64,000 nt of DNA, from contig NZ_CP112866.1 of assembly GCF_026410085.1 (NCBI RefSeq), forward strand, positions 4,339,001-4,403,000, in the 5' to 3' direction. Made by a program: the position numbers and the translations under genes. The DNA is from Pseudomonas quebecensis (GTDB lineage: Bacteria > Pseudomonadota > Gammaproteobacteria > Pseudomonadales > Pseudomonadaceae). Shown one piece after another: positions 1-64,000 of the stretch. Position 1 is the first letter of the stretch. Each line of letters starts with the position of its first letter. The notes below the pieces were generated by a model that did not search any database, was not told the origin of the DNA, and saw nothing but the letters and a program-made list of their open reading frames with translations.

Positions 1-2
1 TG

Positions 3-338
3 CGGGCCCGCATCTCCGAGGTGGCCCATCAAGGCTCTACCTTCCCTGCCATCGCTGATTTGCATGGGGGGGCGGGACTGCAGGAAGGCTACTACTACGG
101 TGCTGACAATACCCATTTTCAGATTGATTATGACTCCTCCCGCAACCTGGCGAAGGTCCATGTCACCTCTGAAGGGCACCTCTCTATGCCGGAGCAAGAC
201 ATCAACCGCGTTCCCGGCGTACAGGTAACCATCAAGAGAAGCTTCACGATTGGCGAGGGTAATCAGTCGAACAGCTTATATGAGATCGGCAAAGCGGCCC
301 CCACCACAATCGATGTCAGCGTCACAGCCAATCCATAA
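3..338 (+). CDS. C-terminal part of an unknown protein (5' end outside window)
   Basis: The reading frame is open from the first bases of the window to a TAA at 336-338, so this is probably the 3' end of a longer gene. A GTG at 21 is possible but has no convincing ribosome-binding site. The visible 112 residues are polar and mostly beta-prone, with a Gly/Tyr-rich stretch (EGYYYGADN) and a Thr/Val-rich end, and no membrane segment. I do not recognise a family. Base composition is less GC-biased than in the following dpp genes, which may hint at a different origin. A hairpin at 372-400 closes the unit before the dpp locus. Confidence 0.4.
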   Translation, partial: RARISEVAHQGSTFPAIADLHGGAGLQEGYYYGADNTHFQIDYDSSRNLAKVHVTSEGHLSMPEQDINRVPGVQVTIKRSFTIGEGNQSNSLYEIGKAAPTTIDVSVTANP

Positions 339-371
339 AACCGGCGAATAACTTCTTACTTGACTCCCCTG

Positions 372-400
372 AACGGCGGTAACCTCGGTGACCGCCGTTT
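372..400 (+). terminator. Rho-independent-like hairpin after the first gene
   Basis: AACGGCGGT pairs with ACCGCCGTT around a short loop and is followed by TTTCGTT. It separates the partial gene upstream from the first dppA paralogue. Confidence 0.5.
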
Positions 401-443
401 TCGTTCGGGCAGCTTTTATACGCCTGCCACTTCAGGAGTCTCC

Positions 444-2045
444 ATGGAAAGAACCGTCTTGAAACCGCTGATCCTGGCTGCAAGCCTTCTGGCTTTCATG
501 CCTCTCGCCCACGCTGCCAGCACCCTGGTCTATTGCTCCGAAGCCAGCCCCGCCGGCTTCGACCCCAGCCAGTACACCAGCGGCACCGATTTCGATGCCT
601 CCGCCGAAACCGTATTTAACCGCCTGACCCAGTTCAAGCGCGGCGGTACCGAAGTCGAACCTGGCCTGGCGACAAGCTGGGAGGTGTCCAACGACGGGCT
701 GACCTACACCTTTCATCTGCGCGAAGGGGTGAAATTCCACACCACCGACTTCTTTACGCCGACCCGCGACTTCAATGCCGACGACGTGCTGTTTACCTTC
801 AATCGCCTGTTGGATGCGCAAAGCCCGTTCCGCAAGGCTTACCCGTCCGAGTCGCCGTATTTCACCGATATGGGCCTGAACACCACGATCAAGCACATCG
901 ACAAACTCGACGATCACACCGTGCGTTTCAGCCTGAACAACGTCGACGCCTCGTTCGTGCAAAACCTGGCCATGAGCTTCGCCTCGGTGCAGTCCGCCGA
1001 ATACGCCACGCAGCTGTTGAAGGAAGGCAAGGCGGCCGACATCAACCAGAAACCTGTGGGCACCGGGCCGTTCGTATTCAAGCGTTATCAGAAAGACTCG
1101 CAGATTCGCTACGTCGCCAATAAACAGTATTGGAAACCCGAGGACGTAAAACTCGACAACCTGGTGTTCGCTATCACCCCCGACGCCGCCTCGCGCCTGC
1201 AAAAACTCAAGGCCGGCGAATGCCAGGTCAGCGGGTACCCGCGCCCGGCCGACATCGAAATAATGAAACAGGACCCCAACCTGCGCGTACTGCAACAGGC
1301 CGGTTTCAACCTGGGGTTCCTGGCCTACAACGTGACGCACCCGCCGCTGGACCAGCTCAAGGTGCGCCAGGCGCTGGACATGGCCATCGACAAACCCGCC
1401 ATCATCAAGGCGGTGTATCAGGGCGCCGGACAATTGGCGCAGAACGCGCTGCCACCGGCCCAGTGGTCTTATGACCCATCGGTGAAGGACGCGCCCTACG
1501 ACCCGACCAAGGCCAAGGCGCTACTAAAAGAAGCAGGGGTTGCACCAGGTACCACCATCGATCTGTGGGCGATGACCGTGCAACGCGCTTCCAATCCAAA
1601 CGCGCGCATGTCGGCGCAAATGATCCAACAGGATTGGGCCAAAGTAGGCATCAAGGCCAACATCGTCAGCTATGAGTGGGGCGAATACATCAAGCGCGCC
1701 AAAAATGGCGAGCATGACGCGATGATTTATGGCTGGACCGGCGACAACGGCGACCCGGATAACTGGCTGGGCGTGCTCTACAGTTGTGCCGCGGTCAAGG
1801 GCAGCAACTACGCCAAATGGTGTAACCCGACATACGACAAACTGGTGCAGCAGGCCAAAGTCAGCAACGACCGCGAGCAGCGCATCAAGTGGTATCAACA
1901 GGCGCAAAAAATCCTTAAGGAACAAGTACCTATAACGCCTATTGCGAACTCGACGGTTTTCCAACCCCTGCGCAAGGAGGTCCAGGACTTCAAGATCAGC
2001 CCGTTTGGGCTGACGCCGTTCTACGGGGTGAGTCTGGAGAAGTAA
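444..2045 (+). CDS. dppA: Periplasmic di/oligopeptide-binding protein, DppA paralogue 1
   Basis: This is a 533-aa extracytoplasmic solute-binding protein of the SBP_bac_5 family that should capture di- or tripeptides in the periplasm and deliver them to the DppBCDF permease. A Sec signal peptide covers about residues 1-25 (hydrophobic core, AHA cleavage site). Family features include the early STLVYCSEASPAGFDP segment, LREGVKFH near residue 95, and the GDNGDPDNWL motif near 435. I chose ATG 444 because CAGGAG lies just upstream and the signal peptide starts there; the longer frame from 360 has no such support. It is the first of four paralogues in the cluster. A strong terminator follows, so it may be transcribed alone. 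Substrate range cannot be read from sequence. Confidence 0.93.
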   Translation: MERTVLKPLILAASLLAFMPLAHAASTLVYCSEASPAGFDPSQYTSGTDFDASAETVFNRLTQFKRGGTEVEPGLATSWEVSNDGLTYTFHLREGVKFHTTDFFTPTRDFNADDVLFTFNRLLDAQSPFRKAYPSESPYFTDMGLNTTIKHIDKLDDHTVRFSLNNVDASFVQNLAMSFASVQSAEYATQLLKEGKAADINQKPVGTGPFVFKRYQKDSQIRYVANKQYWKPEDVKLDNLVFAITPDAASRLQKLKAGECQVSGYPRPADIEIMKQDPNLRVLQQAGFNLGFLAYNVTHPPLDQLKVRQALDMAIDKPAIIKAVYQGAGQLAQNALPPAQWSYDPSVKDAPYDPTKAKALLKEAGVAPGTTIDLWAMTVQRASNPNARMSAQMIQQDWAKVGIKANIVSYEWGEYIKRAKNGEHDAMIYGWTGDNGDPDNWLGVLYSCAAVKGSNYAKWCNPTYDKLVQQAKVSNDREQRIKWYQQAQKILKEQVPITPIANSTVFQPLRKEVQDFKISPFGLTPFYGVSLEK

Positions 2046-2052
2046 CAACCGC

Positions 2053-2093
2053 GCCCCAACCGAGTGCGCTAGACGCCTCGGTGGGGCTTTTTT
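2053..2093 (+). terminator. Rho-independent terminator after dppA paralogue 1
   Basis: GCCCCAACCGAG (2053-2064) pairs with CTCGGTGGGGC (2077-2087) and is followed by six T residues. Confidence 0.85.
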
Positions 2094-2131
2094 GGTGCGG
2101 CCGCTGCACCGAAAAAACCCTCAAAAGACGT

Positions 2132-2159
2132 GCAATTATGTCGAAACTTTCATAATTGC
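2132..2159. promoter_or_regulatory. Inverted repeat upstream of dppA paralogue 2 (candidate operator)
   Basis: GCAATTATG (2132-2140) and CATAATTGC (2151-2159) are perfect 9-bp arms separated by 10 bp. An offset pair ATGTCG/CGACAT (2138-2143 and 2159-2164) overlaps it. There is no T-run, and it lies about 145 bp before the next start codon, so an operator is more likely than a terminator. The binding protein is unknown. Confidence 0.45.
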
Positions 2160-2303
2160 GACATTCCTGTACGTTCGTACCACTCTTTCCGCCTTGCAAC
2201 TGTTCAACATCTTGCAATGGGTATGGCGCCTGCATAAGTATCCGCAGGCCGACTCACGAGGTCGCCCTCACCACCAAAAATGACAACAAATCATGAGGCC
2301 AAC

Positions 2304-3932
2304 ATGCTTAAACACGCAGTCCTTCCGCTATTAGTCAGCGCTGGCCTTATGGCCGCGGCCCCTTTCGCCCACGCGGCGGCTAACCTGGTGTTCTGCTCCG
2401 AGGGGAGCCCGGCCGGTTTCGATCCAGGCCAGTACACCACCGGAACAGACTTCGATGCTTCGGCCGAAACCATGTTCAACCGCCTCAGTCAGTTCGAGCG
2501 CGGCGGCACCGCCGTGGTACCTGGCCTGGCCACCAGCTGGGATGTGTCCCCGGATGGCCTGACCTACACCTTCCACCTGCGTGAAGGCGTCAAGTTCCAT
2601 ACCACCCCGTACTTCAAGCCCACTCGTGAATTCTCGGCCGACGACGTACTGTTCACCTTTAACCGGATGATCAATAAAGACGATCCATTCCGTAAGGCCT
2701 ACCCTACCGAGTTCCCGTACTTCACGGACATGGGGATGGACACCAATATCAAGAACATCGAGAAAATCGATGACCACACCGTCAAGTTCACCCTTGGCAC
2801 CGTGGATGCGGCATTTATCCAGAACCTGGCCATGAGCTTCGCGTCGATCCAATCGGCCGAATACGCAGCCCAGCTGTTGAAAGAAGGCAAGCCTGCGGAC
2901 ATCAACCAGAAGCCTGTCGGCACTGGCCCGTTCGTGTTCAAGAGCTACCAGAAAGACTCCAACATTCGTTACACCGGCAACAAGGATTACTGGAAGCCCG
3001 AAGACGTGAAGATCGACAACCTGATCTTCGCCATCACCACCGACCCGTCGGTGCGCATCCAGAAGCTCAAGAAAAACGAATGCCAGATCACCCTTTTCCC
3101 GCGTCCGGCCGACCTCAAGGCACTGGGCGAAGACAAGGACCTGAAACTGCCGCACCAGGCCGGTTTCAACCTGGGCTACGTGGCCTACAACGTCATGGAC
3201 AAGGTCAAGGGCAGCGACCAGCCCAACCCGCTGGCTGACCTGCGTGTGCGCCAGGCGCTGGACATGGCGGTGAACAAGCAGCAGATCATCGACTCCGTCT
3301 ACCAGGGCGCGGGGCAACTGGCCGTCAACGCCATGCCGCCGACCCAGTGGTCCTATGACACCACCATCAAAGATGCCAAGTACGACCCTGAGAAAGCCAA
3401 GGCGCTGCTCAAGGAAGCCGGCGTCAAGGAAGGCACCGAGATCGTGCTGTGGGCCATGCCGGTTCAGCGTCCGTACAACCCGAACGCCAAGCTGATGGCA
3501 GAGATGCTGCAGAACGACTGGTCCAAGATCGGCCTGAAGGTCAAGATCACCAGCTACGAGTGGGGCGAGTACATCAAGCGCTCCAAAGGCGGCGAGAACC
3601 AGGCCATGATCATTGGCTGGAGCGGCGACAATGGTGACCCGGACAACTGGCTGAACGTGCTGTTCGGCTGCGACTCGCTGTCCGGCAACAACTTCTCCAA
3701 GTGGTGTGACAAGAAATTCGACGGCATCGTGAAGGAGGCCAAGGCCACTTCCGACGTCGCTAAACGCACCGAGCTGTACAAGCAGGCGCAACATATCCTC
3801 AAAGATGCAGTCCCGATGACACCTATCGCGCACTCGACGGTGTATCAACCCATGCGTAACACCGTGCAGGACTTCAAGATCAGCCCATTCGGCCTGAACT
3901 CGTTCTATGGCGTTAGCGTAAGCGGCAAGTAA
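2304..3932 (+). CDS. dppA: Periplasmic di/oligopeptide-binding protein, DppA paralogue 2
   Basis: This 542-aa SBP_bac_5 protein is closely similar to its neighbours along its length. The signal peptide is about residues 1-25 (MLKHAV start, PFAHAA cleavage region). The GDNGDPDNWL motif is present near residue 440. I chose ATG 2304 because TGAGG lies 8-12 bp upstream and the signal peptide begins there; an in-frame ATG at 2280 would add eight charged residues. An insert relative to paralogues 1 and 3 (MDKVKGSDQPNPLAD, around residue 305) enlarges a loop in the second lobe and may alter ligand choice. It is followed by a 13-bp hairpin. The ACAACAAA stretch before the start resembles a Hfq/Crc-type A-rich target. 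Confidence 0.93.
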   Translation: MLKHAVLPLLVSAGLMAAAPFAHAAANLVFCSEGSPAGFDPGQYTTGTDFDASAETMFNRLSQFERGGTAVVPGLATSWDVSPDGLTYTFHLREGVKFHTTPYFKPTREFSADDVLFTFNRMINKDDPFRKAYPTEFPYFTDMGMDTNIKNIEKIDDHTVKFTLGTVDAAFIQNLAMSFASIQSAEYAAQLLKEGKPADINQKPVGTGPFVFKSYQKDSNIRYTGNKDYWKPEDVKIDNLIFAITTDPSVRIQKLKKNECQITLFPRPADLKALGEDKDLKLPHQAGFNLGYVAYNVMDKVKGSDQPNPLADLRVRQALDMAVNKQQIIDSVYQGAGQLAVNAMPPTQWSYDTTIKDAKYDPEKAKALLKEAGVKEGTEIVLWAMPVQRPYNPNAKLMAEMLQNDWSKIGLKVKITSYEWGEYIKRSKGGENQAMIIGWSGDNGDPDNWLNVLFGCDSLSGNNFSKWCDKKFDGIVKEAKATSDVAKRTELYKQAQHILKDAVPMTPIAHSTVYQPMRNTVQDFKISPFGLNSFYGVSVSGK

Positions 3933-3937
3933 GGATC

Positions 3938-3971
3938 AATAACGGCGACGCTTCATAACGTCGCCGTTATT
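3938..3971. terminator. Terminator-like hairpin after dppA paralogue 2
   Basis: A perfect 13-bp stem (AATAACGGCGACG / CGTCGCCGTTATT) with an 8-nt loop lies 5 bp past the stop codon. It has no long T-run, so termination or 3'-end protection are both possible. Confidence 0.55.
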
Positions 3972-4173
3972 GCATCTGCCAGGCCGGTAGGAAACAGACC
4001 ACGTTCACATCCGTTGCGTCCTACAGCAACGAACTGCGATGCGTGACTCCGTTGCCTACAAGGTCAATCCGATTTGGCGCATTTACTGCGAAGTCCGCGA
4101 CCCATAACGTCGTAGGACAGCAGAGATACCCATTTGGGAAAGTCACTTGCTGTGCGTGGGATCAGTGATGTTT

Positions 4174-4192
4174 CCCTGCCCGAAAGGCAGGG
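4174..4192 (+). promoter_or_regulatory. Leader hairpin before dppA paralogue 3; rest of 3972-4236 is non-coding
   Basis: CCCTGCC-CGAAA-GGCAGGG forms a compact hairpin 44 bp before the start codon. The 265 bp between the previous hairpin and this gene hold no plausible coding frame. In P. aeruginosa, as I recall, the regulator gene psdR and a peptidase gene sit in this position; neither is present here. Confidence 0.4.
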
Positions 4193-4236
4193 CGATTGCT
4201 CGCTGATGACAACTACAAACAAGGATCGGGATCGTC

Positions 4237-5841
4237 ATGCGCCATACCACCGTTCTATCCGCAATTTTTGGCACCAGCCTGCTGGCCGTGGCCACGATGG
4301 GCCAAGCCGCCGACAGAAAGAGCCTGGTGTTCTGCTCCGAAGGCAGCCCGGCAGGGTTCGACACCGCGCAATACACCACCGCCACCGATAACGACGCGGC
4401 CGAGCCGCTGTATAACCGCCTGGTCGAGTTTGAAAAAGGCGAGACCAACGTGGTGCCCGGCCTGGCGACCAAATGGGATATTTCCGACGACGGCCTGACC
4501 TACACCTTCCACCTGCGTGAAGGGGTGAAGTTCCACAGCAGCAAGGAATTCAAGCCGACGCGCGACTTCAATGCCGACGACGTGCTGTTCACCTTCAACC
4601 GCATGCTTGACCCTGAACATCCCTTCCGCAAGGCCTACCCCACTGAGTTTCCGTACTTCAACGGGATGAGCCTGAACAAGAACATCGCCAAGGTCGAGAA
4701 AACCGACCCGTACACCGTGGTGATGACCCTGAACACGGTGGACGCCGCGTTCGTGCAAAACATCGCCATGAGCTTCGCCGCAATCCTGTCGGCCGAATAC
4801 GCCGAGCAACTGCTCAAAGAAGGCAAGCCCAGCGACATCAACCAGAAGCCGATCGGTACCGGGCCGTTTGTATTCCAGCGCTACCAGAAAGACTCGCAGA
4901 TCCGTTACGTGGCCAACAAACAGTACTGGGACCCGAGCCGCGTGAAGCTCGACCAACTGATTTTCGCCATCAACACCGACGCATCGGTGCGTGTGCAAAA
5001 GCTCAAGGCCGGCGAATGCCAGGTGACCCTGCATCCGCGTCCCGCCGACGTCGATGCGCTCAAGGCCGACCCGAACCTGCAATTGCTGACCAAACCCGGC
5101 TTCAACCTGGGCTACATCGCTTACAACGTGCGCCACAAGCCCTTCGACCAGCTTGAAGTGCGCCAGGCGCTGGACATGGCGGTGAACAAGCCGAGCATTC
5201 TGAACGCCGTGTACCAGGGCGCCGGGCAATTGGCGGTCAATGCCATGCCGCCGACCCAGTGGTCCTACGACGACACTATCAAAGACGCCGCCTACAACCC
5301 GGAAAAAGCCAAGGAACTGCTCAAGGCCGCCGGCGTGAAGGAAGGCACCGAGATCACCCTGTGGGCGATGCCGGTGCAGCGTCCGTACAACCCCAACGCC
5401 AAGCTGATGGCCGAGATGCTGCAAAGCGACTGGGCCAAGATCGGCCTCAAGGTCAAGATCGTCAGCTACGAGTGGGGTGAATACATCAAGCGCACCAAGA
5501 ACGGTGAGCACGATGTCAGCCTGATCGGCTGGACCGGCGACAACGGTGACCCGGACAACTGGCTGGGCACTCTGTACAGCTGCGACGCCATCGGCGGGAA
5601 CAACTACTCGATGTGGTGTGACCCGGCGTACGACAAGCTGATCAAGCAAGCCAAGGTCGTAACCGACCGTGAACAAAGGACTGTTCTATACAAACAGGCG
5701 CAGCAACTGCTCAAGCAGCAGGTGCCGATCACGCCAGTCGCCCACTCGACGGTCAACCAGCCGTTAAGCGTCAAAGTCGAAGGGTTCAAAGTCAGCCCCT
5801 TCGGCCGCAACGTGTTCTCGGGCGTCAGTATTACCCCATAA
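4237..5841 (+). CDS. dppA: Periplasmic di/oligopeptide-binding protein, DppA paralogue 3
   Basis: This 534-aa SBP_bac_5 protein has a signal peptide of about 24 residues (MRHTTVLSAIFG start, cleavage near GQAA). It keeps the CSEGSPAGFD, LREGVKFH and GDNGDPDNWL family segments. It shares long near-identical blocks with paralogue 2 (for example PVQRPYNPNAKLMAEMLQ), consistent with tandem duplication or gene conversion. It lies directly before the porin gene and, by order, corresponds to dppA3 of the P. aeruginosa dppA3-opdP-dppA4-dppBCDF cluster. The start is supported by AAGGATCGGG upstream. Confidence 0.93.
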   Translation: MRHTTVLSAIFGTSLLAVATMGQAADRKSLVFCSEGSPAGFDTAQYTTATDNDAAEPLYNRLVEFEKGETNVVPGLATKWDISDDGLTYTFHLREGVKFHSSKEFKPTRDFNADDVLFTFNRMLDPEHPFRKAYPTEFPYFNGMSLNKNIAKVEKTDPYTVVMTLNTVDAAFVQNIAMSFAAILSAEYAEQLLKEGKPSDINQKPIGTGPFVFQRYQKDSQIRYVANKQYWDPSRVKLDQLIFAINTDASVRVQKLKAGECQVTLHPRPADVDALKADPNLQLLTKPGFNLGYIAYNVRHKPFDQLEVRQALDMAVNKPSILNAVYQGAGQLAVNAMPPTQWSYDDTIKDAAYNPEKAKELLKAAGVKEGTEITLWAMPVQRPYNPNAKLMAEMLQSDWAKIGLKVKIVSYEWGEYIKRTKNGEHDVSLIGWTGDNGDPDNWLGTLYSCDAIGGNNYSMWCDPAYDKLIKQAKVVTDREQRTVLYKQAQQLLKQQVPITPVAHSTVNQPLSVKVEGFKVSPFGRNVFSGVSITP

Positions 5842-5916
5842 GAAAATAACCGGATTGCGCAGGGCGAATGCCGCCCTGCTGCAAACGTGCAGCCTTTGAT
5901 TGGGATTTTTCCTACG

Positions 5917-5928
5917 GCAAACGTTTGC
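5917..5928. promoter_or_regulatory. LacI-family-like operator palindrome before the porin gene
   Basis: GCAAACGTTTGC is a perfect 12-bp palindrome centred on CG, as in operators of LacI-family regulators such as PurR. It lies 83 bp before the opdP start. The regulator is unknown; PsdR, known for this locus in P. aeruginosa, belongs to a different family. Confidence 0.45.
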
Positions 5929-6011
5929 AATGGCTTGAACGAGTTACACACCAATAGCCGGTTCACCTAAAAAGACCGGCATAAAAAAAGAGAACCAAAG
6001 GAGCTTCACCC

Positions 6012-7406
6012 ATGAAACTGAGCAGCAAAGCGCTTCTGGCCCTGGCCATCAGCAGCATCACGGCCACCGCCTACGCAGAACCGGCCAGCCAGGACTTCGT
6101 TCCGACGACATTGGCAGGCACCAGTGCGCAAAGCGAAGCCAAGGGTTTTATCGAAGATTTCACTCTGGGCGGCACCACGCGTAACTGGTATTCCCACGAA
6201 AGCAAATACCGTGGCGGCACCTTTTCCTACCAGAAGCACGGCGAAACCCGCACCGACCGTAACCGTACCAACTGGGTGCAGGGCACTATCCTTAACGCCA
6301 GCTCGGGGTTCACCCAGGGCACTGTCGGTGTCAAGACTGAAGTAGCGGTTTACAACGCGCTGGTCCTGGACCGCAGCAAGCGTGACATCAAAGGCGGCTC
6401 CAACCGCACCCTGGCCGACTCCAACGGCGACGCCGTCGACCAATGGAGCAAACTGGGCCTGGCCAACGTGCAGTTCCGCGTATCCAACACCACGTTGACC
6501 GCCGGTCGCCAGAATTTCAGCAGCGGCATCGTCGACACCATCGGCAACCGTGCACTGCCTTCAAGCTTTGAAGGTGTGAGCTTCAACAGCGAAGAATTCA
6601 GCAACCTGTCGTTCCAGGGCGGCGTGTTTGACCGCGTTTCGCCACGTACCGAGCAGAGCCTGTCGAAATTCCGCAGCGAATACGGCAATGGCGTTGAGAC
6701 CGACAAAGTCTCCACTCTGGGCGTGAACTATCAGCCGCTGAAAAGCCTGAAAACCAGCTTCTTTGCCGCCAACGTGAAGGACTTCTGGAACCAGTACTAC
6801 TTCGGCGCTACCCACGAACTGGGCGACGCTCAACAACTGGGGCTGACCACCGGTTTCAACTACTACAAGACGGTCGATGAAGGCAAAAAAGAGATGGGGG
6901 AAATCGACAACGATACCTTCTCCCTGTCCCTGGGACTGACTCACCAGGCACACAGCCTGACCTTCGCTTACCAGCAAGTGAACGGTAACGAGTACTTCGA
7001 CTACCTGCACGAAACCAACGGCATCTACCTGGCCAACTCCCTGACCTCGGACTTCAACGGCCCGAACGAGAAGTCCTTCCAGATCGCCTACGCCATCAAC
7101 ATGGCCGAATACGGCGTGCCAGGCTTGAAGTTCAACGCCTACTCGGCCCGCGGCTGGGACATCGACGGCACCCACTACACCGGCAACAATGGCCGGGCCA
7201 AGTTCGCCTACGACGGCATCCAGTCTCAAGACGGCGAGAAGCATCAGGAATACGGTGTAGGCGCCTCTTACGCCCTGCAAAGCGGTCCGCTCAAAGCCAC
7301 GACCGTGCGCGCGACGTATGTTGAGCACCGTGGCAGCGAGTTCCAGTCCGACGGCAGCATCAAAGAATTCCGTCTGGTCACCACCATCCCATTCAACATT
7401 CTTTAA
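6012..7406 (+). CDS. opdP: OprD-family outer-membrane porin, OpdP-like (peptide uptake)
   Basis: This 464-aa protein has an N-terminal Sec signal peptide (residues 1-22, TATAYAE) and the alternating beta-strand pattern of an 18-strand OprD-family barrel. It contains FIEDFTLGGTTRNWY near residue 50 and a C-terminal strand LVTTIPFNIL. OprD-type porins give specific passage to basic amino acids, peptides or carboxylates. The position between two dppA genes and the same order as in P. aeruginosa point to di/tripeptides. AAAGGAG precedes ATG 6012. A stable hairpin at 7420-7448 lies between it and the next gene and could set the porin:binding-protein ratio. Confidence 0.9.
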   Translation: MKLSSKALLALAISSITATAYAEPASQDFVPTTLAGTSAQSEAKGFIEDFTLGGTTRNWYSHESKYRGGTFSYQKHGETRTDRNRTNWVQGTILNASSGFTQGTVGVKTEVAVYNALVLDRSKRDIKGGSNRTLADSNGDAVDQWSKLGLANVQFRVSNTTLTAGRQNFSSGIVDTIGNRALPSSFEGVSFNSEEFSNLSFQGGVFDRVSPRTEQSLSKFRSEYGNGVETDKVSTLGVNYQPLKSLKTSFFAANVKDFWNQYYFGATHELGDAQQLGLTTGFNYYKTVDEGKKEMGEIDNDTFSLSLGLTHQAHSLTFAYQQVNGNEYFDYLHETNGIYLANSLTSDFNGPNEKSFQIAYAINMAEYGVPGLKFNAYSARGWDIDGTHYTGNNGRAKFAYDGIQSQDGEKHQEYGVGASYALQSGPLKATTVRATYVEHRGSEFQSDGSIKEFRLVTTIPFNIL

Positions 7407-7419
7407 TCAGCACCAGGTA

Positions 7420-7448
7420 GACGGCAGGCTCAGGACGAGCCTGCCGTC
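7420..7448 (+). promoter_or_regulatory. Intercistronic hairpin between porin and dppA paralogue 4
   Basis: A perfect 12-bp stem (GACGGCAGGCTC / GAGCCTGCCGTC) with a 5-nt loop lies 14 bp after the porin stop. It has no T-run, so partial termination or mRNA stabilisation is more likely than full termination. Confidence 0.55.
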
Positions 7449-7485
7449 CACGTTGTCTGGTCCCATCGATTGCAGAGGGCTCTTA

Positions 7486-9081
7486 ATGAAAATGCTCCCG
7501 CTACAAGCTGCCGTTGCCGCCGCGCTGTTAAGCGTGGCCATCGGTGTATCGGCCAAACCCCTGGTGGTCTGCACCGAAGCCAGCCCGGAGGGTTTTGACC
7601 CGGTCCTGTACACCACCGCCGTCACCGCTGACGCTGCGGCCGAAACCATGTTCAACCGTCTGGTGGACTTCAAGCCCGGTACTACCGAAGTGGTGCCTGC
7701 ACTGGCCAAATCCTGGGAAATCAGTGACGACGGCCTGACCTACACCTTCCACTTGCGCGACGACATCAAGTTCCATACCACCGACTACTTCAAACCCACG
7801 CGCAACCTGAATGCCGACGACGTACTGTGGAGCTTCCATCGCCAGATGGACCCGAAACACCCTTGGCATAACAAGTCCGCCACCGGGTTCCCCTATTTTG
7901 AAAGCATGGGCTTCAAGGAACTGCTCAAAAGCGTCGAGAAGACGGACGACCACACTGTGGTCTTCACGCTGACTCGTCCTGAAGCGCCGTTCCTGGCCGA
8001 TGTCGCAATGCCCTTTACCGCTATCCACTCCGCCGAATACGCCGACAAACTGCTGGCCGCCGGCAAGACCGATGAGCTGAACAGCAAGCCGATCGGCACC
8101 GGCCCGTTCATCTTCAACCGCTACGCCAAGGACGCCCAGGTGCGCTTCAAGGCCAACCCGGAATACTTCCGTGGCAAACCACCGGCCGATCCGCTGATCC
8201 TGGCGATTACCACCGACAACAACGTGCGCCTGCAAAAACTCAAGGCCAATGAGTGTCAGATCGCGCTGTATCCCAAGCCCGATGACGTGCCGAGCGTGAA
8301 GGCCGACCCGAACCTGAAAGTGGCGGAACTGGCGGCGATGACCACCGCGTACACCGCCCTGAACACCACCCACAAGTACATGAGCGACGCGCGGGTGCGC
8401 CAAGCGATCAACATCGCGTTCGACAAGAAAGGCTACAACGAATCCCTGTATGGCAAAGGCAACGCCATCGACGCCACCGGCCCGTACCCGCCGACCCTGC
8501 TGGGCTTCAACGATAAGCTGAAGAACCCTGAGCGCGACCTGGACAAGGCCCGCGCCCTGCTCAAGGAAGCCGGCGTGCCGGAAGGCACCGAGTTCACCTT
8601 GTTCACCCGTAACGGCGGCGGCCCGACCAACCCCAACCCGATGCTCGGCGCCCAGCGCATGCAGGCGGACCTGGCGCAGATCGGCCTGAAAGTGAACATT
8701 AAAGTCATGGAATGGGGCGAGATGCTCAAGCGCGCCAAGGCCGGCGAGCACGATATGGTGTCCGCGGGCTGGGCCGGCGATAACGGTGACCCGGATAACT
8801 TCCTCACGCCAAACCTGAGTTGCGATGCAGCGAAAAACGGCGAAAACTACGCCCGCTGGTGTAACAAAGAGTTTCAGGCTTTGATCGACAAGGCCCGCGC
8901 TGACGCTGAACCCACTGAGCGCGCCGCACTCTATGAACAAGCCCTGGATGTTTTCGAGAAAGACCAGCCGTGGATTCCAATGGCCTATCCGAAAATGTTT
9001 ACCGCCATGCGTAAAAACGTCGAAGGCTTTACCCAAAGCCCTCTGACCACTAATAACTTCGCCACCACCCAGGTGAAGTAA
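7486..9081 (+). CDS. dppA: Periplasmic di/oligopeptide-binding protein, DppA paralogue 4
   Basis: This 531-aa SBP_bac_5 protein is the most divergent of the four. The signal peptide is about residues 1-22 (MKMLPLQAAV start, GVSAKP cleavage). CTEASPEGFDP replaces CSEGSPAGFD, and the second-lobe stretch differs (FTRNGGGPTNPNPML). It keeps GDNGDPDNF near residue 430. ATG 7486 is preceded by AGAGGG and starts the signal peptide; the longer frame from 7318 overlaps the porin gene. It directly precedes dppB, so it is probably the main partner of the permease. The divergence suggests a different ligand range from paralogues 1-3. Confidence 0.93.
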   Translation: MKMLPLQAAVAAALLSVAIGVSAKPLVVCTEASPEGFDPVLYTTAVTADAAAETMFNRLVDFKPGTTEVVPALAKSWEISDDGLTYTFHLRDDIKFHTTDYFKPTRNLNADDVLWSFHRQMDPKHPWHNKSATGFPYFESMGFKELLKSVEKTDDHTVVFTLTRPEAPFLADVAMPFTAIHSAEYADKLLAAGKTDELNSKPIGTGPFIFNRYAKDAQVRFKANPEYFRGKPPADPLILAITTDNNVRLQKLKANECQIALYPKPDDVPSVKADPNLKVAELAAMTTAYTALNTTHKYMSDARVRQAINIAFDKKGYNESLYGKGNAIDATGPYPPTLLGFNDKLKNPERDLDKARALLKEAGVPEGTEFTLFTRNGGGPTNPNPMLGAQRMQADLAQIGLKVNIKVMEWGEMLKRAKAGEHDMVSAGWAGDNGDPDNFLTPNLSCDAAKNGENYARWCNKEFQALIDKARADAEPTERAALYEQALDVFEKDQPWIPMAYPKMFTAMRKNVEGFTQSPLTTNNFATTQVK

Positions 9082-9094
9082 ATAAGAAAAACGC

Positions 9095-9122
9095 TCGGCA
9101 CCGTCGACATGGGCGGTGCCGA
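9095..9122 (+). promoter_or_regulatory. Hairpin between dppA paralogue 4 and dppB
   Basis: TCGGCACCG pairs with CGGTGCCGA across a 10-nt loop. Such a stem between an abundant binding-protein gene and its permease genes commonly reduces downstream expression or protects the upstream mRNA. Confidence 0.5.
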
Positions 9123-9157
9123 ACCTGCCTAACCGGCTGATTGAGGTACACAACAAG

Positions 9158-10168
9158 ATGTTTAGTTTTATTGCCCGCCGACTGGGGTTATTGATCCCCA
9201 CGTTCTTCGGCATCACGTTGCTGACGTTTGCGTTGATACGCATGATTCCCGGCGACCCCGTAGAAGTCATGATGGGCGAACGCCGCGTCGACCCCGAGAT
9301 GCACGCACAGGCAATGGAACGCCTTGGTCTTAACAAGCCGTTGTATGCGCAATACCTGGACTATGTCGGCAAGCTCGCCCAGGGCGACCTTGGCGAATCC
9401 CTGCGCACCCGTACCAGCGTGTGGACCGAGTTCACCGCCCTCTTCCCCGCGACCCTGGAACTGTCCATGGCCGCCCTGTTGTTCGCCGGTATCCTGGGCC
9501 TGTTGGCCGGGGTGATCGCGGCACTCAAGCGAGGATCCCTGTTCGACCATGGGGTGATGGGCATCTCCCTGGCGGGGTATTCGATGCCGATCTTCTGGTG
9601 GGGCCTGATCCTGATCATGTTCTTCTCGGTGAGCCTGGGCTGGACCCCGGTTTCCGGGCGCATCGACCTGCTCTACGACATCGAGCCGCGCACCGGCTTC
9701 ATGCTGATCGACACCCTGCTGGCCGACGAGCCGGACGCGTTCTTCGACGCCCTGCACCACCTGATCCTGCCGGCCATCGTGCTCGGCACCATTCCGCTGG
9801 CGGTGATCGCGCGGATGACCCGTTCGTCGATGCTCGAAGTGCTGCGCGAAGACTACATCCGCACCGCCAAGGCCAAGGGCCTGTCGCCGACGCGCGTGGT
9901 GTTCGTACACGGCCTGCGCAACGCGCTGATCCCGGTATTGACCGTGGTCGGCCTGCAAGTCGGCACCCTGCTGGCCGGCGCGGTCCTGACCGAAACCATC
10001 TTCTCGTGGCCCGGCATCGGCAAATGGCTGATCGAAGCCATTGGCGCGCGGGACTACCCGGTGGTGCAGAACGGCATCCTGCTGATCGCCTGCCTGGTGA
10101 TCCTGGTGAACTTCGTGGTGGATATCCTCTACGGCTTCGCCAACCCACGCATCCGTCACCAGCGCTGA
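9158..10168 (+). CDS. dppB: Dipeptide ABC transporter permease DppB
   Basis: This 336-aa inner-membrane protein forms one half of the transmembrane channel for dipeptide import. It opens with the family signature MFSFIARRLGLLIPTFFGITLLTFALIRMIPGDP-type segment (TM1 at residues 9-30) and has about six membrane helices. The EAA loop is near residues 225-250 (LREDYIRTAKAKGLS). ATG 9158 gives the conserved family start; ACACAACAAG before it resembles a Hfq/Crc target and no strong Shine-Dalgarno is visible. dppC starts 4 bp after its stop, so the two are translationally linked. Confidence 0.95.
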   Translation: MFSFIARRLGLLIPTFFGITLLTFALIRMIPGDPVEVMMGERRVDPEMHAQAMERLGLNKPLYAQYLDYVGKLAQGDLGESLRTRTSVWTEFTALFPATLELSMAALLFAGILGLLAGVIAALKRGSLFDHGVMGISLAGYSMPIFWWGLILIMFFSVSLGWTPVSGRIDLLYDIEPRTGFMLIDTLLADEPDAFFDALHHLILPAIVLGTIPLAVIARMTRSSMLEVLREDYIRTAKAKGLSPTRVVFVHGLRNALIPVLTVVGLQVGTLLAGAVLTETIFSWPGIGKWLIEAIGARDYPVVQNGILLIACLVILVNFVVDILYGFANPRIRHQR

Positions 10169-10172
10169 GATC

Positions 10173-11090
10173 ATGACCATGACCACACCTACTCAAGTGT
10201 CAGCAGTCGATCAAAGCCTGCTGTACCCGTCCCCGTACAAAGAATTCTGGCAAGCCTTTTCCAAGAACAAAGGCGCGGTGGCCGGCCTGCTGTTCATGTT
10301 GCTGATTGTGTTCTGCGCGATCTTCGCCCCGTGGGTTGCGCCGCATAACCCCAGCGAGCAATACCGCGACTTCCTGCTCACCCCGCCGGCGTGGCTGGAA
10401 GGCGGGCAGATGCAGTTTCTGCTGGGCACCGACGAACTGGGCCGTGACCTGCTCTCGCGTCTGATCCAGGGTTCGCGCCTGTCATTGCTGATCGGTTTGT
10501 CGTCAGTGGTGATGTCGCTGATCCCGGGCATCCTCCTGGGTCTGTTCGCCGGGTTCTTCCCGCGCCTGCTGGGCCCGACCATCATGCGCCTGATGGACAT
10601 CATGCTGGCGCTGCCGTCGCTGCTGCTGGCCGTGGCTATCGTCGCCATCCTCGGCCCTGGCCTGATCAACACCGTGATCGCTATCGCCATCGTGTCGCTG
10701 CCGTCCTACGTGCGTCTGACCCGCGCTGCCGTGATGGGCGAACTGAACCGTGACTACGTGACCGCCGCGCGCCTGGCCGGTGCCGGCCTGCCGCGCCTGA
10801 TGTTCATCACCGTGCTACCCAACTGCATGGCGCCGCTGATCGTACAGGCCACCCTGAGTTTCTCCTCGGCGATCCTCGATGCCGCGGCCCTGGGCTTCCT
10901 CGGCCTTGGCGTACAACCGCCGACCCCGGAGTGGGGCACCATGCTGGCTTCGGCCCGTGACTACATCGAACGCGCCTGGTGGGTGGTGAGCCTGCCTGGT
11001 TTGACCATTTTGCTCAGCGTGCTGGCAATCAACTTGATGGGCGACGGCCTGCGCGATGCGCTGGACCCGAAACTCAAGAACGCCGCCTGA
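10173..11090 (+). CDS. dppC: Dipeptide ABC transporter permease DppC
   Basis: This 305-aa second permease subunit has a cytoplasmic N-terminal tail with [17 protein letters not shown]1 near residues 33-55, and the EAA loop ([15 protein letters not shown]) near 192-206. About six membrane helices are visible. Two in-frame ATGs (10173 and 10179) are possible starts, and the first is given. The spacing of 4 bp from dppB and 10 bp to dppD shows a single operon. Confidence 0.95.
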
Positions 11091-11100
11091 GGAGATTCCC

Positions 11101-12069
11101 ATGTCACTGTTAGAAATCAAGAATCTCAACGTACGCTTCGGCGACGCAACCGCCGTGCCGGTGGTCGACGGCCTCGACCTGTCCGTGGACAAAGGCGAAG
11201 TACTGGCCATCGTGGGCGAGTCGGGTTCGGGTAAATCCGTGACCATGATGGCGCTGATGGGCCTGATCGAGCACCCCGGTATCGTCACCGCCGATGCGCT
11301 GACCTTCGACGGCAAGGACATGCTCAAGCTGAGCAACCGTCAACGTCGCCAGATCGTCGGCAAAGACCTGGCGATGGTGTTCCAGGACCCGATGACCGCG
11401 CTCAACCCCAGCTACACCGTGGGTTTCCAGATCGAAGAAGTGCTGCGCCTGCACCTGAAAATGTCCGGCAAACAGGCACGCAAACGCGCGATCGAATTGT
11501 TGGAAAAAGTTGAGATCCCAGGCGCCGCCAGCCGTATGGACGCCTATCCGCACCAACTGTCCGGCGGTATGAGCCAGCGCGTGGCCATCGCCATGGCAAT
11601 TGCCGGCGAGCCGAAACTGCTGATCGCCGACGAACCGACCACCGCGTTGGACGTGACCATCCAGGCGCAGATCATGGACCTGCTGCTGGCCCTGCAAAAA
11701 GAGCAGAACATGGGCCTGGTGCTGATCACCCACGACCTCGCCGTGGTGGCCGAAACCGCCCAGCGCGTGTGCGTGATGTACGCCGGCCAGGCCGTGGAAG
11801 TCGGCCAGGTGCCGCAACTATTCGACATCCCCGCTCATCCTTACAGCGAAGCGCTGCTCAAGGCGATCCCCGAGCACAGCCTGGGCGCCACGCGCCTGGC
11901 AACATTGCCCGGCATCGTGCCTGGCCGCTACGACCGTCCGCAGGGTTGCCTGCTGTCGCCGCGCTGCCCATACGTGCAGGAAACCTGCCGCGCCCAGCGT
12001 CCGGGCCTCGATCCAAAAACCAACAGCCTCGCGCGTTGCTTCTACCCCTTGAACCAGGAGGTGGCGTAA
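11101..12069 (+). CDS. dppD: Dipeptide ABC transporter ATP-binding protein DppD
   Basis: This 322-aa ATPase has Walker A GESGSGKS near residue 40, the ABC signature LSGGMSQR near 157, Walker B LLIADEPT near 177 and the switch His in LITHDLA. The C-terminal oligopeptide-transporter extension carries a Cys cluster ([17 protein letters not shown]), which in related DppD proteins can bind an iron-sulfur cluster. GGAGATTCCC precedes ATG 11101. It pairs with DppF to power DppBC, and its TAA stop shares a base with the dppF ATG (TAATG). Confidence 0.95.
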
Positions 12070-13040
12070 TGGCCGTCGTTCTTACTGCCCGCGACCTGAC
12101 CCGTCACTACGAAGTGTCCCGTGGCCTGTTCAAGGGCCACGCCACCGTGCGGGCCCTCAATGGTGTGTCGTTCGAACTGGAAGCCGGCAAGACCCTCGCC
12201 GTGGTCGGCGAGTCGGGTTGCGGCAAGTCCACCCTCGCCCGCGCACTCACGCTGATTGAAGAGCCGTCGTCGGGCTCGCTGAAAATCGCCGGCCAGGAAG
12301 TCGCCGGTGCCGACAAGGCCCAACGCAAGCAATTGCGCAAAGACGTGCAGATGGTGTTCCAGAGCCCGTATGCCTCGCTGAACCCACGGCAGAAAGTCGG
12401 CGACCAACTGGGCGAGCCGCTGCTGATCAACACCAACCTGTCCGCCGCTGAACGCCGCGAGAAAGTGCAGGCGATGATGAAGCAAGTGGGCCTGCGCCCC
12501 GAGCATTATCAGCGCTACCCGCACATGTTCTCCGGTGGCCAGCGCCAGCGCATCGCCCTGGCCCGCGCCATGATGCTGCAACCCAAAGTGCTGGTGGCGG
12601 ATGAACCTACCTCCGCACTGGACGTATCGATCCAGGCCCAGGTGCTCAACCTGTTCATGGACCTGCAGCAGGAGTTCAACACCGCCTACGTGTTCATCTC
12701 CCACAACCTGGCGGTGGTGCAGCACGTCGCCGATGACGTGATGGTGATGTACCTCGGTCGCCCGGTGGAAGTCGGCCCCAAGGAAGACATCTACGCACGT
12801 CCCCTGCACCCGTACACTCAGGCGCTGCTGTCGGCCACGCCGACCATTCATCCGGATCCGAACAAACCGAAGATCAAAATCGTCGGCGAGTTGCCCAACC
12901 CCTTGAACCCGCCGCCGGGTTGCGCGTTCCACAAGCGCTGCCCGTACGCCACCGAGCGCTGCAGCACCGAGGAGCCGCAATTGCGGCCGTTGGATAACCG
13001 TCAGGTGGCTTGCCACTATGCGGAGCAGTTCGTCGCCTGA
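12069..13040 (+). CDS. dppF: Dipeptide ABC transporter ATP-binding protein DppF
   Basis: This 323-aa ATPase is the second nucleotide-binding subunit. It shows Walker A GESGCGKS near residue 53, signature FSGGQRQR near 159, Walker B VLVADEPTSALD near 178 and a C-terminal Cys cluster (PPGCAFHKRCPYATERC). ATG 12069 overlaps the dppD stop, and AGGAGGTGG ahead of it is a strong ribosome-binding site inside dppD. It is the last gene of the operon and is followed by a clear terminator. Confidence 0.95.
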   Translation: MAVVLTARDLTRHYEVSRGLFKGHATVRALNGVSFELEAGKTLAVVGESGCGKSTLARALTLIEEPSSGSLKIAGQEVAGADKAQRKQLRKDVQMVFQSPYASLNPRQKVGDQLGEPLLINTNLSAAERREKVQAMMKQVGLRPEHYQRYPHMFSGGQRQRIALARAMMLQPKVLVADEPTSALDVSIQAQVLNLFMDLQQEFNTAYVFISHNLAVVQHVADDVMVMYLGRPVEVGPKEDIYARPLHPYTQALLSATPTIHPDPNKPKIKIVGELPNPLNPPPGCAFHKRCPYATERCSTEEPQLRPLDNRQVACHYAEQFVA

Positions 13041-13072
13041 GCGCGCCGGACCGATCAGTAGCAGAGTTTCAC

Positions 13073-13123
13073 AGCCCTTCCCATCAGGTTGCGCATCAGC
13101 CTGGCGGGAGGGGCTTTCTTTTT
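13073..13123 (+). terminator. Rho-independent terminator of the dpp operon
   Basis: AGCCCTTCCC pairs with GGGAGGGGCT around an inner CAGG/CCTG stem and is followed by TTCTTTTT. Confidence 0.8.
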
Positions 13124-13130
13124 GCGGCGG

Positions 13131-13376
13131 CTATTTGTTGCCATCGTCATAGGTTTCGCTGTCTTCCCCTTCGTTGTAGGGATTTTCTGCGTCCTCTTTG
13201 GGAGCCGGTTGGGCCTGGGGTTGCCAGCTGCCGGAATTGACCTCGTTCTGCTTTTTCTTGGTGACCGGGCCGGTGTCTTTCCACTGAGGCATGCCTGCGT
13301 CAGCCAGTGCCGGCAGGGTCGTCAGCCACAGGCAGGCCAGCAACAGCAGGGATATGGCGCGTTGAGCCTTTCGCAC
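13131..13376 (-). CDS. Small secreted hypothetical protein
   Basis: This 81-aa protein has a clear signal peptide (RKAQ n-region, hydrophobic core LLLLACLWL, cleavage near ALADA at about residue 26). The mature part is short, very polar, rich in Pro, Gln, Glu and Asp, with no Cys and probably disordered. GGAGA precedes the GTG start. It ends just before the convergent dpp terminator. I do not recognise a function; a small periplasmic protein is the safest description. Confidence 0.65.
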   Translation of the reverse strand: MRKAQRAISLLLLACLWLTTLPALADAGMPQWKDTGPVTKKKQNEVNSGSWQPQAQPAPKEDAENPYNEGEDSETYDDGNK

Positions 13377-13458
13377 GGTGGTCTCCTTTACAGTCGGTGG
13401 TTAAACGCTAGACCGGATGCCGGGTTCTCGCCAATTTAACGCCTGGTGGAGAAAAAAT

Positions 13459-13547
13459 GTGGGAGAGTTCTTGCCCCCGATGACTGTGTGTCAGCCAGTA
13501 CATCCAGGGCTGACACACTGCTATCGGGGGCAAGCCCCCTCCCACAT
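13459..13547. repeat. REPIN (REP doublet), degenerate left arm
   Basis: TGTGGGAGAGTTCTTGCCCC on the left and its near-complement GGGGGCAAGCCCCCTCCCACA on the right enclose an inner pair (GTGTCAGCC / GGCTGACAC). This is the inverted REP doublet arrangement known as a REPIN in P. fluorescens. The left arm carries substitutions relative to the other copies. Together with the next element it fills the gene-free stretch 13377-13743. Confidence 0.8.
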
Positions 13548-13649
13548 TTGGGCCAAGATGTACTGGCAAATTCGCTACAATTTGGCCCGCTAGCTAATAG
13601 CCAATTTCCGCCTGACCAAGTTCCGGTTAGACACAACGCGGTAAAAAAA

Positions 13650-13739
13650 GTGGGAGGGGGCTTGCCCCCGATGGCTGTGTGTCAGCCAGTACATTCAGGG
13701 CTGACACACTGCTATCGGGGGCAAGCCCCCTCCCACATG
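13650..13739. repeat. REPIN (REP doublet) at the 3' end of prfC
   Basis: GTGGGAGGGGGCTTGCCCCC and its inverted partner enclose almost the same inner sequence as the previous element (GTGTCAGCCAGTACATTCAG). It lies 5 bp from the prfC stop codon and can fold into a long hairpin that may end or protect prfC mRNA. The two copies, about 100 bp apart, look like siblings. Confidence 0.85.
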
Positions 13740-13743
13740 TTGT

Positions 13744-15327
<1,584 letters not shown>

Positions 15328-15438
15328 GGGAAATCGCCTGGCAGGTGAGTCAAAAAAGGGCGGCGAGTATAGCGCAAACCCAAGGTGACGGACCACCGTT
15401 CACCCGATCAGGGGTGGCTAAATGGTGCCAAGTGTGGA

Positions 15439-15452
15439 ACCTTTTAAAAGGT
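15439..15452. promoter_or_regulatory. Perfect palindrome upstream of the osmoprotectant transporter operon
   Basis: ACCTTTTAAAAGGT is a perfect 14-bp palindrome about 210 bp before the first gene of the operon. It lies in the 330-bp region between prfC and this operon, which otherwise holds no gene. It could be an operator or part of a promoter; the regulator is unknown. Confidence 0.4.
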
Positions 15453-15659
15453 GCAGACGTCCACTCCCCTGCTATCGCACTCGTAACAGGGGCTGAAAAA
15501 TCAGCAAGTTAGCCTGACGAGGCTGCGCTTATGGCTCGAACTCATACCGCTTTTGACGGTATTGGCGAGCTGCATTTCGCGTTCACTTTCCGCTGACAGC
15601 CAGCCATGGCATGCCACGCAGGAATGTGTTCGTCGACAGAAGAAAAAAGGAGTCCGCCT

Positions 15660-16376
15660 GTGGCTATTCGCTATGGCAAAGGGCTGATAGGAGGTGCGGT
15701 TGTCGTCGCGCTCCTGGCCCTGCTGATCCACTGGATCGGCATCAACACGATCGAGTTGTACCGCGACGATTTGTTGTTTTACCTGCAAGCTCACTTAGTT
15801 CTCGTTCTAGTCTCCATGCTGGCGGCCCTCGTTGTGGGCATCCCCGCCGGTATCCTGCTCAGTCGACCGCATATGGTCGGGCGCGCAGAACGCTTCATGC
15901 AGATCTTCAACATCGGCAACACCGTCCCTCCCCTGGCCGTACTGGCCATCGCCCTCGGCGTCCTCGGCATCGGCAGCGGCCCGGCTATCTTCGCGCTGTT
16001 CCTCGCCTCCCTCCTGCCCATCGTGCGCAACACTTACGAAGGCCTGAAAAACGTTCAAGGCTCGCTCAAGGAAGCCGCCACCGGCATCGGCATGACCCCG
16101 CGCCAGGTGTTGTTTCGCGTGGAGTTGCCCAACGCCGTGCCGATCATCATCGGCGGCGTGCGCGTCGCGCTGGCGATCAATGTGGGCACCGCGCCCCTGG
16201 CGTTTCTGATCGGCGCCAACAGCCTGGGCAGCCTGATCTTTCCCGGCATCGCCCTGAACAACCAGCCGCAACTGCTGCTCGGCGCTGCGTGCACCGCGTT
16301 GCTGGCCTTGTTGCTGGACGGTCTGGTGACCATGGCCAGCCGCCTCTGGCTGGAACGCGGGTTGCGTCCGTCTTGA
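15660..16376 (+). CDS. Osmoprotectant (betaine/choline-type) ABC transporter permease 1
   Basis: This 238-aa inner-membrane permease is of the OpuC/OsmU (YehW/YehY) family. About six helices are visible, with the binding-protein-dependent permease loop EAATGIGMTPRQVLFRVELPNA near residues 140-161. The start is GTG 15660 because AAAGGAG lies 8 bp upstream; the ATG-led extension from 15606 (MACHAGMCSS) is implausible. It opens a four-gene operon of permease, binding protein, permease and ATPase. The family imports glycine betaine, choline or similar quaternary amines during osmotic stress or as carbon/nitrogen sources. Confidence 0.88.
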   Translation: MAIRYGKGLIGGAVVVALLALLIHWIGINTIELYRDDLLFYLQAHLVLVLVSMLAALVVGIPAGILLSRPHMVGRAERFMQIFNIGNTVPPLAVLAIALGVLGIGSGPAIFALFLASLLPIVRNTYEGLKNVQGSLKEAATGIGMTPRQVLFRVELPNAVPIIIGGVRVALAINVGTAPLAFLIGANSLGSLIFPGIALNNQPQLLLGAACTALLALLLDGLVTMASRLWLERGLRPS

Positions 16377-16396
16377 GGCTTGGCAAAGGAATTCAC

Positions 16397-17290
16397 ATGA
16401 AAAAGCTGACACTGATACTGAGCTGCATCCTGCTGTGCGCAGGGTTTGCGCAAGCCGCCGAAAAACCGGTGATCCGTATCGGCGCGCGGGTGTTCACCGA
16501 ACAGACCCTGCTCGCCGAAATCACCTCCCAATACCTCAACACCAAAGGCTATGACGCCCGCGTCACCGGCGGCCTGGGCAGCAATCTGGCGCGCAGCGCC
16601 CAGGAAAGCGGGCAGTTGGACCTGATCTGGGAATACACCGGTGTGTCGCTGGTGGCCTACAACCATATCGACGAGAAACTCGACAGCGAACAGTCCTACG
16701 CTCGGGTCAAGGAACTCGACGCGAAAAAAGGCCTGGTCTGGCTGTCGCCTTCGCGCTTCAGCAATACCTACGCCCTGGCGCTGCCGCAGAAGGTCGCGCA
16801 GGAACATCCCGAGATCAACAGCATCAGCGACCTCACCAAGGCGATGGCGGAAAACACCCGGGAACATCGCCTGGTCGCGCTGGACACCGAGTTCGCCAAC
16901 CGCTCCGACGGTCTGGCCGGCATGGTCAAACTGTATGAGATGAACCTGACCCGCAAGAACACCCGGCAGATGGACGCAGGCCTGGTCTACACCGCGCTGC
17001 GTAATGGCCAGGTGTTCGCCGGCCTGGTCTACACCACCGACGGGCGCCTGAACGCCTTCAAATTAAAACTGCTGGCGGACGACAAGCACTACTTCCCGGA
17101 CTACACCGCCGCACCGGTGGTACGCCAAGCCTACCTGGACGCGCACCCGCAACTGGCCGCCGACCTCAAGCCGCTGGCCGCGCTGTTCGACGACGAAACC
17201 ATGCGTCAACTCAATGCTCGCGTCGACGTCGACCACGAAAGCCCGTCCGCCGTGGCCGCCGACTTCCTGCGCCAGCATCCGATCAACTAA
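16397..17290 (+). CDS. Osmoprotectant ABC transporter substrate-binding protein
   Basis: This 297-aa periplasmic protein has a Sec signal peptide (MKKLTLILSC start, cleavage after AQA near residue 21). It belongs to the OpuAC/OsmX family: IRIGARVFTEQTLLAEI near residue 27, GGLGSNLARSAQESGQLDLIWEYTG near 60-85, and the AGLVYTALRNGQVFAGLVYTTDGR region. A Cys in the signal peptide (LSCILLC) is not in a clean lipobox, so I read it as soluble rather than a lipoprotein. It is 20 bp after permease 1 and 12 bp before permease 2. The ligand is likely a betaine or choline derivative. Confidence 0.88.
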   Translation: MKKLTLILSCILLCAGFAQAAEKPVIRIGARVFTEQTLLAEITSQYLNTKGYDARVTGGLGSNLARSAQESGQLDLIWEYTGVSLVAYNHIDEKLDSEQSYARVKELDAKKGLVWLSPSRFSNTYALALPQKVAQEHPEINSISDLTKAMAENTREHRLVALDTEFANRSDGLAGMVKLYEMNLTRKNTRQMDAGLVYTALRNGQVFAGLVYTTDGRLNAFKLKLLADDKHYFPDYTAAPVVRQAYLDAHPQLAADLKPLAALFDDETMRQLNARVDVDHESPSAVAADFLRQHPIN

Positions 17291-17302
17291 CGAGGAGAAG
17301 AC

Positions 17303-17956
17303 ATGGAATTCCTGAACGCCTTTTCCCATCTTGATTGGGCCCAAGTCCTGCACCTGACCTGGCAGCACATCACCCTGGTTGGCATCGCAGTCGTTCTGGC
17401 AATCGTCGTCGGCGTGCCCCTGGGCGTGCTGATGACGCGCTTCCCGACGCTTGCCGGCCCGCTGCAGGCCAGCGCCACGGTGTTGCTGACCGTGCCGTCC
17501 ATCGCCCTGTTCGGCCTGCTGCTGCCGTTCTACTCCAAGTTCGGTCAGGGCCTGGGGCCGATGCCGGCAATCACCGCCGTGTTCCTCTACTCCTTGTTGC
17601 CGATCATGCGTAACACCTACCTGGCCCTTACCGGCGTGGAACCGGGCATTCGCGAAGCCGCCAAAGGCATCGGCATGACCTTCGGCCAGCGCCTGCGCAT
17701 GGTCGAGTTGCCGATCGCGGTGCCGGTGATTCTGGCCGGGGTGCGCACCGCGGTGGTGATGAACATCGGTGTGATGACCATCGCCGCCACCATCGGCGCC
17801 GGTGGCCTGGGTGTACTGATTCTGGCCTCCATCAGCCGCAGCGACATGTCGATGCTGATCGTCGGCGCCGTGCTGGTCAGCCTGCTGGCCATCTTCGCCG
17901 ACCTGCTTCTGCAATGGCTGCAACGCTCGCTGACTCCAAAAGGACTACTCAAATGA
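17303..17956 (+). CDS. Osmoprotectant ABC transporter permease 2
   Basis: This 217-aa integral membrane protein is the second channel subunit. It has a TM segment around residues 20-45 and the permease loop REAAKGIGMTFGQRLRMVELP near residues 114-134. CGAGGAGAAGAC before ATG 17303 is a good ribosome-binding site. Its stop overlaps the start of the ATPase gene (ATGA), showing coupled translation. It is slightly shorter than permease 1, as is usual for this pair. Confidence 0.88.
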   Translation: MEFLNAFSHLDWAQVLHLTWQHITLVGIAVVLAIVVGVPLGVLMTRFPTLAGPLQASATVLLTVPSIALFGLLLPFYSKFGQGLGPMPAITAVFLYSLLPIMRNTYLALTGVEPGIREAAKGIGMTFGQRLRMVELPIAVPVILAGVRTAVVMNIGVMTIAATIGAGGLGVLILASISRSDMSMLIVGAVLVSLLAIFADLLLQWLQRSLTPKGLLK

Positions 17957-19110
17957 TCGAACTTCAAAACCTGACCAAGACTTTTCAAAGCAACGGCAAA
18001 ACTGTTTCGGCCGTGAACGATGTGAGCCTGACCGTCAACGAAGGTGAGATTTGCGTATTCCTCGGCCCTTCGGGCTGCGGCAAAAGCACCACGCTGAAGA
18101 TGATCAATCGCCTGATCAAACCCACCTCGGGCAAGATCCTGATCAACGGCGAAGACACCACCGACCTGGACGAAGTGACCCTGCGCCGTAACATCGGCTA
18201 CGTGATCCAGCAGATCGGCCTGTTCCCCAACATGACCATCGAAGAAAACATCGTGGTTGTGCCCAAGTTGCTCGGCTGGGACAAGCAGAAATGCCACGAC
18301 CGCGCCCGCGAGTTGATGAGCATGATCAAGCTCGAACCCAAGCAGTACCTGCACCGCTACCCGCGTGAACTGTCCGGCGGCCAGCAGCAGCGCATCGGGG
18401 TGATCCGCGCGCTGGCGGCGGATGCGCCGTTGCTGCTGATGGACGAGCCCTTCGGCGCGGTCGACCCGATCAACCGCGAGATGATCCAGAACGAGTTTTT
18501 CGAGATGCAACGGGCGCTGAACAAGACGGTGATCATGGTCAGCCACGACATCGACGAAGCCATCAAGCTGGGCGACAAGATTGCGATTTTCCGCGCCGGC
18601 AAGCTGTTGCAGATCGACCACCCGGACACGTTGCTGGCACATCCGGCCGACGAGTTCGTCAGCAACTTCGTGGGCCAGGACAGCACCCTCAAGCGCCTGC
18701 TGCTGGTCAAGGCCGAAGACGCGGCGGACAACGCTCCGTCGGTAAGCCCGGAAACCCCGGTGGCCGAAGCCCTGGAGTTGATGGACGAACTGGACCGTCG
18801 CTATGTGGTGGTGACCTGCGCCGAGAACAAGGCACTGGGCTATGTGCGCCGTCGCGACCTGCATCGTCAGACCGGCACCTGCGGCCAATACCTGCGCGAG
18901 TTCAACGCTACCGCAGCGTACGACGAGCACTTGCGCATCCTGTTGTCGCGCATGTACGAGTTCAACCGCTCGTGGTTGCCGGTGATGGATGCCGAGCGGG
19001 TGTTCCTGGGTGAAGTGACCCAGGAGTCGATTGCCGAGTACCTGAGTTCCGGTAAGTCCCGTGGGGGCAAGACCAGCATCGTCTCCCCCGCCGAGACCGC
19101 CCTGGCCTGA
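17953..19110 (+). CDS. Osmoprotectant ABC transporter ATP-binding protein with CBS domains
   Basis: This 385-aa OpuCA/ProV-type ATPase shows Walker A GPSGCGKS near residue 37, signature LSGGQQQR near 140 and Walker B LLLMDEPFGAVD near 160. After about residue 250 come two CBS modules (around 265-315 and 320-370), which in OpuA-type transporters sense ionic strength or nucleotide and gate activity. ATG 17953 overlaps the permease 2 stop. A REP palindrome follows 5 bp past the stop. The CBS domains support osmotic control of transport. Confidence 0.9.
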   Translation: MIELQNLTKTFQSNGKTVSAVNDVSLTVNEGEICVFLGPSGCGKSTTLKMINRLIKPTSGKILINGEDTTDLDEVTLRRNIGYVIQQIGLFPNMTIEENIVVVPKLLGWDKQKCHDRARELMSMIKLEPKQYLHRYPRELSGGQQQRIGVIRALAADAPLLLMDEPFGAVDPINREMIQNEFFEMQRALNKTVIMVSHDIDEAIKLGDKIAIFRAGKLLQIDHPDTLLAHPADEFVSNFVGQDSTLKRLLLVKAEDAADNAPSVSPETPVAEALELMDELDRRYVVVTCAENKALGYVRRRDLHRQTGTCGQYLREFNATAAYDEHLRILLSRMYEFNRSWLPVMDAERVFLGEVTQESIAEYLSSGKSRGGKTSIVSPAETALA

Positions 19111-19115
19111 TCTTA

Positions 19116-19145
19116 TGTGGGAGGGGGCTTGCTCCCTCCCACATT
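19116..19145. repeat. Single REP-type palindrome after the osmoprotectant operon
   Basis: TGTGGGAGGGGG-CTTG-CTCCCTCCCACA forms a near-perfect hairpin of the same family as the REPIN arms elsewhere in the window, but here as one compact palindrome. It may serve as the operon terminator. Confidence 0.75.
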
Positions 19146-19365
19146 GGGTCCGTGATCTGTCAGGGAAATACCTTCAATTACTCCCATCCGGGGAACATCA
19201 ATCCGTCACACCGGTCGGTTACATAAGTAGCTGCACAACGCAGCGCGACGAACGCGTGCAGAAACGCGACATTTTTAGTTGATCTATGGCCCCTCACGCC
19301 CTAAAGTTCGCGCCGAACGTCCATGCTGGAAACGATCCATCCGGCTCAAGTACTGACGACGAGAC

Positions 19366-19404
19366 AGCAAGGCCAAGGGCAGCTTATCCCATGGCCTTTT
19401 TGCT
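19366..19404 (+). terminator. Terminator inside the speC leader (attenuator or end of a small RNA)
   Basis: GGCCAAGGG (19371-19379) pairs with CCCATGGCC (19388-19396), and AGCAA/TTGCT flank it, with TTTTT at 19397-19401. It stands about 100 bp before the speC start and well past the upstream operon, inside the 360-bp gene-free stretch 19146-19506. It may end a short transcript starting near 19270 or attenuate speC. Confidence 0.6.
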
Positions 19405-19506
19405 TTCGGCGACATGCCTTGGGAAGTAGGCGAACCAAAGTGGGGATACGGAGGACGTTCAGTTGTACCCATTGATCAATACAGTTTGCCCTTAGGAGTT
19501 CCCAGC

Positions 19507-20670
19507 ATGTCGATCAACGTCGAAGATTATTTCGCGCGCGCCACTTTTGACAAAATGAAGGCGTTCGCCGACAAGCAAGAAACCCCGTTCGTGGTGATCG
19601 ACACCGCGATGATCAGCCAGGCCTACGATGACCTGCGCGCCGGTTTCGAATTCGCCAAGGTTTATTACGCGGTCAAGGCCAACCCGGCCGTCGAGATCAT
19701 CGACCTGTTGAAAGACAAAGGCTCGAGTTTCGATATCGCGTCGATCTACGAGTTGGACAAGGTCATGGACCGCGGCGTCAGCGCCGACCGCATCAGCTAC
19801 GGCAACACCATCAAGAAATCCAAGGACATCCGCTACTTCTATGAGAAGGGCGTGCGTCTGTTCTCCACCGACTCCGAAGCCGACCTGCGCAACATCGCCA
19901 AGGCCGCGCCGGGTTCGAAAGTGTATGTGCGCATTCTCACCGAAGGCTCGACCACCGCCGACTGGCCGCTGTCGCGCAAATTCGGTTGCCAGACCGACAT
20001 GGCCATGGACCTGCTGATCCTGGCCCGCGACCTTGGCCTGGTGCCGTACGGGATCTCGTTCCACGTCGGCTCGCAGCAACGCGATATCAGCGTGTGGGAC
20101 GCGGCCATCGCCAAGGTCAAAGTGATCTTCGAGCGCCTGAAGGAAGAAGACGGCATCCACCTCAAGCTAATCAACATGGGCGGCGGCTTCCCGGCCAACT
20201 ACATCACCCGCACCAACAGCCTGGAAACCTACGCCGAGGAAATCATCCGCTTCCTCAAGGAAGATTTCGGTGATGACCTGCCGGAAATCATCCTGGAACC
20301 CGGCCGTTCGTTGATTGCCAACGCCGGCATCCTGGTCAGCGAAGTGGTGCTGGTGGCGCGTAAATCCCGCACCGCCGTCGAGCGTTGGGTATACACGGAC
20401 GTGGGCAAGTTCTCGGGCCTGATCGAAACCATGGACGAAGCCATCAAGTTCCCGATCTGGACCGAAAAGAAAGGCGAGATGGAAGAAGTGGTCATCGCCG
20501 GCCCGACCTGCGACAGCGCCGATATCATGTATGAAAACTACAAGTACGGCTTGCCGCTGAACCTGGCGATCGGTGATCGTTTGTACTGGTTGTCCACCGG
20601 TGCGTACACCACCAGCTACAGCGCGGTTGAGTTCAATGGGTTTCCGCCGTTGAAGTCGTTCTACGTCTGA
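19507..20670 (+). CDS. speC: Ornithine/lysine decarboxylase, fold type III PLP enzyme
   Basis: This 387-aa enzyme converts ornithine to putrescine (and possibly lysine to cadaverine) at the start of polyamine synthesis. The PLP lysine is K57 in YYAVKANP. Other motifs are HVGSQQ, INMGGGFP, the EPGRS phosphate-binding segment near residue 279, and the catalytic Cys in GPTCDSAD (C335). Eukaryotic-like length and short form separate it from the large fold type I SpeC of E. coli. ATG 19507 follows TAGGAG. A long leader with an internal terminator suggests control of its expression. P. aeruginosa carries its counterpart beside the piu cluster, as here. Confidence 0.93.
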   Translation: MSINVEDYFARATFDKMKAFADKQETPFVVIDTAMISQAYDDLRAGFEFAKVYYAVKANPAVEIIDLLKDKGSSFDIASIYELDKVMDRGVSADRISYGNTIKKSKDIRYFYEKGVRLFSTDSEADLRNIAKAAPGSKVYVRILTEGSTTADWPLSRKFGCQTDMAMDLLILARDLGLVPYGISFHVGSQQRDISVWDAAIAKVKVIFERLKEEDGIHLKLINMGGGFPANYITRTNSLETYAEEIIRFLKEDFGDDLPEIILEPGRSLIANAGILVSEVVLVARKSRTAVERWVYTDVGKFSGLIETMDEAIKFPIWTEKKGEMEEVVIAGPTCDSADIMYENYKYGLPLNLAIGDRLYWLSTGAYTTSYSAVEFNGFPPLKSFYV

Positions 20671-20680
20671 TCCGCCCCTT

Positions 20681-20709
20681 CTGATCGTTCCCAAGGCGGG
20701 AACGATCAG
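20681..20709. terminator. Bidirectional terminator between speC and the convergent Sel1 gene
   Basis: A perfect 12-bp stem (CTGATCGTTCCC / GGGAACGATCAG) with a 5-nt loop overlaps the stop codon of the minus-strand gene. Confidence 0.7.
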
Positions 20710-21452
20710 AGCGTCGCGGCACGCTGTCGATACGCCTCGGCCATCGCTCGAACCTGCGGATCACTCGCCGCAGCCAAGGCCTTATGGGCCGTTCGCAGGA
20801 ACTTGAGATTTCCGCCCGCCAACGCCTTGCGCAACCACTGCAGCGCTGTCTCGACCTGGCCCCTGTCGGCCAGCACCGCCGCATAACTGAACTGCCCGCG
20901 AAAATCCCCACCTTCGGCCGAGCGCCGATACCAGTCGACGGCGGCCTCCAGGTCCCTCGCACAATACTGGCCGTCTTCCAGATAGCGCCCCAGCAGGTTC
21001 ATCGACTTGGCGTGGCCTTGCTCCGCCGCCCGACGATAAAAGGCCAGTGCCTGCGCCTGATCCTCAACCACACCGCGGCCGGTCGCCAGCAGATTCGCGT
21101 AGTTGTATTGCCCCCAATCCAGCCCCGCCTCGGCGGCCAGACGGTAGTGCTGCGCCGCTGCCACCGCATCGGCCGCGCAACCCCAGCCGTGCTCCAGGCA
21201 ACGGCCGACCATATTGCGCGCCATGCGGTGACCGCCCTGCGCCGCGATGCGGAACCAGCGCAGCGCCAGCGCTTCATCGCGGGCAATGCCACGGCCTTCC
21301 AGCAGGATCTGCCCGAGCAAGGCCTGGGCATCGACCACGCCCTCCTTCGCCGCGATCAGAATCGCCTGGGCAGCCCGCACCGGGGAGCCGTCGAGCATGT
21401 TCTGCAATTGCTCGACCGTGAGCACTTCCTGGCGACGCAACAGGAAACTCAT
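20706..21452 (-). CDS. Sel1-repeat (TPR-like) protein
   Basis: This 248-aa protein has no signal peptide or membrane helix. About five Sel1-like repeats of about 36 residues run from residue 25 to 215 (for example ARDEALALRWFRIAAQGGHRMA, AEAGLDWGQYNYANLLATG, DLEAAVDWYRRSAEGGDF). Such solenoids bind other proteins. It begins 1 bp after the piuC stop, so the two are co-transcribed from the Fur-box promoter. Its role in iron uptake is unknown; the same gene pair exists in P. aeruginosa. Confidence 0.85.
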   Translation of the reverse strand: MSFLLRRQEVLTVEQLQNMLDGSPVRAAQAILIAAKEGVVDAQALLGQILLEGRGIARDEALALRWFRIAAQGGHRMARNMVGRCLEHGWGCAADAVAAAQHYRLAAEAGLDWGQYNYANLLATGRGVVEDQAQALAFYRRAAEQGHAKSMNLLGRYLEDGQYCARDLEAAVDWYRRSAEGGDFRGQFSYAAVLADRGQVETALQWLRKALAGGNLKFLRTAHKALAAASDPQVRAMAEAYRQRAATL

Positions 21453-21453
21453 C

Positions 21454-22134
21454 TCAGACCTCGACCCAGCGGCGCAACAGGTTGTGGTAGGTGCCGGTGA
21501 GCTGAATCAGCGCCGGATGATCGGGCACATCGCGGGTCAGTTGCTGGATCGCGCCGTCCATCTCGAACAGCAGCGTGCGCTGGCTGTCTTCACGCACCAG
21601 GCTCTGGGTCCAGAAGAATGAGGCGTATCGCGCGCCCCGGGTCACAGGGTTGACTTTGTGCAGGCTGGAACCGGGGTACAGCACCATATCGCCGGCCGGC
21701 AACTTGACTCGCTGCAGGCCGAAGGTGTCCTGGATCTCCAGTTCACCGCCGTCGTAGTCGTCGGGGTCGCTGAAAAACACGGTGGACGACAAATCGGTGC
21801 GCACGCGCTCAGGGCTGCCCTTGGGTTGGCGCACGGCGTTATCGATATGAAAGTCGAAACTGCCGCCGGCGGTGTAGCAGTTGAGCAACGGTGGAAAGAC
21901 TTTGTGCGGTAACGCCGCCGACATGAACAACGGGTTTTGCCACAGACGTTCGAGCATCGCCGCGCCGATTTCCTTGGCTAAGGGATGGCCTTCGGGCAAT
22001 TGCAGGTTGTGCTTGGCCTTGGCGGACTGGTGCCCGGCGGTGATTTTACCGTCGGCCCAATCGGCGTTTTCCAGGGCCAGGCGAATGCGTTGCACCTCCT
22101 CGCGGGAGAACAGGCCGGGAATGTGCAGCAGCAT
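21454..22134 (-). CDS. piuC: PKHD-type Fe(II)/2-oxoglutarate hydroxylase PiuC
   Basis: This 226-aa dioxygenase has iron ligands H96 and D98 (FHID) and H159 (SSLHKV), and R169 as the 2-oxoglutarate salt-bridge residue. All match the PiuC family in spacing. ATG 22134 gives the family start [10 protein letters not shown]; the frame continues to 22266 but would cross the Fur box. The physiological substrate is unknown. The gene is iron-regulated and linked to the piuA receptor, and the enzyme may modify an iron chelate or help iron release. Transcription shares a control region with piuA. Confidence 0.93.
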
Positions 22135-22163
22135 GGGGTGGTACCTGGGTGCGGAGGGGCGCC

Positions 22164-22182
22164 AATGATATTGATTCTTATC
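22164..22182. promoter_or_regulatory. Fur box between piuC and piuA
   Basis: AATGATATTGATTCTTATC matches the 19-bp Fur consensus at about 12 positions, including ATTGAT-TTATC in the right half. It lies 30 bp before piuC and 158 bp before piuA, so it is best placed for piuC and may act on both. Confidence 0.7.
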
Positions 22183-22339
22183 AACACTGTAAAACCCGGA
22201 GACGGATGAACGCGTAAAAACCGTAAGGTAAAAGTGTAAAGAATGTAAATTCAATGCAATTAGCAATGTATCGCAATTGATAGAAAGTCGTGTTCACCCT
22301 ATATTCCGCCGCCTTACATCCTTGGGGAAAGGACACGAC

Positions 22340-24640
22340 ATGTCGCGCACTGCACAAAAAATTCCGGCCAGTTCACCACGTTTGCTGGCCTCGGCCATCG
22401 GCGTTGCCCTTGGCGCCACGACGGTGACCCACTTGGCACAGGCGGCCGAGGACACTGAGCAAAAAAGCCAGCGCAACAGCATCTCCCTGGGCGCCACCAG
22501 CATCACCGGCGAAGAGCAGGACACTACCTCGTACCAGGTAGAAAAAGCCGCGTCACAGAAATACACCGCGCCGCTGGTGGATACGCCGCGCTCGGTCACG
22601 GTAGTGCCGCAACAAGTGCTCAAGGACACCGCCGCCACCTCGTTGCAGGATGCCTTGCGCACCGTACCCGGCATCACTTTCGGCGCCGGTGAAGGCGGCA
22701 ACCCTCAGGGCGATCGTCCCTTCATCCGCGGTTTCGATGCACAGGGCGACACCTACCTCGATGGCGTGCGCGACACCGGCGGCCAGAGCCGTGAGATTTT
22801 CGACATCGAGTCCATCGAAGTCAGCAAAGGCCCGAACTCTTCCTTCGGCGGACGCGGCTCGGCCGGTGGCAGCCTCAACCTGGTGAGCAAAACCCCTCAG
22901 GCACGGGACTTCACCAACGGCGGTTTCACCTACGGTTCCGACCAGACCCGCCGCTACGTGCTCGACGTGAACCGCCAGTTCCTCGACGACAGCGCCGCAT
23001 TCCGCCTGAACCTGATGAGCCACGAACAGAACGTGGCCGGGCGCGACGCGGTCAATTACGACCGCTGGGGCGTGGCGCCCTCGCTGACCTTCGGCCTGGG
23101 CACCCCCACCCGCGTCAACCTCAGCTACTACCACCTGGAAAGCGACGACCTGCCGGACTCGGGGATTCCCTACGGCTACGGTTCGGCCACCGCCACCGCC
23201 CACGTCCACGACAAACCCAACGACGGCGGCGACAGCAATAACTTCTACGGCCTCAAAGACCGCGATTTCCGCAAGACCCGCGCCGACATCAGCACGTTCT
23301 CCATCGAGCACGACCTGAACGACAACATGACGCTGAAAAACACCCTGCGCCACGGCAGTACCGGCCAGGACTACGTGCTGACCCAGCCCGACGACAGCAA
23401 ACTCAACGTGAACAAGTTCGGCACCGTGTGGCGCCGGGCCAATTCGCGTGTATCCACCACCACCACGACCACCAACCAGACCGACCTGTTCGGCAGCTTC
23501 CAAGCCCTGGGCTTCAAAAACACCTACTCCACCGGCCTGGAATTCACCGGTGAAGAAACCCGCGTCAGCAGCTACACCGTGAGCCCGAACGCGAATCCGG
23601 TGTGCACGCCGGCCAAAGGCGGCCTGGGCGGCCAATGCACCTCATTGAGCAACCCGAACCCGGACGACGCCTGGACCGGTTCCGTCGCGCGCAACTACAA
23701 CGGCACCAACACCAAAGCCACCAGCCGCGCCGCGTACGTGTTCGACACTATCGAACTGGACCCGAAATGGCTGCTTAACGTCGGCCTGCGCTACGATACT
23801 TTCGACACCGAAGCCAACACCAATGCGGTGCCTAGTGCGACGGTCAAGGCACGCAGCAAAATCAAGGACGACAGCCAATTCTTCAACTGGCAGGCCGGTC
23901 TGGTCTGGAAACCGCTGGAAAACGGCAGCATCTATGCCTCCTACGCCACCTCGGCCACCCCGCCCGGCGGCCTGGTCGGCGAAGGCTCGGACGGCAACCC
24001 GCTGTCTGCCGGCGCGGCCACCAGCGATCTGCAACCGGAAGAAACCGTCAACTATGAGCTGGGCACCAAGTGGGATCTGTTCCACGACCGCCTTTCGCTG
24101 ACCGCCGCCGTATTCCGCACCGAGAAGAAAAACACCCGCATTCTGGTGGACGCCCTCACCTACCAGAACGCCGGCGAGTCGCGGGTCGACGGCGTGGAAT
24201 TGTCCGCCAGCGGCAAAATCACCGAGCAATGGCAAGTGTTCGCCGGCTACAGCTACCTGGACAGCGAACTGGTCAAGGCTGGCCGTAACGGTCGCAACGG
24301 GGTAATCAGCGCCGGCTCCAACGAAGGCAACCAGATGCCCAACACGCCGAAGAACACCTTCAGCCTGTGGACCACCTATGCCCTTACACCCAAGTTCACC
24401 GTTGGCGGCGGCGCGTTCTATGTCGACCAGGTTTACGGCGACGTGGGCAACACCGTGTATGTGCCGTCCTATACCCGCTACGACGCCATGGCCAGCTACA
24501 AGCTGACCAAGAACGTCGACTTGCAACTGAACGTGCAGAACCTGACCGATAAGGTCTACTACGATAAGGCTTACTCCGCGCACTTCGCCAACCAGGCCGC
24601 CGGTCGCACGGCGCTGCTGACCACCAGCTTCCATTTCTAA
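22340..24640 (+). CDS. piuA: TonB-dependent siderophore receptor PiuA
   Basis: This 766-aa outer-membrane receptor has a signal peptide (residues 1-36, LAQAAED), a plug domain (about 70-190 with VDTPRSVTVVPQQVL, GITFGAGEGGN and PFIRGFDAQG) and a 22-strand barrel ending in the typical aromatic terminus FHF. Plug motifs such as SSFGGRGSAGGSLNLVSK are those of catecholate/hydroxamate receptors. ATG 22340 follows AAGGAC. P. aeruginosa PiuA imports catechol-type chelates and catechol-bearing cephalosporins, so the same is inferred here. Terminator at 24654-24683. Confidence 0.94.
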   Translation: MSRTAQKIPASSPRLLASAIGVALGATTVTHLAQAAEDTEQKSQRNSISLGATSITGEEQDTTSYQVEKAASQKYTAPLVDTPRSVTVVPQQVLKDTAATSLQDALRTVPGITFGAGEGGNPQGDRPFIRGFDAQGDTYLDGVRDTGGQSREIFDIESIEVSKGPNSSFGGRGSAGGSLNLVSKTPQARDFTNGGFTYGSDQTRRYVLDVNRQFLDDSAAFRLNLMSHEQNVAGRDAVNYDRWGVAPSLTFGLGTPTRVNLSYYHLESDDLPDSGIPYGYGSATATAHVHDKPNDGGDSNNFYGLKDRDFRKTRADISTFSIEHDLNDNMTLKNTLRHGSTGQDYVLTQPDDSKLNVNKFGTVWRRANSRVSTTTTTTNQTDLFGSFQALGFKNTYSTGLEFTGEETRVSSYTVSPNANPVCTPAKGGLGGQCTSLSNPNPDDAWTGSVARNYNGTNTKATSRAAYVFDTIELDPKWLLNVGLRYDTFDTEANTNAVPSATVKARSKIKDDSQFFNWQAGLVWKPLENGSIYASYATSATPPGGLVGEGSDGNPLSAGAATSDLQPEETVNYELGTKWDLFHDRLSLTAAVFRTEKKNTRILVDALTYQNAGESRVDGVELSASGKITEQWQVFAGYSYLDSELVKAGRNGRNGVISAGSNEGNQMPNTPKNTFSLWTTYALTPKFTVGGGAFYVDQVYGDVGNTVYVPSYTRYDAMASYKLTKNVDLQLNVQNLTDKVYYDKAYSAHFANQAAGRTALLTTSFHF

Positions 24641-24653
24641 ACGCTCGGCCCTG

Positions 24654-24683
24654 AGCCCCACGCATCGGATGCGTGGGGCTTTT
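24654..24683 (+). terminator. Rho-independent terminator after piuA
   Basis: AGCCCCACGCAT pairs with ATGCGTGGGGCT and is followed by TTTT. Confidence 0.85.
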
Positions 24684-24768
24684 GCGTGTTAAACAACAAA
24701 GTTTCTCGACAACCCACGGCATAATGCGCGCCGTGGCACTTATATCCCGATGAACGAGGCGGTCCGAC

Positions 24769-27294
24769 GTGTTGAAGAAAACCCTGTTTCAGTTGCACTG
24801 GTTTTTCGGCATTACTGCCGGGCTGGTGCTGGCCTTGATGGGGATCACCGGAGCGGCCGTGTCGTTCCAGGATGAAATACTGCGGGCTCTCAACCCCAGC
24901 GTCCTGCACGTACAAAAACGCGAAGCCGGCGTGCTGCCGCCGGCCGAACTGGTGCGCAAGCTCGAAGCCGTCGAAGGCAAGACCGTCGCCATGCTGTGGG
25001 TAGAGCGCGACAGCGGCAATGCCGCGCGCGTGGCCTTCACCCCGCCGCCGGGTGAACGGCGTGGCCCGATGCGCTACTTCGACCCGTACACCGGCGAGTA
25101 CCTGGGCGACGCCGTCGGCCAGGATGTGTTGGGTTTTATCCTGCAACTGCACCGCTTCCTCGCCATCGGCGAAACCGGCCGGCAGATCACCGGCGCCTGC
25201 ACCCTGATCCTGGTGTTCTTCTGCCTCTCCGGCCTGTACCTGCGCTGGCCGCGCCAGGTCGCGAACTGGCGCGCCTGGCTGACCCTGGACTGGCGCAAAA
25301 AGGGCCGCAGCTTCAATTGGGACCTGCACTCAGTGTTCGGCACCTGGTGCCTGCTGTTTTATCTGTTGGCGGCGCTCACCGGGTTGTTCTGGTCCTACGA
25401 CTGGTACAGCCGAGGGCTGACCCAACTGCTGTCCGACGCCCCGCAGAACGAACGGGTACGCACGCGCGGCCCAGCGCCCGCAGGTCCGGCACCGGTGGCC
25501 AACTACGACGCAATCTGGAGCAGCCTCTACAGCAACGCCGGTCCTGACCTGAGCGCCTACAACATCCGCATGCCTGGCGCTGCCGGGCAACCGGCTACCG
25601 TGTATTACCTGCTGAGCGACTCGCCCCATGACCGCGCGCTCAACCAGATCAACCTGGACCCGGCCACCGGCGAGGTCCAATCCCATGATCGCTACGCCGG
25701 CAAGAGCCTCAAGGCTCAGTTACTGACCAGCATTTATGCACTGCACACCGGCAGCTACTTTGGCTTGATCGGGCGGATCGTGCTGACCGTCAGTTCACTG
25801 TTGATGCCGTTGTTCTTCATCACCGGCTGGTTGCTGTACCTGGATCGCCGTCGCAAAAAACGCCAGGTGCGCGACGCTCGCCAGCGCCTCGGCGCCAACC
25901 CCAGCGATGCCTCGGCGTGGCTGATCGGCTTTGCCAGCCAGAGCGGTTTCGCCGAACAACTGGCCTGGCAGACCGCCGGGCAACTGCAGGCTGCCGGCCT
26001 GCCGGTGAAAGTGCAGGCGCTGGGCAGCGTCAGCGCGGATGAGCTGCGCCAGGCGCACAACGCGCTGTTCGTGGTCAGCACCTTCGGCGACGGTGAAGCG
26101 CCCGACAATGCCCGTGGCTTCGAGCGCAGCGTGCTCGGCCAGGGCCTGTCGCTCAAGGGCTTGAACTACTCGGTGCTGGCCCTCGGCGATCGCCAATACC
26201 CGCACTTTTGCGGCTTCGCCCGGCGTCTGCATTTCTGGCTGACCAACCAGGGCGGCACAGCGTTATTCGCCCCGGTGGAAGTGGACAGCGGCGACACCCA
26301 CGCATTGCTGCACTGGCAGCAACAGTTGGGCGAACTGACCGGCCACGCCCCGGCCGCCGCCTGGCCAAGCACCCAGTACGAACACTGGACACTGAGCCAG
26401 CGCACCCTGCTCAACCCCGGCAGCGTCGGCGCGGGCGTGTACCTGCTGGGCCTCACGTCGACGTCGTCGCAGCACTGGGACGCCGGCGACCTGGTGGAAA
26501 TCCTGCCGCGCAACGCCCCGTCGGCAGTCGAGCACTTTCTGGCGGGCCTGGGCCTGCAAGGCAGCGACGGCGTACTGATCGAAGGGCTGGCACAAACCCT
26601 CGACCGGGCCCTGGCCACTCGCCAGTTGCCGGACAACCGCGCGCACCTGGTCGGCCTGCACGCCCAGGCGCTGGTGGACGCCTTGGTGCCGCTGGGCATG
26701 CGCGAATACTCCATCGCCTCGATTGCCGGCGACGGTGTGCTCGAATTGATCGTACGTCAGGAACGCCACGCCGACGGCCGCCTGGGCCTGGGCTCGGGCT
26801 GGCTCACCGAACACGCGCCCCTCGGCGGCGCGATCAGCCTGCGTCTGCGACGCAACAGTGGCTTCCACCTGCCGGACGCGCCGGTGCCGCTGATCCTGCT
26901 GGGCAACGGCACCGGGCTGGCCGGCCTGCGCAGCTTGCTTAAAGCGCGCATTGCCCAAGGCCAGCAGCGCAACTGGCTGGTGTTCGGCGAACGCAATATC
27001 GCCCACGACTACCTGTGCCGGGACGAGCTGCAAGGCTGGCTGGCCAGCGGCGATCTGGCGCTGTTGGACCTGGCGTTCTCCCGCGATCAGGCAGAGAAAA
27101 TCTACGTGCAGGATCGCCTGCGCGAGTCGGCGGATGTACTGCGCAGATGGCTGGCCGATGGCGCGGCGATTTATGTGTGCGGCAGCTTGCAGGGGATGGC
27201 TGCCGGGGTGGATCAGGCGCTGGTGGATATCCTCGGCCGTGAGGCGGTGGAGCGCTTGATCGAACAAGGCCGCTATCGCCGCGACGTCTACTGA
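24769..27294 (+). CDS. piuB: PepSY-flavodoxin-flavoreductase membrane protein PiuB
   Basis: This 841-aa three-part protein has PepSY-type membrane helices with paired His ([12 protein letters not shown] near residue 10, [13 protein letters not shown] near 125, [16 protein letters not shown] near 185, and a helix near 330). A flavodoxin-like domain spans about 380-510 ([35 protein letters not shown]). A sulfite-reductase-type FAD/NADP domain spans about 540-841 ([30 protein letters not shown]). It should carry electrons from NADPH through FAD and FMN to membrane haem, for periplasmic iron reduction. The start is GTG 24769, without a strong ribosome-binding site. It lies downstream of piuA but beyond a terminator. 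Confidence 0.9.
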
Positions 27295-27310
27295 GGTCAC
27301 CCAATGTGGG

Positions 27311-28541
27311 ATTGCATTTCAAGTCAGTGTTCTGTGCCAGTGGCGCTTTTTCAAACACCACTTCAGGCCCGGCGACAAACTCCCAGAACGGCTCGAAATC
27401 CTGGAGCGCCGCGCGATCCACTGTGGGAGGGGGCTTGCCCCCGATAGCGGTGGATCGCTCGTCTGATAAATGACTGTCACACCGTCATCGGGGGCAAGCC
27501 CCCTCCCACATTGGAATTGCATTTCAAGTCAGTGTTCTGTGCCGGTGGCGCTTATTCGAACACCACTTCAGGCCCGGCGACAAACTCCCGGAACGGCTCG
27601 AAATCCTGGAACGCCGCGCAATCCACTGTGGGAGGGGGCTTGCCCCCGATAGCGGTGGATCGCTCGTCTGATAAATGACTGTCACACCGTCATCGGGGGC
27701 AAGCCCCCTCCCACATTGGGATTGCATTTCAAGTCAGTGTTCTGTGCCGGTGGCGCTTTTTCGAACACCACTTCAGGCCCGGCGACAAACTCCCCGGAAC
27801 GGCTCGAAATCCTGGAACGCCGCGCGATCCACTGTGGGAGGGGGCTTGCCCCCGATAGCGGTGGATCGCTCGTCTGATAAATGACTGTCACACCGTCATC
27901 GGGGGCAAGCCCCCTCCCACATTGGGATTGCATTTCAAGTCAGTGTTCTGTGCCGGTGGCGCTTTTTCGAACACCACTTCAGGCCCGGCGACAAACTCCC
28001 GGAACGGCTCGAAATCCTGGAGCGCCGCGCGATCCACTGTGGGAGGGGGCTTGCCCCCGATAGCGGTGGATCGCTCGTCTGATAAACGACTGTCACACCG
28101 TCATCGGGGGCAAGCCCCCTCCCACATTGGGATTGCATTTCAAGTCAGTGTTCTGTGCCGGTGGCGCTTTTTCGAACACCACTTCAGGCCCGGCGACAAA
28201 CTCCCGGAGCGGCTCGAAATCCTGGAACGCCGCGCGATCCACTGTGGGAGGGGGCTTGCCCCCGATAGCGGTGGATCGCTCGTCTGATAAATGACTGTCA
28301 CACCGTCATCGGGGGCAAGCCCCCTCCCACATTGGGATTGCATTTCAAGTCAGTGTTCTGTGCCGGTGGCGCTTTTTCGAACACCACTTCAGGCCCGGCG
28401 ACAAACTCCCAGAACGGCTCGAAATCCTGGAACGCTGCGCAATCCACTGTGGGAGGGGGCTTGCCCCCGATAGCGGTGGATCGCTCGTCTGATAAACGAC
28501 TGTCACACCGTCATCGGGGGCAAGCCCCCTCTCACATTGGA
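27311..28541. repeat. Tandem array: six 205-206 bp units, each a phoD fragment plus a REPIN
   Basis: Six head-to-tail units start at 27311, 27516, 27721, 27927, 28132 and 28337, and a 16-bp start of a seventh (28542) runs into the phoD stop codon. Each unit has a 16-bp lead (ATTGCATTTCAAGTCA), about 100 bp matching the 3' part of the neighbouring phoD-like gene with a 51-bp internal deletion, and a 91-bp REPIN (27422-27512, 27627-27717, 27833-27923, 28038-28128, 28243-28333, 28448-28538). Units differ only at scattered bases; unit 3 has one extra C (TCCCCGG). No gene is seen here, and the small repeated frames of 60-70 codons lack ribosome-binding sites. Confidence 0.95.
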
Positions 28542-28554
28542 ATTGCATTTCAAG

Positions 28555-30096
28555 TCAGGTGGGTTGCAACTTCTGTTCGAATACCGAGACTCCATCCAAG
28601 TCGCGCAGGATCACCGTCAACTCCCCCGTCTGGCCATCGATATTCACCTCGCCAAAAAACTGAAACCCTGCAAACGGCGAGGTGTTCTGCGCCGGTGGCG
28701 CTTTTTCGAACACCACTTCAGGCCCAAACGTTTTATCCAGCGGATTGGGCCCGAAGCTGCCGGCGTTCAACGGCCCGGCGACGAACTCCCAGAACGGTTC
28801 AAAATCCTGGAACGCGGCGCGATCGGGATGGTAGTGGTGCGCGGCGCAGTAGTGCACATCGGCTGTCAGCCACACATGGTTACGCACCTGCTGTGCGCGC
28901 AGAAAACCCAGTAACTCAGCGATTTCCAGCTCGCGCCCCTGGGCCGGGCCTGGATCATTGTTGGCAATGGCCTCCCAGCGCGGCACGCCGGGGCTGACTT
29001 CGCCGTCGGGCACGCCCAGGCCGATAGGCATGTCGGCGGCGATGACTTTCCATTGCGCCGTTGAACCCTTGAGTTCGCCCTTGAGCCAGTCCAATTGTTC
29101 ACGACCGAGAAACGGTTTGGCCGCCCCCAGGTTGTCATCATTCGGGCCACGGTAGCTGCGCATGTCGAGCACAAATACATCCAGCAGCGGGCCATAACTG
29201 AGCTTGCGATAGATGCGCCCGCCGCCGTCGGCGCTTTGGCGGCGCATCGGCGAATACTCCAGCCAGGCCTGGCGTGCACGGCCTACGAGCGTGTTGATAT
29301 CGCGGGTCTGGTAGCGCTCGTCCAACTGCTTGCTCGACGACCAGTTGTTGATTACCTCGTGGTCGTCCCACTGCCAGATCTGCGGCACCTCGGCGTTGAA
29401 ACGGCGCACGTTTTCATCCATGAGGTTGTAGCGATAGTTGCCGCGGTATTCGTCCAGGGTTTCGGCGACTTTGCTCTTGGCTTGGGTGGTGATATTGCGC
29501 CAGATGCGCCCGCTTTCGGTCGCCAGTTGTGCCGGCACCGGGCCGTCGGCGTAGATGGTGTCGCCGCTGTGGATAAAGAAGTCCGGCAGACGCAGGCGCA
29601 TGGCTTCGTAGATGCGCATGCCGCCGATATCCGGGTTGATGCCGAAGCCCTGGCCGACGGTGTCGCCGCTCCACACGAAGCGAATATCGCGGCGCTGTTG
29701 CGGCACGCTGCGCAGATGGCCGAACCACGGTTCGCTGGCAACGCCGCTCTGGGCGTCTTCGAAGTGCACACGGTAGAAAATCGCCTGGTCGGCGGGCAAC
29801 CCGGTGAGTTCGACGCGGGCGGTGAAGTCCGTGCGGCTGTCGGCCAGCGGCGAGACGAAACGGCGCGGGTTGCTGAACACACTGCGGGTGTCCCATTCCA
29901 CCACCATCCGCGCCGGGCGGTCGCTGCGGCTCCAGATCATCGCGCGGTCGCCCAGCAGATCGCCGGACTGCACGCCATCGGTGAGTTGCGGCCGGTCCTT
30001 GACCGACGCAATCACCGCCGGCGCCAGGCCCGGCAGTAACAGACCGGCGCCGACGGCTTGCATCACGCGGCGACGGCCCAGATCGAAGTGGCTCAT
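28555..30096 (-). CDS. PhoD-family alkaline phosphatase/phosphodiesterase, Tat-exported
   Basis: This 513-aa metallophosphoesterase of the PhoD family should release phosphate from phosphoesters in the periplasm. The N-terminus carries a twin-arginine signal (LGRRRVMQAVGAGLLL; cleavage near residue 29). The PhoD N-terminal domain (DRPQLTDGVQSGDLL..) precedes catalytic motifs FVWSGDTVGQG, FFIHSGDTIYADGP, WDDHEVINNW and, near the end, WLTADVHYCAAHHYHPDRA. ATG 30096 starts the Tat signal; a longer frame to 30186 crosses into a REP. The gene's 3' end is the source of the adjacent repeat array. No Pho box was identified upstream. Confidence 0.9.
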   Translation of the reverse strand: MSHFDLGRRRVMQAVGAGLLLPGLAPAVIASVKDRPQLTDGVQSGDLLGDRAMIWSRSDRPARMVVEWDTRSVFSNPRRFVSPLADSRTDFTARVELTGLPADQAIFYRVHFEDAQSGVASEPWFGHLRSVPQQRRDIRFVWSGDTVGQGFGINPDIGGMRIYEAMRLRLPDFFIHSGDTIYADGPVPAQLATESGRIWRNITTQAKSKVAETLDEYRGNYRYNLMDENVRRFNAEVPQIWQWDDHEVINNWSSSKQLDERYQTRDINTLVGRARQAWLEYSPMRRQSADGGGRIYRKLSYGPLLDVFVLDMRSYRGPNDDNLGAAKPFLGREQLDWLKGELKGSTAQWKVIAADMPIGLGVPDGEVSPGVPRWEAIANNDPGPAQGRELEIAELLGFLRAQQVRNHVWLTADVHYCAAHHYHPDRAAFQDFEPFWEFVAGPLNAGSFGPNPLDKTFGPEVVFEKAPPAQNTSPFAGFQFFGEVNIDGQTGELTVILRDLDGVSVFEQKLQPT

Positions 30097-30187
30097 GCAG
30101 GTGCCCTCTTGAGTCTCAAAAGAGGCACTTAACCATACGGGAATGAAGCGGATATGACACTCACCCTGCGCTGAGCCGAGATCCAAA

Positions 30188-30213
30188 TGTGGAGGGGCTT
30201 GCCCCCTTCCACA
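30188..30213. repeat. Single REP-type palindrome between phoD and fruA
   Basis: TGTGGAGGGGCTTGCCCCCTTCCACA is a near-perfect palindrome of the window's REP family with small differences. It lies 24 bp from the fruA stop codon and may act as the fru operon 3' hairpin. Confidence 0.75.
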
Positions 30214-30236
30214 TGTTCAGGCCCTGCCGGACCGTG

Positions 30237-31955
30237 TCAGGCGTTGGCCGGCGCGACGCTCAGCTCCACCACTTCCGCCCGCTTGATCAGCGCATACACC
30301 ACCCCGGTCAGCAGGCTGCCCGCAACGATCGCCAGCAGATACAGCAACGCATGGTTGATCGCATTCGGGATCACCAGCACAAACAAACCACCGTGGGGCG
30401 CAGCCAGTACGCAGCCGAAGTACATCGACAGCGCGCCGGTCAACGCACCGCCGGCGATGCTCGCCGGGATCACGCGCAGCGGGTCCTTGGCGGCGAAAGG
30501 GATCGCACCTTCGGAGATAAAGCACATACCGAGGATCATCGCGGCCTTGCCGGCTTCGCGTTCGGTCTGGGCGAATTTGCGCCGCGCCAGCAGCGTGGCG
30601 ATGCCCATGCCGATGGGCGGCACCATGCCGGCGGCCATGGTCGCGGCCATCGGCGCGCCGCTATGGGCGGCCAGCAGGCCGACCGAAAATGCATACGCAG
30701 CCTTGTTGATCGGCCCCCCCAGGTCCACGCACATCATGCCGCCCAGCAGAATGCCCAGCAGCACGGCATTGGTGGTGCCCATGGTGCTGAGGAACTCAGT
30801 CAGGCCGCTGAGCATGCGCGCCACCGGCGGGCCCACCAGGTAGATCATCGCCAGGCCGGTGAACAGGCTCGCCAGCAACGGGATGATCAGAATCGGCTTG
30901 AGGGCTTCCATGCTCTGCGGCAGGCGCACCACGCGCGTGACCCCTTTGACGCAGTAACCGGCCAGGAAACCGGCAAAAATGCCGCCGATAAAGCCCGCGC
31001 CCAAAGTACCGGCGAGCAGGCCGCCAATCATGCCCGGCGCGATCCCCGGACGGTCGGCAATCGAATAGGCGATATAACCGGCCAGCAGCGGCACCATCAA
31101 GGTAAACGCGCTGTTGCCGACGGTTTTCAACGCCGCCGCCAGGGTGCCTTCCTGTTCGAACGCATGGATGCCGAACGCAAACGACAGGGCGATCAGCAAG
31201 CCGCCCGCCACCACCATCGGCAACATGAACGACACACCAGTAAGCAGGTGCTTATAGACCCCGGTTTTTTCCGGCTTGGCTACCGCTGCACCGGCCGCGC
31301 TCTCCACCGTGCCTTCGGCCAGGGCTTTGTTCAGGGTCGCTTCCGATTGTTTGAGGGCAATACCGGTGCCGCAACGGTAAATCTTCTTGCCGGCAAAGCG
31401 TTCGGTGGCCACTTCGATATCCGCCGCCAGCAGCACTACGTCGGCCTTGGCAATGGCTTCGGCGCTCAGCGGCGTACGCGCGCCCACCGAGCCCTGGGTC
31501 TCGACCTGCAAATCGTAACCCAGGCGCTTGGCCGTCTGCTGCAAGGCTTCGGCGGCCATAAAGGTATGGGCCACGCCGGTCGGGCACGCGGTGATGGCGA
31601 CGATGCGCGGGGCGTTTTTCGCCGCCACGGGTGCCTGGCTGGCGACATACACCTGGGCCTCTTCAGCGCCGCGACGCAACACCGCCTCCACATCCGCCAA
31701 CGCCTGGGCCGGTGTGCTCTGGAACACGCGCTTGCCGACGAAGCGCTGCATATCCACCGGCGTGCTGCTGACCAGCAACACCCACTCGGCGGCGGCCAGG
31801 GTCGCTTCGGATAACGCACGCTCGGGGTGTTGCACATCCACTACTTCGACACTGGTGCTCCAGCCCTGGCGTTGCGCGGCGGCGTCCAGCAAGCGGGCGC
31901 ACAGCACACTGGTGACCATGCCGTTGGGGCAGGCAGTAACAATGGCTAACTTCAT
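30237..31955 (-). CDS. fruA: PTS fructose-specific EIIB'BC component FruA
   Basis: This 572-aa membrane permease takes up fructose and phosphorylates it to fructose 1-phosphate. A degenerate IIB' domain (1-100, VTACPNGMVTS) is followed by the active IIB (about 117-215, phospho-Cys in ITACPTGVAHTFMA), then a IIC domain (about 235-565) with about nine helices and the motif GAIPFAAKDP. It is the last gene of fruB-fruK-fruA; the gap from fruK is 11 bp. Phosphate flows from FruB. Confidence 0.95.
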   Translation of the reverse strand: MKLAIVTACPNGMVTSVLCARLLDAAAQRQGWSTSVEVVDVQHPERALSEATLAAAEWVLLVSSTPVDMQRFVGKRVFQSTPAQALADVEAVLRRGAEEAQVYVASQAPVAAKNAPRIVAITACPTGVAHTFMAAEALQQTAKRLGYDLQVETQGSVGARTPLSAEAIAKADVVLLAADIEVATERFAGKKIYRCGTGIALKQSEATLNKALAEGTVESAAGAAVAKPEKTGVYKHLLTGVSFMLPMVVAGGLLIALSFAFGIHAFEQEGTLAAALKTVGNSAFTLMVPLLAGYIAYSIADRPGIAPGMIGGLLAGTLGAGFIGGIFAGFLAGYCVKGVTRVVRLPQSMEALKPILIIPLLASLFTGLAMIYLVGPPVARMLSGLTEFLSTMGTTNAVLLGILLGGMMCVDLGGPINKAAYAFSVGLLAAHSGAPMAATMAAGMVPPIGMGIATLLARRKFAQTEREAGKAAMILGMCFISEGAIPFAAKDPLRVIPASIAGGALTGALSMYFGCVLAAPHGGLFVLVIPNAINHALLYLLAIVAGSLLTGVVYALIKRAEVVELSVAPANA

Positions 31956-31966
31956 GACTAACCCTC

Positions 31967-32908
31967 TTATTGTTCTGTGAGCGGGCGTACATCGACGCCG
32001 CTTTGCAGATGCGCCAACTGCGCGTCATCGCTGATGCCGAAACCGATCTGCGTCACGGCCATCGCGGCAATCGCCGTGGCGCGACGCAGGGTCTGCTCGG
32101 GCGCCTCGTCACTGAGCAGACCGTGCAACATGCCGGCCAGCAACGAGTCGCCGGCGCCCACGGTGCTGGCCACGCTGACCTTGGGTGGCGTGGCATGCAG
32201 CGCCACCGTCGGGCTGAACCAGTTCACACCGTCGGCGCCATGGGACACCACTACATGCTCCACGCCCTGAGCGTGCAGGCGCTGCGCGGCCTGGCGTTGC
32301 TGTTCGAGGGAGCCAGTCGAGCAGTCGAGGGCATCGGCCAGTTCTTCGGTGTTCGGTTTGACCAACCACGGTCCGGCGCGCAGGCCGGCACGCAGCGCCT
32401 CGCCGCTGGTGTCCAGGGCGACTTTCAAACCGAGGCCCTTCAACTGCACCAACACATCGTGCAACCACTGCGCACTGACGCCACGCGGCAAGCTGCCGGC
32501 GACCACCACCGCATCGTGAACGGGAGCGATCAGAGTGAGCTGGTTGAGTAAGGCCTGTTGCGCCTGCTCGCTCACCAGCGGCCCCGGTGCATTGATGTCG
32601 GTGACGCGACCGTCCTGCTCGGCGATCTTGATATTGCTGCGGGTTTCCCCCGGCACGCGGATAAACGCGTCGGCAAAACCACGACGGGCGATCAGCGCTT
32701 CAAAGGCCTGCGGGTTATCCGCACCGAGAAAACCGCCCACGGTCAGCTGATGCCCCAGGTCGGCCAGTACCTGCGCCACATTCACGCCCTTGCCGGCAGC
32801 GTGGGTCAGCAGGGTTTCGCTGCGGTTGACTTCACCCGGTTCCAGGCGGGCCAGGCGCACCGTGAGATCCAACGCCGGGTTCAGCGTCAGGGTCAGAATC
32901 CTTGCCAT
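31967..32908 (-). CDS. fruK: 1-phosphofructokinase FruK
   Basis: This 313-aa PfkB-family sugar kinase makes fructose 1,6-bisphosphate from fructose 1-phosphate. It begins with MARILTLTLNPALDLTV; the glycine-rich signature AAGKGVNVAQVLADLG is near residue 38 and the catalytic STVGAGDSLLAGML is near 249. Its ATG follows the fruB TAA without a gap, so translation is coupled. Fructose 1-phosphate, its substrate, is the known effector of Cra in Pseudomonas. Confidence 0.95.
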   Translation of the reverse strand: MARILTLTLNPALDLTVRLARLEPGEVNRSETLLTHAAGKGVNVAQVLADLGHQLTVGGFLGADNPQAFEALIARRGFADAFIRVPGETRSNIKIAEQDGRVTDINAPGPLVSEQAQQALLNQLTLIAPVHDAVVVAGSLPRGVSAQWLHDVLVQLKGLGLKVALDTSGEALRAGLRAGPWLVKPNTEELADALDCSTGSLEQQRQAAQRLHAQGVEHVVVSHGADGVNWFSPTVALHATPPKVSVASTVGAGDSLLAGMLHGLLSDEAPEQTLRRATAIAAMAVTQIGFGISDDAQLAHLQSGVDVRPLTEQ

Positions 32909-35767
32909 TTACACCGCCTCCACGAGGGCTCGCACATCGGCGGGGGAACCTGCCGCCAGTGCTTGTTGTGCCAGGCGCTGGGCCTGGCTCAGACTGAATT
33001 CGCGCACACGCGCCTTCACTTCGGGAATGCTGCGCGCCGACACGCTCAGCTCGTCCACCCCCAGGCCCACCAGCACCGGCACCGCCAACGGGTCCGCCGC
33101 CAGTTCGCCGCACACGCCAACCCATTTGCCATGGGCATGGGCGGCGCGCACGGTGATATCGATCAATTGCAACACCGCCGGGTGCAAGCCATCGGCCTGG
33201 GCCGACAAGGTCGGGTGGCCACGGTCGATGGCCAGGGTGTATTGGGTCAGGTCGTTGGTGCCGACACTGAAAAAGTCCACTTCCTTGGCCAGCACCGGCG
33301 CCAGCAAGGCCGCCGACGGCACTTCGATCATGATCCCCAGTTGCAGGTCGGCCACCGGGATTTCCAGGCGCAGGCGCTCGGTCATATCACGGGCGGCGCG
33401 CCACTCGTCGACGCTGCCGACCATGGGAAACATGATGCGCAGCGGGCGGTTGTCCGCCGAGCGCAACAGCGCGCGCAATTGCGCTTCCATGATCTGCGGG
33501 CGCTGCAAGGTCAGGCGGATGCCGCGCACACCCAGGAAAGGGTTTTCTTCCTCGGCAATCGGCCAGTAAGGCAAGGGCTTGTCGCCGCCCACATCAAGGG
33601 TGCGCACCACCAGTGGGCGTCCGCCGAGGCCGTCGAGCACGCGGCGGTATTCGGCCTCCTGGGTGGCTTCATCCGGGGCTTGCGGATGGGCCATGAAAAT
33701 CAGCTCGGTGCGCAACAGGCCGATGCCTTCGGCGCCCTGCTCCACCGCAGCAGCAACGCCGGCGCTCTCGCCGATGTTGGCGAACACTTCCACCGCATGC
33801 CCGTCACGGGTCAGCGCCGGTTCGTGGCGCTGGGCCGAGGCCGCCTGCAAGCGTTGTTCACGGGTATCGCGCTCGACGGTGGCGCGTTGCAGGGTGGCTG
33901 TGTCGGGGTCCACATGCAGGCGCCCGCGCTGGCCATCCAGCAGCAGCGGCGTACCGGCGGCAAGCAGCAGCACCGCCGAGCCGGCGCCGACCAGCGCGGG
34001 GATGCCGAGCGCGCGGGCGACGATGGCGCTGTGGGCCGTGGCGCCGCCGCGAGCGGTGAGGATACCGGCGACGCGGGCCGGGTCCAGGCGCGCCACGTCG
34101 GAGGGGCCGACCTCGTCCATTACCAGGATGTAAGGTTCGTTCGGTTCCTGCGCGGTTTCGACGCCGCACAGTTGCGCCAGCACTCGGCGGCCGACATCGC
34201 GCAGGTCGGCGGCACGCTCGGCGAGCAGCGCATCCTGCAACGATTCCTGCTGTTTGGCGGCGGCCTCAATTACGCTCATCCACGCGGCTTCGGCGCTTTC
34301 GCCTTGCTTGAGGCGCGTGTCGACTTCGTCGGTGAGTTCCGGGTCGTCGAGCATTTCCTGGTGGGTGATGAAAATCTCGCGGATCGCCTTGGACGGGCTG
34401 CGCTCGATCAGGCCGTGGATATCACCACGCACGTCGGCAAGGGCGGCCTGCAGACGCTGACGCTCAATCGCGCACGACTCGCCGCGCAACGGGTAGTCGA
34501 ACACCTGCTGGGCCTGGACATGGGCCGGGCCGATAGCAATTCCCGGCGCAGCGGCGATCGCCTGGAGCTGGCTGCCTGACGCTGGCGCGCTGATCACCGG
34601 TTCTATGTCCACGGTTGCGGGTTGCGCGCTGACGGTCGGCAGCGGCTCGATCGCCTCACCGAGCCCCTCTTCTACCGCCGCCAACAGTGCCGGCAACGCA
34701 TCACCAGCAATGCCGGGTTCGGCGACAAACTCCAACACCTGACCGCGGCGAGCGCCGAGGCTGAGCAGCTTGCTCAGGCTCTTGACCGACACCGCGGTGG
34801 CCGGGCCGTCGATGACGCGCACGCGGATATCGCCGTCAAAACTTTTGGCCAACTGCGCGAGGATCTTCGCCGGCCGCGCATGCAGGCCGTGGGCGTTGGC
34901 CAGGGTGATGCGCGCGCTCGGCCAGTCCGCCGGCAGTTCGCCGCCCAGTACTTCAAGCACCGCGCGACTGCTGGTGGCGCGGCCCAGTTCCTGGCCACGG
35001 CCTTCGATCAGCAGCGCACACAAACGCTCAAGCAGGGCCTGGTGCGCTTCGCCCAGGCTGGCCAGGCAAAACAGGCCGTTGAGCGGCTGGCCAAGGTAAC
35101 GCATGGGTTTGTCCGGGGTGACGAACGCCAGGCCCGGACGTTTGACGGTTTGCTCGCTGTGCAGCCACCACAGGCCATCGCCCAATGGCAGTGCATCGAC
35201 CTGTTGCAATACGGCGGCGAAGCCGTTGCTGACGCAATCGGCCTGGCGCAGCAGGCGTGCCCCTCTCCAGACCAGCTCTTCGAAATCATCGGCGGACACG
35301 CCCAGGCTGATCATCTGCGCATCCAGCGCCAGCTCCTGCGGTGCACCCTGCAGCAATTTCAGCAGAGCTTGCGCGGAGGCGGCGCGACGCAGCGCCTCAC
35401 CCAGGTCGGTCTCGCCGAGGGCGCGGGTGAGCAGTTGCAGCAGGCGCAGGTGTTCGTCGGACTGGGCGGCGATGCCGATGGCCAGGTACACGACCTGGCC
35501 GTCGCCCCAGTCGACCCCTTCGGGGAACTGCAGCAGGCGCACGCCGGTAGAGAACACCTGATCGCGGGTTTCGGGGGTGCCGTGGGGGATCGCAATACCT
35601 TGGCCGAGAAACGTCGAGCCCTGGGCTTCACGGGCTTGCAGGCCGCTTAAATAGCCTTCGGCGACCAGGCCGTCGGCCACCAGTGTGTCAGCGAGCAGGT
35701 GCAAGGCAGCAGATTTATCCACAGCCACCTGGCCCATGGATATCTGCTCTACAGTGAGCTCAAGCAT
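32909..35767 (-). CDS. fruB: PTS fructose multiphosphoryl protein FruB (EIIA-HPr-EI)
   Basis: This 952-aa soluble fusion relays phosphate from PEP to FruA. EIIA-Fru occupies about 1-145 (active His in GIAIPHGTPE near 62), HPr about 280-370 (His in NAHGLHARPAK), and EI about 400-952 (active His in RGGATAHSAIVARALG near 595; C-terminal PEP-binding motifs GTNDLTQYTLAIDRGHP and GVCGELAADP). The fusion is the only sugar PTS of most pseudomonads. AGGAGAACGGC precedes ATG 35767, and a hairpin just upstream would mask part of it. Confidence 0.96.
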   Translation of the reverse strand: MLELTVEQISMGQVAVDKSAALHLLADTLVADGLVAEGYLSGLQAREAQGSTFLGQGIAIPHGTPETRDQVFSTGVRLLQFPEGVDWGDGQVVYLAIGIAAQSDEHLRLLQLLTRALGETDLGEALRRAASAQALLKLLQGAPQELALDAQMISLGVSADDFEELVWRGARLLRQADCVSNGFAAVLQQVDALPLGDGLWWLHSEQTVKRPGLAFVTPDKPMRYLGQPLNGLFCLASLGEAHQALLERLCALLIEGRGQELGRATSSRAVLEVLGGELPADWPSARITLANAHGLHARPAKILAQLAKSFDGDIRVRVIDGPATAVSVKSLSKLLSLGARRGQVLEFVAEPGIAGDALPALLAAVEEGLGEAIEPLPTVSAQPATVDIEPVISAPASGSQLQAIAAAPGIAIGPAHVQAQQVFDYPLRGESCAIERQRLQAALADVRGDIHGLIERSPSKAIREIFITHQEMLDDPELTDEVDTRLKQGESAEAAWMSVIEAAAKQQESLQDALLAERAADLRDVGRRVLAQLCGVETAQEPNEPYILVMDEVGPSDVARLDPARVAGILTARGGATAHSAIVARALGIPALVGAGSAVLLLAAGTPLLLDGQRGRLHVDPDTATLQRATVERDTREQRLQAASAQRHEPALTRDGHAVEVFANIGESAGVAAAVEQGAEGIGLLRTELIFMAHPQAPDEATQEAEYRRVLDGLGGRPLVVRTLDVGGDKPLPYWPIAEEENPFLGVRGIRLTLQRPQIMEAQLRALLRSADNRPLRIMFPMVGSVDEWRAARDMTERLRLEIPVADLQLGIMIEVPSAALLAPVLAKEVDFFSVGTNDLTQYTLAIDRGHPTLSAQADGLHPAVLQLIDITVRAAHAHGKWVGVCGELAADPLAVPVLVGLGVDELSVSARSIPEVKARVREFSLSQAQRLAQQALAAGSPADVRALVEAV

Positions 35768-35775
35768 GCCGTTCT

Positions 35776-35802
35776 CCTAGTGAGTGCGCTGGGCGCACTA
35801 GG
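35776..35802 (-). promoter_or_regulatory. Leader hairpin overlapping the fruB ribosome-binding site
   Basis: On the fruB mRNA, CCTAG-TGCGC pairs with GCGCA-(CTCA bulge)-CTAGG, and the final CTAGG runs into the Shine-Dalgarno AGGAG. Folding would hide the ribosome-binding site. Confidence 0.45.
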
Positions 35803-35842
35803 TATTGTTTTGAATAAAACAGTGTAGGGGTGTTTGAAAATC

Positions 35843-35860
35843 ACTGACTGAGCGGTCAGT
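35843..35860. promoter_or_regulatory. Inverted repeat in the fruB-cra intergenic region
   Basis: ACTGAC (35843-35848) and GTCAGT (35855-35860) flank 6 bp. It lies between the Cra box and fruB and may be an additional operator; the binding protein is unknown. Confidence 0.3.
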
Positions 35861-35904
35861 TGGCAGGAGCCGCTCGGTCGCGAACGTCGTAAAAATACGC
35901 TGGC

Positions 35905-35916
35905 TGAAACGTTTAA
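35905..35916. promoter_or_regulatory. Cra (FruR) operator
   Basis: TGAAACGTTTAA is the exact complement of TTAAACGTTTCA, the Cra operator known from the P. putida fru promoter. It lies 138 bp before fruB and 146 bp before cra, placed to control the operon and possibly cra itself. Confidence 0.85.
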
Positions 35917-36061
35917 TCTAGAATTTAAGGCAGATTACGCGTTAATTGTGCATCCTTGAAGGACCACTCGGCGATTGAGCTGGGACATTGGTCGTGCGCC
36001 GGAATCGGTTACGATTGGACAAAATGTCGGGGCGAGCTCCAAAAAACAAGGAAATCCCGGT

Positions 36062-37057
36062 TTGAAACTCAGTGATATCGCACGTCTGGCCGGTGTGTCC
36101 GTGACCACCGCCAGTTATGTCATCAACGGCAAAGCCGCCCAGCAACGCATCAGCCACGCGACCGTCGAGCGGGTGCGAGCGGTCGTCGACGCCCACGGCT
36201 TTACGCCGAACCCCCAGGCCGCCGGGCTACGCAGCCGGCACACGCGCACGCTGGGCTTTATTCTGCCTGACCTGGAAAACCCCAGTTACGCACGCATCGC
36301 CAAATTGCTGGAGCAAGGCGCGCGTGCGCGGGGCTATCAGCTGCTGATCGCCAGCTCCGACGACGACCCCGACAGCGAGCGCCAATTACTGCAGTTGTTC
36401 CGCGCCCGACGTTGCGATGCGTTATTCGTGGCCAGTTGCCTGCCCACCAGCGATGACAGTTACCGTGAATTGCAAGCCAAGGGCCTGCCGGTGATCGCGA
36501 TTGACCGGGTGATGGAGTCGACGCAGTTCTGCTCGGTGGTCAGCGACGACCGTCAGGCCTGCCATCAGTTAACCAGCAGCCTGCTGCAACCGCTGCCCAA
36601 GCAAATCGTACTGATCGGCGCACGCCCCGAGCTGAGCATCAGCCAGGAGCGCGCCGCCGGTTTTCAGCAAGCCCTGCAGGGTTTTACCGGTGAGATGCTC
36701 ATCGAGCACGGTGAAGCGTTCAGTCGCGACTGTGGTCGACAATTGATGGAGCAATTGCTACAGCGGCTGGGCCACTTGCCTGACGCGCTGGTGACCACGT
36801 CCTATGTCCTGCTGCAAGGCGTGTTCGATGCACTGCACGACTATCCGCTCAAATCGCGCCCCCTGCGCCTGGGCACGTTCGGCGACACTCAACTGCTGGA
36901 CTTCCTGCCGCTGCCGGTCAACGCCATGGCCCAGCAGCATCAGTTGATCGCCGACACCGCGCTGCGCCTGGCCTTGGCCGCCATCGAAGAAGAGCAGTAC
37001 CAACCGGGCGTGCACGCCATCGGCCGCACCTTCAAGCAGCGTATTCACGAGGCGTGA
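36062..37057 (+). CDS. cra: LacI-family fructose repressor Cra/FruR
   Basis: This 331-aa regulator has an N-terminal helix-turn-helix (LSDIARLAGVSVTTASYVINGKA, residues 3-25, with the hinge near 50) and a periplasmic-binding-like sensor domain (from about 60). I chose TTG 36062 because the protein then begins (M)KLSDIARLAG as in known Pseudomonas Cra proteins and AAGGAAA lies upstream; the ATG-less extension to 35975 adds an unlikely tail. It faces fruBKA, binds the operator between them, and should release DNA when fructose 1-phosphate rises. Its stop overlaps the tatD start. Confidence 0.92.
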   Translation: MKLSDIARLAGVSVTTASYVINGKAAQQRISHATVERVRAVVDAHGFTPNPQAAGLRSRHTRTLGFILPDLENPSYARIAKLLEQGARARGYQLLIASSDDDPDSERQLLQLFRARRCDALFVASCLPTSDDSYRELQAKGLPVIAIDRVMESTQFCSVVSDDRQACHQLTSSLLQPLPKQIVLIGARPELSISQERAAGFQQALQGFTGEMLIEHGEAFSRDCGRQLMEQLLQRLGHLPDALVTTSYVLLQGVFDALHDYPLKSRPLRLGTFGDTQLLDFLPLPVNAMAQQHQLIADTALRLALAAIEEEQYQPGVHAIGRTFKQRIHEA

Positions 37058-37836
37058 ACGTGACGCTGATCGACACCCACACCCACCTGGACTTCCCGGA
37101 GTTCGACAGCGACCGCCGGGAAGTCCTCGCCCATAGCCGCGAGCTGGGCGTACAGCGCATGGTGGTGCTGGGGGTGTATCGGCAGAATTGGCAGCGCCTG
37201 TGGGACTTGGTGCAAACCGATGACGGCCTGTTCGCTGCGTTCGGCCTTCACCCGGTGTATCTGGACGATCACCGCCCCGCCGACCTGTCCGAACTGGGCG
37301 ACTGGCTGACTCGCCTGCGCGGCCATCGGCAGCTGTGTGCGGTGGGCGAGATCGGCCTGGATTATTTCCTCGAAGACCTGGACCGCGAGCGTCAGCAACA
37401 CCTGTTCGAGGCGCAACTGCGGCTGGCCGTGGATTTTCAGCTGCCCGCCCTGCTGCACGTGCGTCGCAGCCATGCGGCGGCGATTGCCACCCTCAAGCGC
37501 CTACGCGTGCCACGTGGCGGCATCATCCATGCGTTTGCCGGCAGCCGTGAGGAAGCCCGCGAATACATCAAGCTCGGTTTCAAACTGGGCCTGGGCGGTG
37601 CCGCGACCTGGCCCCAGGCGCTGCGTATGCACAAGGTGCTGGCGCACCTGCCGCTGGACGCGGTGGTGCTGGAAACCGACTCGCCCGACATGCCGCCCGC
37701 CATGTATCCCGGCCAGCGCAACAGCCCCGAGCACCTGCCGGACATCTGCCGCGCCCTGGCCGAACGCATGGGCCTCAGCCCGCTAGCGCTGGCTGAGGCG
37801 AGCACCCGCAATGCGCGCGAGCTGTTCAATTGGTAG
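37054..37836 (+). CDS. TatD-family metal-dependent hydrolase
   Basis: This 260-aa TIM-barrel hydrolase is of the TatD/YcfH family (DNase or deacylase-type activity). Metal-ligand motifs are IDTHTHLDF near residue 6, FGLHPVY near 63, GEIGLDYF near 95, HVRRSH near 133, IHAFAG near 153 and ETDSPDMP near 205. The GTG start overlaps the cra stop (GTGA), so the two are translationally coupled. Its 3' end overlaps the convergent zinc-ribbon gene by 54 bp. Specific substrate unknown. Confidence 0.9.
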   Translation: MNVTLIDTHTHLDFPEFDSDRREVLAHSRELGVQRMVVLGVYRQNWQRLWDLVQTDDGLFAAFGLHPVYLDDHRPADLSELGDWLTRLRGHRQLCAVGEIGLDYFLEDLDRERQQHLFEAQLRLAVDFQLPALLHVRRSHAAAIATLKRLRVPRGGIIHAFAGSREEAREYIKLGFKLGLGGAATWPQALRMHKVLAHLPLDAVVLETDSPDMPPAMYPGQRNSPEHLPDICRALAERMGLSPLALAEASTRNARELFNW

Positions 37837-38214
37837 CGCGGGGCTGACAACGTGCAGGTCCAGGGTCATGCGCTGGCGGTGACGCGCATAGCGCAGTACC
37901 AGGCAATGCAGCAGCACCACCATCAGTGAAATGTTGAACTGCCCGATCACGCTGATCAGCCCAAGCCACTCAGCCACCAGCGCCACGATCAGCACCATGC
38001 AGGTTAATGCCACCATGCTCGGCCGCACCAGCGCCCAACGGTCAAGCGCCTTGAAATGACGCAACTGCACAGGGCAGTTCAACTGCAGGATTCGCTGGCA
38101 ATACGGGCAATCGAACGGCTCCTCGATGGCGATGGCATTCAACTGCCAAGGCTTGAGTTCAAACGTGATGTCGCAATGGGCGCAATGCCCTTTGATGCCG
38201 AGTGCAGCGGTCAT
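37783..38214 (-). CDS. Zinc-ribbon membrane protein, unknown function
   Basis: This 143-aa protein has an N-terminal zinc ribbon (CAHC near residue 11 and CPYC near 37) followed by two membrane helices (about 68-90 and 95-115) and a basic tail. AGGAGG before ATG 38214 is a strong ribosome-binding site; the ORF extension to 38259 has none. It overlaps the end of tatD by 54 bp on the opposite strand. I do not recognise a named family. Confidence 0.75.
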   Translation of the reverse strand: MTAALGIKGHCAHCDITFELKPWQLNAIAIEEPFDCPYCQRILQLNCPVQLRHFKALDRWALVRPSMVALTCMVLIVALVAEWLGLISVIGQFNISLMVVLLHCLVLRYARHRQRMTLDLHVVSPALPIEQLARIAGARLSQR

Positions 38215-38340
38215 CGTGGTGCCTCCTCGGTTCCCGGTTTGAGTGAAATAAATTTTCACTCATTTACGTGAACAGAAAAGGCGCTCGCGAAAATTCAGAC
38301 CCGCACCACAGCTCTAAACGGCTAGTCCTACACCTGCGCC

Positions 38341-40371
38341 CTACACGCGAAACGCGCCGATCAATTGCTTCAACTCGACTACCTGCAGCGATAACTGTCG
38401 ACTGGCCGCCGCCGTCTGTTGTGCGCCGTCGGCGGCATGCTCGCCGGCACGATTGATTTCGACGATGTTCTGGTCGATATCGTGGGCCACGGCGGTCTGC
38501 TGCTCCACGGCAGCGGCGATCTGCTGGTTCTGGTCCACGATCAGGCCGACGGCGCCGAGAATATTGTCCAGGGCTTGCTGGACCTTTTCCGATTGCCCGA
38601 CCGTGCCATTGGCCATTTCATGGCTGCTGCCCATGGCCGTGACGGCCGCCTCCACGCCTTGGTGCAGGCGGCTGATCATCTGCTCGATCTCTTCGGTGGA
38701 CTGCTGTGTGCGGCGCGCCAGGGTGCGCACTTCGTCGGCCACCACCGCGAAACCACGGCCCTGCTCACCAGCGCGCGCCGCCTCGATCGCCGCGTTGAGC
38801 GCCAGCAGGTTGGTTTGCTCGGCGATGCTTTTGATCACATCCAATACGCGACTGATGGCCTGGCTGTCGCTGGCCAATTGATGGATGGCCCGCACCGATT
38901 GGTCGATCTCCGTCGCGAGGCACGCAATGCTGCTCTGCTGGGAGTGCACCAGGCCCCGGCCGTTGACGGTTTCCTCGTTGACACGCTGGGCGCTGCCCAC
39001 CGCGGCGGCGGCGTTGCGCGCCACTTCCTGGGCCGTTGAAGACATCTGGTTCATCGCTGTCGCGACCTGTTCGATCTGCGTGCGCTGGCCACGGACCGCC
39101 TGGTTGCTGGAGTCGGAGACTACTTCCACTTGGCCGGCCTGCCGCTCGACCTGGCTGACGGTGTGGCCGACACGCTCGATCAAGTCATGGATTTTTGCCA
39201 CGGTGCCGTTGAATACCTGGCCGAGTTCGCCCAGCTCATCGCGGCTGCGCGCCACAAAGGTGACAGTCATGTCGCCGGCCGCCACGTCGTCCATCATCTG
39301 GCCCAAGTGCCGCAACGTGGTGCGCGTCGAGGCGTAGAAACCGGCGTACAAGTAAAAGATCAGCAAAAACACCGCCGTCAGCGCCGACACCAGCACCACC
39401 ATATGCAGGCGCTTCTGCGCCAGGCGCTGCTGCAACTGCTGATCGAGAAATCCCAGGGTGGCCTCATCGAGTTCATAGGTTTTGGCCATCAGTTGGCTGA
39501 CATCGTCATAAAAACCCTGCCAGGACGCGTCGAGCGTTTCAGCCATGACCACCCGTTCTTCGAACAACTCGCTGCCCTGCTTGAGGCTGGCATTGCTGGC
39601 CTTGGCCAGGCCGTCGAGCGCCGTGTGCGCGGCACTGCTGGAGCCCAGTGCATCCTGCAGTTTCAAGGCGTACTCGGCGTGGAGTTTTTCCAGCTGCTGC
39701 AGCAGTTCATCAAAGCGAGTGCTGGATGATGAGTTGAGAAAACCTTGCCCCAGGGAAAAGGTGCCCATCGCGCGCCCCTCCCCCAGCGTCTGGCTTACCA
39801 GCGGCGTGACGCTGGTGATCAAGTCGCTGAGTTGGCGCAAATCGCTTTGGGGATCGCGGCTCAGCCCGGCTTGACTGGCGATGATCTGGCCGAGCATCTG
39901 CGCTTTGTTCAGCAGTTTGCCGATCAGCGCGCTTTTACTCAGTAGCGAGGTTTCCTGTTGCTGGGCCTTGAAGGCATCGAGCAATTCAGCGCGCTTGGCT
40001 GCAAACACCGCGACGTGCTCCGGGTCGACGCTTATGGGCGCCAGGCCCTGCAAACGGCTCAGCACGCTCTGTTCCAGGGCGCTGATCGTGCTTTCAAGAT
40101 CCCCAACCTTGGCGGACTGGCCGAGCGTGGCATTGATCTGCACCTGGTTGTTGAGGGTTTCCAGGTCGCGGCGCAGGGCCAGGCTGCTGCCGAGTACATC
40201 CAGGCTTTGCAGTTCGACGCGAGTGCCCTGGAATTCGCGCCAGGCGTCACGCACCAGGAACGCGTTGGTCGCCAGCATCGGCAACAGGAACAACACGCTG
40301 ATCAGGCTGAACTTCATACCGAAACTCAGGCGATTCATCAGCGCGACGGCGGGATAGAGCAAGCTCTTCAC
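38341..40371 (-). CDS. Methyl-accepting chemotaxis protein
   Basis: This 676-aa transmembrane chemoreceptor has TM1 at about 20-40, a periplasmic, mostly helical sensor of about 275 residues, and TM2 at about 318-342 ([23 protein letters not shown]). HAMP follows (about 343-395), then the cytoplasmic signalling domain with the hairpin tip motif [32 protein letters not shown] near 555-590. The long helical sensor suggests a helical-bundle type, ligand unknown. No C-terminal methyltransferase-tethering pentapeptide is present. The start is GTG 40371 with GGGAG upstream. Confidence 0.93.
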
Positions 40372-40492
40372 AGGTGAACTCCCTTTTCTTTTATTTTTAT
40401 TAAGGGCGCAGGAGCGCGGCAGAAGGCCACTAGTGGCGCTCTGTCTATATAGCTCAATTCAACAGGGAGTTTTGTAACTTAAGGTTAACAAC

Positions 40493-40518
40493 CCGTGGGA
40501 GCCGGCGCGCTCCCACGG
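40493..40518. terminator. Hairpin at the 3' end of ampE
   Basis: CCGTGGGAGC pairs perfectly with GCTCCCACGG around a 6-nt loop, 15 bp past the ampE stop on the minus strand. It resembles a short REP-like palindrome without a T-run. Confidence 0.5.
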
Positions 40519-40533
40519 TATGGCGTATAGCCG

Positions 40534-41370
40534 TTATGGCAAGACGGTCCAGATGGCGAAACCGGCATACCACAGCACGGCGGCACGCAGCAGCAGTTCC
40601 CATAACCGGTCGAGGCTGTTGATGCCCTCGGCGCCTACTGCGGGGGCCGGGATTTCGGCGGCGGCCAGGCCGACTTTCTCTACCAGTTGGGCTGCGCTGA
40701 TGTCCCAGCTCAGCAACTCGTGGAGCATCACTCGGCTGACCGCGACGAAGTTGCCTACCAAGGCAAAGCTGGCCGCCAGCAAGCGCACCGGCAGCCAGTC
40801 GAACGCGTGGCGCAGTTGCCCGGCGCGTTCGGCAACCAAAGGGTTGAGGCTGTGCTCGCTGGCCAGTGCCAGCAGACGATAGGCCAGGGCGGCCACCGGG
40901 CCGAGCAGGAAATACCAGAAGATCACCGCAAAAAAACTCTGGTAAGCCTGCCACAACAGATGGCCCTGCACGCGCTCGAGCAGTTGCTCGCCGCTGTCGG
41001 CACCCAGCGCCAAGTCGCGCTCGGCCACATGTTCGGCGGCCTGCAGGTCGCCGCGCCGCCAGGCGTCGCGGAACGGCCCCAGATCAGCCAGCAGATCGCC
41101 ACGGCCCAGGCTGTAGATCACCACCAGCAGGTGCACCGGCAGTGCCAGCAAACCATAGGCCACCGGTTCCAGCACCATCAGCAACAGCGCCAGCACGGCC
41201 ACCGGCAGCAGCACCAGTAACGTCAGGATCAGCCAGGGCCGCTGTGCCAGGCGCGGGCTCGATTCCAGCCTGGCCAGTTCGCGCAGCCAGCCGCCATCGC
41301 GCTGCAACCGATGACGCAGGGCCGAGAACTTCTCGATCCATACAGCCAGCACCAGTACCAGGAAACTCAT
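40534..41370 (-). CDS. ampE: AmpE, regulatory signalling membrane protein
   Basis: This 278-aa inner-membrane protein has about four helices (start MSFLVLVLAVWIEKF, then near 55-75, 80-100, 145-165, and the C-terminal WYAGFAIWTV). It is encoded with AmpD throughout gamma-proteobacteria and is linked to beta-lactamase induction and muropeptide recycling, with an unclear biochemical role. Its ATG shares a base with the ampD stop (TGATG). The longer ORF to 41415 lies within ampD and is not used. Confidence 0.92.
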   Translation of the reverse strand: MSFLVLVLAVWIEKFSALRHRLQRDGGWLRELARLESSPRLAQRPWLILTLLVLLPVAVLALLLMVLEPVAYGLLALPVHLLVVIYSLGRGDLLADLGPFRDAWRRGDLQAAEHVAERDLALGADSGEQLLERVQGHLLWQAYQSFFAVIFWYFLLGPVAALAYRLLALASEHSLNPLVAERAGQLRHAFDWLPVRLLAASFALVGNFVAVSRVMLHELLSWDISAAQLVEKVGLAAAEIPAPAVGAEGINSLDRLWELLLRAAVLWYAGFAIWTVLP

Positions 41371-41930
41371 CAGGTGTGTCCTCCATCCTGCAGGGCGCTG
41401 CGAAAGCGCGCCCAATCAAAAGCGGGGCCGGGATCGGTCTTGCGTCCCGGGGCAATATCGCTGTGACCACAAATGCGTTGCGCGGTGATGTCCGGATAAG
41501 CCGTCAGCAATTGCCGGGTCAGCTCGGTCAGCGACGCATACTGGGCATCCGTGTACGGCAGGTCATCCGTGCCTTCCAGTTCGATGCCCAGGGAAAAATC
41601 GTTGCAGGTTTCCCGTCCTTCGAACCGCGAAATACCGGCATGCCAGGCCCGGTCGCGGCAGGACACAAACTGCGTCACCGCGCCGTCGCGCTCAATCAGA
41701 AAATGCGCAGAGACCCGTAGGTCGGCAATCCCTTCAAAGTAGGGATGTTCCGTGACATCCAGGCGATTCTGGAAAAAAGCCTGCACGTTGCCGGTGCCGA
41801 ACTGAGCCGGTGGCAGGCTGATGTTATGCACCACCAGCAGTGAAATCTCGCCTGCGGGGCGCTCGTTGAAGTTGGGCGAGGGGCAATGAGCAATGCCCTG
41901 GCACCAACCGCTGGCGGGGTCCAACTGCAT
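41370..41930 (-). CDS. ampD: 1,6-anhydro-N-acetylmuramyl-L-alanine amidase AmpD
   Basis: This 186-aa cytosolic zinc amidase cleaves anhydro-muropeptides during cell-wall recycling and thereby lowers the AmpR inducer. Zinc ligands H35 (VVHNIS), H156 (CGHSD) and D166 (RKTDPG) match the family spacing. ATG 41930 follows AGGAAC and gives the usual start MQLDPASGWC. Loss of AmpD in pseudomonads derepresses AmpC; here all key residues are intact. Confidence 0.96.
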   Translation of the reverse strand: MQLDPASGWCQGIAHCPSPNFNERPAGEISLLVVHNISLPPAQFGTGNVQAFFQNRLDVTEHPYFEGIADLRVSAHFLIERDGAVTQFVSCRDRAWHAGISRFEGRETCNDFSLGIELEGTDDLPYTDAQYASLTELTRQLLTAYPDITAQRICGHSDIAPGRKTDPGPAFDWARFRSALQDGGHT

Positions 41931-41991
41931 ACAGGTTCCTTGAACGGGACAACAGATGACCAGTATGCCGCGTTCGACCCCGTGGTTGCGA

Positions 41992-44142
41992 TCACTTGGC
42001 GTGATTGAGTTGCCGCAGCCTGTCAACCACCGCGGCCAGCGCGCGTTCGAACAGTGGGCTGTCGTCCAGCACCTGCAAACTGCCCTGCTTGAATGCCAGC
42101 GCCAGTTGGCCGGGGCTTTGCTCCAGCACCTTGAGGCCCGCGCGGTTGACGAACACATAGGTATTGGCCGGTGCCAGGATGGCGGCGAGCTTGCAGCGCA
42201 AGGCAACGTTGGCGTCCTGTTGACGCAGGATCCAGGCGCCGACCCGAAGTGAATGGACTTTGAGCAGATCGGGATCGTCGGATGGCAGGTCGATCGCCGG
42301 CTCGCCTGGCAACGTGCCAAGCACGAAAGGCTCGCGCACTTCGATCAACCCGTCGATGCGCTCGGCCGGTTGCACATGCAACGCCTGCAGCTGCACGAAG
42401 AATTCTCGGGCACTGAAAGGATCGAACGCGGCGCTGTTCAAACCATCGCGCAGCGCCTTGAGCAGGCCAGGCAACTGCTCCAGCAAACGCCGGCCGGCCT
42501 CGGTGTCGTCGTGCAGGCCGACGCTCCAGATCAGGTCGTCCATGGTGCGCAAGGCCGCCTGCCAGTGCACCGACTGCTCGCCATGCTTGAGGCTGGCCAG
42601 CAACAGCACCTGGCTCCAGGCCTGTTGCAGGAACTGCACCACCACCTGCGGCAGTACTTTGCCCAGCAGTCGCCGATTGAGCGCATCGGCCACCCGCTGA
42701 CGCGCCTCGTCGGTGCGTACGCGGCCTTGTTCGGCTTCGCGGGTGTGCTGTTCGAGCAGCGCGCTGCGCCGTTGTTCGTCGGCGGTAAAGGCCCTGAACT
42801 CGGTGAGCAATTGGGAAAAAATCGCCGCGTCGTCGACAAACTCGTTGAGCAAGCGCTGCACCAGTTGCTCGACGCGCAGGTACAGGGGGTCGCGCGGCTC
42901 GTCTTCTCCCACGCTGGCGCCCATGGTCGCGGCGGCGATGTCATTGAGCAGGCGTCGCGCCGGATGGCTGGCGTGGCTGAAAAAGCCCTTGTCCAGCACC
43001 GCCACTTTCAGCATCGGAATCTGCAGGCGAGCGATCAATGACTTGAAGGTATCGGGGACGGTGCAGTCGCTGAGGATGAATTCGAACACCAGCGCAATCA
43101 GGTTGATCACGTCTTCGTCGGCTTCTTCCACCACCCGCGACTTGCCACTCTTGACGCTGACGCGGGTGAGTAATTGCTCAAGCTGGTTGCGCAGATCGAA
43201 CTCGTCCTCGACCTGCGGCGTCGGCACGTACTGCTGCAAATGGGACAACAGTCGCAACAGGTCGCGGGTGGCGATGGGCTGCGGTTGGTGACTGGCTTCC
43301 AGGGTCGGCGCCACACTGCCGCGCACGGCTTTGAGTAAGGTTTGCAGCGCAGCGAAGGCTTGCTGGCCGCCCTCGTCGACGGGCAACTCGGTGGGCGGCA
43401 ACGCCTCTTCGCGCCGCTGCTCACGAGCGGCACGCTCACCCGCGCGCCGCGACGGCGCAGCCTTGAGTTCAGGCAGCACGCCGGTGGCGACCAGCAACTG
43501 ATTGGCTTCGCCATACAGTTGATCGGCATCGCTGAGGACGTATTTTTCGAAGAGTTTGAGCATGATCAGCTTGACGCGGATTTCCACCCCAAGGCTGCGC
43601 CCCGCCTGCAGGAAGCATTCGCAGAGCAGCGCCGGCCCCAGGGGGTTTTCACATTCGGCCAGGTGACTGCCCAACACGGCGCTCAGCCGTGCGGTGAGCT
43701 GCGCCAGCGCCAGCCCGTCGCGATGCCGCACACGCTCGAGCATGGCCTCCAGTGCCACGGCTTTTTCCAGTGCATCGCGGGGCGTCGTGGGCGCAGCTTC
43801 GTAAGACACCAGCGGCACCAGTTGCAGCTCACCGCGCCCGGCTTCGCCCAGGCTGGCGAAGGCCGCGAACAGGCGCTCCATGAACACGCGCTCGAAATTC
43901 TTGCGCTTGAGGCGCAGGTCGCGCATGGCCTCAAAGAAAATATGGTGGTCGACGTTGCTGCGGGCCTTGTCGGCCATTTCAAACAAGGTGTCGTCGGCGT
44001 TATCGAACAGGTCCTGCAAGCCCTGCTGCAGCTGCTGCGCCGCCTTGTCGCGAACCTGCAGCAACACAACCGGCAGGCGGGCGAGCGGCGATGGCGTGGC
44101 GTGCGCCTTGTTGATCGGCACCACCTTTCCGTCATTGTGCAT
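41992..44142 (-). CDS. DUF1631 family protein
   Basis: This 716-aa soluble, strongly helical protein matches the DUF1631 group found next to ampD-nadC in pseudomonads. Long charged helices fill the middle (for example around residues 430-560, LLTEFRAFTADEQRRSALLEQH). ATG 44142 has AGGAGG upstream; the frame extends to 44349 but the extra residues lack a ribosome-binding site and would overlap the nadC promoter. Function unknown. nadC is transcribed divergently. Confidence 0.85.
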   Translation of the reverse strand: MHNDGKVVPINKAHATPSPLARLPVVLLQVRDKAAQQLQQGLQDLFDNADDTLFEMADKARSNVDHHIFFEAMRDLRLKRKNFERVFMERLFAAFASLGEAGRGELQLVPLVSYEAAPTTPRDALEKAVALEAMLERVRHRDGLALAQLTARLSAVLGSHLAECENPLGPALLCECFLQAGRSLGVEIRVKLIMLKLFEKYVLSDADQLYGEANQLLVATGVLPELKAAPSRRAGERAAREQRREEALPPTELPVDEGGQQAFAALQTLLKAVRGSVAPTLEASHQPQPIATRDLLRLLSHLQQYVPTPQVEDEFDLRNQLEQLLTRVSVKSGKSRVVEEADEDVINLIALVFEFILSDCTVPDTFKSLIARLQIPMLKVAVLDKGFFSHASHPARRLLNDIAAATMGASVGEDEPRDPLYLRVEQLVQRLLNEFVDDAAIFSQLLTEFRAFTADEQRRSALLEQHTREAEQGRVRTDEARQRVADALNRRLLGKVLPQVVVQFLQQAWSQVLLLASLKHGEQSVHWQAALRTMDDLIWSVGLHDDTEAGRRLLEQLPGLLKALRDGLNSAAFDPFSAREFFVQLQALHVQPAERIDGLIEVREPFVLGTLPGEPAIDLPSDDPDLLKVHSLRVGAWILRQQDANVALRCKLAAILAPANTYVFVNRAGLKVLEQSPGQLALAFKQGSLQVLDDSPLFERALAAVVDRLRQLNHAK

Positions 44143-44386
44143 CCTGGCCTCCTGAGACGGCGGTATCGAATGGGGCGGGACCGGCTGCGCGCCAGCACGC
44201 TCGCTGGCAAAAGCCGGCCACCACCAGGACGTCAAAGCTATGACGCCAATTGCAAGGCGCGAGATTATCTTGCAAACGAGGGGGGTTACGCCAGCACGCT
44301 CTGACATTCGCGCATAAATCAGCAGGCCGCTGGGTTCGCAGGCACACACCCCCTATAATCGAGACACTTTGTTTGTGGAGCCTGTT

Positions 44387-45235
44387 ATGCCGAATCTGCG
44401 TCTTGCCGACCTCACCGCCGAAATTGAAGCCAACGTGCGCCGTGCGCTGCTGGAGGACATCGGCAGTGGAGACATCACCGCGCAGCTGATCCCTGCCGAA
44501 CGGCTGGCCAAGGCCACCATCATTACTCGCGACGCAGCGGTGATCGCCGGCACGGCGTGGGTGGACGCGGTGTTCCGCCAGTTGGACCCTCGGGTCGCCG
44601 TGCATTGGCAGGTGGCCGATGGCGAGCGCGTCAGCCCCAATCAGGCATTGTTCCACCTAGAGGGCCCGGCGCGCTCGCTGCTCAGCGGCGAACGCAGTGC
44701 GCTGAACTTCCTGCAAATGCTGTCCGGAGTCGCCACACGCGCCCGGTTCCTGGCGGACTTCGTCGCCAGCACTCCAGTCAAATTGCTGGATACCCGCAAA
44801 ACCCTGCCGGGCTTGCGCCTGGCGCAGAAATACGCCGTGACCTGCGGGGGCTGCCACAACCATCGCATCGGTTTGTACGATGCGTTCCTGATCAAGGAAA
44901 ACCACATCGCGGCCTGCGGGGGCATTGCGCAGGCCATCACTGCCGCGCACAGGATCGCCCCCGGCAAGCCAGTGGAAATCGAGGTGGAAAGTCTGCAAGA
45001 GTTACGCGAAGCATTGGCGGCGGGCGCCGACATCATCATGCTTGATGAGTTGAGCCTGGAGGACATGCGCGAAGCCGTGCGCCTGAGCGGCGGTAAGGCG
45101 AAACTGGAAGCCAGCGGCGGTATCAATGAAAGCACCCTGCTGCCCATCGCCGAGACCGGTGTGGACTACATCTCCATCGGTGCGATGACCAAGGATGTGA
45201 AGGCGGTGGATCTGTCGATGCGGCTCAGTATTTGA
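44387..45235 (+). CDS. nadC: Nicotinate-nucleotide pyrophosphorylase (carboxylating)
   Basis: This 282-aa enzyme makes nicotinate mononucleotide from quinolinate and PRPP in de novo NAD synthesis. Conserved segments are [11 protein letters not shown] near residue 22, [20 protein letters not shown] near 135, [20 protein letters not shown], and the phosphate site EASGGI near 245 and YISIGAMT near 264. TGGAG precedes ATG 44387. A 13-bp hairpin closes the gene. Confidence 0.96.
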
Positions 45236-45240
45236 GGCAT

Positions 45241-45281
45241 TTCAAGCTGCAAGCAAGTCGAGTGAACACTTGCAGCTTGAA
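45241..45281. terminator. Long inverted repeat between nadC and the convergent small gene
   Basis: TTCAAGCTGCAAG (45241-45253) and CTTGCAGCTTGAA (45269-45281) form a perfect 13-bp stem with a 15-nt loop. It can serve both convergent genes. Confidence 0.6.
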
Positions 45282-45296
45282 GCGTGCGGCTCTTAT

Positions 45297-45602
45297 CTAA
45301 ACCACCAGGTTATTCATCTCGCAATACTCGTCCCATTCGACGCCCAGCACCTCGGCCGCTTCCTTGTGCAGGACCAGCCGCTGAGCTTCGAATTCTTCCG
45401 GTGTCGAGGTGTACTTGAGGGTCAATTCCCAAGGCTGCAGGCCCTGGCTTTCGGCCTCGTCCTCGAATGCCCACTGGATCTGGTCGCGCTGGTCATCGGC
45501 GCTCAGGTCCTTGATCTCTTCTTTAAGCTGCGGCGACTCCTTGAGGTAAAGTTCAAGAGCTGCTTCGTGCCGCGCTGCCTGGGTCATTTCGGTCGTGGTC
45601 AT
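45297..45602 (-). CDS. Small DUF6388-like protein
   Basis: This 101-aa cytosolic protein is acidic and helical, with the composition and length of the DUF6388 group of pseudomonads (segments YLKESPQLKEEIKDL and EVLGVEWDEYCEMNNL). It has no signal peptide, membrane helix or Cys-pair motif. It sits between nadC and tRNA-Thr. The family name is from memory and the function is unknown. Confidence 0.65.
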   Translation of the reverse strand: MTTTEMTQAARHEAALELYLKESPQLKEEIKDLSADDQRDQIQWAFEDEAESQGLQPWELTLKYTSTPEEFEAQRLVLHKEAAEVLGVEWDEYCEMNNLVV

Positions 45603-45750
45603 GGTGTTCTCTTAGATCGAGGAATGGGGATGCATCTGGGACATCAGGTTGCGCAGATACAAAAGAACAGGCATGGATGCCGGCTCGTCTGGCCTTCAGA
45701 ACCATTCTGGGATCAGCTGAAAACGTTGCCTTGAAACGCTGTTGCCTTTG

Positions 45751-45823
45751 TGCCCGAGACAGGAATCGAACCTGCGACCTTCGCGTTACGAGTGCGCTGC
45801 TCTACCGGCTGAGCTACACGGGC
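45751..45823 (-). tRNA. tRNA-Thr (anticodon CGT)
   Basis: The complement folds as a cloverleaf: acceptor GCCCGTG, D-arm TAGCTCAGCCGGTAGAGC, anticodon loop CTCGTAA, T-arm GCAGGTTCGATTCCTGT, acceptor 3' strand ending CGGGCA. One U-U mismatch lies in the acceptor stem. The CCA end is not encoded. Its position next to pilA matches P. aeruginosa, where this tRNA gene is a known pilin-exchange site. Confidence 0.9.
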
Positions 45824-45871
45824 GGTGAACTAAAGCTAGCACCGCATCGGGCGTCCGGCAACTCGCGGCCT

Positions 45872-47272
45872 TCAGCGGGCGATGACACCCTGCGCCCAGA
45901 AGCGAGGCTGCAGGTAACTGCCCGTGGCGTCGAGGTACTGCCGCTGGGCCTGCTTGATGTGGGGCACATCGCGCAGCGCGACATGCACCAGCAACGCGAT
46001 CGCCAATACACTCAACACTTTCCACACCGTCCAGGCCAACGGCCAAGTCGCCGTTGCAGGTGTTCGCCAACGATGCAACGCCATCAGCCACCCCACGACC
46101 AGCGCAAGCCAGACCTGGGAATTGGGCATCACCAGCACACCGTCGACCATGGACTGCGTCAGGGCACCCACCAACGCCGCAAACAGGCATAAGCGCAGCA
46201 GGTCCGCGCGTTCACTTGAGCGCGCGCGCTCACGCAACACAGCAACCGTGGCCCAGCCACTGCGTCCTGCCAAAACCGCCACGCACAACGTCGAAAGCAC
46301 ACCCCACTCACTGGCCCACTGCAATACAGCCTGATGCGGATGGGCGGCAACCTTGTTGGCAATATCGGCAAAATGCATCGGGCCGAACCCCAGCCACGGC
46401 CGCTCGGCGACCATCTGCCAACCCTGCCACCAGATCGGGCCGCGCCCCGACAGTGAAGTGGTGAGGCGCTCGCTGGCGTCATTGGACGTCTCGATCCCCA
46501 GGTAGGTCGCCAGCACCGTGAACAGCAGCCAGTAAACCCACAAGCCGCCCAGCATTGCGGCCAACTGCCAACCCAACCATCGCCGCCCCCACGGACCGAG
46601 CAGCGCCAGTACCATTCCCGCCACCCCCATGCCCAGCCAGGTGCCGCGTGTACCGCCGCTGATCGCAATCAACCACCAGGCGCACAGCAACGCAAAGGCC
46701 ATCCCCCGCAGTGAGCGAGAAACGGTGGGTAACAGCAGAGGAAGCGCCAGCAACGGCAGCGTGAGTGTCTGGAACTGACCGTAGAAACGCTTATTGGAAA
46801 AACTCGACAACAGCAGGTCCGGGTTCAACGTGGGCCCGCCGCTGGCGAACGCAAGCACGCCGGCGTACAGGTACTGAAACGTTTTGATCAGGCACAGCAG
46901 CACAACGATCAGCAGCAGCGCCCGATCCAAAGGCTCACCGCCATGACGGCGCAGCGATGCAAAGGCCAGCGCGATGGCTGCGCAGCTGACGAACAGTGCC
47001 ACTTCGGTCAGCGCCCAGAGCGGCTGATGGGCCAGCAGCGAAGACGTCACGCCCAAGCCCACGATTACCGACAGGCCCAACGCCGTCTGGCGATCCACCC
47101 AGGGTTCAGTGGGCGTCACCGAAATACCGTACAGCACCGCGCAGAACCCGATGGCAATCTGCATGACCCGCTGTAGATCGTGCCCACCGAACGGCGTGCA
47201 AATACCCACCACCAATAGGCACACAGCCAGCACCAGGAAAATACTGCCGCGCCGCTGTACGGATAATGTCAT
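45872..47272 (-). CDS. O-antigen-ligase-like membrane protein next to pilin (candidate pilin glycosyltransferase)
   Basis: This 466-aa protein has about 12 membrane helices and a large periplasmic loop carrying SGRGPIWWQGWQMVAERPWLGFGPMHF, the Wzy_C/ligase hallmark shared by PglL/PilO-type oligosaccharyltransferases. A further conserved region is PHQAVLQWASEWG. It lies 35 bp downstream of pilA in the same direction, so they form one unit. In other pseudomonads such neighbours O-glycosylate the pilin, and I infer that here. ATG 47272 is a weakly supported start; the longer frame up to 47737 overlaps pilA. Confidence 0.8.
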   Translation of the reverse strand: MTLSVQRRGSIFLVLAVCLLVVGICTPFGGHDLQRVMQIAIGFCAVLYGISVTPTEPWVDRQTALGLSVIVGLGVTSSLLAHQPLWALTEVALFVSCAAIALAFASLRRHGGEPLDRALLLIVVLLCLIKTFQYLYAGVLAFASGGPTLNPDLLLSSFSNKRFYGQFQTLTLPLLALPLLLPTVSRSLRGMAFALLCAWWLIAISGGTRGTWLGMGVAGMVLALLGPWGRRWLGWQLAAMLGGLWVYWLLFTVLATYLGIETSNDASERLTTSLSGRGPIWWQGWQMVAERPWLGFGPMHFADIANKVAAHPHQAVLQWASEWGVLSTLCVAVLAGRSGWATVAVLRERARSSERADLLRLCLFAALVGALTQSMVDGVLVMPNSQVWLALVVGWLMALHRWRTPATATWPLAWTVWKVLSVLAIALLVHVALRDVPHIKQAQRQYLDATGSYLQPRFWAQGVIAR

Positions 47273-47307
47273 TGGCCAGCTCGACGTGCGTGTGGGTGCA
47301 GGCACCG

Positions 47308-47730
47308 TCACGCGCCGCCGGCGGCGCAGCCCTTGGCGACGTATTTGGCCTCGGCAGTAGTGGTGCAGGTCCAGCCGCTGGTAGCGTTGCGGGTCAGGCT
47401 GATGGTCTTGCCCAGGACCGGCGCCGGCGCGTCGAGGATTTCGCAGCTGATGCCACCTGCGCCGGTGGCAACGTCGCCGGTCACGTCGATCTTGCAGTTG
47501 GCGGTAGGACTGGTGCCACCGATCAAGGCCACGGTAGGGGCCGTGCCCTGATTGAGCGTGTCTTCGTACCCAGCCTTTAACGCAGTGATTTCCGCCAGGC
47601 CGGCAGTGAACTTGGCCTTGGCCTGATGGGTGGTGTACATGGGCAGGCCAATGGTGGCCAGGATGCCGATGATTGCCACGACGATTAACAACTCGATCAA
47701 AGTAAAGCCTTTCTGACGCATCACTTTCAT
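47308..47730 (-). CDS. pilA: Type IV major pilin PilA
   Basis: This 140-aa type IVa prepilin has a leader of 8 residues (MKVMRQKG) and mature protein beginning FTLIELLIVVAIIGILATIG, with the conserved Glu at mature position 5 (E13). The C-terminal Cys pair (WTC...KGC) forms the usual disulfide-bonded loop. Two further Cys (NCKID, ISCEIL) may form a second bridge. It is cleaved by PilD, encoded on the other side. The divergent pilC follows directly; pilB, which normally lies between, is missing. Confidence 0.94.
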   Translation of the reverse strand: MKVMRQKGFTLIELLIVVAIIGILATIGLPMYTTHQAKAKFTAGLAEITALKAGYEDTLNQGTAPTVALIGGTSPTANCKIDVTGDVATGAGGISCEILDAPAPVLGKTISLTRNATSGWTCTTTAEAKYVAKGCAAGGA

Positions 47731-47918
47731 TCTCCAAAAGAACTCATGACAAGGCGCTTCCTGCGCCCCGTGTTGTGCAGCGGCGCCAGTGTACTCATCC
47801 GCCGAGCGTCAATCGCGTGCAAGACGCATATTCTGACATTTTATCCGCCGCCGCAGCCTGCCCCAACTCACCGCCTGACTAAGCTTTGAAGCTCAACGAC
47901 CGTGTGCGGAACCGTGAC

Positions 47919-49127
47919 ATGAACAACGCTTCGACGACTTACACCTGGGAAGGCACCACGCGCAAAGGGCGCAGGGTGTGCGGGCAAAGCACCGCGCACA
48001 GTCCGGCCCTGGTCAAGGCGCAACTGCGCCTGCAAGGCATTCGCCCCAGCCGTGTGCGCAGGAAAGCCCTGCTGCTGCCAAGTTTTGCGGTGCCGATCAA
48101 CACCGCCGACATCGCCCTGTTAACCCGTCAACTGGCCACATTGCTCAAGGCTGGTATTGCCTTGCTGCAAGCCCTCGACCTGATCAGCGAAGGTGTCGAA
48201 AACCGGGCCGTGCGTGAACTGCTGCAAGCGCTGAAACAGCAGATCGCCGCCGGCACCAGCCTGGCTGACGCATTGGGCAGGCATCCGCGGTATTTCGATG
48301 AGCTGTACTGCAACCTGGTAGCGGCCGGCGAACAGGCCGGCGCGCTTGAAACCCTGCTGGAGCGCGTAGCGGTTCATCTGGAAAAAAGCGAGCAGCTCAA
48401 AGCCAGGATCAAGAAAGCCATGACGTATCCCATCGCCGTACTGGCGGTGGCCGGGGTGGTTACCGTTGTGCTGCTGGTGCAGGTGGTGCCGCAGTTCCAG
48501 GGCCTGTTCGCTGGCGTCGGCAGTCAGTTGCCGGACTTTACCCTGGCCGTCATCGCCCTGTCGGAATTCATGCGACAAGCCTGGTGGCTCGTCGCATTGG
48601 GGCTTGGCGCGGGGTGCATGGGGCTACGCCGGGCGCATCGAACGTCTTCACGCTTTCGCTACTGGCTGGATGCGGGTTTGTTGAAAATGCCGCTGGCAGG
48701 CAAACTGCTGCAGAAATCGGCCGTGGCCCGCTACGCCCGCACGCTCTCAACCACATTCGCGGCGGGGGTTCCGCTGGTGCAGGCCTTGGATTCCGTGGCC
48801 GGCGCCGTCGGTTCCAGGCCATTCAAACAGGCAATCGAACATATGCGTCGCGATGTATCCACAGGCATGCAACTGAACCGCGCCATGGCCTCCAGCGGCT
48901 TGTTTCCCGGCATGGCGATCCAGATGACCGCCATCGGTGAAGAGTCCGGCACGCTGGACTTGATGCTGGAGAAGGTCGCCAGCCACTATGAGGCCGAGGT
49001 AGACAATCAGGTCGATAACCTGACCAGTCTGATGGAGCCGCTGATCATGGTGGTACTGGGAGGCATTGTCGGCGCGCTGGTCATCGCCATGTACTTGCCG
49101 GTCTTCCAATTGGGGAGCGCATTTTGA
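47919..49127 (+). CDS. pilC: Type IV pilus inner-membrane platform protein PilC
   Basis: This 402-aa protein is of the GspF/PilC family, with two repeated cytoplasmic helical domains (about 70-190 and 275-395) and three membrane helices (near 170, 220 and 375). It anchors pilus assembly and contacts the motor ATPases. The start is uncertain: ATG 47919 (MNNASTTYTWEG) is preferred by family alignment, TTG 47886 is an alternative, and neither has a strong ribosome-binding site. The stop overlaps the pilD start (TTGA). No pilB precedes it. Confidence 0.9.
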   Translation: MNNASTTYTWEGTTRKGRRVCGQSTAHSPALVKAQLRLQGIRPSRVRRKALLLPSFAVPINTADIALLTRQLATLLKAGIALLQALDLISEGVENRAVRELLQALKQQIAAGTSLADALGRHPRYFDELYCNLVAAGEQAGALETLLERVAVHLEKSEQLKARIKKAMTYPIAVLAVAGVVTVVLLVQVVPQFQGLFAGVGSQLPDFTLAVIALSEFMRQAWWLVALGLGAGCMGLRRAHRTSSRFRYWLDAGLLKMPLAGKLLQKSAVARYARTLSTTFAAGVPLVQALDSVAGAVGSRPFKQAIEHMRRDVSTGMQLNRAMASSGLFPGMAIQMTAIGEESGTLDLMLEKVASHYEAEVDNQVDNLTSLMEPLIMVVLGGIVGALVIAMYLPVFQLGSAF

Positions 49128-49990
49128 GTCAGCTGTTGAGTGAATCCCCCTGGCTGTTTGTGGCGCTGACGGCTTTGCTGGGGCTGATCGTCGGCAGCTT
49201 TCTCAATGTGCTGGTGTGGCGCCTGCCGAAGATGCTTGCACGGGAGTGGCGTGCCCAGGCCCACGAAGTGCTGGGTTTTCCTGCCGAAGCAGCGGGGCCG
49301 ACCTATAACCTGATACACCCCAATTCCTGCTGCCCCCATTGCGAGCAGCCGATCCGCCCCTGGAACAATATCCCGCTGCTCAGCTACCTGCTCCTCGGGG
49401 GCCGGTGCGCCCACTGCAAAGGAACCATCAGCGCTCGTTACCCCTTCACCGAACTCGCCTGCGGGGTGCTGTCGGCGCTGGTGGCCTGGCATTTTGGTTT
49501 TGGCTGGCAAGCCGCAGCGGTGATGCTGCTGACCTGGGGCCTGCTGGCGATGAGCCTGATCGATGCCGACCATCAGTTGCTGCCGGATGTGCTGGTGCTG
49601 CCGCTTCTTTGGCTGGGTCTGATCGTCAACAATTTCGCATTGCTGGTGCCGTTGTCCGACGCGGTATGGGGCGCGGTGGTCGGGTACATGAGCCTGTGGT
49701 CGGTGTTCTGGCTGTTCAAGCTGATCACAGGCAAGGACGGCATGGGTCACGGCGACTTCAAGTTACTGGCTCTGCTTGGGGCCTGGGGTGGCTGGCAAAT
49801 CGTGCCGATGACGCTATTTGTGGCGTCATTGGTCGGCGTGTTTGCCGGGCTGACCCTGATGCGTCTGCGCAAGGCCCAGGTATCCACACCCATGCCGTTT
49901 GGACCCTATTTGGCGATTGCCGGCTGGATTGCGTCGCTCTGGGGTGGTCAAATAACCGACTTCTATTTGCAGTCTGTCGGTTTCCAATGA
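49124..49990 (+). CDS. pilD: Prepilin peptidase / N-methyltransferase PilD
   Basis: This 288-aa bifunctional membrane aspartyl peptidase cleaves prepilin leaders and methylates the new N-terminus. Catalytic Asp residues sit in [11 protein letters not shown] (near 149) and [14 protein letters not shown] (near 210). A zinc-binding Cys tetrad (CCPHC near 72, CAHC near 97) is present. About eight helices are visible. The TTG start overlaps the pilC stop. It should process PilA, the minor pilins at 62 kb and type II secretion pseudopilins. Confidence 0.95.
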
Positions 49991-50613
49991 GTCCTTCTTC
50001 TGTTCCAACTCCGTGGATACTCGGCCTGACCGGTGGCATCGGCAGCGGTAAAAGCGCGGCGGCTCAGCACTTTGTCGATCTGGGCATCGATATGGTGGAT
50101 GCCGACCACGCCGCACGTTGGGTGGTCGAACCAGGGCGTCCTGCACTGGCACGCATCGCTGAACACTTTGGCGACGGCGTGCTGTTGCCGGATGGTCGGT
50201 TGGACCGTGCCGCCCTGCGCAAGCTGATCTTTGAAGTCCCTGAGGAACGCCGCTGGCTGGAAGCCCTTCTGCACCCGCTGATTGGCGAAGAAATTCGCAG
50301 CCATCTGGCGCAGGCGCGCTCGCCCTACGCGATTCTGGTGTCACCGTTGCTGATCGAATCAGGCCAGTACAGCATGACCCAGCGCATCCTGGTGATCGAC
50401 GTGCCGCAATCACTGCAGATTCAGCGTACCCTGCAGCGCGACGGCATCAGCGAACAGCAGGTGCAGGCCATTCTCAAGGCCCAGTCCAGCCGCGAAGACC
50501 GCCTGAACCATGCCGACGACGTGCTGGTCAATGACAGAGACCTCGCCTGGCTGCACGACGAGGTCGAGCGACTGCACCACTTTTACCTTACTTTGCGTGG
50601 AGGCCGATCATGA
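49987..50613 (+). CDS. coaE: Dephospho-CoA kinase
   Basis: This 208-aa enzyme phosphorylates dephospho-CoA, the last step of coenzyme A synthesis. The P-loop [11 protein letters not shown] is at residues 13-23, followed by [13 protein letters not shown] and [15 protein letters not shown] 49987 overlaps the pilD stop (ATGA). Coupling of pilD, coaE and yacG is standard in gamma-proteobacteria. Confidence 0.96.
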
Positions 50614-50810
50614 GCCAACCCTTGACCGTCGACTGTCCAACCTGCGGCGCACCCGTAGAATGGAAAGCGACCAACCCCAACCGGCCGTTCTGCTCGGACC
50701 GTTGCAAGCTGATCGACCTGGGCGCCTGGGCCAGCGAAGAGCACAAGATCCCGGTGGCCCCGGACGCCGAAGACGAATTATTTTCCGAAGACCTGCCACC
50801 CCGCCACTAA
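50610..50810 (+). CDS. yacG: DNA gyrase inhibitor YacG, zinc-binding
   Basis: This 66-aa protein has a four-Cys zinc site (C9, C12, C28, C32; CPTC..FCSDRCK) and an acidic C-terminal tail. YacG binds GyrB and inhibits gyrase. ATG 50610 overlaps the coaE stop (ATGA). Its TAA overlaps the TAG of the convergent minus-strand gene. Confidence 0.95.
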
Positions 50811-51022
50811 GGGCGCATAAACGCATATTCCTGCTGGTCGTCGAGGTTTTCTGCCAGGTATTGCAGCTCGTCGGCCAGGTCTTCGAAACTGCGCACGCCC
50901 TTGCTCTGCTGCACCACCGCGCTGAGCATGGCGCGCAGGGTCAAGCCGGGGTCGAAACCGATTTCCTGGGCCGCGTCCTGACTTCTGCGAAGTTCCTGCC
51001 GTGCCCACTCATACACACTCAT
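50807..51022 (-). CDS. Small hypothetical protein convergent with yacG
   Basis: This 71-aa soluble, acidic, helical protein starts at ATG 51022 after a good AGGAGT. It has no Cys and no membrane segment. Stop codons of this gene and yacG overlap by four bases. A conserved unknown of pseudomonads; I cannot assign a function. Confidence 0.8.
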
Positions 51023-51087
51023 GATCCGCACTCCTGGAAAATTTCGCAGAGCATGGGCCTGCCGTGGCGCGCGCGGTTTGACCTGGA

Positions 51088-51777
51088 TCAACGCAGCGAA
51101 TCGTCGTCCTTCCAGGGCGCTGAGAGGTAGCGTGTGCGATTGAACGTCTCCAGCCATTCCGGACAAAACACCACCAGCGCACTGACGACCATGCCGTTGA
51201 TAAAGGCTTCCGGAAAGATGATCAGCCACAGATAACCAATGAAGTCCTCCAACCATTCCGGCATGGCGAAAAGCCCATCGAACCACAGCAACCCCAGCCC
51301 CAGCAGCAGGCACGCCAACGCCGAGAGCGCAGCAGCCAGAAAACCGGAACAGAAGATGTACACAAAGGGATTGCGTGGCTGCGCACGCTCCACCCTTAAC
51401 GCGACGCCTTCTGTGATCAGTACCGGCAGCACCATCAACAGCAGGCCATTGACGCCGATTGCGGCCAGGTCCTGGCGCCCGAGCAGTACCAGGCCCGATT
51501 GCGCGGCAACACCGCCGACAATCGCCAGTGGCCAGTCCAGCAGCAGCGTCACAGCCGTCATGCCGATGAAGTGGTAGGAAACCCCGGTGTCGAAATCGCG
51601 CCGAACCAGCCACAACATGAACAGCGCGAACACCGTCCCGAACAACAAATGCTGACGCCGTCGGTCGGCCAACAACTCGACCCACGGCGAGCGCAGTACC
51701 GCCCATGCCACCACTGGCGCAAACAACAGCCAACCGACAGCGAGGGTCTGCGGTGCCAGCACCGCGGCGCCGATCAT
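51088..51777 (-). CDS. CbiM-like (ECF-type) membrane protein lacking the N-terminal metal-binding His
   Basis: This 229-aa protein has about six or seven membrane helices and the layout of CbiM/NikM permease proteins (SYHFIGMTAVTLLLDWPLAIVGG, IGVNGLLLMVLPVLITEGVALRVERAQPRN). True CbiM/NikM start with Met-His, with His at position 2 as metal ligand; this one starts MIGAAVLAPQ. ATG 51777 has AGGTGAGG ahead; the extension to 51948 is unlikely. No CbiNQO partners are nearby. It may be a stand-alone permease or have lost metal specificity. Confidence 0.75.
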   Translation of the reverse strand: MIGAAVLAPQTLAVGWLLFAPVVAWAVLRSPWVELLADRRRQHLLFGTVFALFMLWLVRRDFDTGVSYHFIGMTAVTLLLDWPLAIVGGVAAQSGLVLLGRQDLAAIGVNGLLLMVLPVLITEGVALRVERAQPRNPFVYIFCSGFLAAALSALACLLLGLGLLWFDGLFAMPEWLEDFIGYLWLIIFPEAFINGMVVSALVVFCPEWLETFNRTRYLSAPWKDDDSLR

Positions 51778-51950
51778 GGCCTCACCTGCCCCACGGCCGG
51801 GAGACACGCGATCGTAAGATTGTAGGAAAGCCCTCCGAAACCCCTCACCGCTCACTCCTCGTACTGGCTTGATTGCAGGAGATCTCAGTCTACACCGAGC
51901 TTTTGCGGCGGGACTTCCTGCGGTCATCATTTGGACGCTAAGCTGCACCT

Positions 51951-52580
51951 ATGGATGACTCAGATTACTTGCGCCTGCTCACCGTAGCGGCCGAACAAGC
52001 CAATGCGTTCCTATCCAATGCCCGCAAATGGGAGCGTGAGCGTTGGGTATGCCAGCGCCTGCTGCAAGGCCTGAATGTGCCCTACCGCGCCGAGGAGTTT
52101 CACCCTGCAGGGCAAGAGCCGCCGGACGTGTTGTTTCGCGATGCCAGCTTCGAGGTGTTTTTCGTGCTGGATGAGGGCCGACGACTGAACGACGAATGGC
52201 GCGATGAGTTGCTACGTCGACGCAGCGCGTTTTCCCTGAGTCAGCTGGTACGTCGCGAGGTCAAGCCGCGCCGCATTCCGGCGCATGAATTCCTGATGCG
52301 CCTGGCGCCTACGTTGCGCAAGAAGGCACATAACTACAAAGAACGCGGGATGGACCTGAGCGAACTGGATCTTGTCGCCTTCGCGAGCCTCAAACGTGAG
52401 GTGCTCGACCTCAACAGTCACTTCCCACCGCCAACCGAGTACCTGCGCCAGGGCTGGCGCTCGCTGTCGCTGGTGGGGCCGACGTTTGCCAGGGTGTTGT
52501 TCGCCCATCCGGACGCGCCGGATTTCTTGCGCAACAACCTGGGCCGCAGCATAGTGTTCGACGTGGGCATCAGCCTCTGA
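51951..52580 (+). CDS. DUF1780 family protein
   Basis: This 209-aa soluble protein is helical at the N-terminus (YLRLLTVAAEQANAFLSNARKWERERW) with a mixed core (EPPDVLFRDASFEVFFVLDEGRRLNDEWR). A DVxF..EV..V pattern resembles restriction-endonuclease-like folds, which fits the tentative nuclease reading of DUF1780; catalysis is unproven. The start is ATG 51951. It is the first gene of a short plus-strand run with the DUF3094 gene and ndh. Confidence 0.8.
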   Translation: MDDSDYLRLLTVAAEQANAFLSNARKWERERWVCQRLLQGLNVPYRAEEFHPAGQEPPDVLFRDASFEVFFVLDEGRRLNDEWRDELLRRRSAFSLSQLVRREVKPRRIPAHEFLMRLAPTLRKKAHNYKERGMDLSELDLVAFASLKREVLDLNSHFPPPTEYLRQGWRSLSLVGPTFARVLFAHPDAPDFLRNNLGRSIVFDVGISL

Positions 52581-52631
52581 GCCCTGCTGTAACGTGGCGC
52601 CCCTTTGCAACGTCTACCTGACGAGGCCTTT

Positions 52632-52805
52632 ATGACCAGCCGCCTGAAACCCGAAGACCAACAGCGTGTCGAAGAGTACCTGCAACTCTCCCAGAACAGA
52701 GTCGAGCGCAAGCCTTTCAGGCCCTGGCTGCTCCTTTGTGTGGTGCTGGTGGCCGTGATCGGGCTTGGTCTGCTGAGCCGCCTGTTGAGTTACCTCACGC
52801 TATGA
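52632..52805 (+). CDS. DUF3094 single-pass membrane protein
   Basis: This 57-aa protein has a charged N-terminal half (KPEDQQRVEEYLQLSQNRVERK) and one C-terminal membrane helix (WLLLCVVLVAVIGLGLLSRLL). GAGG lies before ATG 52632. It matches DUF3094 in size and layout. Function unknown. It lies 60 bp before ndh. Confidence 0.8.
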   Translation: MTSRLKPEDQQRVEEYLQLSQNRVERKPFRPWLLLCVVLVAVIGLGLLSRLLSYLTL

Positions 52806-52865
52806 GCTGCCTGGCGCTCGCGGGGGTAACTGCTCCGATTTCTTTTAGCCTTGCGAGATATCCCC

Positions 52866-54164
52866 ATGACCCATCGTATTATTATCGTCGGCGGCGGCGC
52901 CGGCGGCCTGGAGTTGGCTACCCGCCTGGGTAAGACTCTGGGCAAGCGCGGCACCGCCAGCATCACGCTGGTCGACACCAACCTGACCCATATCTGGAAA
53001 CCTCTGCTTCATGAGGTGGCTGCCGGATCCTTGAACTCTTCGGAAGACGAACTCAATTATGTCGCCCAGGCGAAATGGAACCACTTCGAGTTCCAGCTGG
53101 GGCGCATGAGCGGGCTCGATCGCGAGCAGAAAAAAATCCAACTGGCCGCGACCCTCGACGAGGAAGGCCGCGAACTGGTGCCTGCGCGCGTGCTGGGCTA
53201 CGACAGCCTGGTGATCGCTGTCGGCAGCACCACCAACGATTTCGGCACCGAGGGCGCAGCACAGCACTGCCTGTTCCTCGATACCCGCAAACAGGCCGAG
53301 CGCTTTCACCAGCAATTGCTAAACCACTACCTGCGCGCCCATGCCGGGCAGACTGACGTGGTAGAAAAAATCAGTGTCGCCATCGTCGGCGCCGGCGCGA
53401 CCGGCGTTGAACTGGCTGCCGAGCTGCATAACGCCGCTCATGAGCTGGCGGCCTATGGGCTGGACCGGATCAAGCCGGAAAACATGCACATCACGCTGAT
53501 CGAAGCCGGCCCGCGGGTATTGCCCGCCCTGCCGGAACGCATCGGCGCGCCGGTACATAAAACCCTGGAGAAACTGGGGGTGACGGTGCTGACGAATTCG
53601 GCGGTCAGCGAAGTGACAGCCGATGCGCTGATCACCAGCAGCGGTCAGGTGATTCCGGCCAGCCTGAAGGTATGGGCCGCCGGTATCCGCGCGCCGGGCT
53701 TCCTCAAGGACATCGACGGCCTGGAAACCAACCGCATCAACCAGTTGCAGGTGCTGCCGACGCTGCAAACCACCCGCGACGATAATATTTTCGCCTTTGG
53801 TGACTGCGCCGCGTGCCCGCAACCAGGCACCGACCGAAACGTGCCGCCACGCGCCCAGGCCGCGCATCAGCAGGCTTCGCTGTTGGCCAAGTCGCTCAAG
53901 CTACGGATCGAAGGCAAGGCGTTGCCGTCGTACAAATACACTGACTACGGGTCGTTAATCTCGCTGTCGCGATTCTCGGCGGTGGGCAACCTGATGGGCA
54001 ACCTGACTGGCAGTGTCATGCTGGAGGGCTGGCTGGCGCGGATGTTCTACGTGTCGCTGTACCGCATGCACCAGATGGCGTTGTACGGCGTGTTTCGTAC
54101 GGCAATGCTGATGCTGGGCAGCCGGATTGGACGCGGGACGGAGCCGAGGCTCAAGCTGCACTGA
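52866..54164 (+). CDS. ndh: Type II NADH:quinone dehydrogenase
   Basis: This 432-aa single-subunit, non-pumping NADH dehydrogenase contains FAD-binding GGGAGGLELA near residue 8, NAD-binding IVGAGATGVELAAEL near 180, and FAD-binding FGDCAACP near 305. A C-terminal amphipathic region (LYRMHQMALYGVFRTAM) provides membrane attachment. ATG 52866 gives the usual MTHRIIIVGG start. It is the respiratory alternative to complex I. Confidence 0.94.
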   Translation: MTHRIIIVGGGAGGLELATRLGKTLGKRGTASITLVDTNLTHIWKPLLHEVAAGSLNSSEDELNYVAQAKWNHFEFQLGRMSGLDREQKKIQLAATLDEEGRELVPARVLGYDSLVIAVGSTTNDFGTEGAAQHCLFLDTRKQAERFHQQLLNHYLRAHAGQTDVVEKISVAIVGAGATGVELAAELHNAAHELAAYGLDRIKPENMHITLIEAGPRVLPALPERIGAPVHKTLEKLGVTVLTNSAVSEVTADALITSSGQVIPASLKVWAAGIRAPGFLKDIDGLETNRINQLQVLPTLQTTRDDNIFAFGDCAACPQPGTDRNVPPRAQAAHQQASLLAKSLKLRIEGKALPSYKYTDYGSLISLSRFSAVGNLMGNLTGSVMLEGWLARMFYVSLYRMHQMALYGVFRTAMLMLGSRIGRGTEPRLKLH

Positions 54165-54176
54165 CAGTAAGGTCTG

Positions 54177-54211
54177 GAGGGGGCTTGTTCGATGTGAGAG
54201 CAAGCCCCCTC
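54177..54211. repeat. REP-like hairpin after ndh
   Basis: GAGGGGGCTTG and CAAGCCCCCTC are perfect 11-bp arms with a 13-nt loop. The core is that of the window's REP family but the outer arms are lost. It probably also marks the ndh 3' end. Confidence 0.65.
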
Positions 54212-54248
54212 TTGCATAGTCATACCAGTGCGTTTTCGCGCGCAAAAA

Positions 54249-54280
54249 AAATCCCCGTATCTTTCGATACGAGGATTTTT
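54249..54280 (-). terminator. Terminator of the tRNA cluster
   Basis: AATCCTCGTATC and GATACGGGGATT pair around GAAA with one mismatch; on the minus strand seven T residues follow. It lies 4 bp beyond the last tRNA-Pro. Confidence 0.85.
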
Positions 54281-54284
54281 AATA

Positions 54285-54361
54285 TGGTCGGGGTAGGGGG
54301 ATTCGAACTCCCGACATCCTGCTCCCAAAGCAGGCGCGCTACCGGACTGCGCTATACCCCG
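54285..54361 (-). tRNA. tRNA-Pro (anticodon TGG), copy 2
   Basis: The 77-nt complement begins CGGGGTATAGCGCAG, has the anticodon loop TTTGGGA, T-arm GTTCGAATC, and an encoded CCA end. It is identical to the copy at 54537-54613. Confidence 0.95.
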
Positions 54362-54369
54362 GTAATAAA

Positions 54370-54391
54370 AAGGCGACCTTTCAGTCGCCTT
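54370..54391 (-). terminator. Internal hairpin between tRNA-Lys and the last tRNA-Pro
   Basis: AAGGCGAC and GTCGCCTT form a perfect 8-bp stem followed on the minus strand by TTTTATTA. It may end the Asn-Pro-Lys transcript or be a processing site. Confidence 0.6.
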
Positions 54392-54455
54392 CTTCGATCA
54401 GTGCTTTTGGCCTCTGATCTTAAGATCTGATCCCAGCGCTAACTGGTTTCAAAAA

Positions 54456-54531
54456 TGGTGGGTCGTGTGGGATTCGAACCTACGACCAATTGGTTAAAAG
54501 CCAACTGCTCTACCAACTGAGCTAACGACCC
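54456..54531 (-). tRNA. tRNA-Lys (anticodon TTT)
   Basis: The 76-nt complement begins GGGTCGTTAGCTCAG, has anticodon loop CTTTTAA and an encoded CCA end. The gap to the previous tRNA-Pro is only 5 bp. Confidence 0.95.
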
Positions 54532-54536
54532 AAATA

Positions 54537-54613
54537 TGGTCGGGGTAGGGGGATTCGAACTCCCGACATCCTGCTCCCAAAGCAGGCGCGCTACCGGACT
54601 GCGCTATACCCCG
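54537..54613 (-). tRNA. tRNA-Pro (anticodon TGG), copy 1
   Basis: A 77-nt tRNA identical to 54285-54361, including the encoded CCA and a few flanking bases (ATATGG side). Second gene of the cluster after tRNA-Asn. Confidence 0.95.
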
Positions 54614-54622
54614 ATTTGAAGT

Positions 54623-54698
54623 TGGCTCCGTGACCAGGACTCGAACCTGGGACCCAATGATTAACAGTCATTTGCTCTACCGACTGAGCTATCACGGA
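54623..54698 (-). tRNA. tRNA-Asn (anticodon GTT)
   Basis: The 76-nt complement begins TCCGTGATAGCTCAG, has anticodon loop CTGTTAA and an encoded CCA end. First gene of the minus-strand cluster. Confidence 0.95.
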
Positions 54699-54786
54699 AC
54701 TTAGCACTTCAAACGTACAACTTACTGCTTTTTTACTTCCTCTTCGACCCTTGCGTATCGCTACGTTCGTGTCTCTGAGGCGCGCT

Positions 54787-54814
54787 ATTCTACAATCTTA
54801 AAAACCCCTGTCAA
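54787..54814 (-). promoter_or_regulatory. Sigma70 promoter of the tRNA cluster
   Basis: TTGACA (54809-54814) and TAGAAT (54787-54792), 16 bp apart, are followed by GC-rich GCGCGCC, the discriminator typical of stringently controlled stable-RNA promoters. The first tRNA begins about 90 bp on. The rest of 54699-54946 holds no gene. Confidence 0.85.
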
Positions 54815-54946
54815 CCCTTTAAATTGCTTTTAAGACAATGATTTGCGCTTGTTTCTGATTTCCTCTTGGGGAGAAGAAACCCGTGGGCTGACGTTGCTGC
54901 GGGGCGCACTTTACAAGCCTTTGCCTTACAGTTCAACGCCCTAGCG

Positions 54947-54975
54947 AAAAAAAAGGCCCCGCAATGCGGGGCCTT
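54947..54975 (-). terminator. Rho-independent terminator of clpB
   Basis: AAGGCCCCGC and GCGGGGCCTT form the stem around AAT; on the minus strand it is followed by at least eight T residues. Confidence 0.9.
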
Positions 54976-54999
54976 CCCTTCTCAACCGGCGACCAGGCC

Positions 55000-57564
55000 T
55001 CAGTGGAACACGATTTCGTCGTTTTCCACGCTGGCCGTGACGCTGGTTCCCGGCATGAAACTGCCCGAGAGGATCAACTGCGCCAGCGGGTTTTCGATCC
55101 AGCGCTGGATCGCACGTTTCAGAGGCCGTGCGCCATACACCGGGTCGTAGCCCACTGCGATCAGCTTGTCCAACGCTTCGCTGCTCAAGTCCAGAGACAG
55201 CTCGCGCTCGGCCAGGCGACCACGCAGGCGACCCAACTGAATCTCGGTGATGCCTGCGATCTGATCCCGCGCCAAGGGCTCGAAGATCACCACTTCATCG
55301 ACCCGGTTGATAAATTCCGGGCGGAAGTGTGAGGTCAACGCATCCATCACCGCCGCGCGTTGCGCCTCGCGATCGCCGACCAGTTCCTGGATCTGTGTCG
55401 AGCCCAGGTTGGACGTCATCACGATCACCGTGTTGCGGAAGTCCACCGTACGCCCATGGCTGTCGGTCAAACGGCCATCCTCCAGCACCTGCAGCAGGAT
55501 GTTGAACACATCCGGGTGGGCCTTCTCGACCTCATCCAGCAGGATGACCGAGTAAGGCTTGCGCCGCACAGCTTCGGTCAGGTAACCGCCCTCTTCGTAG
55601 CCCACATAGCCTGGTGGCGCACCGATCAAGCGCGCGACCGAGTGCTTCTCCATGAATTCGGACATATCGATCCGCACCATGGCCTCTTCGGTATCGAAGA
55701 GGAACTCAGCCAGGGCCTTGCACAGCTCGGTCTTACCCACACCGGTCGGGCCGAGGAACATGAACGAGCCGCTTGGACGGTTCGGGTCGGACAACCCCGC
55801 ACGCGAACGCCGCACCGCGTTGGACACCGCCACCACCGCCTCTTCCTGGCCGATAACGCGCTGATGCAATAGGCTTTCCATTTTCATCAGCTTGTCGCGC
55901 TCGCCTTCCAGCATCTTCGACACAGGAATGCCGGTCCACTTGGAGACGACCTCGGCAATTTCTTCCTCGGTCACTTTGCTGCGCAACAACTGGTTCTCGC
56001 TATGGCCATGCTGGTCGACCATCTGCAGGCTGCGCTCCAGGTCGGGGATAACCCCGTACTGCAACTCGGCCATGCGGTTCAGGTCGCCTTTACGGCGCGC
56101 CGCTTCCAGTTCCTGGCGGGACTGCTCGATCTTTTGCTGGATCTGCGCAGAGCCCTGCACTTCGGCTTTCTCCGAGGTCCAGATTTCTTCGAGGTCCGAG
56201 TACTCACGCTCCAGGCGCACGATTTCTTCCTGGAGTTTTTCCAGGCGTTTCTTCGCCGCGTCGTCCTCTTCCTTCTTGAGGGCCTGGGATTCGACCTTCA
56301 GTTGAATCAAGCGCCGATCCAGACGGTCGAGCACTTCCGGCTTGGAGTCGATCTCCATACGAATACGGCTGGCCGCTTCGTCGATCAAGTCAATCGCCTT
56401 GTCGGGCAACTGGCGGTCCGTGATATAGCGATGGCTCAATTTGGCCGCCGCTATAATCGCGCCATCGGTAATCGCCACCTTGTGGTGAACCTCATAACGC
56501 TCTTTCAGGCCACGCAAAATCGCGATCGTGTCTCCTTCGCTCGGCTCTTCCACCAGCACTTTCTGGAAGCGCCGCTCAAGGGCCGCATCCTTTTCTATGT
56601 ACTGGCGGTACTCGTTGAGCGTCGTGGCGCCCACGCAGTGCAATTCGCCGCGGGCCAATGCCGGCTTGAGCATATTGCCCGCATCCATGGAGCCCTCGCC
56701 TTTACCGGCGCCGACCATGGTGTGCAGTTCGTCGATAAACAGAATGATCTGCCCTTCCTGCTTGGATAGCTCGTTCAGCAGGGATTTGAGGCGTTCTTCG
56801 AACTCACCGCGAAACTTGGCACCGGCAATCAGCGCCCCCATGTCCAGGGACAACAGGCGCTTGCCTTTGAGGCCGTCCGGCACTTCACCATTGATGATGC
56901 GCTGGGCCAGCCCCTCGGCAATCGCGGTTTTACCCACGCCAGGTTCACCGATCAGCACCGGGTTGTTCTTGGTGCGACGCTGCAGGACCTGGATGGTGCG
57001 ACGAATTTCGTCGTCACGACCGATCACCGGGTCGAGCTTGCCGTCTTCGGCGCGCTTGGTCAGGTCGACGGTGTATTTGTCCAGGGCTTGGCGCGACTCC
57101 TCATGATTAGGGTCGTTTACCGCATCGCCGCCGCGCAGGTTGTTGATGGCATTTTCCAGGGCTTTCTTGCTGACACCCTGGCCCAGCAACAACTTGCCCA
57201 GTTTGCTGTTCTCATCCATCGCGGCGAGCAGCACCAGTTCACTGGAGATGAACTGGTCACCTTTTTGCTGAGCCAGACGATCGGCCTGGTTCAACAGGCG
57301 CGCCAGGTCCTGGGACATGTTCACGTCGCCCGTCGGGTTCTGGATTTTCGGCAGTTGGTCGAGCTCTTTGCTCAACTCCTTGCGCAGGCTGTTGACGTCA
57401 AAGCCCACCTGCATCAGCAAGGGCTTGATGGAACCACCTTGCTGTTCCAGGAGCGCCTGCATCAAGTGCGCAGGCTCAATGGCCGGGTGGTCGAGGCCCA
57501 CCGCCAAGGATTGAGAGTCCGATAAGGCCAACTGCAATTTGCTGGTTAAACGATCAATACGCAT
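55000..57564 (-). CDS. clpB: ATP-dependent disaggregase ClpB
   Basis: This 854-aa Hsp100 ring protein resolubilises aggregates together with DnaK. It has an N-domain (1-145), AAA1 with GEPGVGKT near 206, ILFIDELHT near 275 and GAT near 315, a coiled-coil middle domain (about 410-525), and AAA2 with [10 protein letters not shown] near 607 and [12 protein letters not shown] near 670. The length is that of full ClpB. ATG 57564 follows AAGGAAGGTG. The promoter region holds an excellent sigma32 site. Confidence 0.98.
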
Positions 57565-57637
57565 TAGTCACCTTCCTTTTGAGCAGGCCGGATCTATAAA
57601 CACATCCTGAATGAAGAAACCTGCCAGATACCCTTAT

Positions 57638-57665
57638 AGATGTGGTCGATTCTGGGAGATTCAAG
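57638..57665 (-). promoter_or_regulatory. Heat-shock (sigma32) promoter of clpB
   Basis: CTTGAAT (57659-57665) and CCACATCT (57638-57645) are separated by exactly 13 bp, matching CTTGAAA-N13-CCCCATNT with two or three differences. It lies 74 bp before the start codon. Confidence 0.85.
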
Positions 57666-57695
57666 CAGCCGGCAGTTGACGTAGATCAGGAGAGT

Positions 57696-58421
57696 CTAGC
57701 GCTCAAGCCAGATAAGGGAGGCGAATCGACCCGTACGAGGACTGCGGCGATAAGAGAAGAAGCGCGGATCGGTGACGGTGCACAAACCGCCACCATAGAC
57801 CGCCTTGATGCCCCGCACAGCCAGGCGCAGGCGCGCGAGTTGATAGATGTCGGCCATGAACTTGCCAGGATTGCGGCTCGGCGTGAACGCCTGGGCGGTC
57901 GCCGGCAGTTGTTGCATGAACACTTCACGCACCTCCGGCCCGACTTCAAACGCCTGCGGGCCAATCGCCGGGCCCAGCCAGACCAATACATCGGCAGGCT
58001 CGACGCACAGGCTATCGACCGTCGCCTCCAGCATGCCGGCCGCCAGGCCGCGCCAACCGGCATGGGCGGCGGCCACGCGCGTTCCGGCGCGGTTACAGAA
58101 CAGGGCCGGCAGACAATCGGCGGTCATTGATGTGCACGCGATACCTGGCGTGCCGGTCCAACTGGCGTCGGCCTCGACAGTACGGCCGGGATCGGCTTCG
58201 ACCACGTTCACGCCGTGGACCTGACGCAGCCAGGCTGGCTGGATATCGAAGGTTTGGGAGAGACGCCGGCGATTTTCCAGGACCGCCTCCAGGCTGTCCT
58301 CGACATGATCGCCCAGATTGAGGCTGTCGAACGGCGCCAGACTGACGCCGCCCGCACGGGTGGTGACGCAGGCCTTGACCTGAGCCGGCGCGGGCCAGTC
58401 AGGCATCAGCCAGTCATTCAT
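57696..58421 (-). CDS. pgeF: Peptidoglycan editing factor PgeF (YfiH/CNF1-type laccase fold)
   Basis: This 241-aa protein has the YfiH motifs QVHGVNV near residue 67, CTSMTADCLPALFC near 97 and AAHAGWRGLAAG near 117 (metal-binding His/Cys). Family members have been reported to edit wrongly made peptidoglycan precursors and to act on purine nucleosides. ATG 58421 overlaps the rluD stop (ATGA), so the two are co-translated, as in many gamma-proteobacteria. Confidence 0.93.
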   Translation of the reverse strand: MNDWLMPDWPAPAQVKACVTTRAGGVSLAPFDSLNLGDHVEDSLEAVLENRRRLSQTFDIQPAWLRQVHGVNVVEADPGRTVEADASWTGTPGIACTSMTADCLPALFCNRAGTRVAAAHAGWRGLAAGMLEATVDSLCVEPADVLVWLGPAIGPQAFEVGPEVREVFMQQLPATAQAFTPSRNPGKFMADIYQLARLRLAVRGIKAVYGGGLCTVTDPRFFSYRRSPRTGRFASLIWLER

Positions 58422-59380
58422 CCGATAAATGCCTCGCGGTCCTGCTTGAGCAGTGACAGCAACCACACCAGATCGTCCGGCAGCGGCGATTCCCAGCTCA
58501 TGCGCTTACCGCTCGTCGGATGATCCAGTTCCAGGAACCGTGCATGCAGCGCCTGACGAGGGAAGGACTTGAGCGATTCAACCATGGTCGCGCTGGCCGC
58601 CGGCGGAATGCGGAAGCGACCGCCGTAGGCCGGATCGCCGACCAACGGGAAGTTGATATGGGCCATATGCACACGAATCTGGTGGGTGCGACCGGTTTCC
58701 AGCTTGACCCGCACATGGGTGTGGGACCGAAAACGCTCCAGCACACGGTAGTGGCTCACGGCCTGCTTACCACCTTCCATCACCGCCATACGCTGGCGCT
58801 GCTGGCCGTGGCGGCCGATAGGGGCGTTGATCTTGCCACCGGCCACCACCACGCCGATCACGATGCACTCGTAGATCCGGCTGACGCTGCGACTCTGCAA
58901 CTGGGTGACCAATTGAGTCTGGGCCTGGATGGTCTTGGCGACCACCATCAAGCCGGTGGTGTCCTTGTCCAGTCGGTGCACGATGCCGCAGCGCGGCACA
59001 TTGATGATGTCCGGTACGTGGTGCAGCAGGGCATTGAGCAAAGTGCCATCAGCGTGCCCGGCCGCCGGGTGTACCACCAGGCCTGCGGGTTTGTTGATGA
59101 CCAGGATGTCGTCGTCTTCATAGACGATATCCAGCTCGATGTCCTGGGCAACCCACTCTCCCTGGGCTTCCTGCTCGGCAGTCAGCTCAAGAATCGCGCC
59201 GCCATGGACTATGTCTCGCGGGCGGATAACCGCTCCATCCACAGTCAGGCGGCCGTCTTTGATCCAGGCGGAAAGGCGCGAGCGCGAGTGCTCAGCGAAT
59301 AATTGTGCGGCGACTTGATCGAGGCGTTGGCCGCCCAATTCGGACGGCACCTCTGCGCGAAGTTCAATTTTATCGGACAT
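58418..59380 (-). CDS. rluD: 23S rRNA pseudouridine synthase RluD
   Basis: This 320-aa enzyme makes pseudouridines at positions 1911, 1915 and 1917 of 23S rRNA (E. coli numbering). An S4 RNA-binding domain (about 18-75) precedes the catalytic domain with nucleophile D138 in HRLDKDTTG. Divergent from bamD, with a 149-bp shared upstream region, as in P. aeruginosa. Confidence 0.96.
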   Translation of the reverse strand: MSDKIELRAEVPSELGGQRLDQVAAQLFAEHSRSRLSAWIKDGRLTVDGAVIRPRDIVHGGAILELTAEQEAQGEWVAQDIELDIVYEDDDILVINKPAGLVVHPAAGHADGTLLNALLHHVPDIINVPRCGIVHRLDKDTTGLMVVAKTIQAQTQLVTQLQSRSVSRIYECIVIGVVVAGGKINAPIGRHGQQRQRMAVMEGGKQAVSHYRVLERFRSHTHVRVKLETGRTHQIRVHMAHINFPLVGDPAYGGRFRIPPAASATMVESLKSFPRQALHARFLELDHPTSGKRMSWESPLPDDLVWLLSLLKQDREAFIG

Positions 59381-59529
59381 GCTCAGACTAGGCGTGGCAC
59401 AGCCTTTGGTTTCGGCTGCGCGCTTGTGGTTAAATACGGCGTCTTTTGCCCCGAGGCTTTCAACGGGGCGCTCATCATAACAGGACGGCCCCGCCCAAGA
59501 CAGCGGCCGTCATAGGGACGCAAGCCGCC

Positions 59530-60555
59530 ATGCAAGTGAAACACCTGCTGCTGATCGCCATCCTCGCCATGACTGCTGCTTGCTCGTCAACAAAGGAAGT
59601 CGTCGACGAAAACCTGAGCGAAGTCGAGCTGTACCAACAGGCTCAGAAAGACTTGGACAATAATAGCTACACCAGCGCCACAGCCAAGCTGAAGGCACTG
59701 GAGTCGCGCTATCCGTTCGGGCGCTACGCTGACCAGGCCCAACTCGAGCTGATCTACGCCAACTACAAGAACGCCGAGCCGGAAGCCGCCAAGTCCGCCG
59801 CCGAGCGTTTCATCCGTCTGCACCCGCAGCACCCGAACGTGGACTACGCCTACTACATGAAGGGCCTGACCTCGTTCGACCAGGACGTGGGCCTGCTGGC
59901 GCGCTTCCTGCCGCTGGACATGACCAAGCGCGACCCGGGCGCGGCGCGCGACTCGTACAACGAGTTCGCCCAACTGACCAGCCGTTACCCCAACAGCCGC
60001 TACGCGCCGGACGCCAAGCAGCGCATGATCTACCTGCGCAACCTGTTGGCGTCCTACGAGATCCATGTCGCTCACTACTACCTGACCCGTCAGGCGTACG
60101 TCGCTGCCGCCAACCGCGGCCGCTATGTGGTGGAGAACTTCCAGGAAACCCCATCCGTGGGTGATGGCCTGGCTGTGATGACCGAGGCCTACCAGCGCCT
60201 GCACCTGGACGAACTGGCCACTACCAGCCTTGAAACCCTCAAGCTTAACTATCCGGATCATCCGAGCCTGAAGGACGGCCAGTTCGTGCCCCAGGTTGCC
60301 GAAGCCGACAATCGCTCGTGGCTGAGCAAGTACACCCTGGGCCTGATCGAATCCCGTCCACCGCTGCCGCCGGGCGAAACCCGCGCCAACCAGGATGTGA
60401 TCAAGCAGTTCCAGGACGCCAAGGACGCCATTCCTTCGGACCTCAAGCCCCACGACGAGAACGGCGACGTGATCGAAGAGGAAGAACCGCAGGCCCTGGG
60501 CAACAACCAGGACCGCTCGTGGTTCAGCTACATGACCTTCGGCGTCTTCGACTGA
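59530..60555 (+). CDS. bamD: Outer-membrane assembly lipoprotein BamD
   Basis: This 341-aa lipoprotein of the BAM complex is essential for outer-membrane protein insertion. The signal peptide ends in the lipobox MTAACSS with C18 as lipidated residue. Five TPR motifs cover about 35-250. ATG 59530 gives the lipoprotein signal; the extension to 59446 does not. A C-terminal acidic tail ([11 protein letters not shown]) is longer than in E. coli BamD. A terminator follows. Confidence 0.96.
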
Positions 60556-60571
60556 CCCGTCGGCGTAAGGC

Positions 60572-60602
60572 AAAAAAGGGAGCTCTTCGGAGCTCCCTTT
60601 TT
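60572..60602. terminator. Bidirectional terminator after bamD
   Basis: AAAAAGGGAGCTC and GAGCTCCCTTTTT form a 13-bp stem with the stable TTCG loop and flanking A/T runs. Confidence 0.9.
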
Positions 60603-60682
60603 CATGGGCCGGCATTATTGCTCTGTGCGCTTGCCACGTCCTTGGCTAAACTGGCGCATTCCCTGTAAAGAAACTGCCCATC

Positions 60683-60916
60683 ATGCTTCGTCTTCTGTTC
60701 TGGATCGCCGTCATTGCTGCCGCAGTATGGTTCTGGCGCAAGTTCAAAAGCCCGGCCGCCAGGCAGCAGCGCGCCAGCGAGCCGAATGCAGCGCTGATGG
60801 TGCGCTGCGCCCACTGCGGCGTGCATGTGCCGCAGGATCGAGCCCTGAGCCTGCGCCAGGAGTGGTATTGCACCCAAGCGCACCTGGAACAGGGGCCGAA
60901 GTCTATCCAGCGTTGA
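60683..60916 (+). CDS. PP0621-family small membrane-anchored zinc protein
   Basis: This 77-aa protein has an N-terminal helix (LLFWIAVIAAAVWFW) then a cytosolic part with Cys pattern CAHCGVHVP...YCTQAH, likely a zinc knuckle. Matches the PP0621 family. Its 3' end overlaps the convergent thiO by 14 bp. Function unknown. Confidence 0.85.
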   Translation: MLRLLFWIAVIAAAVWFWRKFKSPAARQQRASEPNAALMVRCAHCGVHVPQDRALSLRQEWYCTQAHLEQGPKSIQR

Positions 60917-62015
60917 GCCGGCCTTCGGGTGCATAAGGCGCCGGGTCGATAATCGGCGTTCGCCCCAGCAACAAGTCGGTAAATAGCTGGCAGGAGGCTG
61001 GCGCCAACACCAGGCCATTGCGGTAATGCCCGCAGTTGAGCCACACCCCCTCGAAATTCGGAACCTGGCCAATAAAGGGAATGCCTTCCGGCGAGCCGGG
61101 CCGCAAGCCGGCCCAGTGCCCTACCACTTCAGCGTCCGCCAGCGCGGGGATCAGCTCGACGGCGGAAGCTTTAAGGCTTTGCAGCGCAGTGTCGGTAGGC
61201 GCCTTATTAAAGCCTTCGTGTTCCAAGGTACTGCCAATGAGAATATGCCCATCCCGTCGCGGAATTGCATAACGGCCCTTGGCCAGGACCATGCAGGACA
61301 GGAAGTCCGAAGCACACTTGTACAGAATCATCTGGCCCTTGACCGGCTCAACCGGCAGCGACAAGCCCAACGTACCCAGCAGTTCCCCGCTCCATGCCCC
61401 GGCCGCCAGTACTACCGTATCCCCAAGGATCGGACCATCAGCTGTATTAACACCCACTACGCGACCATGCTCCACGACAAAACCGGCAACCTCGCAGTGT
61501 TCGCGAACCGTCACGCCAGGCAACGCCAGCAGTGCGGCCTTGAGGGATTTGACCAGGCGCGGGTTACGCACGTTGGCCACATCGGCCATGTACAGCGCCT
61601 GGGAATACCCGTCGCCCAACACGGGGACGGCATCATGGGCGGCCGATACATCCACCTTGCTCAGCGGGCGCCCCTCCCGCGCGGCCCAGGCCAGGGCCTC
61701 AGCCTCGTCGTCCAGATCGAGCCAGTACAAGCCGGTGACGTGAACCTGCGGGTCGACGCCCGTCGCGTCAAACAGGCGTTCGGCCAATTGCGGGTAGAAA
61801 TCCTGCGACCAATGGGCCAACGCCGTGACCGCCGGGCTGTAGCGCCACGGATACAGCGGCGAAACAATGCCGCCGCCTGCCCATGAAGACTCCTGCCCTA
61901 CGCCGGCGCGCTCCAGCAGCACCACCGCCTGGCCCTGGTTCGCCAGGTTGAACGCCGTCAACAAGCCGATGACTCCGCCACCGACAATCACTACCCGCTG
62001 TTGCTTAGCCATCAT
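60903..62015 (-). CDS. thiO: Glycine oxidase ThiO (FAD-dependent)
   Basis: This 370-aa DAO-family flavoenzyme should oxidise glycine to dehydroglycine for the thiazole of thiamine. The FAD-binding VVIVGGGVIGLLTAFNLA is near residue 8, GQESSWAGGGIVSP near 45 and AGLRPGSPEGIPFIG near 310. Two adjacent ATGs (62015 and 62012) are possible starts. Downstream of pilE by 59 bp on the same strand, as also next to pilus genes in P. aeruginosa. thiG is not in this window, so the role is by family. Confidence 0.85.
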   Translation of the reverse strand: MMAKQQRVVIVGGGVIGLLTAFNLANQGQAVVLLERAGVGQESSWAGGGIVSPLYPWRYSPAVTALAHWSQDFYPQLAERLFDATGVDPQVHVTGLYWLDLDDEAEALAWAAREGRPLSKVDVSAAHDAVPVLGDGYSQALYMADVANVRNPRLVKSLKAALLALPGVTVREHCEVAGFVVEHGRVVGVNTADGPILGDTVVLAAGAWSGELLGTLGLSLPVEPVKGQMILYKCASDFLSCMVLAKGRYAIPRRDGHILIGSTLEHEGFNKAPTDTALQSLKASAVELIPALADAEVVGHWAGLRPGSPEGIPFIGQVPNFEGVWLNCGHYRNGLVLAPASCQLFTDLLLGRTPIIDPAPYAPEGRLNAG

Positions 62016-62074
62016 TTGATCCAGCCGATAAATAGGAACAAGCGCACCCGGCGCCCAATCATCCAGCATTTGCA

Positions 62075-62476
62075 TCATTGCCCCCAGCACGCCTGGCGTG
62101 ACATCTCCGGCTGCGCACCTGGATTGCTCCTCGCGCCGGTGCTGGTCAGGCTGAATTCGCCGCAAGCGTCGCCGACCATGAGCGAGTCAGCCACAGGCGT
62201 AGCCAGCAGATGGAAATCCCGAGGGTTCAATACGACGGTGATTCTATAGCGATCATTACCGGCACTGACGCCGCCTGCATCAATAAAAGTGCCGTTCCTG
62301 GTATAAAAACGCTCCAGCTCGTGTGCCTGCTCAGTCAGTAAGGCGACGATCTGCGCACGGTAGGCTTTTCTCACATGGCCGGTGTAACCGGGGTACGCAA
62401 TCCCGGCCAGCAGCGCGATGAGCACCACGCCGACCAGCAGCTCAATCAGGGTAAAACCTCGGCTTTCCTTGCCCAT
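62075..62476 (-). CDS. pilE: Minor pilin PilE
   Basis: This 133-aa prepilin has leader MGKESRG and mature start FTLIELLVGVVLIALLAG, with E12 as Glu5 of the mature form. The globular part has two Cys (GDACGEF, RQACWGQ) that should bridge the C-terminal loop. It is 12 bp after pilX. In P. aeruginosa pilY1 and pilY2 stand between pilX and pilE; here they are absent. PilD processes it. Confidence 0.9.
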   Translation of the reverse strand: MGKESRGFTLIELLVGVVLIALLAGIAYPGYTGHVRKAYRAQIVALLTEQAHELERFYTRNGTFIDAGGVSAGNDRYRITVVLNPRDFHLLATPVADSLMVGDACGEFSLTSTGARSNPGAQPEMSRQACWGQ

Positions 62477-62488
62477 TGCATTTGCTCC

Positions 62489-63019
62489 TTATTGAAGTTG
62501 CCGCCAGGACACCCGCCGAAACCGTGAGCCGCCCTCCCCATCCACCCGTGCATACACGCTTTCCAGCACGGTGCGCGACTGACCATTGAGGCCCACTGCC
62601 GTCACGCGATAGAGCGCGGCCGGTGTCAGCGCCGGTAAATGCACAATCCCCACGCCAGTACCCAATGACTGAACGCCATAAAGACCGCCCTTAATCGCGA
62701 CCCAGGTAATCGCCGAAACCGGGTGCGTCCCAGCATTCATGACTGTTAACGCCTCTTCCGGCGGGGCGCAGGTGACCGGCGAAGAACACGGCGGCAACCC
62801 CACGCCGCTGCGCCGTATGCTCCACTCTCCAAACCTCAAGCCGCTCTCGGCGCTTTGCAGCGACTGGTTGCGATGCCAGAAGCTGGCGGCCATTTTTTGC
62901 TGGGCCACCACCGCTTGCATCGAGGAAAGGCCGATCAGCGATAACAGCAGCAGGAAAACCAGGCTGAACAGCAGCACCATGCCTGCCTGGCGAAGATGAA
63001 TACTTGCGGTGCGCTCCAT
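62489..63019 (-). CDS. pilX: Minor pilin PilX
   Basis: This 176-aa prepilin-like protein has leader ending RQAG (residue 13) and mature start MVLLFSLVFLLLLSLIG. Like GspK/PilX proteins it lacks the Glu at mature position 5. A Cys pair (PPCSSPVTC) lies near residue 80. ATG 63019 was chosen for the PilX-type short leader; the frame up to 63061 overlaps pilW. It is 7 bp after the pilW stop. Confidence 0.85.
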   Translation of the reverse strand: MERTASIHLRQAGMVLLFSLVFLLLLSLIGLSSMQAVVAQQKMAASFWHRNQSLQSAESGLRFGEWSIRRSGVGLPPCSSPVTCAPPEEALTVMNAGTHPVSAITWVAIKGGLYGVQSLGTGVGIVHLPALTPAALYRVTAVGLNGQSRTVLESVYARVDGEGGSRFRRVSWRQLQ

Positions 63020-63026
63020 GGCCGCC

Positions 63027-63734
63027 CTACCCCAGACGATTACGCAGCGCCGCAACGACACTGTACGTTTGATCCTTGACGCGAGCGGTCGGGTCCTGCA
63101 GCGTCATTTGAATACGCACGCTGCGTATCAACGAGTCGTCGGCCGGGCTGGCGTCGTAACGAGCCACCTGCGTCGATGCCGGGGCGGCGGCCACGCCGAA
63201 ACTGATCTCGAACGCCCGCACGTTATCCACCAGCACCGCCTTGGCTGGCGCGGCCGGCGTACTGACCTTCAATTGACCCGCTTCGTAGGTGTAGGTGAGT
63301 TGGCGTACCGCGAAACGCATCTGCCCAGGGCCGGGAACAGGTGAATGCCCGGCATAAGCCTGGGCGGTGCCCGTACAGTCGGAGAGCACCGTCCAGTCCG
63401 GCCTGCCGGCGCCGTCACCTACGCTGGCGGTGACCAGGGTCAGCGATTTGGAACCTGCAACGGCGCTCCAGCTTACGGGCCGATCAAAGGCCGGTGGAGC
63501 GTGCTCGATGCCAGCGCTGGCCAGGCAACCGAACATGCCGACCTGGCGAATATCCTGAACCATCTTGCCGAGTGCGAACCGCGCATCGTCCTGCAACAAC
63601 ATCGCTGCCTGTTGGCTGGCGTGTGTCATTCGGGAAGAGATTGCAACCTGGCTGACGCCAGCCACCAGCACCCAGCCCAGCGTCATGGCCAGCAGCAACT
63701 CCACCAGGCTGAAACCGCGAATGAACGGGTTCAT
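63027..63734 (-). CDS. pilW: Minor pilin PilW
   Basis: This 235-aa prepilin has leader MNPFIRG and mature start FSLVELLLAMTLGWVLVAG, with E12 as Glu5. PilW-type middle segments (MVQDIRQVGMFGCL near 58) are present. The start overlaps the pilV stop (ATGA). Confidence 0.88.
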   Translation of the reverse strand: MNPFIRGFSLVELLLAMTLGWVLVAGVSQVAISSRMTHASQQAAMLLQDDARFALGKMVQDIRQVGMFGCLASAGIEHAPPAFDRPVSWSAVAGSKSLTLVTASVGDGAGRPDWTVLSDCTGTAQAYAGHSPVPGPGQMRFAVRQLTYTYEAGQLKVSTPAAPAKAVLVDNVRAFEISFGVAAAPASTQVARYDASPADDSLIRSVRIQMTLQDPTARVKDQTYSVVAALRNRLG

Positions 63735-64000
63735 CGCATGCTCTCCACATCGGCGTCGAGGCGACTGGTCAACGTGAAGGTTTCGCGCGTGCCGGGGATG
63801 CCGGTGCCTCGGCTGTCATCCCAACTGATACTGACAGTCACGTCATGAGCATTGACGACCACCGCCCCTGCGCCGCTCTCCCCGGCGAACCCCAGGATAT
63901 TGGCCTCGAAATCGTGCAGGTCGAGGTCGCGCACGCTCGCGCCGGCAACACTGGCCGGGGCCCGCGCGGCACGGCCCCACGCGTAGTCGGCACCGGCGTT
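63731..64000 (-). CDS. pilV: Minor pilin PilV, 3' part (5' end outside window)
   Basis: The frame is open from the window end to a TGA at 63731-63733 and encodes 89 residues (visible part from NAGADYAWGRAARA to the C-terminus LDADVESMR). The beta-strand-rich globular half with VTVSISWDDSRGTG is typical of PilV. The prepilin leader lies outside. It is translationally coupled to pilW. Confidence 0.8.
   Translation of the reverse strand, partial: NAGADYAWGRAARAPASVAGASVRDLDLHDFEANILGFAGESGAGAVVVNAHDVTVSISWDDSRGTGIPGTRETFTLTSRLDADVESMR

Follow-up and report, generated by a model that had tools for sequence, protein, structure and literature searches.

A tandem array of a REPIN and a phoD gene tail in Pseudomonas quebecensis and its probable origin by local duplication

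In P. fluorescens SBW25, 16 ordered clusters of nearly identical REPINs, flanking sequence included, have been described (Bertels and Rainey 2011, PMC3116915), and the SMAG elements of Stenotrophomonas maltophilia are reported as REP-like monomers or dimers arranged in tandem with flanking tracts, whose strain-dependent copy number serves for typing (PMC2613905). In many prokaryotes, most large clusters of GTAG-type REPs contain singletons or dimers in tandem together with flanking DNA of variable length (PMC3733652), and binding of DNA gyrase has been reported for BIME-2 (PMC2817692).

The array described here, in which a REPIN, a small mobile element that forms a hairpin, and its adjoining DNA are repeated head to tail as in a tandem REP or REPIN cluster, is located in a window of 64,000 nucleotides, the whole stretch of DNA that was analysed (contig NZ_CP112866.1, positions 4,339,001 to 4,403,000), of the Pseudomonas quebecensis genome (G000), a single contig of 5,625,455 bases. 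It comprises six near-identical units of 205 or 206 bp at 27312-28542, between a piuB-like gene and phoD, a convergent phosphatase gene. The array is also present in a second strain of the same species (G095, a draft), and P. rhodesiae DSM 14020 carries a related one in the same place.

Anatomy of the array

The six head-to-tail units had been claimed in an earlier note on this DNA and are borne out both by the unit boundaries and by Tandem Repeats Finder, which gives 27307-28558 with a period of 205, 6.1 copies, 97% matches and a score of 2383, the highest of its five rows for the 64-kb window. The units and their surroundings are as follows.

24769..27294, + strand: piuB-like gene, the left convergent neighbour (open reading frame with Pfam PepSY_TM, flavodoxin and NAD-binding domains; name from the earlier note)
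27303..27311: AATGTGGGA, probable remnant, to judge from the comparison, of the piuB-side REPIN present in P. rhodesiae
27312..27516: unit 1, 205 bp; phoD stop region and tail pieces 27312-27419, REPIN 27423-27509
27517..27721: unit 2, 205 bp; tail 27517-27624, REPIN 27628-27714
27722..27927: unit 3, 206 bp, with one extra C; tail 27722-27830, REPIN 27834-27920
27928..28132: unit 4, 205 bp; tail 27928-28035, REPIN 28039-28125
28133..28337: unit 5, 205 bp; tail 28133-28240, REPIN 28244-28330
28338..28542: unit 6, 205 bp; tail 28338-28445, REPIN 28449-28535
28543..28557: partial start of a seventh unit, ending in the real phoD stop codon at 28555-28557 (TCA on the + strand)
28555..30096, - strand: intact phoD-like gene (PF09423, PhoD; PF16655, PhoD_N), with the ATG at 30096 taken as its start
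28559..28682, - strand: 124 bp of phoD just inside the stop, absent from six G000, three G095 and two P. rhodesiae units
28726..28776, - strand: 51 bp of phoD between two GGCCC copies, absent from six G000 and three G095 units
28821..28825: phoD end of the joint; G000 reads GATCG where the phoD genes of P. rhodesiae and P. grimontii read GATCC (in the context GCGATCC)

From left to right, each unit contains TTGCATTTCAAG, the phoD stop (TCA on the + strand) followed by G, a 43-bp and a 49-bp piece of phoD, the joint and the REPIN, instead of the single phoD piece of about 100 bp that had been described for each unit. The tail pieces come from the 3' end of the phoD-like gene. The joint reads GCGATCC-ACTGTGGGAGG, with GCAATCC in units 2 and 6. 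The last unit does run into the phoD stop, as had been noted, through the partial seventh start at 28543. At the other end, the claim that the first unit abuts the piuB flank holds for the position of unit 1, which begins at 27312, but the piuB side lacks the REPIN that is found there in P. rhodesiae; this REPIN is absent from both the window genome and the second strain.

The presence of one REPIN per unit is likewise upheld, since each unit carries GTGGGAGGGGGCTTGCCCCCGAT and its inverted partner, which in unit 6 has one changed base; in all six units, the two inverted REPs are short palindromes led by a GTAG/GTGG-type tetranucleotide. When one array REPIN is folded by itself, the energies are -70.1 kcal/mol for one strand and -69.2 kcal/mol for the other, with z values of -11.3 and -11.5. 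Matches to Rfam microRNA families (14, with E up to 1) do not reach the gathering scores and were set aside as a reflection of the REPIN hairpin. Variable sites number 3/97 in the REPIN part versus 9/108 in the tail part, a difference that is not significant (p 0.14), and a lower mutation load in the REPIN part was rejected on this ground. The letters of GTGGGAGGGGGCTTGCCCCCGAT are identical to those of the Pflu1 REP listed for SBW25 (PMC2817692).

The GTGGGAGGGGGCTTGC REP is dispersed at high copy in G000, with 236 forward and 214 reverse matches at up to two mismatches, compared with 1 and 0 for its reversed control. Two Y1_Tnp matches were found in the same genome: one, a gene of 191 aa (L169), has exact GTGGGAGGGGGCTTGC REPs on one side, and the REP on its other side has two mismatches; the stretch around the second (L170) contains no GTGGGAGGGGGCTTGC REP. 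In the stretch of the former (G000 1863500-1866500), the RAYT-like Y1_Tnp gene has a pair of GI-type REPINs on one side, with a similarity of about 95% and a distance of 1134 bp. Elsewhere in the window, at 13452-13742, two REPINs that are 94% alike, loops included, begin 191 bp from each other, and one period upstream of them lies a further, partial match of 23 bases; the adjoining gene we take to be release-factor-3-like.

An assembly artefact might be suspected, given that tandem repeats with short units are notoriously hard to assemble and that the G095 assembly breaks at the array. Such an origin is nevertheless unlikely, and indeed highly improbable, because G000 is a single contig, private variants tell the units apart (five of the six by a variant of their own and unit 4 by its own combination of variants) and the array recurs in the second strain and, with P. 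rhodesiae, in three assemblies altogether.

Relatives and proposed history

Among the matches listed for G000 (the best 40 of 311 first-look candidates), only these six are whole-unit matches; each of the others is either phoD itself or a match to the hairpin part, at 71-86% if short pieces are left aside. Across 398 genomes of the genus, for most of which two candidates were scored, so that arrays could be missed, 19 had a match at 1e-25; the tail part was matched in three of them (G000, G095 and G004, taken to be P. rhodesiae DSM 14020), and in the remaining 16 the match runs from query base 94 onward and thus covers almost only the REPIN. The same unit at unrelated loci, as expected of a mobile composite element, was not seen among the listed and scored matches, in line with the local amplification, rather than a dispersed element, that had been proposed.

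Extra copies of the phoD tail were found in one of 80 named phoD loci (tblastn with the phoD C-terminus, E ≤1e-5), that of P. rhodesiae, two of the 80 (L090 and L104) being uninformative since they end within 70 bases after phoD, and in one of 29 further loci (L022), which belongs to that same P. rhodesiae genome. piuB lies within reach in 64 of the 80 named loci and not in the other 16; in these 64 the piuB-phoD gap has a median of 138.5 bp, and 43 of the gaps contain inverted-repeat arms 12 bp or longer. The gap of P. corrugata (L094 4562-5109) contains a tandem array with a period of about 133 bp and palindrome arms of 12, with no phoD tail copies.

In P. rhodesiae DSM 14020, the order is piuB, REPIN, a tail with a REPIN, a tail with a REP, and phoD, and the DNA neighbouring the array is 93-95% identical to that of the window species. 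The joint and the 124-bp loss are common to both species; the second deletion differs, a different 52 bp of phoD being missing from both P. rhodesiae units. Tails number six in G000, two in P. rhodesiae and, as the contigs break inside the array, at least three in G095, the last two genomes being drafts whose arrays may be collapsed.

The array is very probably the product of local tandem duplication built on a REPIN, followed by turnover between the copies, a history that needs no function. Relatives suggest that it would have begun with a single REPIN between the convergent ends of piuB and phoD. The stretch from the outer edge of the REPIN to about 270 bp inside phoD would then have been duplicated once, bringing phoD ...GCGATCC onto the REPIN flank ...GATCC-AATGTGGG, probably through a 5-bp GATCC match. 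Given that phoD is oriented towards the gap, the whole gene would have survived in the far copy, and the near copy would have been left as a spare tail. From this tail 124 bp would have been lost, a loss seen in both species and presumably older than their split, and unequal recombination or slippage between copies may later have changed their number and spread variants.

Three relatives without tail copies (L053, L054 and L055) show GATCCAATGTG beside a REP or a broken REP, a pattern present in 4 of the 64 gaps, the fourth being the P. rhodesiae array joint. Moreover, the units keep the bases of outgroup phoD at five sites that have changed in the phoD of G000: GACAAAC, GAACGCCGC, GATCC and GGCTC agree with four of four outgroups and TCGAAATCC with three of four, the argument drawing on the units of the window species for the sites that P. 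rhodesiae units lack. Since the GGCTC site has changed in the phoD of both species, the duplication probably predates the split from P. rhodesiae. The flank in the window itself reads CACCCAATGTGGG and that of P. rhodesiae CACTCACTGTGGC, neither of which shows the GATCC flank seen in relatives, and the joint has ACTG where relatives have AATG; a GATCC duplication would thus give the joint apart from one base (A to C), and the ancestral GATCC flank is a reconstruction from relatives. One site does not fit a simple history: TGTGCC stands in all units and in the phoD of P. rhodesiae, TGCGCC in the phoD of G000, and TGCGCC or TGCGCG in outgroups, which calls for recombination or repeat mutation.

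The expansion that the earlier note had read from the near identity of the units finds support as turnover since the species split, given that copy number and one internal deletion are not the same in the two species and that G095 has shared private variants of its own: two of the three G095 units read share CACCATTTC and AAACCCCCGG, which are absent from all six G000 units. A stronger sign of homogenisation is that each species has its own second deletion in every unit read. As regards single bases, CCCAG, the older form, stands in the edge units 1 and 6 of G000 and CCCGG in units 2-5; all three G095 units, edges included, have CCCGG, and an edge effect among the G000 units was therefore rejected.

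Possible function

To judge from the roles reported for REPs, the six REPIN hairpins (12 REPs) would plausibly act, as a likely side effect, as a two-way barrier at the ends of the piuB and phoD transcripts. It is doubtful that selection maintains the array as a multi-hairpin 3' end that stops or protects the converging transcripts, with copy number as a means of tuning. The twelve REP sites in six hairpins between convergent genes (one hairpin having been folded), the reported facilitation of Rho-dependent termination by REPs (PMC2817692) and the palindromes in many gaps of relatives (43/64, arms of at least 12 bp) would be consistent with such a role; yet relatives do without tail copies, copy number is unequal in the two species, and the comparison of REPIN and tail variability (3/97 versus 9/108, p 0.14) gives no sign that the hairpin alone is constrained. 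Even less credible, and very unlikely, is a role for piuB read-through RNA that, carrying six antisense copies of the phoD 3' end, would lower phoD expression. The orientation is right and a perfect phoD match of 35 nt exists in four of the six units (17 and 21 nt in the other two), but several sites have diverged between phoD and the tails, and no promoter-like site (0) was found in 27250-28600, so that antisense RNA would depend on read-through past strong hairpins. Terminator-like sites (9 found against 1.6 expected) are copies of two weak motifs, one of them inside the phoD tail, and were not taken as evidence.

Since the spare tails lie beyond its stop, phoD stays intact, and a tolerated structural change, arisen by the local duplication and turnover proposed above, is the simplest reading of the array.

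Gene-tail arrays at other genes and known systems

Two more arrays of a gene tail with a palindrome were found in G000. At 810304-811159 (L163 1305-2160), a 289-bp unit, repeated three times, consists of the tail and stop of a small PTS-EIIB-like gene (a Pfam call of 22.3 bits, below the cut-off of 27), one REP and a GATCGTTCCCACGC-type palindrome, and at 1829221-1829968 (L186 4221-4968), a 197-bp unit in 3.8 copies combines the tail of a hybrid histidine kinase gene, stop included, with a palindrome of the GATCGTTCCCACGC type. Both resemble the phoD array in having an intact gene at one end, whose own end is the first copy, and tandem copies of tail and stop with a palindromic element; they differ from it in the genes and in the GATCGTTCCCACGC-type palindrome, with one REP in addition in the PTS case. 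Both are present in G095, with contig breaks.

The gap between the kinase and a regulator gene was read in six species, and three of them have duplications that differ from one another: the copied part is the kinase tail in G000, both tails in G017 (L292), where they occur three times with a GI-type REPIN between them, and the regulator tail in P. rhodesiae (L293), which has two REPINs. No tail copy is found in G051, G058 and G005. The probe did not recognise the G047 stretch, and G031 gave no match at this gap. The PTS gap has one tail with one REPIN in G017, G047, G031 and G058, the G004 and G051 stretches not being recognised by the probe. Taken together with published tandem REP arrays with flanks, the two further arrays in the same genome and the related duplications elsewhere do not sustain the earlier view of the phoD array as unusual.

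Direct repeats of at least 60 bp, with 85% identity and an offset under 1500, were surveyed, with genes called roughly by an ORF heuristic and some of the places inspected by eye. The sample comprised, beside the window, 59 G000 stretches of 20 kb, which cover about 21% of that genome, and 20 stretches each from G017 and G048. The 59 G000 stretches gave nine places, one of which (L186) overlaps a gene 3' end, and the 20 stretches of G017 and of G048 gave one place each, neither of them at a gene 3' end according to the script; the PTS array (L163) was taken from the list of GTGGGAGGGGGCTTGC REPs (first 100 places) and lies outside this sample. Gene-tail arrays seem to be few per genome, since evenly spaced samples gave one in G000 and none in G017 or G048.

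Other repeats were also encountered. Five tandem palindromic elements of 149 bp lie between genes at L189 1065-1802 (G000 2246065-2246802), and a tandem 135-bp array of a REPIN with spacer lies at L171 1390-2290 (G011), with no gene tail seen in either. In G095, palindrome arrays near the ends of contigs C35 and C37 (L297 and L298) run into insertion-sequence-like DNA, and on C37 the kinase array is continuous with the PTS array, which may reflect assembly collapse. In the window, an 81-bp direct repeat at 54281-54613 is 100% identical, with copies 252 bp apart, and the script found no inverted repeat there.

The recurrence of the same build at other genes suggests that small tandem duplications at gene ends are made locally more frequent by REPINs and similar palindromes. 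A tentative extension, for which the odds are somewhat unfavourable, is that such palindromes, where they lie between convergent genes, act as hot spots of local duplication and have captured the 3' tails of adjacent genes again and again, and that the palindrome edge, possibly via nicking by a RAYT, may set one breakpoint. That REPIN/RAYT chemistry made the phoD array, the RAYT nicking the REPIN edge and the freed end joining into the neighbouring gene, is distinctly less likely. The phoD, L163 and L186 joints lie, by eye, 0-3 bases from the outer edge of the palindrome, the genome contains a Y1_Tnp gene next to which REPs of this type occur, and RAYTs of other species are reported to cut single-stranded REP substrates at CT/CA beside the hairpin (PMC8266576). 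Against this, the short match accounts for the phoD joint without an enzyme, L163 and L186 carry a different palindrome, and in the kinase/regulator gap of G017 and P. rhodesiae a joint lies beyond the REPIN, in the regulator tail, which also weakens the idea that one breakpoint always falls at the palindrome edge. Local duplication, probably through the short match, remains the best explanation of the phoD array.

The locus offers an ordered example of the growth of a REPIN array, with a joint that can be followed base by base, units that preserve older phoD sequence and homogenisation specific to each lineage, and it may serve as a strain-typing repeat, as the REP arrays of Stenotrophomonas do (PMC2613905). 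No statement on captured gene tails in REP arrays was found in the portions consulted of the open-licence literature searched, nor was a mention of gene tails found in the part consulted of the SMAG account (PMC2613905).

The phoD array is a tandem duplication of a kind already known around REP elements. It has the REP type of the SBW25 clusters (Pflu1, PMC2817692), the largest of which is reported to contain four REPINs and a REP over more than 700 bp (PMC3116915), and differs from these clusters, as far as the consulted text describes them, in its six directly abutting units and in a flank that is the tail of a coding gene with internal deletions. SMAG elements belong to another REP family, with example unit sizes of 50 and 103 bp (PMC2613905), and the account of GTAG-type REPs is a general survey, in the consulted part of which no locus like the phoD array was found (PMC3733652). 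Compared with BIME-2 of E. coli, tandem inverted REP pairs are found here too, but with a gene tail between them.
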